This document shows, in pieces, positions 1 through 31,864 of a stretch of DNA of 31,864 nt. The notes beneath the pieces were generated by a model. The model was not told the origin of the DNA, did no database searches, and saw only the letters and a program-made list of their open reading frames with translations. How positions within the stretch are numbered: the stretch's first letter is position 1; the number at the start of each line of letters is the position of its first letter. This stretch comes from a virus: positions 1 to 31,864 of IMG/VR virus record IMGVR_UViG_3300032820_000064; one strand, 5' to 3'. A program made the translations under genes and the position numbers.

Positions 1-442
1 AGTCCGGGTTCCATTTGTGTCCGTCGCACAGAAAGGCGCACAAGTCAACTAATGCGTCCATCTGAGCCTCGGGCACATCCTCACCCAAACCATCATTAAT
101 AATTGATACCCCAATGAAGCGGGAGTTAGCACTGATCTTTCCTGGTTTCGATGCGTCACCCAAAACAGGAAGGTTTTTCTGTGTTCTTGTTAATACTGTT
201 TGTAAACCACGGCCAGCGTGATTAGCTTTCACGTTCTCAGCAGTCAACTTGACAATGGTACCATCACGTTTTATGAGGTAGTTATATAAAGGTCCAGGCA
301 CCTTGTTGACGCCACGAATACATAGGGCGACCACGTTGTCGGGGTCAGCGTTACGATTAGAGGCGGTGTGGTGTACGACTATTCCGAAGGGTTTTAGTGG
401 CCGACCGGTATTAACTTTGCCGGGTGCGTCTACGAGTTCCAT
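1..442 (-). CDS. Endolysin: N-acetylmuramoyl-L-alanine amidase (Amidase_2), 3' part cut by window edge
   Basis: The frame is open from an ATG at 442 to the left edge (147 codons, no stop). It reads like an Amidase_2/PGRP-fold zinc amidase, which cleaves the bond between muramic acid and the L-alanine of the peptide stem to lyse the host. Visible family marks are GIVVHHTAS at residues 20-28, whose first His is normally a zinc ligand, a YNYLIKRDGTI strand pair around residues 54-64, the NHAG motif near residue 75, and the FIGVSIIND strand near residue 110. The second His and the Cys/Asp zinc ligand would lie beyond the edge. The start overlaps the TGA of the preceding gene by one base (TGATG), so it is the last gene seen in the late transcript. 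No signal peptide is present, so it would depend on a holin. Confidence 0.88.
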   Translation of the reverse strand, partial: MELVDAPGKVNTGRPLKPFGIVVHHTASNRNADPDNVVALCIRGVNKVPGPLYNYLIKRDGTIVKLTAENVKANHAGRGLQTVLTRTQKNLPVLGDASKPGKISANSRFIGVSIINDGLGEDVPEAQMDALVDLCAFLCDGHKWNPD

Positions 443-843
443 CAAAATGGAGGGTTATCGGCAATCAAAACCCAAGTAAGAGAATCTTCATCCCAACGGT
501 AAGGAGACTGCTCCATATCAGGATGGTCTGGCCCCAAAATGCCCGGTAACTTATCGGTCCACGATCCTTCAGGCATTGGAGTAGGTGGCTGCCACTCGTA
601 GTTATCGTCAAGGGACCACGATGGGAATGGCTGAGAGCTAATAAAAACATCGGCTGAAGAATCGTAGCTGTACCCGATGCCGGGGAACTGTTTGCGAATG
701 TTGTGGTTGTAAGAACACTGAACCCATGTCCCCCCTAGACCGCAGTCATTGGCGAGAAACTCTTGCCCTCGGTGTTCTTGTTCGTTAGCAACAACCAGTA
801 TTTCTTCAACGATTCCGTTTTCGATCTTTGCGAAGTGAGCCAT
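442..843 (-). CDS. Conserved marine-phage virion or fibre-associated protein, 133 aa
   Basis: It begins MAHFAKIENGIVEEILVV and continues with the pattern GTWVQCSYN, then IRKQFPGIGYSYD, then PFPSWSLDD and W-rich short repeats to the end. This is the layout of a small protein found repeatedly beside fibre genes in cyanophages and other marine tailed phages. Its precise role is not established; a fibre-associated or assembly role is my inference from position. It lies between the glycine-rich adhesin and the amidase, two bases after the adhesin stop, and its stop overlaps the amidase start by one base. There is no membrane segment or signal peptide. Recognition rests on the N-terminal and central motifs only. 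Confidence 0.7.
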   Translation of the reverse strand: MAHFAKIENGIVEEILVVANEQEHRGQEFLANDCGLGGTWVQCSYNHNIRKQFPGIGYSYDSSADVFISSQPFPSWSLDDNYEWQPPTPMPEGSWTDKLPGILGPDHPDMEQSPYRWDEDSLTWVLIADNPPF

Positions 844-845
844 GA

Positions 846-1676
846 TTATGCTGCCACTCTAAACACGATGCAACCGGAGCCACCGGCAGCAAGAGTTGGG
901 CCTCTCCTAGCTCCACCACCACCGCCAGTATTAGCTACCCCTGCATCACGGCTACTACCAGCACCACCAAACAAATAGCCGTGGTCTGTGTCGTAATAAC
1001 CGCCTCCCCCTCCTCTGGCAACACTGTCATACCAAGTGTCGCCACTCCCTCCCCACCACGCACCGTCGGCTCCTGGGTTACTCCCCATTTCAGTAGCGCC
1101 GCCACCACCGGAAGCTACCGTAACACTCGAATTGTTGGAGCCATAGCCTTCAACTGGGGTGTAGCCACCCTCGTTGCCAGCCGCACCGCTAGAGTTCCAG
1201 CTATTTTGCCAATAAGCGGCACCACCAGCAGAACCCCCCGTCGCAGCGGAAGGAGCAAACGACCAAGCACCATCACCGCCGCCGGTAGCAGTAAGAGTTG
1301 ACCACCCAGAACCAGTGGCTTGGGCGATAGAACTATTCACTCCCTTACTGCCACGGGCATCGGAAGCGCCTCCGGCACCACCAGCACCAACAGTGCAGGT
1401 ATAAGTGCCCTCGTATATCGTTATCGCATCTTTAGTGCGGTAACCACCGGCACCACCAGCAGAAGTTCCAGTATAACCCCATTGGCCTCCGCCGCCTCCG
1501 CCACCAGCAACCAGCAAAAGATCAACCTCGCCTTCACCAGTAACAGTCAGAATGGCAGTCGTGTTAAAGGTGTAATAGTTGTAGCCACCAGATGACGATT
1601 CTGTACCACCAGATAATTCCACACCGCCTGCTCCAGCGGCACCCAGCAACGCAGCTTTTTCAACCCCGAAAGGCAT
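846..1676 (-). CDS. Glycine-rich fibre-tip adhesin, 276 aa
   Basis: The N-terminus is a short Ala/Gly stretch, followed by a beta-rich segment (about residues 25-60). The bulk (about 65-270) is dominated by long glycine runs alternating with short aromatic or Ser/Asn stretches, ending GGSGCIVFRVAA. The entry point LLLVAGGGGGG and the GSGCIVFRV end are typical of glycine-rich domains on phage fibres, where polyglycine-II sheets present variable receptor-binding loops (known for gp38-type adhesins). I chose the ATG at 1676 because it overlaps the stop of the 232-residue gene (TAATG) and has an AGGA box upstream. A longer frame from 1712 would overlap that gene by 37 nt. The likely role is host recognition. 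The opposite strand is open for long stretches only because of GC-rich glycine codons. Confidence 0.72.
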   Translation of the reverse strand: MPFGVEKAALLGAAGAGGVELSGGTESSSGGYNYYTFNTTAILTVTGEGEVDLLLVAGGGGGGGQWGYTGTSAGGAGGYRTKDAITIYEGTYTCTVGAGGAGGASDARGSKGVNSSIAQATGSGWSTLTATGGGDGAWSFAPSAATGGSAGGAAYWQNSWNSSGAAGNEGGYTPVEGYGSNNSSVTVASGGGGATEMGSNPGADGAWWGGSGDTWYDSVARGGGGGYYDTDHGYLFGGAGSSRDAGVANTGGGGGARRGPTLAAGGSGCIVFRVAA

Positions 1677-2374
1677 TAGGTCATATCCTGCCCAGCGACA
1701 AACCCATACCAAGTAGGTGTAGCGCCGCCATCAATGGTCATAAACGTAAGAATATCTATGTCGGCAGCCCCCGTACTTAATGTCGGTGCAGTACCGCCAG
1801 CCCATTTCACGAGAGTAGTAGCACCACTCACCTGAAATACTCCAGCACGAGAACCGGAACCGTCCTGAGTTAAAATCAGGGTAAGGCTCGTACCGGCTTG
1901 AAGACCCGCAGCGGCAGGTAACGCAAAGGTCACCGTCGCAGAGTTCAACGTATGTGTTTGGACGTTGCCGTCAGTTTCATCAATCGCTGGTGCAGCGCCA
2001 GTGTCTCCACCGGCGTACACGGTTTCGGAATAATCCTTGTGAGTGACCGCCGACATCACTTGGTCGGCACCGGTAACAGCACCAGACAAAGTGGCTCCTG
2101 CAAGGGTCATTGACGTAAGCGTCGAACCCCACGCAGTAGTCGAAGCACCAGACCCTACAAGAACCTGATTCGCCGCAGCGTTAGAGTCAGTAATACCCAG
2201 TTTCGTCTGTAATGCCACAATCGCCAACGAACCGTTGCTGTGCAACAGATCGTGTTCGACGTTGGTTGCATCCAAATCCGTTGACGAACCCGGTTGAGGA
2301 AACTCAATCGTTACGCCGGGTGAAGCGCTCGTGTCGTCAAGGGTGGTGGGATAACCCGAGGTGGGGATCGCCAT
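1676..2374 (-). CDS. Fibre or receptor-binding structural protein, 232 aa
   Basis: The first 60 residues contain an FPQPGSSTDLD segment and the phrase TNVEHDLLHSNGSLAIVALQ, which is typical of the N-terminal attachment region of phage fibre proteins that precede a repetitive shaft. The middle is Ala/Ser/Thr/Gly-rich (about 75-110), and the C-terminal half is beta-rich (about 125-225), ending in WYGFVAGQDMT. It sits directly upstream of the glycine-rich adhesin and is coupled to it by a one-base stop/start overlap. It probably forms the shaft or adaptor on which the adhesin sits, but that is inference. No catalytic motif is visible. Confidence 0.55.
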   Translation of the reverse strand: MAIPTSGYPTTLDDTSASPGVTIEFPQPGSSTDLDATNVEHDLLHSNGSLAIVALQTKLGITDSNAAANQVLVGSGASTTAWGSTLTSMTLAGATLSGAVTGADQVMSAVTHKDYSETVYAGGDTGAAPAIDETDGNVQTHTLNSATVTFALPAAAGLQAGTSLTLILTQDGSGSRAGVFQVSGATTLVKWAGGTAPTLSTGAADIDILTFMTIDGGATPTWYGFVAGQDMT

Positions 2375-2383
2375 TATTTACTC

Positions 2384-2827
2384 CTACGGGGTGAGGTCAA
2401 GCGTAAAGATTCCGCTTGCATTCCAAGTAATTTTGAACGTACCAGAGGTGGTAGAGAAATCTCCACCGAAGTCAATAGCACAAATCAGAGGATCGTTAGT
2501 CAACGAATCATCATAAATAGCGGCGTAACGGGCACTCGTAATCGTGCTCGAAGTCCACTCGACATCCGCTGCGTCCCAAGTAATCGTACCGGCACTCGTA
2601 GCGAACGTGATAGAAGTCAACGACTCCCCACCAGCGCTATACCCGGCACCAGACACCTCGTTAGTCACATCAGACTTAATCGAATGGGTGCTGTAGTTCG
2701 GTGTCCACGAAGCTGTCGTCAACATGCATTTGAAACGATCAGCAGTCGTGTCATTAAAATCGATATTAAAGTTGGCTGTCTGCTCCAAGTTGTATTCCAT
2801 TGGCAGACAGAAAAGGCCACTAGCCAT
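2384..2827 (-). CDS. Conserved phage structural protein, 147 aa
   Basis: A compact, beta-rich protein without lysine-rich or membrane regions. The sections YAAIYDDSLTNDPLICAIDFG (near residues 103-123) and GTFKITWNASGIFTLDL at the end resemble a conserved family of small virion proteins encoded beside capsid or fibre genes in many phages, where the exact position in the particle is uncertain. A GGAGGG ribosome-binding site lies just before its ATG, inside the end of the tiny upstream gene. It stops 10 nt before the fibre gene and is probably part of the same late transcript. A head-tail or fibre-base location is inference. Confidence 0.6.
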   Translation of the reverse strand: MASGLFCLPMEYNLEQTANFNIDFNDTTADRFKCMLTTASWTPNYSTHSIKSDVTNEVSGAGYSAGGESLTSITFATSAGTITWDAADVEWTSSTITSARYAAIYDDSLTNDPLICAIDFGGDFSTTSGTFKITWNASGIFTLDLTP

Positions 2828-2900
2828 TCTTCGACCCTCCGATACCAGTAATGGTCTTAGGCCGAATGTTTACATCAGCGTTTGGCTTTGGTTCTGACAT
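2820..2900 (-). CDS. Tiny coupled protein, 26 aa
   Basis: A 26-codon frame starting at an ATG preceded by GAGGAAG. It begins inside the end of the 34-residue gene in another frame and runs eight bases into the 147-residue gene. The product is polar, with Lys/Pro at the start and KTITGIGGSKNG at the end. Its stop lies beside the Shine-Dalgarno of the 147-residue gene, so translation of it would deliver ribosomes to that start. No function is recognised. It could be a leader peptide whose only role is translational coupling. Confidence 0.45.
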   Translation of the reverse strand: MSEPKPNADVNIRPKTITGIGGSKNG

Positions 2901-2979
2901 TCTTTTTCTTCCTCGCTACAGCAGCGGCCTTTTTACCTTTAGCGGTATAAGGGTAATGTTTTCCTTTTACGACTGGCAT
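2875..2979 (-). CDS. Small basic protein, 34 aa, of a widespread phage type
   Basis: The frame encodes MPVVKGKHYPYTAKGKKAAA followed by an Arg/Lys-rich tail, about 40 percent basic residues. Short proteins with a KxYPYTxxGKKAA core followed by Lys/Arg are common in the capsid or head region of tailed phages, but their role is not known to me; nucleic-acid binding is plausible from charge. It lies about 80 nt after the capsid stop and directly downstream of a strong hairpin. No good Shine-Dalgarno is seen. Recognition depends on the short core motif. Confidence 0.6.
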   Translation of the reverse strand: MPVVKGKHYPYTAKGKKAAAVARKKKNVRTKAKR

Positions 2980-3004
2980 AAGTCAAATAGTAGCAGAGAG
3001 AAGC

Positions 3005-3040
3005 GGGGGAGCCAGGGAAAGGGGAAAACCTGACCCCCCC
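3005..3040 (-). terminator. Post-capsid hairpin (attenuator or partial terminator)
   Basis: In the leftward transcript, 3040-3029 pairs with 3016-3005 in a continuous 12-bp stem with two G-U wobbles and a 12-nt loop. It lies about 20 nt after the capsid stop. What follows is a CU-rich rather than a pure U tract, so partial termination or 3'-end protection of the capsid mRNA is more likely than full termination. The wobbles fit only the leftward RNA, which agrees with the direction of the genes. Confidence 0.5.
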
Positions 3041-3062
3041 ACGCCTCAGATTGCAACAACTA

Positions 3063-4052
3063 TCAGGTGTTATCACCGATAGATGAGGATGACTCAATAC
3101 GTTGCATACATGCCTGCCGGAAAATACCCCATCCAGCAAGGTGATACCAGCCCACAGGGTTGAACCGACGCAGAGTATCAGTCACAGGACCGAATACGAT
3201 GCTTGGTTGCTCGCCAAAGCCTGGTGCACGGCTGAAAGCCTTTGCCAGAGCTTGACGACCACAAACAATGGTCTGGTAAACGTTGGTTGTACTGGTAGCA
3301 CCAGCATCATCCAATATGGGAGCCCGAGGGTTCTCAATATAGTTGATACCGTTGAACGTGCCGATCGAGCCTGCACGAACTGGTGCACCGTCTTGGTACA
3401 ACTGGTATTGGATAACGTCAGTTACCGCTGTTTCTCCACGAAGGTCATAGGAAACATCCGGGTGGATGATTGCCATATAGTTTCCGTTTTCCCAGCCGGG
3501 AGCGGAGTCGCCACGGAGTGAAGCTACTGCTTGACGGCCTTCCTGAGCGCCAAATGTTGCGGCGTCAGAAATACCGACACGGGACGTTGGGCGTGAGCCC
3601 GCTGATCCCTGAGCATAAATGACGTTAGTGCCAGCCATAATCACATTAGAAACAACTTTGTCGAGCGAATCGACCATGTTGTAACCAATAATGTTGGCGG
3701 CATCGGCATCAACATTCAAGAATGAAGTGCCTCGGATCAAAGCAGTCGTGATGACTGAGCTACCATACTCAGCCAAAGCAACATCTACTTTGGAGTCGGA
3801 GAGAGCAACAGGTGTAACGTCTGTCGCCTCAGTAAGTGTTCCGGTAACCTGAGCCATATTCGGATAGAACGTGAATTGCACAGTTGCCGCATTATGGCTC
3901 TGTGCAGTCGAACGAACATCCGCAACCATCTCATAGAGAGGTTGTGAACGTAAGGCAAAATAGGCGATCTGTTCGAACGCCGTAGTTACCTGGTTCGTTA
4001 ATTGACCAGTCCCGGTTGGGTTAGTTAAGGATAGAGGTGGTGTATAAGCCAC
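3063..4052 (-). CDS. Major capsid protein, N4-gp56/P22-coat-like family, 329 aa
   Basis: The N-terminal part has an aromatic-rich helix (FEQIAYFALRSQPLYEMVAD, about residues 27-46), a beta segment VQFTFYPNM with a following TLTEATDVTP loop near residues 60-85, and LAEYGSSVITTALIR (about 93-107), the arrangement of N4-gp56-type major capsid proteins with an HK97 fold. The length (329) is near the family norm. The start is a GTG with an AGGAC box six bases upstream. It directly follows the scaffold-like gene, the usual phage order. The pair has its own promoter candidate at 4669-4698, which fits the need for high expression of the shell protein. Confidence 0.85.
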   Translation of the reverse strand: MAYTPPLSLTNPTGTGQLTNQVTTAFEQIAYFALRSQPLYEMVADVRSTAQSHNAATVQFTFYPNMAQVTGTLTEATDVTPVALSDSKVDVALAEYGSSVITTALIRGTSFLNVDADAANIIGYNMVDSLDKVVSNVIMAGTNVIYAQGSAGSRPTSRVGISDAATFGAQEGRQAVASLRGDSAPGWENGNYMAIIHPDVSYDLRGETAVTDVIQYQLYQDGAPVRAGSIGTFNGINYIENPRAPILDDAGATSTTNVYQTIVCGRQALAKAFSRAPGFGEQPSIVFGPVTDTLRRFNPVGWYHLAGWGIFRQACMQRIESSSSIGDNT

Positions 4053-4093
4053 AGTGAGTCCTATGGTTAGGACTCCAACGACTTAGCGAACGG

Positions 4094-4573
4094 TCAGGTA
4101 GCTGCGCCCCACAAGATACCATTCGACTCTAGCAACTCCCGAAGTTCATCTTCATTGTTTGTTGCTTTAATTTGTGAGTCTAAATCAGGTGGTAACACCG
4201 GATCTCCACCTTCACCCGCAATTTGTATTCGCTGCTCCGTACTCAACATATCGTTAAATTCAGAAGATTGAGCCATCTGGGGTGAATCAACACCTAAGAA
4301 CCCTGCCGCCGTAGCTTCCTGACGGATAGCTTCAGCATCGAGTTCACCTTCATAGCCCTTCACGAAATACTTGACACGTGCGTCATCAGGATCAAGTCCT
4401 GCTGAGCGAAACGTATCACGACGTTCATAACTAGAAGCCCGATCTTCGGCATCTGAAGCTCTCGCCTCAGCGTCCTTCAAACGAGTTTCCATTTCACGTC
4501 GCCAGTTGGGTTTCGATTCGGTTGAACTGCCAGAACCAGTTTCACTGTTGCCAGTGGAGTCGGAATCTGTCAT
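4094..4573 (-). CDS. Capsid scaffold-like protein, 159 aa
   Basis: An acidic, helical protein with a Ser/Thr/Gly/Glu-rich disordered N-terminus (1-22), a predicted coiled coil at about 25-53 (METRLKDAEARASDAEDR), a central region with DPDDARVKYFVKGYEGE, and a C-terminal acidic helix ending ELLESNGILWGAAT. This composition and its position immediately before the major capsid gene match phage scaffolding proteins, which guide procapsid assembly and are then expelled. Sequence identity to known scaffolds is not something I can show. AGGTGAG lies eight bases before the ATG. It is the first gene after the ferredoxin interruption and probably the first of a separate transcript. Confidence 0.68.
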   Translation of the reverse strand: MTDSDSTGNSETGSGSSTESKPNWRREMETRLKDAEARASDAEDRASSYERRDTFRSAGLDPDDARVKYFVKGYEGELDAEAIRQEATAAGFLGVDSPQMAQSSEFNDMLSTEQRIQIAGEGGDPVLPPDLDSQIKATNNEDELRELLESNGILWGAAT

Positions 4574-4668
4574 ATGTCACTCACCTGTCTAAACGCATCC
4601 TCAGCGGTGGTACCTCGGATGGGGGGTTGTTGAATAGCTCGCCTACCTAAGGGCCAGGCAACACAACT

Positions 4669-4698
4669 AATGTACCTACCGCAGTAGGGTTACGTCAA
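4669..4698 (-). promoter_or_regulatory. Leftward promoter candidate for scaffold and capsid genes
   Basis: On the minus strand TTGACG (4698-4693) is followed after 18 bp by TACATT (4674-4669), a good -35 and a fair -10. It would start transcription about 90 nt before the scaffold ATG and give the capsid genes their own transcript. It overlaps the region just upstream of the rightward ferredoxin promoter. Only sequence match supports it. Confidence 0.45.
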
Positions 4699-4714
4699 GT
4701 ACCAATGAAACCAG

Positions 4715-4723
4715 TGGTATCTT
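4715..4723 (+). promoter_or_regulatory. Extended -10 promoter candidate for the ferredoxin gene, leaderless
   Basis: TGGTATCTT is an extended -10 (TGnTAnnnT) ending seven bases before the ferredoxin ATG. There is no Shine-Dalgarno between them. The spacing would put the first transcribed base at or next to the A of the ATG, giving a leaderless mRNA, which is common in actinobacteria. No convincing -35 is present. Confidence 0.4.
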
Positions 4724-4730
4724 TCGTACT

Positions 4731-4997
4731 ATGAAAGTTTGGATTGACCAAGATTTATGCACAGGCGATGGTATCTGCGTAGAGATCTGCCCGTCAGTGT
4801 TTGACATGCACGCCGACGGTTTGGCTTATGTAAAAGAGCCCGACTGGCCGAACCTCTACGGCCCAAAGGGTTCTCCCAAAGGTGAACCCATCCATAAGAT
4901 GAGTGAAGGCATGGCTACAGTCCCCGACGAAGACATTGATGCGTTAATCGAAGCAGCCGAGGAATGCCCTGGGGAGTGCATCTTCATTGAGCCCTGA
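4731..4997 (+). CDS. Single-cluster ferredoxin, 88 aa (auxiliary metabolic gene)
   Basis: A small acidic electron carrier. Cys10-x2-Asp13-x2-Cys16-x3-Cys20-Pro near the N-terminus and Cys79-Pro near the C-terminus define one Fe-S cluster. The same spacing, with Asp as the second ligand position, occurs in Pyrococcus furiosus ferredoxin, where the cluster can switch between 3Fe-4S and 4Fe-4S forms. Related proteins in actinobacteria serve cytochromes P450 and other oxidoreductases. Cys20 and an extra Cys83 are also present, and there is a roughly 30-residue insertion (about 34-68) between the two motifs compared with the shortest relatives. It is the only rightward gene within the late block, so it probably has its own promoter. 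No redox partner is encoded nearby, so it presumably feeds a host enzyme. Its 3' end overlaps the opposing zinc-ribbon gene by 54 bp. Confidence 0.9.
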   Translation: MKVWIDQDLCTGDGICVEICPSVFDMHADGLAYVKEPDWPNLYGPKGSPKGEPIHKMSEGMATVPDEDIDALIEAAEECPGECIFIEP

Positions 4998-5153
4998 AGG
5001 AATAGACGAATCTTTGTGCCCACAATGCGGACAGATAGAGTTCTGCCGCATATATAACGGTAGTGTCATCTCCTCCGACGCATAAGACCACCAGTTCTTA
5101 CACTCAGCACACGAGAAATGGTAGATCTGTTCAACCGTGTATCTATGTGACAC
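4944..5153 (-). CDS. Small zinc-ribbon protein, 69 aa
   Basis: It carries two metal-binding knuckles, C15-x2-C18 in FSCAECKNWWSYA and C41-x2-C44 in ICPHCGHK, with the aromatic patch between them usual for phage zinc ribbons. It starts with GTG three bases after the stop of the 409-residue gene, with no strong ribosome-binding site, so coupled translation is likely. The last 17 or so residues are read from the strand opposite the ferredoxin 3' end. The role is unknown. A small transcription- or packaging-related regulator is possible, but nothing in the sequence decides this. Confidence 0.65.
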   Translation of the reverse strand: MSHRYTVEQIYHFSCAECKNWWSYASEEMTLPLYMRQNSICPHCGHKDSSIPSGLNEDALPRAFLGCFD

Positions 5154-5156
5154 TAA

Positions 5157-6386
5157 CTAGGTCGCTCGTCCGAATCCGGTAAGCCCTTCACGAGTTGCCA
5201 ACAACCCTGAGTCACCTGAGAATTGTGCCGCTCTGCCTTGCTGCGTGCGACGAACCCGACTCGAATCAGCCGCAGTTGTCCCGAATGCGGCACCTCCTAA
5301 CACATCCCCGGAAAGACCGCCGCTATAAAGAAGACTAGTTGTTAATCCTTGGAGCGGTGAAAGTCTTGCAGCTACTTCACGCTGCTGAACATTCATGCGT
5401 TGCAGATCTTCGGAAAGCTCCTGAGAAAATGTTTGGGTTGGTCCAAGAGTAATTTGGGATTGGGCAGCTAATCCTGCTGCACCGAACTCTCGTCGAGCAT
5501 CAACAATATTTTTGGTGAGTTCAGGATTTAAGAAACTTGAAACAATATCGCCCTGACCAAAGCCGTAACGTGAACGCAACAAAGCGATGGTTTCGTCATT
5601 AGCACTATTGGCAGCTTCTTCAGCAATTCCTACACGATCTCGCCACTCGGCTAAAGAAACGTCGCCACCGATAAGGGCGGTAACACCATCTTCTGCCATA
5701 GTACGTGCATCACCGGCAAGGAAGTCTGCTTCGATTCCGGCTCGACTGGCGATTTGTAGAATGCCACGTTCGAAATCTAAATATTCTCCTTCAGATATCT
5801 CACGAAATCCAGCGTTTCGTCGTGCTTGCATCGCAGGGAAACGCCCATCATAAACTTTTCGGACCGTCGGATCAGCACCATAGCGAAGTTCGACAAGCAT
5901 GGCATCGCTGCTCATACCTGATTCTGCCCATCCCATAGCAATACTTGTCAGTTCCCCTAACCCAAATTTCTTAAGAAAACCTTCAATGATTGCTTTAGCG
6001 CCACGAATGTTCTCGTCACGTTTCCATCGTTCCCACTTATCGTACGGGCTTTCATCATCGCCTGGAAGTTTGTCGATAGGAAGAATGGGTTCACCGGAAA
6101 TATATGAATGGGGGATACCTCCTGGTGCCCCTCCAGGTACATCTGTTCTCCAATAACCGGCACCGAGTTCAGGATTTTCTTCGGTAGAAATCGGCTCGAC
6201 CCAGCCTTGCCCCGAAATCCATCGACGCACATTAGGGACAAAGGTCTGTCCAGCTTCTACGCCTCGTTCAGGAGTCCAACCAATAGCTGCTTTAGCCGCA
6301 GCCCGCTCATCCTTGGAACCTTCCCTACGGGAAATCAGATTCCCTTCAGCATCGACATCAAAAATGTCGTCAGGCATCATAACCAT
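5157..6386 (-). CDS. Virion-block protein of unknown function, 409 aa
   Basis: A mostly helical, acidic protein. Its N-terminal 130 residues are rich in Gly/Pro/Trp (WISGQGWVEP, GAGYWRTDVPGG), the middle (about 140-300) is helical, and the C-terminus is Gly/Ser/Arg-rich and likely flexible. No catalytic motif, membrane segment or signal peptide is visible. It is coupled to the lysozyme-domain protein by a TAATG overlap and lies in the run of large virion proteins between portal and scaffold, which suggests an internal or tail-complex protein. It was not recognised as a named family. Confidence 0.6.
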   Translation of the reverse strand: MVMMPDDIFDVDAEGNLISRREGSKDERAAAKAAIGWTPERGVEAGQTFVPNVRRWISGQGWVEPISTEENPELGAGYWRTDVPGGAPGGIPHSYISGEPILPIDKLPGDDESPYDKWERWKRDENIRGAKAIIEGFLKKFGLGELTSIAMGWAESGMSSDAMLVELRYGADPTVRKVYDGRFPAMQARRNAGFREISEGEYLDFERGILQIASRAGIEADFLAGDARTMAEDGVTALIGGDVSLAEWRDRVGIAEEAANSANDETIALLRSRYGFGQGDIVSSFLNPELTKNIVDARREFGAAGLAAQSQITLGPTQTFSQELSEDLQRMNVQQREVAARLSPLQGLTTSLLYSGGLSGDVLGGAAFGTTAADSSRVRRTQQGRAAQFSGDSGLLATREGLTGFGRAT

Positions 6387-8272
6387 TACGCCACCGCTCC
6401 CATAGCTCGACCCAAACCAGTCACAAGCTGATAAGCATCATTAATCCCCCGAGGACTCTGATCGTACTCTTCAGTAGTTCGAAGCCAACGAGCAAAATCG
6501 CCACCAGACATCGCAGTCCCCGGCTCCTCACCCTCAACCATCAAACCACCTAACGTCACCGCCATATCCCGATTGCGTCCATCCCACTGCGGCGAATAAC
6601 CCAACACCGAATTGAAAATCCCGTTGTAAGCTCCCACAATTTCAAGTGGAGATTTACCTGCCTCAATTCGAGTAGCCCAAGCAGGGAACAACAAAGCGGC
6701 TTGTTCGATCATCTCATCTTCAACAAGATCAATAGTTGTTTCCCCCGAGAAAAGCTGCTGTGAACGGCGGGCAAGTACTTCCTCATCAGGGTCCATCAAA
6801 TAGCGTCGATAAATATCTTTGATACTTGTTCTGAAAGCCGAAACAGTTCCTCCGGCTGGAGCCCCTTCCCCGAATCCCATGATCTGTTCGCCACCAATGG
6901 TGGTGGCTGTCGTCATAAAATCTAGAAGCTCATTGGGATTGAGTCCCATAAGCCAAACGGTTTTAGCTAACTCTAAGATCTCTGCTTCACCCAAATTGAT
7001 ATTGGCTTGACCGAGTAGTTGTTCGATTTGCTCGACCTGTATAGCTACAAGACTTTTACGTCGTGTAGACCATTCGTCGCCTTCACCTTCGGAAGTCCAC
7101 TGGTATTCTCGGTCGGCTCGGCCTTCTTCGCTGTCTTGGTAGTGGTCTGTTTGGTAGTACAGACCTTTCATCCACTGTTTCTTTTTCTCACTCCCACTTT
7201 CAAGCCCAAGAGGATTTTCTTGGATTAATCCAACTAAATCAACCATTTCGCCGGTCAACGGATGCTCGACAAGAACACTTGGGTTACCCCGCAAGTACTC
7301 AAACATGATGATATCTATATTCGGAGTTACCGCTTCGATTACTTCTTCTAAATCTTGTGCCGGGTTACCAGCCTGACCAGAAATATTTGGATCTTGGACT
7401 TCTATTCCTTCTTCTTCGACAACAAAAGGAGCATCAGTAGGCGGACCTTCGAAACCAACTGTTTCTCCGACCATAACTTCAGGACCACCAGAAACAATAT
7501 TGCCCTGATCGTCATAAACAATGGCCTGAGTACCAAGCCGGTTTTTGATTTCGCCCGTTTGACCAAGGTCAGGGAATGCCTGATTAAACGCAGCTTGGCT
7601 ATTCGGTCCCCAATCCCCGTCAACAGTAACCCCTATATCTTCCTGTAAATCCCTAACAGCATCAGCCCAAATGTCTAGCTGTGGGCCGCTTCCTGTATCT
7701 CCGTCAAGATCAAAGTCATGTCCGTATCGGTCATTAAGTATTTTTTGGACACGAGCTATTTCAGGGTTAATAACATAGCTAAATAACTCGTGGTCGTCGT
7801 CAGCGATTCTCCAATCTTCGTCACCTTCGGAACCAATTAGACCGTCGGCAGCTAAACCGTTAATAGTCTCTTTTGCTATTCGAACAGCGTTATTCCATTC
7901 ACGCCTTTTCGCTGGATCAAAGTTTTCACTCGACGGATGAGTTGACCAGTCCTTAAAGGTGTACCCACGACTTTTGAAAAGCATGGCGAAGCCACGCAAA
8001 TTATTTTCAAAGTCAAGCAACTCTTCTTTTTCTAATCCAAGCCGACGTACACGTTCGTCTTCCAAATCTCCATAGAAGTTGACCATAAAGACGCCGTAAG
8101 AATCGTCTTTGGATTTGTCGTTATAATACTTGTCGTTTATGGCAAACTTTGATTCTTGGTAGGCAATAGCAAGAGCTTCAACTAAATCTTTGTTTCGAAG
8201 ACCCATTTCATACAGGCGAATACCGAGTGTTTCTTCGCCTATATAAACAAGTTCATCTTTAGGTTTATTCAT
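6386..8272 (-). CDS. Virion protein with lysozyme-like and peptidoglycan-binding domains, 628 aa
   Basis: Residues about 28-112 look like a lysozyme or lytic-transglycosylase fold: ALAIAYQESKF places a candidate catalytic Glu at residue 40, DSYGVFMVN (57-65) matches the SxGxxQ/MxN strand, followed by FENNLRGFAMLF and W109. Residues about 175-240 contain a PG_binding_1-like repeat (VRDLQEDIGVTVDGDWGPNS). The remaining 390 residues are acidic and helical, with no recognised domain. Proteins of this type open the cell wall locally while DNA is injected, as distinct from the amidase that lyses the cell at the end. It sits between the 450- and 409-residue genes and is joined to both by one-base overlaps. 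The E-S and SYG motifs are seen; the domain assignment is family knowledge; the ejection role is inference. Confidence 0.68.
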   Translation of the reverse strand: MNKPKDELVYIGEETLGIRLYEMGLRNKDLVEALAIAYQESKFAINDKYYNDKSKDDSYGVFMVNFYGDLEDERVRRLGLEKEELLDFENNLRGFAMLFKSRGYTFKDWSTHPSSENFDPAKRREWNNAVRIAKETINGLAADGLIGSEGDEDWRIADDDHELFSYVINPEIARVQKILNDRYGHDFDLDGDTGSGPQLDIWADAVRDLQEDIGVTVDGDWGPNSQAAFNQAFPDLGQTGEIKNRLGTQAIVYDDQGNIVSGGPEVMVGETVGFEGPPTDAPFVVEEEGIEVQDPNISGQAGNPAQDLEEVIEAVTPNIDIIMFEYLRGNPSVLVEHPLTGEMVDLVGLIQENPLGLESGSEKKKQWMKGLYYQTDHYQDSEEGRADREYQWTSEGEGDEWSTRRKSLVAIQVEQIEQLLGQANINLGEAEILELAKTVWLMGLNPNELLDFMTTATTIGGEQIMGFGEGAPAGGTVSAFRTSIKDIYRRYLMDPDEEVLARRSQQLFSGETTIDLVEDEMIEQAALLFPAWATRIEAGKSPLEIVGAYNGIFNSVLGYSPQWDGRNRDMAVTLGGLMVEGEEPGTAMSGGDFARWLRTTEEYDQSPRGINDAYQLVTGLGRAMGAVA

Positions 8273-9624
8273 CAGACTCTAATTCCCATAATTTCAGCCA
8301 GCATCCCAGCGTCAACTAAATCTTCATTACTAGCAACATCTTCTGCATACTCTTCTTCAATACGTTCACCAAACATTGCCTGTATTTCAGTTTGGCTAAT
8401 GTTTCTCCGACCCATTGTTTCACGCTGAATGTCATCGGTCCACTTTGCGACAAGTGACCGGAACCGAGGATCATCACCACTCTTACCGGTGAGAGAAGCC
8501 ATAACTTGGGATGCGATAGCGTTACCGTAAGCGCTTCCGATCTGGATGACTGCACCAGCGTTCTTTGCTAACTCAAAGATTTGGTCAGAATAATCTTCTA
8601 CTGCTTGGGGATCAGAAACCTCTGGAACGAACTCATCGCCAAGCGTTTGGAATCCACCTTCTGTTACATCTGCAACCGACGCCGCATATTTCCTTAACTG
8701 GATAAATGCAAGACGCACATTTTCCTCGTCATAGATAGCGTCAGGATCGGTAAACATTCTGTCACCGATTGCAGAATACATATACGAAGTATTGCCAGTC
8801 CCCAAAGCTAATCCCTGGGCGATAAGACGCTGATTCTCAGCGGTTTGTCCCTTATAAATTCCGAAAGCATCGTTTACGGTAAACGGGACATCTTCGAGCA
8901 TCGCTGAACTGAAAGCCATACCCAACTCGCTTGGATCTTCCTTCCACCGCAGCGACATATAGTCTTCGCCCATTACCGACTGAAGAATCGGTGACTCAGG
9001 GCGAACCTCAAATATTTCTTCATCTCTAACACCGAGTTGACCTGCAAAGTCACGGGCTGCTATCTCACCAGGATCGACCGGACCTTCGGGAGCGCCCCAC
9101 TCGACCGGAACGAAGATAGCCCATTCTTCAGGTTTAATCTGTGCGTTGATATACGTATCGGGTACTAACGAACGTCCCGATCCTGTTGGGTCTGGAATAC
9201 GTTCTAAGGCAGTACGAGCTTCGCCACGTTCAGGAACGGGAATAACTCGTCCTTGAACATCTTTGGGAATGTCCTCAGGAGCGATTCCAGTTTCTTTCCA
9301 TTCTTCTGCTATGCGATCCGCTGCCGACGGAGTTAATTCAGCTTCTTCCTCAGCTTCGGCGTGCTCACGTTGAAGCTGAGGGATTATACCCTCGTTCCAC
9401 TGTGCCCAAAATCCATTGGGATCTTCTTCTATAAGTTCTTCCCGGCCTTCAAATGAGAGATTGTCCCAAAATTCCAGCAACCATACCTTTAACGATTCTT
9501 TGTCTTCCTCACTAATATCTGGGCGTTCGAAAACGACACCTTCACGAAAAATTCTAGAAAAAGTGCGACCGAGAAAACTTACTAATCGCTTATAGCCAGG
9601 AGTCCAGTCTTTATCGTCAGCCAT
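8272..9624 (-). CDS. Virion-block protein of unknown function, 450 aa
   Basis: A strongly acidic protein. The N-terminal 150 residues hold many Glu/Asp-rich helices (EEDPNGFWAQWNEG, HAEAEEEAEL), followed by a Pro-rich linker and a region with FVPVEWGAPEGPVDPGE. The C-terminal half (about 250-440) is helical and alanine-rich. No enzymatic motif, signal or membrane segment is evident. It overlaps its neighbours on both sides by a single base, which ties it to the giant upstream protein and the lysozyme-domain protein, most likely as a set of internal or ejection proteins made together. The family was not recognised. Confidence 0.6.
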   Translation of the reverse strand: MADDKDWTPGYKRLVSFLGRTFSRIFREGVVFERPDISEEDKESLKVWLLEFWDNLSFEGREELIEEDPNGFWAQWNEGIIPQLQREHAEAEEEAELTPSAADRIAEEWKETGIAPEDIPKDVQGRVIPVPERGEARTALERIPDPTGSGRSLVPDTYINAQIKPEEWAIFVPVEWGAPEGPVDPGEIAARDFAGQLGVRDEEIFEVRPESPILQSVMGEDYMSLRWKEDPSELGMAFSSAMLEDVPFTVNDAFGIYKGQTAENQRLIAQGLALGTGNTSYMYSAIGDRMFTDPDAIYDEENVRLAFIQLRKYAASVADVTEGGFQTLGDEFVPEVSDPQAVEDYSDQIFELAKNAGAVIQIGSAYGNAIASQVMASLTGKSGDDPRFRSLVAKWTDDIQRETMGRRNISQTEIQAMFGERIEEEYAEDVASNEDLVDAGMLAEIMGIRV

Positions 9625-12600
9625 TATGTTTCCCTTGAAGGAAGATTATTTACGGAAATTGTGTCCATGTTACTAAAATACCTGTCATATATAGAACCGA
9701 AGTCGGGCCAACTCAACACATGCAAAACCCAGACATCCCATTCTTGACGTAGATCTTGGTTCCCGGAGTAACTTAAACGCAGATAGTTGCGGTTATCCGA
9801 CGATTCGGCACGGCGAAGCATGTCGTATGCAATTTTGTCATGCATATTAATAAATTTCGCTATCTGAGGAGTCTCAGGTCGATATGCAAATTCGGGGTCA
9901 GAGAGAAGATCTCTAAACCCTTGCAGTACTTTGCGTTGGGTTTCTGGTTGCCCAAACGTGTTGAAATCTTCAAGCCATTGTGAGTTGCGACCCCCGAGAT
10001 CTTCGACAAAAGTTCGGCGTTGTTGCCACAAATCAAAGTTTGAGTTAGCCAACAGGCTTGATGAGCCTCCGCCCTGTGCTCTTAGTCGTAACTGGTTATC
10101 CATTGAGTTTCTGAACACTCGCCACTCACGCCAACCCATACTTCGAGATGCATCTGTAAGAATGCCGGACGGGTTCATGTAATCTCGGCGGCCTTCTCGT
10201 TCTTCAAGTTCCGCAACAGCACGGTTATATTTGAATTGAATGTCGATTGCGCCTACTTCGCCTTTAACAAACGCCGCTAATTCTGGGTGTTCGTCAATAA
10301 ACTCTTGATGTTTCTTATAGTTTGCGTGTCCTTCAAGAGTTCCGGCTCGCACTTGGTCTGCCATTGTGGTTCGGGCAGTAAACGCCCACAAATCTGGATG
10401 GTTTTCTAACAGCCATGCGTCAGCTATTTCAGGACTATGTTCTTCCTGTACTCGCCAAAACTCGGAGATAATTCCCCAGTAAGGTGACTGTTGCCGAAAC
10501 GAAACCGGGACAGCAATGGAACGCAGCATCCTAATTCCGTAGATTGCTTTAGTCCGACGTTCGACTTCGGCCTCAAAGTCGGCGTGCGCTTCGGGTGTAT
10601 CAGGTAGGTCAATGCCTTGCTCAGTGTATTGGGTAATCATGTCTTGGGTAACTCGGGCAGCAGTTTTAGCTCTACCCTCATCGGTCATACCAGCGGCTTT
10701 GGCCCCATTACGAACCCATGACGGTGTGTGAGCATTAAGAAAACGACGAGTAACATCTTCACCCTCAACAAATCCGTAAGGCAACATCCAACCAAGAGCG
10801 TCGTCAAATTCGGGGTTCTTTACGATAAGTTCTGAAGCACCGAAAGAAACAAGTGGCCCGAATCCTGGCAGCGCCCCAATCATTGAAGCCGACTTCAGGT
10901 TAAGATCAATATCTTCGTTTGCTAGATGCGAAAGTGGGCCAAATAGTTTCATACTGCCAATGGTTGCATCCATAAATTTAGGTACCTGGATAACAACTCT
11001 GGATTGACCGTTTTCGTCCTCGCCTGTTATCAGACCCCAGCCTCGTAGTGCACGTGAAACGAACACAGGGTTTTCGCCTGTAAGCCCAATCCAACGTGAC
11101 GCAACTTCTTGCCACGCCCCGAGGAATGGAAACAGTTCAGTAGCGATTTCTTCGAAGCGGGTTCGGTCGGCAAGTTCGTAGAGAATCTTTTTGGTTTCAG
11201 CAAGCGCATAGCGGCGTGCTCGCTGCGACATTTCTTGTATCGCATCACCGCTCACACGATATTTACCGTTAGGTAGACGGAATCGTTGCATCTCGATTGC
11301 CATCGCACGTTCGTAGGCTGCCTCAAACATGGTGCCACGTGAGAGTGTGTCTTCGACCATCGTCATATTTTCGAACCAGTTATCCGTCACTGTTCGAATT
11401 ATTTCTTTTGTTCGTTCAATCTGTGTCCCGGTTTTGAGCCCGTCGAGATATGACGAATCGGTTACGGTTTTGCCAAAGTCGATCATGGGAGTTACACGTT
11501 CCACAAATGCCGGATTATTTATGGCTTGAAGTCCGTCAGCGTCGATTTGGGCAGCGAAGTTTCGGATGCGCCCAATCATGGAAATTTCCTGCACTCGTGT
11601 AGCAGCTTTAGAAACCGCCCGGCTTCCGTGCAGATGAGCAGCTTCGTCAACGTGTTCGAGGACCGCTAAGGCGGTTACTTGACCGGCAGTAGTAGCTGAG
11701 GAAATATCGGCCATGTCTCCGCTTTTTATAGCGGCGGCGAGCATTTCGTCGCTTTCAGCGGCCATTCTGTCAACAACCGGCTGCATGTCACGAGCCCATC
11801 TGACATCATTGCCTCTAGCTAACTGTTGACGCACAACAGCAAATTCGGGAATATTAGGAACTAAACTATTAGCCTCGTAGCGGGTACGGCGGATCAGTTC
11901 CATGCGCCCTTCGGGAGTACGAAACTCTTCGGGAAGTTTACCGAGAACACGACGCCCGTCGGTACTTAACCACTCGAACACTTCGTCATCAGTGCGGCCT
12001 AGCCATTGTTGACGCCAGAAGTCACGCTCGGGAACCTGGCCTGCTGGACCAGGACTTGATGCGTGGTGGCCCATGAACTCGTCCCAGGCACGAACAAACG
12101 CTTCAGCTTCATATGCTAATTCGATATTATATTGGTGAGTTTGGTCCCACTGTTCGTTACGACGAACCGCAGCATTTGTGTCGGACCAGATCGTACGACG
12201 AGTCGGGTTTGCGCTATTAGACCGTTCAGTAATGGCCCGTATCTGAGGATTATCGCCCCACGCATTTGGGATCGCATTGGAGCCAAGCATTGACTGGCCG
12301 TAACCAATATCGCCCAAAAGTTCTGCGGCTTCATCAAAACGTCCGGCCAGTTCCGGGCTCTCTTTCCGAAAGTTTTCAACGACCATTCGTTGATACTCGG
12401 TGACGCCTTCGGAACGAGCCATCAACAATTTGGCTGCTTCATGTCGATCCCGTTTTGCTTGTCCGAGTACTTCGGCAAGCGTCGAGTCTTCACCCAACTT
12501 GGCAACTTCTTCGGGAGTCATCAAATTAAGGTCGATAACACTACGATCGTCAAGTCCTGCGAGCATTGCTCGTTCGGCTTGCTCAATTTCGTCAAGCATA

Positions 12601-15600
12601 TGTGAAGCGTCGAATAGTAATTGTTGGCCGTAACCTTCAGCGATCTGGCGTCGAACTAACAACACCTGACTTTTACGTGCATAAAGCGAGTACAGAGATC
12701 CTGCGGCTGCGGCTCCGACGGGGCCAGCGAAGAAAAGGCCTGCGCCTGTCATATATGCGGTGCGCCGGTGTTGGCGTCCTCTAGCGTATTCGTCCTTGAC
12801 GACACTTTCGAACAAATCGTTGTAACTGACTTCTGCGGTTTCGTTATATCGACGTACACGATCAACAAATGACATATCAGTAATATCTGTGCCTGCTCTA
12901 GTCAACACTTCGTCAACTTTTTGGAGAACAATACCTTGGACATCGGCTCCGGCACGTTGCAACCAGCGAGCACGAAGCGTATCCATCCGATTTCCAAAAC
13001 CGGCAAGGGATTCCATTACTCCAAGGTGTGCGAAGTTACGCAGCATGGAGTCAAGATTGACGACCATTTGCCAGCGTGGAGTGAGAAGAACTCCTCGTTT
13101 CCATGCGGTACTTATCATGCGTCGTGCTGCCATGACTTTGGCACGCTCGGCAGCGACACTAACTTTCTGAGGTCCGGTAGCTGTCGGAACAGTTTTGAGA
13201 TCTCCTTCAACCATCTTGACATAACGATCAAGTAGGTCATAGCGCGGAACAAGTTGTGCTTTACGCATCTGGCTGGGGCTAATAGGAATACGATTGACTA
13301 TCGTTTCACCTTTACTTTGTTCCCAGATAACCTCGGTATAGTCCACGTTTCCATAGCCACGAGCTATTTGTTCATCGGCGGCTTTATTAACAAGCTCTTT
13401 GGCATCGACGATTTGACCATTGAGAATTTGTCGGAGGTCCTTATCGGTTAGCTTTGCTATTTCGCCAGTAGTTTTATCGACAATCGGACCTAACTGTTCG
13501 ACAATCGTGTTATTGATTTTTTCTACAACGTCGTCGAAATGTTGTTGAAGTGCAATCTTGTCATCCGACTTATTGAGAAATTCTATGAGTACATCGTCTA
13601 CACTTAGACCGGCTACATCTAAAATATTTACACGACTAGCGTCAGGACGCCACGGGATTGTAGTGGCTTGTGGCGCTGCGATGCGTTCGACATCTCGTAG
13701 CATTCGTTCAACTTGGACATAGGCAAGGCTTGGTTGTTGTAGGTCGATAATGTTTTGGGCGACCTTTTCTACAACCATGCGGACAGCGTTGGTGCCCATT
13801 ATGTTGCGATATGTGCCTGACTTTTCAAAGAATGTTTTGGCTTTATAGCCGAGCCGATTCATTGGACCGAGATAGGGAAGTTGCTGGTCAATAAGCGGTG
13901 GAATATCATGCATTGACAAGATTTCGTCGGCTGCTGCTTTCACTACTCCGCCACCGATTTCTGTGGCATATTTATCGAGAATGAGGGGATTAGAGAAACC
14001 GTTTGGAGTTTCTTTTTTTAAGGTTTCGACGAGTAGATTCTTTAGTGACAGTGTTGCATTCCACGGCATGTTAGAAAGCTGCTGTAGGTCTGTCCACATG
14101 TCGTTAAATTCTGTAGTGCCAGGTTTCGGTGATGCGAAGCCGGGACTATCTATTGATCCAGCTAGCCCCCTGATTCCTGTTTCCCCTTCAGCTAATGCAT
14201 CTGAAACAACAGACATAACATTGTCCATAAGTTCAGGATTTTTGTTTAATAGTGCCTGTTGTTGTACCCCGAGTGCTTGTGCCTGTGCATCAAGATTGCT
14301 GACTTCTTCTAAATCGTTAGAGTTTTTGCTACGTCGTTCTAACTCACCGATTTCATTACCTAAACGTTTCATTTCGTCAAAGAGTGCTCGCCCACCACCG
14401 ATGTTGTCTATTTGGAACATGATCGCTGAGATCAATCGAGCTTGACGTTCGATAGCTGGGAATCCGCCTGGACCGGCTAACGCTAATTTGAATAGGTTGT
14501 CAAACGGCAACCAACTTGCATTAGTGACTGGTCCGTCGCCTACAACTTTGGCGACTGTGCGACCCCACGTATACATATCTTCGGCGGGTCGATCCCAGCC
14601 TCTACCGAGGCGTCCTTCTTTGCCTGCGTCGATAAATGCTTTCCCGAAGTTATCTTCGAAAACCGCTGGCGGCGCATCTCGCCCAACTTTTGTCCGGGTT
14701 TCTTCAGCTATGTTCCAGATCTGTTCACGAAAAACATCAAAGCCTTGACTGTTGATTACTTCGCTAATAGTGGGAGCTATTGGTTCGTCAAGGAACGTTG
14801 GCCGGTAACTCCAGTTTTCCCAAAACTCTTCGTCACGTAACCGTTGCTGACCTTTACGTGTGGGTTTCGCTGGCCGAAACTCGAATGGTGCGAGACTTGT
14901 TTGCAACATATTCGGGTCATAAACACCGGTCGCTTTGTAGGTTTCTTTGGCTCGCCGCATTGCGTAACCCCAGCGTGCACCTCTAGCGAGAAGATACGCA
15001 GGATCGAGCCCTATATTCATGGCGAAGTCAAAAACACCAGAGGTAACAAAATACCAGTTAGTCCCCTGAGCTTCCTGAAGGGCTTTGGGATCAAGAATAT
15101 CTACATGGAAAATGGATAACGCTAATGCTTGGCCTGCGCTTCGACTATTGGTTACGTCCCATGCTTGTTTATAGGTTTGGGCGTTGTAAAGTTTCGATTC
15201 GCCAGTCGGAATTAGCTGCTCGACAAGATTTATGCCACGCTCAAAAACACTGTCACCTTCTTGTATCGCTGAGGACACCATTCGCTCGACCGTAAACAAT
15301 GCCCCGACTGGGCGGTCAATAACATTTTTGTAGGCAAACTGCATACCCGTCATAAACGGATCCCAAATAAGTTGGCTGAACGGATCACGCACACGACCGG
15401 GTAGGGCACCTATTGGTGCACCGATTATGCCTTCAGGCCCAAGTAACGCACTTGCAACATTTTTTTCTCCGGTCCCAGTATCGGATTCCATACCCATGAT
15501 GTTGTCTTTCCAAGACTCGATCAGAGCATCTATGGGATTAACCTGTTTTACAGTATGCACCGCTGCGTCGAAAAAGAAATCGGCGGCTTGTGCTCCAAGG

Positions 15601-15647
15601 TCAAACGGAGCATCGACAATTTTGTCGAGGCGTTCGCTGAAACTCAT
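9624..15647 (-). CDS. Giant internal virion or DNA-ejection protein, 2007 aa
   Basis: The largest gene, about one fifth of the window. It is mainly helical throughout, with a predicted coiled coil near residues 420-470 (ELERRSKNSNDLEEVSNLDA). Near residues 960-990 is a Gly/Ala/Phe-rich hydrophobic stretch (GAGLFFAGPVGAAAAGSLYS) long enough to cross a membrane. A second apolar region lies near 1610-1640 (GALPGFGPLVSFGASEL). I found neither the T7-type RNA polymerase motifs of N4 virion polymerase nor a clear peptidase or transglycosylase motif. In podoviruses such proteins sit in the capsid core and form a channel during injection; this is inference from size, membrane-like segment and position. 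It starts four bases inside the 133-residue gene (ATGA) and ends in a one-base overlap with the 450-residue gene. Confidence 0.65.
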   Translation of the reverse strand: MSFSERLDKIVDAPFDLGAQAADFFFDAAVHTVKQVNPIDALIESWKDNIMGMESDTGTGEKNVASALLGPEGIIGAPIGALPGRVRDPFSQLIWDPFMTGMQFAYKNVIDRPVGALFTVERMVSSAIQEGDSVFERGINLVEQLIPTGESKLYNAQTYKQAWDVTNSRSAGQALALSIFHVDILDPKALQEAQGTNWYFVTSGVFDFAMNIGLDPAYLLARGARWGYAMRRAKETYKATGVYDPNMLQTSLAPFEFRPAKPTRKGQQRLRDEEFWENWSYRPTFLDEPIAPTISEVINSQGFDVFREQIWNIAEETRTKVGRDAPPAVFEDNFGKAFIDAGKEGRLGRGWDRPAEDMYTWGRTVAKVVGDGPVTNASWLPFDNLFKLALAGPGGFPAIERQARLISAIMFQIDNIGGGRALFDEMKRLGNEIGELERRSKNSNDLEEVSNLDAQAQALGVQQQALLNKNPELMDNVMSVVSDALAEGETGIRGLAGSIDSPGFASPKPGTTEFNDMWTDLQQLSNMPWNATLSLKNLLVETLKKETPNGFSNPLILDKYATEIGGGVVKAAADEILSMHDIPPLIDQQLPYLGPMNRLGYKAKTFFEKSGTYRNIMGTNAVRMVVEKVAQNIIDLQQPSLAYVQVERMLRDVERIAAPQATTIPWRPDASRVNILDVAGLSVDDVLIEFLNKSDDKIALQQHFDDVVEKINNTIVEQLGPIVDKTTGEIAKLTDKDLRQILNGQIVDAKELVNKAADEQIARGYGNVDYTEVIWEQSKGETIVNRIPISPSQMRKAQLVPRYDLLDRYVKMVEGDLKTVPTATGPQKVSVAAERAKVMAARRMISTAWKRGVLLTPRWQMVVNLDSMLRNFAHLGVMESLAGFGNRMDTLRARWLQRAGADVQGIVLQKVDEVLTRAGTDITDMSFVDRVRRYNETAEVSYNDLFESVVKDEYARGRQHRRTAYMTGAGLFFAGPVGAAAAGSLYSLYARKSQVLLVRRQIAEGYGQQLLFDASHMLDEIEQAERAMLAGLDDRSVIDLNLMTPEEVAKLGEDSTLAEVLGQAKRDRHEAAKLLMARSEGVTEYQRMVVENFRKESPELAGRFDEAAELLGDIGYGQSMLGSNAIPNAWGDNPQIRAITERSNSANPTRRTIWSDTNAAVRRNEQWDQTHQYNIELAYEAEAFVRAWDEFMGHHASSPGPAGQVPERDFWRQQWLGRTDDEVFEWLSTDGRRVLGKLPEEFRTPEGRMELIRRTRYEANSLVPNIPEFAVVRQQLARGNDVRWARDMQPVVDRMAAESDEMLAAAIKSGDMADISSATTAGQVTALAVLEHVDEAAHLHGSRAVSKAATRVQEISMIGRIRNFAAQIDADGLQAINNPAFVERVTPMIDFGKTVTDSSYLDGLKTGTQIERTKEIIRTVTDNWFENMTMVEDTLSRGTMFEAAYERAMAIEMQRFRLPNGKYRVSGDAIQEMSQRARRYALAETKKILYELADRTRFEEIATELFPFLGAWQEVASRWIGLTGENPVFVSRALRGWGLITGEDENGQSRVVIQVPKFMDATIGSMKLFGPLSHLANEDIDLNLKSASMIGALPGFGPLVSFGASELIVKNPEFDDALGWMLPYGFVEGEDVTRRFLNAHTPSWVRNGAKAAGMTDEGRAKTAARVTQDMITQYTEQGIDLPDTPEAHADFEAEVERRTKAIYGIRMLRSIAVPVSFRQQSPYWGIISEFWRVQEEHSPEIADAWLLENHPDLWAFTARTTMADQVRAGTLEGHANYKKHQEFIDEHPELAAFVKGEVGAIDIQFKYNRAVAELEEREGRRDYMNPSGILTDASRSMGWREWRVFRNSMDNQLRLRAQGGGSSSLLANSNFDLWQQRRTFVEDLGGRNSQWLEDFNTFGQPETQRKVLQGFRDLLSDPEFAYRPETPQIAKFINMHDKIAYDMLRRAESSDNRNYLRLSYSGNQDLRQEWDVWVLHVLSWPDFGSIYDRYFSNMDTISVNNLPSRET

Positions 15648-16045
15648 GGCAACGGTTCATATTTAGCCGGAATAAAGTTTTCCATACGTCGCACAAACTC
15701 ACGAAGTTTGGGGTCAGAATAAGCATTGTTAGCTGTGACATACATCATGTGTAACGCTGGCGCAATAAGTCGTGCACGTTCAGGGGGAAGATCAGGAACC
15801 GCTTCGTCTATTACGGAAGGTGTAGCCCCAATGTCTTCCATGACACGTTCTGTTGGACGAAAAGGATTGCCACGACCTCCAACCGTTTCACGTCGTTGGG
15901 GACGAGTGGGAAGATTCGTTGGAGCAGTTTCGTCAGGTAACGGAATAATCTGTTGTGCGGCTTCTTGCTGCCCAGCCCGACCATATTCTTGTCCGGTAGC
16001 TGTTTGAACAGCCTGTCCTTTTTGGCCCATTCCTGTTCGTGGCAT
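15644..16045 (-). CDS. Small protein between portal and giant virion protein, 133 aa
   Basis: The first 65 residues are rich in Gln, Gly, Pro and Arg and are probably disordered. The remainder (about 70-130) is helical with MMYVTANNAYSDPKLREFVRRM. No known domain is recognised. It starts in a TAATG overlap with the portal stop and overlaps the giant protein by ATGA, so it is made in the same translational chain. A head-tail adaptor or assembly factor would fit the position, but there is no sequence evidence for it. Confidence 0.6.
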   Translation of the reverse strand: MPRTGMGQKGQAVQTATGQEYGRAGQQEAAQQIIPLPDETAPTNLPTRPQRRETVGGRGNPFRPTERVMEDIGATPSVIDEAVPDLPPERARLIAPALHMMYVTANNAYSDPKLREFVRRMENFIPAKYEPLP

Positions 16046-17805
16046 TATAGCGCTCCAAGTAACTCATCAATATTTGGTTCGGGAGCAACTGCTGCTTCTG
16101 CGACCATCGACTCAGCCCCCATCCCAGGCATTGCAAGCCCAGGCTGCGCTTCAGCCGCAAGAGCGTCCACCATTTCGGCTTGCCGTTCTTGCGCTTCACG
16201 CTGCACTTTTTCAACTGCACCGGCTAGTTCCATCTGGTTGTTAATAACCAGATCCATGATGCGTGCCAAGTCGGAGGGGGGAATAGCTCCCTGTGAAGCC
16301 TGTTGCTGCACAGATGCAAGTAACGCTTGCTCTAGCTGTTCCCCAATTACAGTATCGTGTTCGAACTCTGGATCATCGACGAGTGGGTCGATAGCCATGA
16401 ACGAACGCTTCGACATAGTGCCCATACCAACACGCTGACCGCCCCCAATGACAAGGTTGTTAATATCAGCACCCGGATGCGAGTAAGAAACCACATTATC
16501 GGTCGAGTCAAAGTTGACATTAGGTGTGTAACCTACATGACCTTTCGCGTTTTTGGTATTAACATAAAAACTTTTGGTTCGGTTACCTGAATACTTTTTT
16601 GCTACATCAATGGCTAAACGGTTTTCTTCTTGTAGGGAACGGGCCATGATTCGTTGCGCTTCTTGCACTGTGAAGTCAACTACGGCAGACATTACGGCGT
16701 CGCCTCTGCGCCCAGTACGAATATTGGAGGTGGATTCGCCACCAAATTCTTGGGGTATACCTGCGGTAAGTCGTTGGGCTCGTTCAAGTCGATCTATTGC
16801 CGGGTTTGTCATATAGCCCGGTTGCATTTGCATGTCTTTAAGGTCGCCGCCTCGTATCACACCAACTTCGCCGGTAAGACCGTCGGCAGGGTTGACGATT
16901 TGTGGGGTTTCTCCTGCTCGACCTACTAGCCACGTGTCAGGGAACACACCTTTTTGGACGGCGATAACTTCGAGGGCCATCAATCGGGCTTGCATCTGGT
17001 ACATACCCAGGATGCCATCGAATTGGCCTTTGGCACCGTCAAGACTTATGCGTTGAGCGCAAACTACAGGGGTTTGTCCCAACAGGTTCGGTGTTCGATC
17101 AAGTTCGATAATCAGGTTCTTATTCTCTGAATCGTTTGGTGCAGCCCACATACTGGTTTGTACTGGGGCACGCATCCCTATAAGAACTTGTTCTTCGTCG
17201 TCAACATATTCGATAAGATTTATTGGTTGATCTTCGTTTGCTCTGCCATCTGCACCGAATCTGTATGCAGCGTCAGGATACATGTTTTGTAGCCAACCAA
17301 TAGAACGGTCGTACGCAAAAATGATGTCACGTGGACGCATATCTTCCACACCCAGCATTCTTGCCGGATAGGTGGTAAGAGGATCACGTAGATACCATTC
17401 CGGTGCACCAGTTTTACGATTGAATCGTATTTGTGTGCACGTTGTGGAGTAACCGATAAGATGCCGTGCCCGTTTGGCAAGTTGTAGATCCATACGGCTG
17501 TTTTCCCACCAACCGAATAGTGCTTTGCGGCGAATACCGGCGTTGTCCCGTGACCGTTTCTTTGAAGGATCAGTGGGGGGACAATAAATATCTGGTGCGG
17601 TTGACGCAATTCGCATTGCGGTTTGATCTAAACCTTGTGAAAGTAAATTAGCTACCGCAGATTTCTCGTCGGAATCAAGTTCGGGTAGTGGTACGATAAC
17701 GTCACCGTTATAGTAATCTCGAACATCTCGCATACGGGCTTTCGCTCCGTCATTGACACGTGATCGTGTGGTATACAAGGAGACAATTTCTTCGACTGTC
17801 TTCAC
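16045..17805 (-). CDS. Portal protein, 586 aa
   Basis: The portal forms the twelve-subunit ring through which DNA enters and leaves the capsid. Family-like features are an N-terminal helical region with VRDYYNGDVIVPLPELD, the wing-type core with DPLTTYPARM, IIELDRTPNLLGQTPVVCA and the region GRAGETPQIVNPADGLTGEVGVI (about 300-325), a clip/stem region with GIPQEFGGESTSN, and a Gln/Ala-rich helical C-terminus (about 505-586). I chose the GTG at 17805 because GGTGAGG lies just upstream and it is two bases after the terminase stop. A longer frame from 17856 would overlap terminase by 49 nt. The order terminase then portal is standard. Length agrees with podovirus-type portals. The assignment uses context plus weak motif resemblance. 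Confidence 0.78.
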   Translation of the reverse strand: MKTVEEIVSLYTTRSRVNDGAKARMRDVRDYYNGDVIVPLPELDSDEKSAVANLLSQGLDQTAMRIASTAPDIYCPPTDPSKKRSRDNAGIRRKALFGWWENSRMDLQLAKRARHLIGYSTTCTQIRFNRKTGAPEWYLRDPLTTYPARMLGVEDMRPRDIIFAYDRSIGWLQNMYPDAAYRFGADGRANEDQPINLIEYVDDEEQVLIGMRAPVQTSMWAAPNDSENKNLIIELDRTPNLLGQTPVVCAQRISLDGAKGQFDGILGMYQMQARLMALEVIAVQKGVFPDTWLVGRAGETPQIVNPADGLTGEVGVIRGGDLKDMQMQPGYMTNPAIDRLERAQRLTAGIPQEFGGESTSNIRTGRRGDAVMSAVVDFTVQEAQRIMARSLQEENRLAIDVAKKYSGNRTKSFYVNTKNAKGHVGYTPNVNFDSTDNVVSYSHPGADINNLVIGGGQRVGMGTMSKRSFMAIDPLVDDPEFEHDTVIGEQLEQALLASVQQQASQGAIPPSDLARIMDLVINNQMELAGAVEKVQREAQERQAEMVDALAAEAQPGLAMPGMGAESMVAEAAVAPEPNIDELLGAL

Positions 17806-17807
17806 AC

Positions 17808-19730
17808 TTACCTCACCGACATTTCTGATGCACTGGAAACCCATGTGGGTCGCCACTGACGATTGTTGATTATACTCGGAGTATAGAGCTTCTCTAAGTT
17901 ATGCTCTAGGAACCATTCTGCCATAACACAGTCGTCTGTGCGTGAACCCGTACCTTCGGGATTCCATCGGGTTACTTCGTTAATCAATAAAAGCGAATGG
18001 GGTCTTGCTTCGGTGTTATGTTTGCCCGGCAAACGCACTCTGCCAACACGCCATAACGGCGCAAGCATCTGCACTCCGTACTTGGGATCACCTTTGTTAC
18101 GTGAATGCGTATAGTGCGGAACAAGTTGGACATTTCTTAATGCTGCCCATCGTCTAAAATGATCGTATTGTAAAATAAACTTTTGTGCAGCATTCGCTTC
18201 GATAATCCAATGAGTGATTGGGTGCCCTATATCGTTACTTATTTGCCACCAATCTTCAGCTACTCCTGAGAATGACTGAGTTTCGTGGCTCCAGTCAAGA
18301 AACGCTGGGGCATCCATCTTCCGACGATATGATTCTAACAAATATCGGAACTCGGTTTCAGGGTTATAGGCCCAGCATTGGATTGCCCAATAGTTTGCGG
18401 GTGACGGGTCGGCGGTAGCGACAATGAACAGGTCGTCAGAAATTCCGTTGGGTAGTTCCCACAGATCTCTGTCGTTGTCCCAACATCCGGGGTGGAATAC
18501 GCCATCTTCGCCTTCGCCGCCACTCACCCACAACGGATCGACGAGAACATTGGCAGGGTTTACGTCTGATTGTTGGTAGAGAACTTCGAATCGGTCTGGG
18601 GTTTGGGCTTTGATGTGTCGGAGTCGTCGCCACGGGAGTCTACGAGGGTAAAGTAGGCACCCTTCGGGCCACGGTGCGGCGTCAGGTTTGTGATCGCCTT
18701 TACAAAGTTCGTCATGGTGCGCTTTATATTTGAGATGATGATATTTTCGCCATTCTTCTGGTGCGTCTTCTGGATCGAATTCGTCGAGTTCGAACTCGTC
18801 GGGGGGCGCAACCTTATCAAGTGCGTATCGGTAAATGTCGTCAGCGGACATTCGCTGTCCTTGTAATACGAGTAGTCCGCCAGGTTCGAGCCTGGTTTCC
18901 GCAACTTCATCCCACCATCTTCGCATATCCTCACGTGCTTCGCCGGAACGCATCTTCCGTGGGTCGTATACGTCGTCCCAGATCACTAAATCGAAACGGC
19001 CACCCAAGAAACCGGAGTCCATGCCAAACGCAGACCATGTGGGTTCTTTCTGGGAGAGTGGTACGTCATCTTTTTGTAGAACGGTGAACGCTTCGGCACG
19101 CCAAATCTCTGAGGAGTCTGGTTTGAACATTCCGAAGTCTTCCATCAGCGTTGCTTCAGCATCGACAGCAAGTTTGAGTCGCACATCGTTCAATTCGGCT
19201 CTGACTGGGTGCACTCGATCAAGTTCTGCACGCAATCTACGGGCATACCACTCTGATAGGCGTTGTGTGGACGATCCGATCATTCCACGGATGGCCCGAT
19301 TACGGACAGTTGCCCAAGCTGGAAGAACTTTCGCAAAAAATGTTGACTTTCCGGTGCCCGGTGGGGCGTTTATTACAACGTATTCTTCGAATTCGGTTGT
19401 GAGGAGCCCCATTATTTGTTCGGTGGCTTCTATCTGCCAGGGTTGGAGCACAATCCCGAAATATCTTTTAGCAAAAATTGTGATGTCGTCGTATGCTGCT
19501 TGGGCTTCGGGAATAAGGTCTTCGTAAGCTGGAACTTCTGGTTGAATAGTTTTACCGAGAGCTTCTTGGGCGACAAGGAAGTTGCGTGGGGCTTTGCCGC
19601 CTTCCGCATCTCGACATGCATGATACGAAAGCCCACATTCCTTGGCCGAAGAGTACAAAGAATGGCCTTGGCGTCGAAACGCCAAATAGTCGGCCCATTT
19701 TTCTACTGTTGTTGCTTTGCCTGATGGCAT
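17808..19730 (-). CDS. Terminase large subunit, 640 aa, with N-terminal helix-turn-helix
   Basis: The ATP-driven packaging motor and nuclease. Walker A is APPGTGKST at residues 122-130, Walker B is LVIWDD at 248-253, and LVLQGQR near 288-293 is the coupling (C) motif. The RNase H-like nuclease starts at IVATADPSPANYWA, with Asp441 as first metal ligand, and later acidic residues lie near TDDC (about 603-606). Residues about 16-43 (RQGHSLYSSAKECGLSYHAC) look like a helix-turn-helix, a DNA-binding function usually supplied by a separate small terminase. No small terminase gene is recognised upstream, so recognition of the packaging site could be built into this protein (inference). It follows the Cys-rich gene after nine bases and precedes the portal. 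Confidence 0.92.
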   Translation of the reverse strand: MPSGKATTVEKWADYLAFRRQGHSLYSSAKECGLSYHACRDAEGGKAPRNFLVAQEALGKTIQPEVPAYEDLIPEAQAAYDDITIFAKRYFGIVLQPWQIEATEQIMGLLTTEFEEYVVINAPPGTGKSTFFAKVLPAWATVRNRAIRGMIGSSTQRLSEWYARRLRAELDRVHPVRAELNDVRLKLAVDAEATLMEDFGMFKPDSSEIWRAEAFTVLQKDDVPLSQKEPTWSAFGMDSGFLGGRFDLVIWDDVYDPRKMRSGEAREDMRRWWDEVAETRLEPGGLLVLQGQRMSADDIYRYALDKVAPPDEFELDEFDPEDAPEEWRKYHHLKYKAHHDELCKGDHKPDAAPWPEGCLLYPRRLPWRRLRHIKAQTPDRFEVLYQQSDVNPANVLVDPLWVSGGEGEDGVFHPGCWDNDRDLWELPNGISDDLFIVATADPSPANYWAIQCWAYNPETEFRYLLESYRRKMDAPAFLDWSHETQSFSGVAEDWWQISNDIGHPITHWIIEANAAQKFILQYDHFRRWAALRNVQLVPHYTHSRNKGDPKYGVQMLAPLWRVGRVRLPGKHNTEARPHSLLLINEVTRWNPEGTGSRTDDCVMAEWFLEHNLEKLYTPSIINNRQWRPTWVSSASEMSVR

Positions 19731-19739
19731 TGTGGCCCC

Positions 19740-20024
19740 TTATTGGCACGATTCACATATGTCGGGATTCTCTAATCCGCATTCAATAGGTGTGTCATCC
19801 AAAAACGGGTCTAGTTCTGGGCGTTCACCTAATTCGTTTAACGACATCCACATGCCATCATCGAAAAGATCTTGGGGATCAGCTTGAAATTCCATTGCAT
19901 CCTCTGAGTTGAAACAAAAACAGTCATCTGCACAGTCCGGGCATTGATCGCAGGCACAGTTGTAGTGGTAGAAGTGGCAAATGCACTCTTCCTCTTCGCA
20001 GCCGCAGTCCACTGGGCGTCCCAT
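19740..20024 (-). CDS. Cysteine-rich acidic protein, 94 aa
   Basis: Thirteen cysteines in 94 residues, ten of them in the first 40 (C-G-C, C-I-C, C-A-C, CPDC, C-F-C), together with several His and many Asp/Glu. The last three (ECG, IC, SC) sit at the extreme C-terminus. The spacing suggests one or more zinc or iron-sulfur sites, but it matches no motif I know. The start at 20024 is chosen because it overlaps the preceding stop (TAATG); a TTG six bases earlier is less likely. It is in the late transcript directly before terminase. A small-terminase or packaging-accessory role is conceivable from position only. Confidence 0.62.
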   Translation of the reverse strand: MGRPVDCGCEEEECICHFYHYNCACDQCPDCADDCFCFNSEDAMEFQADPQDLFDDGMWMSLNELGERPELDPFLDDTPIECGLENPDICESCQ

Positions 20025-20467
20025 TACCAACCAAAAAATTCTCTAAGTATTTCGTCACCCCAGGTGCGACTTCGTAGGGCTTCTTCGAATGCATAGGATC
20101 GGTGGTGAAGGTCTTCTATTTCCCATCTGAACTCTTCACCGTTGTTACGGTCGAGTTCGTCATGCCATTCTTCTAGTTCCGCGATGCGGGACATGAGTTC
20201 CGCATTGTGGTCCATACTGGCAAGCTCATCAATTTTTTCTTCTAGGTCACCGAGTCTTATAAGGATTGCGGGGTCGGTTTCGAAGTTGAGGTCGCCCATG
20301 TCGGCTTCGACTCGGTTGACTGTTTGTTCTAGTTCGCTGATGCGGCCTGCTACTTGGGCGGCGTTCCAGACGATGACTCCGCTGGTGACTGCTACGGACA
20401 TGATGAGTCCGAGTGTTAAACGGCTTATTTTGATTTGTTTGAAGTCGCTTTCGATGTCTTCAGCCAT
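20024..20467 (-). CDS. Membrane-anchored coiled-coil protein, 147 aa
   Basis: A short charged N-terminus is followed by one hydrophobic segment at about residues 17-37 (LTLGLIMSVAVTSGVIVW), then a long acidic coiled coil (about 40-125, with ISELEQTVNRVEADM and MSRIAELEEWHDELD) and a tryptophan-containing C-terminus. The plan resembles inner-membrane spanins and other lysis accessory proteins. A Gram-positive host would not need a spanin, so a holin partner or membrane anchor is equally possible. It overlaps its neighbours by one base on each side, beside another one-segment membrane protein. Confidence 0.6.
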   Translation of the reverse strand: MAEDIESDFKQIKISRLTLGLIMSVAVTSGVIVWNAAQVAGRISELEQTVNRVEADMGDLNFETDPAILIRLGDLEEKIDELASMDHNAELMSRIAELEEWHDELDRNNGEEFRWEIEDLHHRSYAFEEALRSRTWGDEILREFFGW

Positions 20468-20748
20468 TAACAGTCCATGTCTCGTTTAAGACCTTCCCAA
20501 ACAACCCACTGCTGTTCAGTCCAAGTGATGTCAATAGTATTGTAAAGTTGAGAACATTGCGGACCATACCCTGTGCCTTGCAGCAAAGGTTCAGTTACCG
20601 GCGTTTCAGCGGACCCCGAAGGCCACCACATCAACAAAGCACCAATAGCGGTAGCTAAAGCAATACCCGCAGCAGTAATAGATTTAATAATCTTTTTTAT
20701 TGCTTCAGACCACGCATCAGCTTTTTCAGCTACATCTTCAATCGTCAT
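20467..20748 (-). CDS. Small membrane protein, holin candidate, 93 aa
   Basis: An amphipathic N-terminal helix (1-20) leads into one membrane segment at about residues 22-42 (SITAAGIALATAIGALLMWW), followed by a soluble C-terminal part of about 50 residues with two cysteines (QCSQLYN and the terminal MDC). Size and topology would suit a one-segment holin that lets the amidase reach the wall, but the polar C-terminal domain is longer than in many holins and the amidase is encoded 20 kb away. It is coupled to the coiled-coil gene by TAATG. Confidence 0.5.
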   Translation of the reverse strand: MTIEDVAEKADAWSEAIKKIIKSITAAGIALATAIGALLMWWPSGSAETPVTEPLLQGTGYGPQCSQLYNTIDITWTEQQWVVWEGLKRDMDC

Positions 20749-20754
20749 CAGTCA

Positions 20755-20952
20755 TCAATCTCTCAATGACGGAAACTTAGCATGTACCGCTGAACGCACC
20801 CTTCTTTTCTCTGCTGCCGATCCATGTTGAGACACACGAGCTAATGCATTACGAGCATGAGGAAGATCGTTAATGGGATATTTGCGTGTACCCCGATACA
20901 CAAAAGCGCTATCAGGTAACGCATTACGTTTCTTCGAAGTTAATTTAGCCAC
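20755..20952 (-). CDS. Small basic conserved protein, DUF6582-like, 65 aa
   Basis: The sequence opens MAKLTSKKRNALPDSAFVY, continues with RKYPINDLPHARNALARVSQ and ends RSAVHAKFPSL. This is the pattern of a short basic protein family found in many phages and some bacterial genomes (KRxALPxSxF, YPIxDxxHARNALARVSQHG). The family function is not established. A helix-rich DNA- or virion-binding protein is possible. It is second in the leftward transcript and precedes the two small membrane proteins. Confidence 0.8.
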   Translation of the reverse strand: MAKLTSKKRNALPDSAFVYRGTRKYPINDLPHARNALARVSQHGSAAEKRRVRSAVHAKFPSLRD

Positions 20953-20959
20953 TAACTAT

Positions 20960-21094
20960 TCAAGAAGCCGACGGTTGCCCATCATTAATACGTGACTGAT
21001 TACCGTCACCACGCATCAACCGATAAATATGGTCAGTAGCCGCCTGCTGAGCAGCAATACGTTCTTGTTCTGACTTATCAGTTCGTTCAACCAT
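20960..21094 (-). CDS. First leftward gene, 44-aa hypothetical protein
   Basis: The ATG at 21094 is preceded by TTTTGGAG at proper distance. The product is hydrophilic and helical (ERIAAQQAATDHIYRLMRGD) with a polar tail. A longer upstream reading frame exists, but its N-terminal part has the composition of non-coding sequence. It lies eight bases before the DUF6582-like gene and is probably the first gene after the leftward promoter. No function is recognised. Confidence 0.55.
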   Translation of the reverse strand: MVERTDKSEQERIAAQQAATDHIYRLMRGDGNQSRINDGQPSAS

Positions 21095-21137
21095 CAAAAA
21101 ACTCCAAAAGGACAACAAAGGGAACAAACAAGATGTT

Positions 21138-21165
21138 ACACTACCAACACACCCGCCGCTAACAA
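21138..21165 (-). promoter_or_regulatory. Leftward promoter candidate for the late block
   Basis: On the minus strand TTGTTA (21165-21160) and TAGTGT (21143-21138) are 16 bp apart, and TGG directly before the -10 gives an extended -10 (TGnTAnnnT). It would start about 35-40 nt before the first leftward gene. The match is modest. Confidence 0.33.
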
Positions 21166-21329
21166 CGGTCCGATCGCCCGTCAGAGGGGCATCTGATTCC
21201 GTGTCCAGACACGACGGCCCCACAAAACAGGGGGGCACGGAACGACCAACACAGAGCGGTTAGGTCAACGGCAAGAGCGGCCACAAACACTCGGAGGGCC
21301 AGGGCAAAAACCACCCACACCCCAAACCA

Positions 21330-21359
21330 TTGAACCAAACCCCCCAAAACAACGATAAT
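21330..21359 (+). promoter_or_regulatory. Rightward promoter candidate for the structured RNA module
   Basis: TTGAAC (21330-21335) and GATAAT (21354-21359) are separated by 18 bp. Transcription would begin near 21366, about 100 nt before the first stem of the structured region. This is sequence match only. Confidence 0.38.
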
Positions 21360-21468
21360 CATATGTATTAGGAGGGGAGTCTCGGCACATCCCCCCCTGT
21401 CCGAGAAAACAAACACACCAAACCACCCCCCGTCCCCCTGACTATTGTTTGGGGGGGGGATATGCCTT

Positions 21469-22123
21469 CGCCCTTCGGGTGGTGTGTACGGCAGGGCAGC
21501 GGCGAGCGCTGCTTTGTACCTGCCTCGGTTTAGGGACAGGGCTAACGATTAACGAGCGGCTTGGGGCCGCAATCGACAGGCACCGCTGGTGCGGTGCATT
21601 TCTGTCGAGACGTGGACGCCGAGATCACGGCTCTGCGCCGTGATTGCCCAAGCAGAGCTTGGCTCTTGCTGGGGTTCTCAGTGTCGTCACTTCCACTCTC
21701 GATGCCTCGCCGCTGATTGCTGGAAGTGTAGGTGGTGTAAGCGGCGAGTCACTTCTACGCATTGAACGTAGAAGCTAGAACCTCCGGCCTTCGGGACCGG
21801 AGGTCGAGAGCACCCTAAATTAGAATCGTGACGCAACTGATGATTCTAATTTGCCCCGACGCCGGGGCCGGGTGTCATAAATTTCCATCGCCGTCGGCGA
21901 TACGGGAAATTGATGATGGATTAGGCACACCGATGTGCACTGCGTCAAGAGAACCTCGGCCCAACCGAGGGCCGCCCGCCCACATCAGAGATGTGTCAGT
22001 TCTGTTACGAAGAAACCCGTTTCGTAACACAACTGATTCGGCGGCTTCGCTTCGCTTGGGATCTTGACCCACCGCACATCGGCGTGCCTCTGCGACACTT
22101 AACTGAGTGGAGGAACTCCGCTC
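21469..22123 (+). ncRNA. Large ornate structured RNA candidate (about 650 nt)
   Basis: The stretch has no convincing gene but is filled with perfect or near-perfect stems. Arms are at 21490-21495/21519-21524 enclosing 21496-21501/21507-21512; 21556-21560/21566-21570; 21573-21579/21602-21608 enclosing 21580-21586/21591-21597; 21624-21631/21637-21644; 21648-21653/21657-21662; 21752-21759/21767-21774; 21780-21789/21794-21804 with a cUUCGg tetraloop and an A bulge; 21817-21827/21842-21852; 21853-21858/21863-21868; 21880-21886/21905-21911 enclosing 21887-21892/21896-21901; 21954-21959/21965-21970; 21981-21986/21990-21995; 22003-22011/22021-22029; 22105-22112/22116-22123. A pseudoknot lies at 21688-21748. 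The UUCG loop and G-U pairs favour the plus strand. Size, density and phage setting recall the giant RNAs GOLLD and ROOL, which are known from phages and prophages. Whether this is one of them, or new, cannot be told by eye. Confidence 0.72.
21688..21748 (+). other. Predicted H-type pseudoknot inside the structured RNA
   Basis: CACTTCCA (21688-21695) can pair with TGGAAGTG (21721-21728), and CTCGCCGCT (21706-21714) with AGCGGCGAG (21740-21748). The two perfect stems of 8 and 9 bp cross each other, which defines a pseudoknot, unless they are alternatives of a switch. Confidence 0.6.
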
Positions 22124-22137
22124 CAACGAAAAGGAAA

Positions 22138-22875
22138 ATGAAAGTCATGTCAACATCCAATAGCAATACGAAAACAAAAGTGCAATCCATCCACACCGGC
22201 GAAATGGTCGATGCACCAGCAGATGCCGGGCATAACAGCGTCCATGCCACGGAGAGTCATTGGCTTGATGCGCTCAAATCAGCATGGGAGGATCTGGACA
22301 ACAGCCAACCCGGAAAGGTCATCTACTTCTACATTGGCGACAATCCGCCACTGCATGACGACAGGGCAATCCTCAACATAATGAGCGACTGGGGCAAAAG
22401 CAAGGTAGCACAGTCCGAGGTGACGGAAACACAAGCGCACTTCAATGACACCTACCTCTTCCCAGTACTAGAACAAGCGCATTGGGCAGGGGTCCACAAG
22501 TTGAGCAGCAAAGGTTCGAAAGACTCGATAGACCGAGGCTTCCGTGCACGTGACGACGCCAACTATGGCCGCTGCGTGTTCATCATCAAGTACGACTGGA
22601 CCGACGGGCCACGCTACTACGAGGTGCACATGCTAAAGAGTGGCGTCAAAAAGGACGGTCGTTACCGGGTTGAAAGACTTGCACAACTTGACGCCGATTG
22701 GACCGAAGAGCGTTCAAGGACTCGTCGCCGCCAGTACCTAGTGATCAATGACTACCAATGGAAGATCATCGAGCCGACATTGGCACAGGAACGTGCGGAC
22801 AAAATCGAGAACTACGAAAACGACGAGAACGTCAGTGGCGAGGCGGGAGCGGCAGCGCCGAGCGACTGGAGCTAA
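22138..22875 (+). CDS. Orphan protein of unknown function, 245 aa
   Basis: The ATG at 22138 follows AAAAGGAAA. Frames open further upstream run through the hairpins of the structured RNA and are rejected as N-terminal extensions. The first 35 residues are Ser/Thr/Lys-rich. The core (about 38-205) mixes helices and strands (KVIYFYIGDNPP, CVFIIKYDWTDGPRYYEVHM), and the end is acidic and disordered. No known domain is recognised. Codons end in C much more often than in the next gene, suggesting a different origin. Lying between the structured RNA and an intrinsic terminator, it probably shares one transcript with the RNA, so a protein partner of the RNA is a reasonable but untested idea. Confidence 0.72.
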   Translation: MKVMSTSNSNTKTKVQSIHTGEMVDAPADAGHNSVHATESHWLDALKSAWEDLDNSQPGKVIYFYIGDNPPLHDDRAILNIMSDWGKSKVAQSEVTETQAHFNDTYLFPVLEQAHWAGVHKLSSKGSKDSIDRGFRARDDANYGRCVFIIKYDWTDGPRYYEVHMLKSGVKKDGRYRVERLAQLDADWTEERSRTRRRQYLVINDYQWKIIEPTLAQERADKIENYENDENVSGEAGAAAPSDWS

Positions 22876-22890
22876 CACACCGAAAAGAAG

Positions 22891-22930
22891 GGGAGTCAGG
22901 CGTGCTGGTCACGCTTGGCTCCCTTTTTTT
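22891..22930 (+). terminator. Strong Rho-independent terminator
   Basis: A 14-bp stem pairs 22891-22904 with 22910-22923 (two G-U wobbles), with a 5-nt loop, followed directly by seven T (22924-22930). It lies 15 nt after the stop of the 245-residue gene and closes the structured RNA transcript. Confidence 0.9.
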
Positions 22931-23034
22931 GGTCGACTTACCCAAGGTTACAACGAAGGGCACTGGAGACCCCCCTCCTCCCCTTCCCATAGCCGTCGAA
23001 CTGCTACACAACCTAAAAGAAATGGAATGAAGTA

Positions 23035-23943
23035 ATGGTTACACCAACTGTGAATGATATCCAAATGCAGTTTACTGATTTGAAACTGTATGCCCGTAAC
23101 TTGATTGAGTTAATGGATGTGCGTGTGTCTTATGAGAATAGGGTGCATATGTCTGCGATGAATGACCCTTTGATTGGGGGTGGGGAGAAGATTAGTAAGA
23201 AAGATCCTCGTTTCGTTGCTCTTCTACATGATGTGGGGGTTCTTAATCCCACTGAGGAGGACATTGCGGAGGCGAAGATTAGTTCTTCGTTCACTGGGAT
23301 TTGTAGAAGCGAAAAGAAAACAGAGAAGGTGTTGATTAAGAAAATGGTGACAGCATTCTCAGGGGATCATGTCACTGAGTTTCTTGGGACTGTTGGTATT
23401 GGTGATAAAGGTATTGCTCGTCTTGCTGGAGAGATTGGGCATCCGTGTCTTGCGTTTCCTCATCATTGGGAACCGAATCCGAAATGGAAAGAGGGAAGTA
23501 AGACTGAGAAGAAACGGATTCTTGTAGCGGATGAATACTTTGTGCGTAATGTTGGGAAGTTGTGGTCATATTGTGGGGTTGGTGATTCGACTAGGAAAAG
23601 AGCGAAAGGTATGTCACCGGAGGAAGCCACAGCATTGGGGAATCCTAGAGCGAAAGCTCTTGTTTATGTGATAGCGAGTAACACTATGATGATGGAAGGC
23701 AATCCAAATAAGAATGGGGTTGTTAGACCTCGTTCGCCTTACCGTGATGTTTACGATGAAGCTCGTGTCGTTTATGATCAACGAGATTGGACGCCTCAAC
23801 ATAGTATGAATGCTGCACTTCGTAAGGTAGGTAAAACAATACTCCGAGATTTTTGGGTAGCTGCACGTGATGATCTGGTAGATCTTGGTGTACTGGAGTT
23901 GAGTCCCGCACCGCAACAGAAAAAGATGTTGGTAGCTGCCTAA
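23035..23943 (+). CDS. IS110-like transposase C-terminal-domain protein, 302 aa
   Basis: The N-terminal 110 residues are helical. Near residues 110-135 GTVGIGDKGIARLAGEIGH is a helix-hairpin-helix. After this come LWSYCGVGDSTRKRAKG (about 175-195), GNPRAKALVYVIASNT (about 202-217) and a C-terminal helix with RKVGKTILRDFW. The order PGIG-like hairpin, (A/Y)xG(L/V), GNxRxK, closing helix is that of the C-terminal half of IS110-family transposases (Transposase_20), whose catalytic Ser lies in this half; Ser185 is in the right neighbourhood. The N-terminal RuvC-like DEDD domain is absent, so it should not transpose like IS110. A DNA- or RNA-binding role is likelier. It follows the terminator and ends six bases before the hairpin array. 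The resemblance is by eye and moderate. Confidence 0.5.
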   Translation: MVTPTVNDIQMQFTDLKLYARNLIELMDVRVSYENRVHMSAMNDPLIGGGEKISKKDPRFVALLHDVGVLNPTEEDIAEAKISSSFTGICRSEKKTEKVLIKKMVTAFSGDHVTEFLGTVGIGDKGIARLAGEIGHPCLAFPHHWEPNPKWKEGSKTEKKRILVADEYFVRNVGKLWSYCGVGDSTRKRAKGMSPEEATALGNPRAKALVYVIASNTMMMEGNPNKNGVVRPRSPYRDVYDEARVVYDQRDWTPQHSMNAALRKVGKTILRDFWVAARDDLVDLGVLELSPAPQQKKMLVAA

Positions 23944-23948
23944 GATCT

Positions 23949-24412
23949 GAACCTTCTCCCTCTGAGAAAGGCACGATACCCAAAGCTAGACCGAGGGGGA
24001 GGTTCAATAATCTCACTAACCAGGTCGCCCCCGCTACCCAGTCATCACACGTTGGTGGGATTGTTGAGCCCCTCCATCATATATACGATATCTAAATCAG
24101 TATCGAGAGGTTCAATAATCTCACTAGCCGAGTTGTTTGCGATACCCCGATTATTGCCGCTGGTGGGATCATTGAGCCCCTTATGTCCTAACTATGAATC
24201 GACATCCCGACTCGCCACGTAAACATGAGCGGTTCAATAATCTCACTAGCCACCGGATCGGCGATAACCAAACAAGTACTGCTAGTGGGATTGTTGAGCC
24301 TCCGGCCACGTGATGCTCGATACCCAGTGAAACCTCGCCGAGGGTTCAATAATCTCACTAACCAAGTCCGAAGCGACACCTTGAACTTCATCGTTAGTGG
24401 GATTGTTGAACT
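23949..24412 (+). repeat. Array of hairpins with 30-nt loops and a centred CGATACCC-like core
   Basis: Four full units at 24001-24070, 24109-24178, 24231-24300 and 24343-24412 each have a left arm GGTTCAATAATCTCACTARC, exactly 30 nt, and a right arm of type GYTRGTGGGATTGTTGARCC. Of 80 paired positions 66 are Watson-Crick, 13 are G-U in plus-strand RNA and one is a mismatch. Left position 19 and right position 2 covary (A-U in units 1 and 4, G-C in units 2 and 3). A preceding unit with a different stem (arms 23949-23962 and 23993-24005, 30-nt loop) overlaps the first arm. Right arms also pair with the next left arm, again around 30-nt loops at 24075-24104 and 24307-24336, and a 36-nt loop between units 2 and 3. 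Every interval has the core centred (starts 23974, 24032, 24086, 24140, 24200, 24262, 24318, 24374), always rightward, with consensus CGNYANCY. The family is not recognised. Confidence 0.9.
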
Positions 24413-24414
24413 TC

Positions 24415-24443
24415 TTGACACTAAAAGGTACAATAACTATAAG
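24415..24443 (+). promoter_or_regulatory. Strong promoter candidate after the hairpin array
   Basis: TTGACA (24415-24420) and TATAAG (24438-24443) are exactly 17 bp apart, close to the sigma-70 consensus. It starts three bases after the last hairpin. The start point would fall only a few bases before the ATG at 24454, so the transcript would be nearly leaderless and the AAAGGGA box would be mostly outside it. Confidence 0.55.
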
Positions 24444-24453
24444 AAAGGGACCA

Positions 24454-24726
24454 ATGATAAGAGCAAAGACTATACGCATTCCCGATTGCAGTACATCGCA
24501 AGGGGTAGTGGAATACATTGAGCAACGCATCACAGATATAAAAGAAGGAGACCCAGACCGGGGCGGTATTGGGGAGTTACTTGTGTTACTCAAATGGATT
24601 GAAGAAGATGTCGGAGCGATGCTTGATCACATGGAACGTGAATCGAATGAGCGTGCTATGCAAATGGCTATCAAAATGCAGGACGCTGGCGTGACTGACG
24701 CAATGTTGGAAGCACGCCGCTTTTAG
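24454..24726 (+). CDS. Hypothetical early protein, 90 aa
   Basis: The ATG at 24454 is preceded by AGAAAGGGA. An in-frame GTG at 24397 lies inside the last hairpin and across the promoter and is not used here. The product is helical and charged, with an apolar stretch GELLVLLKWIEEDVGAML near residues 40-57 and a Met-rich helix at the end (ERAMQMAIKMQDAGVTDAM). No domain is recognised. It is the first gene after the array and likely the first gene of the early transcript. Confidence 0.62.
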   Translation: MIRAKTIRIPDCSTSQGVVEYIEQRITDIKEGDPDRGGIGELLVLLKWIEEDVGAMLDHMERESNERAMQMAIKMQDAGVTDAMLEARRF

Positions 24727-24801
24727 AACGTAGTTACTTGGAGGCTCGCACTAAGACCGGGGAAGCCTGGCACGGTGTGTTACCTGAGTAGCTGCAAGAA
24801 A

Positions 24802-24849
24802 GGGAGAGGGGTGAGCCAACGTGGATTTTCCGTATAAGCCCCCTCTCCC
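24802..24849 (+). repeat. Perfect 10-bp intergenic hairpin
   Basis: 24802-24811 pairs perfectly with 24840-24849 (GGGAGAGGGG and its complement) around a 28-nt loop. It lies between the 90- and 179-residue genes. There is no T tract, so it is not a classical terminator. Its loop lacks the array core, so it is not counted in that family. Confidence 0.6.
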
Positions 24850-24875
24850 GAAGATCTCAATGAAAGGGAAAAGAA

Positions 24876-25415
24876 ATGGTTACAAAGACAGAAACATATA
24901 CCCCCACCGTTTACGGGATGTTGCGTCATGCGTTTGCTGAACAACAACTCGAACGTGAACAAGCGCTTGCTGGGTTAAAGGCAAACGTTGAAACATTTGT
25001 GGCTGATGGGAAAAGCGAAGAGCTTTGGACGTGGCTATGGCCTGCGTTGAATGGGTTCGCTATAACTATTAATGCACAGGTGCGTCGAGCCGAGATGGCT
25101 AGGGCTGCTGAGGAGAATAGGGGCGCACATCTAAAGGTTACTAATGCTATAACTGGAATCGTTGAAGAGTTTTTAGTGCCTGAGATTCTTGATATTCGTC
25201 GTGTGTCTGTGCGGGTGAATGGTTGTCACATGCTCTTTGGTGACATGACTATTGAGCAGCACAGTGCCAAGATTGATGAGCTTCAAATGCATATTGATGG
25301 GGCTGTTGAATCTCGGGATCAGCATAAGACTGCTAAAGAAATTCTTGAAACAGCCGGAGTGAATACTCTTAACGAGATTACGGATGAAGCAACCGTTGGT
25401 TCTATTAATAAATAA
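24876..25415 (+). CDS. Early protein preceding DUF932 gene, 179 aa
   Basis: A helical, soluble protein. The N-terminal half has a long helix (FAEQQLEREQALAGLKANVE) and Trp-rich KSEELWTWLWPALNG (about 48-62). The second half has a strand-like RVSVRVNGCHMLFGDM (about 107-123) and ends in helices. AAAGGGAAAAGAA lies before the start. No known family is recognised. The next gene is a DUF932 protein, and the two may form an early pair. A hairpin of the array family lies immediately after its stop. Confidence 0.7.
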   Translation: MVTKTETYTPTVYGMLRHAFAEQQLEREQALAGLKANVETFVADGKSEELWTWLWPALNGFAITINAQVRRAEMARAAEENRGAHLKVTNAITGIVEEFLVPEILDIRRVSVRVNGCHMLFGDMTIEQHSAKIDELQMHIDGAVESRDQHKTAKEILETAGVNTLNEITDEATVGSINK

Positions 25416-25419
25416 GTTC

Positions 25420-25477
25420 TTTCTCCTTGGAATCAACCACTAAACGTTATCCATTTGGTTCTCATTCCAAGGGGAAG
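25420..25477 (+). repeat. Solitary copy of the 30-nt-loop hairpin element
   Basis: 25420-25433 pairs with 25464-25477 over 14 bp, two of them G-U in plus-strand RNA, around a loop of exactly 30 nt. Loop positions 12-19 read CGTTATCC, matching the array core at its invariant C, G, A and C. The stem sequence is unrelated to the array arms, so the shared parts are stem, loop length and core. An inner 5-bp pairing (AACCA/TGGTT) is possible within the loop. Confidence 0.8.
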
Positions 25478-25519
25478 ATGACTCTAAGAAAAACATAAAA
25501 CAAATAAAGGGAGAAATAT

Positions 25520-26515
25520 ATGTCACATCAGATGACAACACTTGATGCTGAGAATGCCTTGTATCGTCAGGCTGCTTGGCACAAGCTGGGTACTGTTGGA
25601 CCTATTCATTGGGAGGAAGCTCGTGATGCTTTCGACTGGTGCGAGGTTGAACGTACACCCATACTCATTGAACATCACGGGGTAAGTGAAATTCTTGAAG
25701 GCCGACAAGTCTTGAAGATGCTTAACTATCCCCATGCATATGCGGAAGTAAGTAGCAGATATCAGATAGTTCAGCATCGGTTCATGGCTGATGACCTAAC
25801 CGGGATGCTGCTCGACACTGATCTTGTGGAAACCATCGAGTCTGTTGGTACCTATGACAATGGTGCTGTTGGGTATGTGTCCTTAAAATTTAAGGATGGT
25901 ATTGATATTCCTGGCTGGTCGCATGTCCATTCGATGTTTAACATTGGTAATGGGCACGATAAGAATGTGCCGTTGATTGCTACTCAATCAGCACATGCTG
26001 TTGTGTGTGCCAATACTTTTAAGCTGAACATCTTAGATAAGGATGCGATCTTTAAGTTCAAAAAGATTGGTGATCCGCAGGGCATGATGGAGGAAGCTGT
26101 TCGGGCTTTGTGTGATGGGTATGAAAGGAATGTGCGATACGGCAAAATGATTGAGCGTATGGCGAACGAAGAGTTTGTTAATGAGCAATGGCGTGAGTTG
26201 CGTCACCAGTTATTCCCTATGCCTCGACGTAAGCCGGGAGAGAGTCAGCAAGGGTATCGAAATATTGTTACTCGTTGGGACACTACCCAAGAGGGGTTGC
26301 ATCATCGTTACTTTAATGACGAGGATGTTCAACCTATTATGGGTACTAAGTGGGGTGCACTCATGGCTATTCAAGCCTGGGAGCAGAAAGATAAATCGTT
26401 TAAGGGTTTGAAAAGTAGCTTTGAACGTACACAAAGGCATCAAGCAGCCGTGATGTTTGGTAAACTACCTGTAACCGAGAAAGCTGCGAAGATACTTACG
26501 GGGGTAAGTGAATGA
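25520..26515 (+). CDS. DUF932 phage/plasmid-type protein, 331 aa
   Basis: The family is recognised from the N-terminal AWHKLGTVG (about 14-22), the strand YAEVSSRYQIVQHRFMADD (about 74-92), GAVGYVSLKFKDGIDIPGW (about 115-133), and the block VPLIATQSAHAVVCANTF (about 149-166). DUF932 proteins (the LGT_TIGR03299 type) are common in phages and plasmids, usually among replication or early genes; their biochemical function is not settled. The length is typical. A GGGAGAAATAT ribosome-binding site is present. The stop overlaps the next gene's start by ATGA. Confidence 0.88.
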   Translation: MSHQMTTLDAENALYRQAAWHKLGTVGPIHWEEARDAFDWCEVERTPILIEHHGVSEILEGRQVLKMLNYPHAYAEVSSRYQIVQHRFMADDLTGMLLDTDLVETIESVGTYDNGAVGYVSLKFKDGIDIPGWSHVHSMFNIGNGHDKNVPLIATQSAHAVVCANTFKLNILDKDAIFKFKKIGDPQGMMEEAVRALCDGYERNVRYGKMIERMANEEFVNEQWRELRHQLFPMPRRKPGESQQGYRNIVTRWDTTQEGLHHRYFNDEDVQPIMGTKWGALMAIQAWEQKDKSFKGLKSSFERTQRHQAAVMFGKLPVTEKAAKILTGVSE

Positions 26516-26985
26516 GAACGGGGAAAGAGTTACGTGATACTGCTATGGCTCAGGTTGAGTTAGGTGCTGCGCCGTCACAGAAAATGGTGGTGAAGCAAGC
26601 TATTCAGCGTTGTTATCAACGGTTTCATCCACGTACGCAATGGACTACGGATGAAGTTCACGAAGAGTTAGAGCTAGCTGGAGTGACATTAAAAGAAGGA
26701 CGGTTATTGGGTCCGTTGATGAAGCGTGCTGAAACGGCAGGCATGGTTGAAAGAGTTATGTGTTTGTTGTGTCATCGACAAGAGACTCGACCTTCGACTA
26801 GAGCTAAGCGTCATGCTGGTCCTCAATATGTGTGGCGTAGTACTAGTCAGGGGTATCACAGCGGGACAGGACAAGTTGTACCTGAAACTTATGATGATGT
26901 GTTTTGGGATGATGTTGATCGACAAATAAAACAAGCGAAGGAAGATAAGTATTTTCCTGAGAAAGAACTTGGAGGAGAAGGATGA
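26512..26985 (+). CDS. Winged-helix DNA-binding protein candidate, 157 aa
   Basis: Residues about 25-85 contain AIQRCYQRFHPRTQWTTDEVHEEL and LLGPLMKRAETAGMVERV, the helix-turn-helix plus wing pattern used by phage proteins that bind origins or regulate early genes. CLLCHRQ near 84-90 and Lys/Arg-rich RAKRHAGPQYVWRS follow. The C-terminal 45 residues are acidic. It is coupled by four-base ATGA overlaps to the DUF932 gene before it and the small acidic gene after it. Regulator or replication accessory are both possible. Confidence 0.62.
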   Translation: MRTGKELRDTAMAQVELGAAPSQKMVVKQAIQRCYQRFHPRTQWTTDEVHEELELAGVTLKEGRLLGPLMKRAETAGMVERVMCLLCHRQETRPSTRAKRHAGPQYVWRSTSQGYHSGTGQVVPETYDDVFWDDVDRQIKQAKEDKYFPEKELGGEG

Positions 26986-27197
26986 CAACATTTGAAGTTG
27001 AGGTAGCTCAAACTTTGTATTGGTTAGTCACTATCGAATATGAAGGTGACGCCGATCCCGAAGATGCTATTGATGAAGTTCTAGAAATGGGTGAAACAGA
27101 TAACTTTGATGAGATGAACGATCATTACAGTTTTGCTGTGCACGAAGAACGTCAAGTGAAGATCTTGGCTATTGACGGGGAGAGGTACGAACAATGA
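26982..27197 (+). CDS. Small acidic hypothetical protein, 71 aa
   Basis: A Glu/Asp-rich product with a beta-like start (TTFEVEVAQTLYWLVTIEYE), an acidic middle and a C-terminal strand (EERQVKILAIDGERYEQ). The alternating pattern suggests a small alpha/beta fold. Its high negative charge would be compatible with DNA mimicry, but that is speculative. GGAGGAGAAGG precedes its start, and it overlaps neighbours by ATGA on both sides. Confidence 0.65.
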   Translation: MTTFEVEVAQTLYWLVTIEYEGDADPEDAIDEVLEMGETDNFDEMNDHYSFAVHEERQVKILAIDGERYEQ

Positions 27198-27364
27198 GTT
27201 TTGAAATGGCGCAAGCCCAATACGATTCAATGGAACCACCAGACTGGGACGAATGCCCGGTCTGCGAAGACCTAGAAGAATGCGAATGCGACTTCGAAGG
27301 TACCAGACGAATTGCTGCATCGGACTATGCGGATCGCCTCATTGATGAGGCCCGAGGTAACTGA
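27194..27364 (+). CDS. Small acidic Cys-containing protein, 56 aa
   Basis: A 56-codon frame beginning in an ATGA overlap with the previous stop. It has CPVC at residues 21-24 and CEC at 30-32 within a very acidic context (about one quarter Asp/Glu), which could form a single metal site. The C-terminal half is a helix, IAASDYADRLIDEA. It is followed three bases later by the Cas4-like nuclease. No family is recognised. Confidence 0.62.
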   Translation: MSFEMAQAQYDSMEPPDWDECPVCEDLEECECDFEGTRRIAASDYADRLIDEARGN

Positions 27365-27367
27365 TAG

Positions 27368-28192
27368 ATGCAAGAGATTCAATCAGTAGCCTGGGCTTTA
27401 GCTGACCTTGGAGTAGCTGACGACAAGAAAGCCACTGCTGATGGGTCGTTTCTGCGTGCGTCAGGTGTCAGTTCGTGTATCCGTAAACAGATATATGACG
27501 GACTGGAACTACCATTCTCTACATTCAACTTCGAGAACGCAGCCAACGGGCTCATAGCCAGAGAAATTGGTAACACATTACATGAACAAATTCAGAGTGC
27601 GTTAGAAGCTAACGCTGTTGTCTTCAAAGACTTCGAAGCTGAGGTACCTGTATCGTTGCCTGAGTTCATGCGATCAGGTCACGCCGATGGAGTGTATGTA
27701 AACGATAGTGACGACAAGATAGTCGTCGAAATAAAAACGATGCGTAACTATGGGTTTAGAAAAGCTCGTCGAGAGGGACCGAAGGAAGAGCACCTGTTAC
27801 AGGCTGCTGCTTACGCTATGGGATTAGGTCACAACTTTATCCACATGGTGTACGTGTGTACTGATGCGACACCGGGAAAGTGGAAAGACAGTGCACGGGC
27901 TGGAGATATGGTCGAGTGGTTGATTGACATAGATGATGTGATCGACCAGACAGGGGCCACTCTCCGTGTTATAGCAAACTATGTAATGTCCGATGAATGC
28001 GCCCAAGCTGGTATGGCGTTGAGTGATGACGTGATACCTGATGGATTGAAAGCCCTTTGGAATACGGGTGATGAAGATACGCCTTGGGAATGTAAATACT
28101 GTGGGCATTACAGCTTATGTGGGATCTCAATGGGAGATTCGGTAAGCGAAATTCTTAAATGTAAGGGAGAATATTTTGAGTCAATTATCTAA
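27368..28192 (+). CDS. Cas4/RecB-like PD-(D/E)XK nuclease with Fe-S cluster cysteines, 274 aa
   Basis: Visible active-site features of the RecB/Cas4 nuclease group are His72 (NTLHEQ), Asp107 in SGHADG, Glu121-x-Lys123 in VVEIKT and Gln145 in HLLQAAAYA. Four cysteines sit as in Cas4 and AddB: one near the N-terminus (Cys37 in SSCIRKQIY) and three near the C-terminus (Cys242, Cys245, Cys251 in WECKYCGHYSLC), expected to hold a 4Fe-4S cluster. Such proteins resect DNA ends. It precedes a Rad52-like annealing protein and SSB, which makes a resection-annealing recombination set in the manner of lambda Exo-Beta. No cas1 or cas2 gene is in the window, so a role in CRISPR adaptation is not indicated. 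Confidence 0.87.
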   Translation: MQEIQSVAWALADLGVADDKKATADGSFLRASGVSSCIRKQIYDGLELPFSTFNFENAANGLIAREIGNTLHEQIQSALEANAVVFKDFEAEVPVSLPEFMRSGHADGVYVNDSDDKIVVEIKTMRNYGFRKARREGPKEEHLLQAAAYAMGLGHNFIHMVYVCTDATPGKWKDSARAGDMVEWLIDIDDVIDQTGATLRVIANYVMSDECAQAGMALSDDVIPDGLKALWNTGDEDTPWECKYCGHYSLCGISMGDSVSEILKCKGEYFESII

Positions 28193-28595
28193 GTTAGCTA
28201 CACCATTTCCAGAGAGGTTTATTGAAAGCAAACCAGGAGCATTTGCGGCAGCTTATGTGCCGCATGGGATTGTTACCCAATTCTTATTAGGGATGGTAGG
28301 ACCATATGATTTTAGTATTGATACTATTATTCGGGATGCTGACGGTACTGCTACTGGTATCCTCTGTACTCTTACTGTTGATGTTGACGGACGAACTACC
28401 TCGATACAAGAGGTTGGTGAGTGCGAGAATCCGAGCAACTGGAAGACAGACGGAGCACGTATAAAGGCATGTGCATCTGATGGTATTAAAAGGTGTGCTA
28501 TGAGGTTGGGCTTAGGTCTGCATCTCTGGCATAAGAAAGACAAGGACTATGTTCTTGCAGACATACTCAATAAAAGGATGGAAGAAGATGAGTGA
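28176..28595 (+). CDS. Rad52/Sak-like single-strand annealing protein, 139 aa
   Basis: The pattern LATPFPERFIESKPG at the N-terminus, YVPHGIVTQFLLGMVGPYDF (about 27-46), a central beta region (ATGILCTLTVDVDGRTTSIQ) and SDGIKRCAMRLGLGLHLW near 102-119 matches phage Rad52-type annealing proteins, in which the basic KRCAMRLG helix contributes to ssDNA binding. It is shorter than typical full Rad52 domains, as in the small phage members. It starts with TTG, with GGGAGA upstream, overlapping the nuclease by 17 nt, so the two are made together. It probably anneals strands exposed by the nuclease during replication-linked recombination. Confidence 0.8.
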   Translation: MSQLSKLATPFPERFIESKPGAFAAAYVPHGIVTQFLLGMVGPYDFSIDTIIRDADGTATGILCTLTVDVDGRTTSIQEVGECENPSNWKTDGARIKACASDGIKRCAMRLGLGLHLWHKKDKDYVLADILNKRMEEDE

Positions 28596-28980
28596 TATAA
28601 GTATCGCCGGGAATATAGGGCAAACGCCTGAGTTAAGGTTCTCTAAAGCAGGGAAAGCAAACATGATGTTTTCCGTAGCTGTGACTACGGGGCGTAACGA
28701 AACTAAGGCAGTGCATTGGTTCGATGTCAAATGTTTCGACATACTGGCCGAACGTATAGCTGAACTACAAAAAGGTGACCGGGTGTTAGTCAAAGGGCGC
28801 ATGAAAGAAGACGAGTGGACTAACAAAGAAGGCAAGACCACCAAGAAACTTAGGCTATACGCTGACGATGCTGGCCCTTCGTGGAGATGGGAACCGAAAG
28901 GTACCCGAAGTGATACGGTAGAAACAGCAGCAGTTGAAGCTATACAAAAGGGGTTCGCGGATGGTGAGGAGCCCTTTTAG
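28588..28980 (+). CDS. ssb: Single-stranded DNA-binding protein, 130 aa
   Basis: An OB-fold SSB: IAGNIGQTPELRFSKAGKANM at the start, then VHWFDVKCFDILAERIAEL and GDRVLVKGRMKEDEW, and an acidic tail ending GEEPF, similar to the DDDIPF tip that recruits partner proteins. The ATG at 28588 is chosen because it aligns with the usual SSB N-terminus, follows GGAAGAAG and overlaps the previous stop by eight bases. A frame opening at 28549 would add 13 residues unlike the family. It protects ssDNA in replication and in the recombination set around it. Confidence 0.94.
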   Translation: MSDISIAGNIGQTPELRFSKAGKANMMFSVAVTTGRNETKAVHWFDVKCFDILAERIAELQKGDRVLVKGRMKEDEWTNKEGKTTKKLRLYADDAGPSWRWEPKGTRSDTVETAAVEAIQKGFADGEEPF

Positions 28981-29243
28981 TGGACGACAATAATAGTATT
29001 TTGATTCCGATATTGAATGATGATGTCACTATCTTTTCGGTAGTAGTACCTAAAGATTTTGCAGATGCAGTTGAGTTTGCAGCGATCAAAATGGTAGACC
29101 GATTCGATGCTCATCCTGCTGGATATCAAATGGATCCGAATAATAAGATGGCGCAAGCACGTTCATTCTTAGTTCAAAATTCGATGCAACTATTTCTTAG
29201 AGACTACGAAGACGAAGATTTCTTACCACCAGATTTGGGATAA
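28980..29243 (+). CDS. Early hypothetical protein, 87 aa
   Basis: It starts with GTG in a one-base overlap with the SSB stop, and its own stop overlaps the next gene start by one base. The product is acidic with an N-terminal beta part (SILIPILNDDVTIFSVVV) and a helical rest (FADAVEFAAIKMVD), ending in an acidic LPPDLG tail. No domain is recognised. Tight coupling between SSB and the resolvase-like nuclease suggests a replication or recombination accessory. Confidence 0.65.
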   Translation: MDDNNSILIPILNDDVTIFSVVVPKDFADAVEFAAIKMVDRFDAHPAGYQMDPNNKMAQARSFLVQNSMQLFLRDYEDEDFLPPDLG

Positions 29244-29719
29244 TGAGCAAAGCAAAACAAAAGGGGACCGCTTGGGAAACTGAGTGTGTTCGTTTCTTAT
29301 CACACATAATATTTGGAGGACCGAAAGGCTTTCGTCGATCACCTCTGTCTGGGAATAAAGACACCGGGGACATCGAGAGTGCGTGGCTTCCTGAGTTTGT
29401 ATTCGAATGTAAGAACCGGAAGGATGCGTTGTCTTCTTTGTCGGAGATAATGAAGGAGACAGAACAGGAAAGAATTAATGGTGACGCAGACTATGGGGTA
29501 GCACTTGTGAAGCGTCGGAACTTTGGGACTGGCGGTGCGTATGTTGTTATGGAGTTTGCTCACTTTGCAGGCATGTTAAAAGAATGGCTAGATATGAAAG
29601 AAAGGATCCAAGTTGGGGGAACTAATCAACCTGAACGCCCCTTACCACCCAGAGTTCGAGAGCATGACACATATGCTGAACAGTTGGTGGAAGGCACAGA
29701 AACAGAAACCGTTAGTTAA
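29243..29719 (+). CDS. Hjc-like PD-(D/E)XK Holliday junction resolvase or endonuclease, 158 aa
   Basis: The N-terminal 60 residues carry the archaeal-type Holliday junction resolvase pattern: KGTAWETECVRFL with Glu12, RSPLSGNKDTGDI with Asp43, and EFVFECKN with Glu55 and Lys57. The rest of the domain (VALVKRRNFGTGGAYVVMEF) is of fitting length to about residue 120, and the final 40 residues are a polar tail that overlaps the next gene in another frame. It probably cleaves branched DNA made during replication and recombination before packaging. It is placed with the Cas4-like nuclease, annealing protein and SSB. Confidence 0.8.
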   Translation: MSKAKQKGTAWETECVRFLSHIIFGGPKGFRRSPLSGNKDTGDIESAWLPEFVFECKNRKDALSSLSEIMKETEQERINGDADYGVALVKRRNFGTGGAYVVMEFAHFAGMLKEWLDMKERIQVGGTNQPERPLPPRVREHDTYAEQLVEGTETETVS

Positions 29720-29957
29720 GCCTACAAGAATCCGGCACATCGTTCAGATGGCCGTACAAGCGGGCTGGAGCTTAAATGAATGCTATGACGCACTGGAGAT
29801 TACGTGGGCGTTTACTGAATCAGCATTCGAAACTGCGTTACGCCGACAAAAAGATGAGAACGATAACAAGTTTGGCAAACTCGGAAAGAGAATACTAAAG
29901 TTAAGGAAGGAAAGAATAAATGGGGAAAGTAAACAGAACCCGGAGAGCGGGCTATAG
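29613..29957 (+). CDS. Early helical protein, 114 aa, overlapping the resolvase gene
   Basis: Starting at TTG 29613, with AAAGGA seven bases upstream, it overlaps the preceding gene by 107 nt in a different frame. The alternative start is ATG 29664 (97 aa) with a weaker site. The N-terminus NLNAPYHPEFESM reads like real protein, which favours the longer form. The core HIVQMAVQAGWSLNECYDALEI is helix-turn-helix-like, and the C-terminus is strongly basic (GKLGKRILKLRKER). Nucleic-acid binding is likely; the exact role is unknown. Confidence 0.6.
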   Translation: MGELINLNAPYHPEFESMTHMLNSWWKAQKQKPLVKPTRIRHIVQMAVQAGWSLNECYDALEITWAFTESAFETALRRQKDENDNKFGKLGKRILKLRKERINGESKQNPESGL

Positions 29958-30156
29958 CTGTAGAGGGAAACCTTCGCCAGCGAATTATGGTAATGGGTGT
30001 AAGTGCGTTGATTGTTTAGAGGAACATCGCAAATACCAAGAGAACTATCGGCAGAAGAAACGGAAGGCGCAGGGTGGTGTGCGACGTGACACTTCTCTGG
30101 TCGAGCATGATGCGTTCACTCGTGAACAGATTCTTACAGCACGGGGAATGAAATGA
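29920..30156 (+). CDS. Basic Cys-motif protein, 78 aa, of a type common in actinophages
   Basis: The pattern YGNGCKCVDCLEEHRKYQ (residues about 23-40), with C-x-C-x2-C followed by a basic helix, recurs in small proteins of actinobacteria and their phages (GCRCDxCRxAxxxY). Function is not known. The short Cys cluster plus Arg/Lys suggests nucleic-acid binding. AAGGAAGG precedes the ATG. It overlaps the previous gene by 38 nt and the next by ATGA. Confidence 0.68.
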   Translation: MGKVNRTRRAGYSCRGKPSPANYGNGCKCVDCLEEHRKYQENYRQKKRKAQGGVRRDTSLVEHDAFTREQILTARGMK

Positions 30157-30398
30157 GTGTCGCTGGTTGTGGAAAATGTGCTGACTCAGTTAGTGATGAT
30201 GTCGCTGCCCTCAATTTTGATAGATGGGATGAGCATCCAGAGATCAGCCAGCCATGCATAATATTGCAAGGCACATTACATGATGGCTTCGAGGCTGTCG
30301 GACCGTTCAACGGATTTGACTCGGCTGCTGATTATGCTGAACATCTTGTTACGTCAACATGGATTATGACTTTGATGGAGCCCGCGCTTTATGAATGA
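30153..30398 (+). CDS. Early hypothetical protein, 81 aa
   Basis: An acidic product with C6-x2-C9 near the start, then an alternating strand region (QPCIILQGTLHDGFEAVGPF) and a C-terminal helix (DYAEHLVTSTWIMTLMEPAL). The middle resembles small alpha/beta phage proteins with a G-P-F-x-x-F/D-A pattern of unknown function. It begins in an ATGA overlap and ends eight bases into the following gene. Confidence 0.62.
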   Translation: MSVAGCGKCADSVSDDVAALNFDRWDEHPEISQPCIILQGTLHDGFEAVGPFNGFDSAADYAEHLVTSTWIMTLMEPALYE

Positions 30399-30744
30399 TA
30401 CCGAAGCTGATGAAGTACTTATGCTTATGTCACAACTCTGGTTCAAGTCCAGCACTATTCCAGAAGGAACGTTGAAGCTGTGGCATACATCGCTGAAGAG
30501 TTTACAGAAAACTGTGGCAGCGAAATGCATTAACGAATTGACACGCCAGTACCCGTATTGGCCTGCGATCTCTGAGTTCAGGACGCACTACCAGTCGTTA
30601 CTTCGTCGTGACCAAATGGAAATCAAAGCAATCGAAAGAAAATATCTCCCAAGAGAAGAGAACCTTGAAAGGCTAAGGGAGATGCGGAAGTCATTAAAGG
30701 GACCGGAATGGGACAGCGAAGTAAACCAACAGAACGAGGGCTAG
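30391..30744 (+). CDS. Possible helicase-loader or replication accessory protein, 117 aa
   Basis: A helical protein: EADEVLMLMSQLWFKSST, then LKLWHTSLKSLQKTVAAKCINELTRQYPYWPAISEFRTHY and a basic, charged end. A short helical bundle with W-x-x-x-L, a pair of long helices and a P-x-I-x-E-F near the middle is reminiscent of G39P-type helicase loaders, which help the replicative helicase onto phage origins. Similarity is loose and may be structural only. It is the last gene of the tightly overlapping early string. Confidence 0.5.
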   Translation: MNDTEADEVLMLMSQLWFKSSTIPEGTLKLWHTSLKSLQKTVAAKCINELTRQYPYWPAISEFRTHYQSLLRRDQMEIKAIERKYLPREENLERLREMRKSLKGPEWDSEVNQQNEG

Positions 30745-30757
30745 CCGGTTGGTTGCC

Positions 30758-30812
30758 GGTGAAGGGGCGTCAGGGATTTTATCCTTTCTACCTTGGCGTC
30801 CCGCCCTTTACC
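30758..30812 (+). repeat. Long intergenic hairpin after the early gene string
   Basis: 30758-30769 pairs with 30802-30812 over 11 bp with one G-U and one bulge, around a 32-nt loop that itself can form GGGAT/ATCC. There is no T tract. The right arm (TTTACC at 30807-30812) can instead pair with GGTAAA just downstream, so two competing structures are possible. The array core is absent from the loop. Confidence 0.5.
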
Positions 30813-30858
30813 TCACATTGAGTGGTAAAATGCTGATAGCCGTGACTAGGAGTAAAAT

Positions 30859-31029
30859 ATGAAAGTCAAGGTACAACCAGTTCCAGCACGAATTGGCGCA
30901 GGATTAAGTATCCAAGGGTATGCAGTTATCTGCGACAGCCAGATTCGTGAATGGTACAGAACAAAAACAGAAGCGGAACGAATGGCTGAGTTAATTAAAG
31001 AGGATTCAGAAAACCCGGAAGATTACTAA
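30859..31029 (+). CDS. Small hypothetical protein, 56 aa
   Basis: The ATG follows CTAGGAGTAAAAT, a good ribosome-binding site. The protein has a beta hairpin-like start (MKVKVQPVPARIGAGLSIQG), then YAVICDSQIREWYRTKTEAE and a helix, the layout of small phage proteins of about 55 residues in which a strand pair is followed by a helix that reads like a DUF2188-type element. No function is claimed. It is separated from the early string by the hairpin above. Confidence 0.65.
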   Translation: MKVKVQPVPARIGAGLSIQGYAVICDSQIREWYRTKTEAERMAELIKEDSENPEDY

Positions 31030-31187
31030 TGATAATAGACGCCCGAGGTTGGACAGAATGGGAAGCATCTGACTTCAAACGGCATGGGACTATAGCAAAA
31101 TATTTGATTGGGGAATGTCGTTGCAAGAAATGTGAGACACGTATCTTGCAATACGATCCCATCCCAAGAATGATTGACTTTCTCTAA
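31029..31187 (+). CDS. Small basic Cys-containing protein, 52 aa
   Basis: It starts in a TAATG overlap with the preceding stop. GECRCKKCETRI (residues 28-39) gives C-x-C-x2-C in a basic setting, and the start DARGWTEWEASDFKRHG is amphipathic. The Cys pattern resembles half of a zinc ribbon. It is the last rightward gene and overlaps the convergent exonuclease gene by four bases. Confidence 0.6.
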   Translation: MIIDARGWTEWEASDFKRHGTIAKYLIGECRCKKCETRILQYDPIPRMIDFL

Positions 31188-31864
31188 ACAACTTCAGGAC
31201 GTGCCACGTTTTCAGCCAGCCTCGCCCTGCAATAAGACCGACAGCGTTGACATTGATACTGCTGATACATCATGGTCCGAGTCACCCGAGTACCACGCTT
31301 TTGCAGCACGTTGTTGCCGCACGTCGGACATGCATGTGAAGTTGCGTCGATCACGTTTCTATTGGGATGTGTGGTAGCCCACGGACGTAACCGTTCGTAC
31401 ACATCGACAAGAAGATCTACATCCTGTTTGGCATATTTCTTCATGGTTCCCCATGCTTTAACGTCACCCCTCATGCAACCCACCCATGTTTGGAATCCTC
31501 CTGTGGCTTCTTTACCTCCGAGTCCAAGGTGTTCTCCGAGGTGTCCTAGCCTGTTGCTGTTGAATTTGAAATGTCTTCGTGCGATCTTTAATGTGTCAAC
31601 GGTTTGGTAATGGCTGGTTGGGCCGAGGTCATGGTAAGCGAACCGGGCGTTGGCTTTCTTTATATCGAATGCGTCAGAGTTGTGGCCGATAACCACGTCA
31701 GCTTCATCCAATAATTTCCACAGCTTTTCGATAACATGCAAATCGTTTTCAGGATCGCTGCCATAAAGCTCAAAGTCTTGAAGGCTTACAACGTGAGTAG
31801 ATTTTTGGTCTTCCCATTTGTATGAGAAGCACAGTATGTACCATTCTCGTACGTGTTCGATCAC
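31184..31864 (-). CDS. DnaQ-like 3'-5' exonuclease with C-terminal zinc ribbon, N-terminus cut by right edge
   Basis: The frame is open to the right edge (226 codons shown). It carries VVIGHNSDAFDIKKAN (the Exo II motif region, with Asp/His/Asn), VDTLKIARRHFKFNSNRLGHLG and KYAKQDVDLL (Exo III, YxxxD). The Exo I D-x-E is not in the window and should lie just upstream, so the start is outside. After the nuclease, two knuckles CPTC and CQRC with a nearby Cys make a zinc ribbon (last about 45 residues). Such proteins proofread or trim DNA in phage replication, sometimes as a stand-alone partner of a polymerase. It is transcribed toward the early genes and converges with them. Confidence 0.85.
   Translation of the reverse strand: MIEHVREWYILCFSYKWEDQKSTHVVSLQDFELYGSDPENDLHVIEKLWKLLDEADVVIGHNSDAFDIKKANARFAYHDLGPTSHYQTVDTLKIARRHFKFNSNRLGHLGEHLGLGGKEATGGFQTWVGCMRGDVKAWGTMKKYAKQDVDLLVDVYERLRPWATTHPNRNVIDATSHACPTCGNNVLQKRGTRVTRTMMYQQYQCQRCRSYCRARLAENVARPEVV

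Follow-up and report, generated by a model that had tools for sequence, protein, structure and literature searches.

What is encoded by a stretch of about 650 nt, at positions 21469-22123 of a marine phage sequence, that folds extensively and carries no credible gene? The stretch belongs to a 31.9-kb viral record (IMGVR_UViG_3300032820_000064), called here the window and analysed over its whole length of 31,864 nucleotides. It is intergenic, lying between leftward structural genes, among them a terminase (17808-19730) and a major head protein (3063-4052), and rightward replication-type genes for an SSB, a Cas4-like nuclease and a RusA-like resolvase. At the right end of the window, a DNA polymerase exonuclease gene points leftward. 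An initial annotation of this DNA had proposed a large ornate phage RNA, either a divergent GOLLD or ROOL member or a new class. Of these alternatives the new class survives, and to it can be added that the locus is exchangeable and occupied by several unrelated structured regions, this RNA being one of them. Its fold is evolutionarily maintained and noncoding, and the RNA is linked to the downstream gene gpA in a conserved transcription-unit context and exchanged as part of a cassette.

Relatives of the terminase occur in many metagenomic virus contigs, while in cultured phages there are distant matches only (about 28% identity), and blastn against cultured phages returned no match. Two of the related loci, L077 and L079, lie on one 65-kb contig (IMGVR_UViG_3300025400_000015) that has two terminase copies and is perhaps a concatemer or a chimera. 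Within the window, a leftward ORF of 2007 aa spans 9624-15647 of this 32-kb phage contig.

Folding and coding content of the region

The minimum free energy of 21440-22140 is -335.4 kcal/mol on the plus strand (z -10.5 versus shuffled sequence) and -320.7 kcal/mol on the minus strand (z -12.6). Sliding 200-nt windows starting at 21400-21900 gave z values of -2.8 to -5.6, compared with a mean of -0.27 (sd 1.12) for 28 windows elsewhere, and this low-z stretch matches the extent that had been assigned from inspection of the letters. The only other outlier nearby in the scan is the terminator after gpA (z -3.9). The predicted fold contains 29 helices of at least four pairs, bearing out the many stems initially described. 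Of the two stems singled out at that time, both the cUUCGg-capped one (21780-21804) and the one with G-U pairs (21491-21517) are present in the window's predicted fold, but the latter is missing from the homologues. The region is also GC-rich, as had been remarked, with 58.3% GC versus 48.5% for the window.

Two short ORFs of 64 and 79 aa lie inside the region, and the homologues carry indels across both whose lengths are not multiples of three, so there is no conserved reading frame and a protein-coding reading of 21469-22123 was dropped. The initial view that the region has no credible gene therefore stands, as does the absence of a neighbouring tRNA, neither the window nor any of 17 related loci containing one.

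Architecture, homologues and transcription unit

The predicted features of the locus are as follows.

21140-21320, no strand assigned: separate, highly conserved noncoding element (20 distinct related sequences; covarying 7-bp stem)
21330-21359, plus strand: candidate sigma70-like rightward promoter, TTGAAC-18-GATAAT (consensus scan and conservation)
21436-21460, plus strand: GACTA box, then a G run, bordering the structured region on its left (GACTA or GACTT follows soon after the conserved block in most listed loci)
21469-21675, plus strand: 5' domain of the structured RNA (MFE folds, alignment, and the L004 and L083 sequences)
21678-22107, plus strand: 3' domain, common to all homologues (independent folds of the window, L003, L081, L004 and L083 agree)
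21693-21920, plus strand: multibranch, covarying half of the 3' domain, comprising helices P2-P9 and covered by model R1 (compensatory pairs and held-out model test)
21923-22089, plus strand: helix P10 (21923-21938 with 22074-22089) and its arm (21941-22071)
22105-22123, plus strand: last hairpin, just 5' of the Shine-Dalgarno-like AAAAGG of gpA (a G-C pair becomes A-U in L003 and L081)
22138-22875, plus strand: gpA, a protein of 245 aa whose relatives always adjoin this RNA
22891-22930, plus strand: intrinsic terminator, a stem-loop and T run 3' of gpA

Homologues of the window's region (family A) were collected through terminase relatives (L003, L041, L004) and a DNA pattern (L081, L083); searches with gpA recovered the same set plus a partial sequence, L087, and two further DNA patterns yielded no additional members. 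Family A has just six sequences of sufficient completeness for comparison, including one near-duplicate pair (L003 and L041). The 3' domain is closed by a long-range helix, P1 (21680-21687 with 22092-22099, or alternatively CTCAGT at 21678-21683 with ACTGAG at 22102-22107), that, in the window, reaches across more than 400 nt. Inside P1, five sequences folded singly share a multibranch half, P2-P9, and P10 bearing an arm of P11-P15.

In a sequence-only MAFFT alignment of 21693-21920 with four homologues, 11 of 66 consensus pairs changed on both sides with pairing kept, no pair changed on just one side, and pairing held in 94.6% of cells; with identical rows counted once there are four distinct rows, so that these changes represent few events by lineage but are spread over eight helices. 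In 500 shuffles, neither the observed count of both-side changes nor the observed covariation score was reached, and 0-2 pairs were seen in slid controls. Additionally, a covariance model built without L083 found this held-out sequence with 63 bits (E 1e-15). With compensatory changes abundant and no frame conserved, the proposal of a large ornate phage RNA holds up.

The remainder of the RNA evolves unevenly. P10 is rewritten in L004 and L083 with pairing retained: its strands in the window are AGGCACACCGATGTGC and GCACATCGGCGTGCCT, and those of L004 are unrelated but complementary (TGCCATGTGG.../...CCACATGGCA). The arm at 21941-22071 is nearly invariant in sequence, although identity in gpA is down to 28-31% for L004 and L083. 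The 5' domain, with hairpins at 21491-21517, 21519-21540, 21556-21570, 21573-21608, 21623-21645 and 21646-21675, is variable, another folded domain taking its place in L004 and partly in L083. In L083, a 5' domain of the L004 type is combined with hairpins of the window type, indicating modular exchange within the RNA.

The match of the promoter to consensus is itself at chance frequency, and the element is kept in nearly all relatives in the form nTGAAC-18/19-(GATAnn/TATAAC/TATATC), with TCGGCA 21-23 nt downstream. It sits at the right end of the conserved block, whose element at 21140-21320 has stem variants TTCCGTG/CACGGAA (window), CTCCGTG/CACGGAG, CTCTATG/CATAGAG and CCTCGTA/TACGAGG, matches no Rfam family and might serve the leftward genes as a leader or act as a regulatory site. 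At the other end, each gpA relative found has the RNA beside it, or what is left of the RNA where the contig ends. No match to gpA was found in Pfam or PHROGs, single-sequence searches returned no close relatives of gpA or of the next gene, and the gpA structure model is too poor for use (mean pLDDT 45.5). The terminator was found in all four relatives checked, its stem altered yet intact in L004 and L083. Since the conserved promoter-like element, the RNA, gpA with its Shine-Dalgarno-like AAAAGG and the terminator stand in succession, they are predicted to be one self-contained unit. Directly after this unit, a gene at 23035-23943 matches PHROG 4285, whose transposase label is doubtful here given the early-gene setting.

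Cassette exchange among related phages

An ORF-less structured stretch of about 330-990 nt is present at this site in 17 of 17 phages compared, the window's included. On both strands of these loci the z values, rough because each is based on 16 shuffles, range from -2.5 to -14.5, and those of coding controls from ten loci range from -4.3 to +0.3. The 17 loci form groups, between which there is no detectable sequence similarity beyond short stretches. Three further families show compensatory change on the plus strand, with 31 both-side changes in family B (L012/L044), 37 in D (L007/L039) and 12 in E (L022/L026) against 1-6 in slid controls; the signal in family C is less clear. Model R1, run on 45 loci, had no match in any other family, and families B-E are thus not detectably homologous to family A. 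By comparison of these sequences, the locus is hypervariable, exchanging cassettes and occupied by several unrelated structured regions.

The exchange can be followed most closely in L091, whose late genes match the window at 94% identity (14.7-20.7 kb) and in which a different structured region and different genes (L091 830-3707) replace the whole RNA-gpA cassette. L091 1941-2546 and matching genes in L029, L040 and L042 encode another shared protein (MAETKAEILGNEIVNY... type) after the structured region. In these four loci, a distinct predicted structured region is paired with a distinct partner gene. L091 is also the sole genome match, in a MAG labelled Gammaproteobacteria; its placement there may be a binning accident, and for this reason no host is claimed.

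These related phages, differing in structured RNA and partner gene at one locus, amount to a natural experiment, and the role of such RNAs may therefore be approached by comparing or swapping cassettes. Tentatively, one phage lineage might maintain a dedicated early locus with a constant promoter, into which ready-made cassettes of unrelated large structured RNAs and their own partner genes are swapped as an RNA-based arsenal against hosts or rival phages.

Candidate function and alternative readings

Taken as a whole, the best explanation, to which a probability of about 0.4 is assigned, is an early plus-strand RNA-protein unit acting with gpA and possibly directed at the host. Rightward transcription from the promoter at 21330-21359 would produce a structured noncoding RNA of about 650-760 nt as the first part of the unit, and this RNA would function by itself as a folded molecule. 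gpA would probably bind it through the nearly invariant arm, and the unit would act on a host target that changes fast, at an early stage of infection. If the target does change in this way, the replacement of the entire cassette by unrelated structured RNAs in related phages would be accounted for. Against a partnership of RNA and gpA, their linkage could reflect mere proximity to the gpA ribosome-binding site.

In a possible, if doubtful, reading the region is a cis-acting 5' leader, a long structured UTR of gpA and the early operon that controls translation, stability or transcription in the manner of the put RNA of HK022 or of attenuators, with no free RNA. No terminator is seen between the RNA and gpA, the last hairpin stops about 15 nt before the gpA start and the two always co-occur, as a leader would have it; however, the size and the long-range closed architecture go beyond the needs of known leaders, and the best-conserved part is an internal arm far from the start codon, kept while gpA falls to about 30% identity. 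The choice of strand bears on a further reading. The plus strand is probably the transcribed one, being favoured by the conserved promoter-like element, co-linear gpA and the terminator. Among the family-A relatives, this strand has more unpaired A than unpaired T; the window lacks this excess, as do some of the other families. Summed over families, the plus strand carries about 12 interior A.C mismatches to 3 G.T, which leans to the minus strand if anything, where A.C becomes G.U; this imbalance may stem from the composition of the unpaired bases. In families A, C, D and E the consensus energies slightly favour the minus strand, and wobble, loop composition and tetraloops give conflicting results as strand indicators. 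The initial argument for the plus strand from the tetraloop and the G-U stem is weak, because counts of wobble pairs across all the families give plus no advantage. A leftward minus-strand RNA, serving as a leader or as antisense to the rightward operon, draws on these mismatches and energies and is nonetheless unlikely, as it requires a promoter within or near the gpA start, where the consensus scan shows none, and has to contend with the rightward promoter-like element before the region and the unpaired A of the relatives.

The near-equal folding of both strands also fits a DNA-level element, such as a replication origin or recombination hotspot whose hairpins form as single-stranded DNA or cruciforms, as do helices that are almost purely Watson-Crick, a position that separates divergent modules and is close to a local minimum of GC skew, and the exchange of cassettes at the site. 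Such an element would hardly account for the maintenance of helices spanning more than 400 nt and of a nested multibranch architecture, and the folds at this site differ among related phages; we know of no dsDNA-phage origin of this form, and the reading is considered quite improbable. The RNA-protein unit is preferred over each of these alternatives.

To our knowledge, there are few large ornate phage RNAs such as GOLLD and ROOL, and no function is known for any of them. GOLLD often, although not obligatorily, lies near tRNA genes and forms a homo-oligomeric nanocage. At gathering score, neither the window nor the 17 related loci matched any Rfam family. The GOLLD, ROOL, OLE and HEARO models, suggested as a check at the outset, were run with no match in the window, and GOLLD and ROOL were not reported even at E≤10 within 20950-23050. 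Weak SAM-riboswitch, isrC and mir matches at E≤10 were discarded as noise; mir-5391 had matched the terminator hairpin. Size, phage location and a conserved 3' with a variable 5' part recall GOLLD, whose 3' region is conserved and 5' region less so and whose function is unknown, and ROOL, an ornate phage-encoded RNA of about 660 nt with unproven function (PMC12286853). The shared 3'/5' pattern is an analogy only; the lack of a covariance-model match and of nearby tRNAs sets the present RNA apart from both, the linked gene gpA distinguishes it from GOLLD, and the suggestion of a divergent GOLLD or ROOL member is very unlikely to be correct. With a fold conserved by compensatory change, no coding content and no matching Rfam family, the RNA appears to represent a new class among large structured phage RNAs, adding one supported by covariation to the few described; no description of this locus was found in the open-licence literature.

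Two further RNAs resemble it in part. The put RNA of HK022 is a structured leader of about 70 nt at the start of an early transcript, a position predicted here as well, whereas the present RNA is ten times larger and multibranched. An 800-nt noncoding transcript of phage ICP1, likened to GOLLD and ROOL by its own authors, arises from about 1 kb of ORF-less phage space away from tRNAs (PMC7567579), a setting like that of the window; expression of the ICP1 transcript has been shown.
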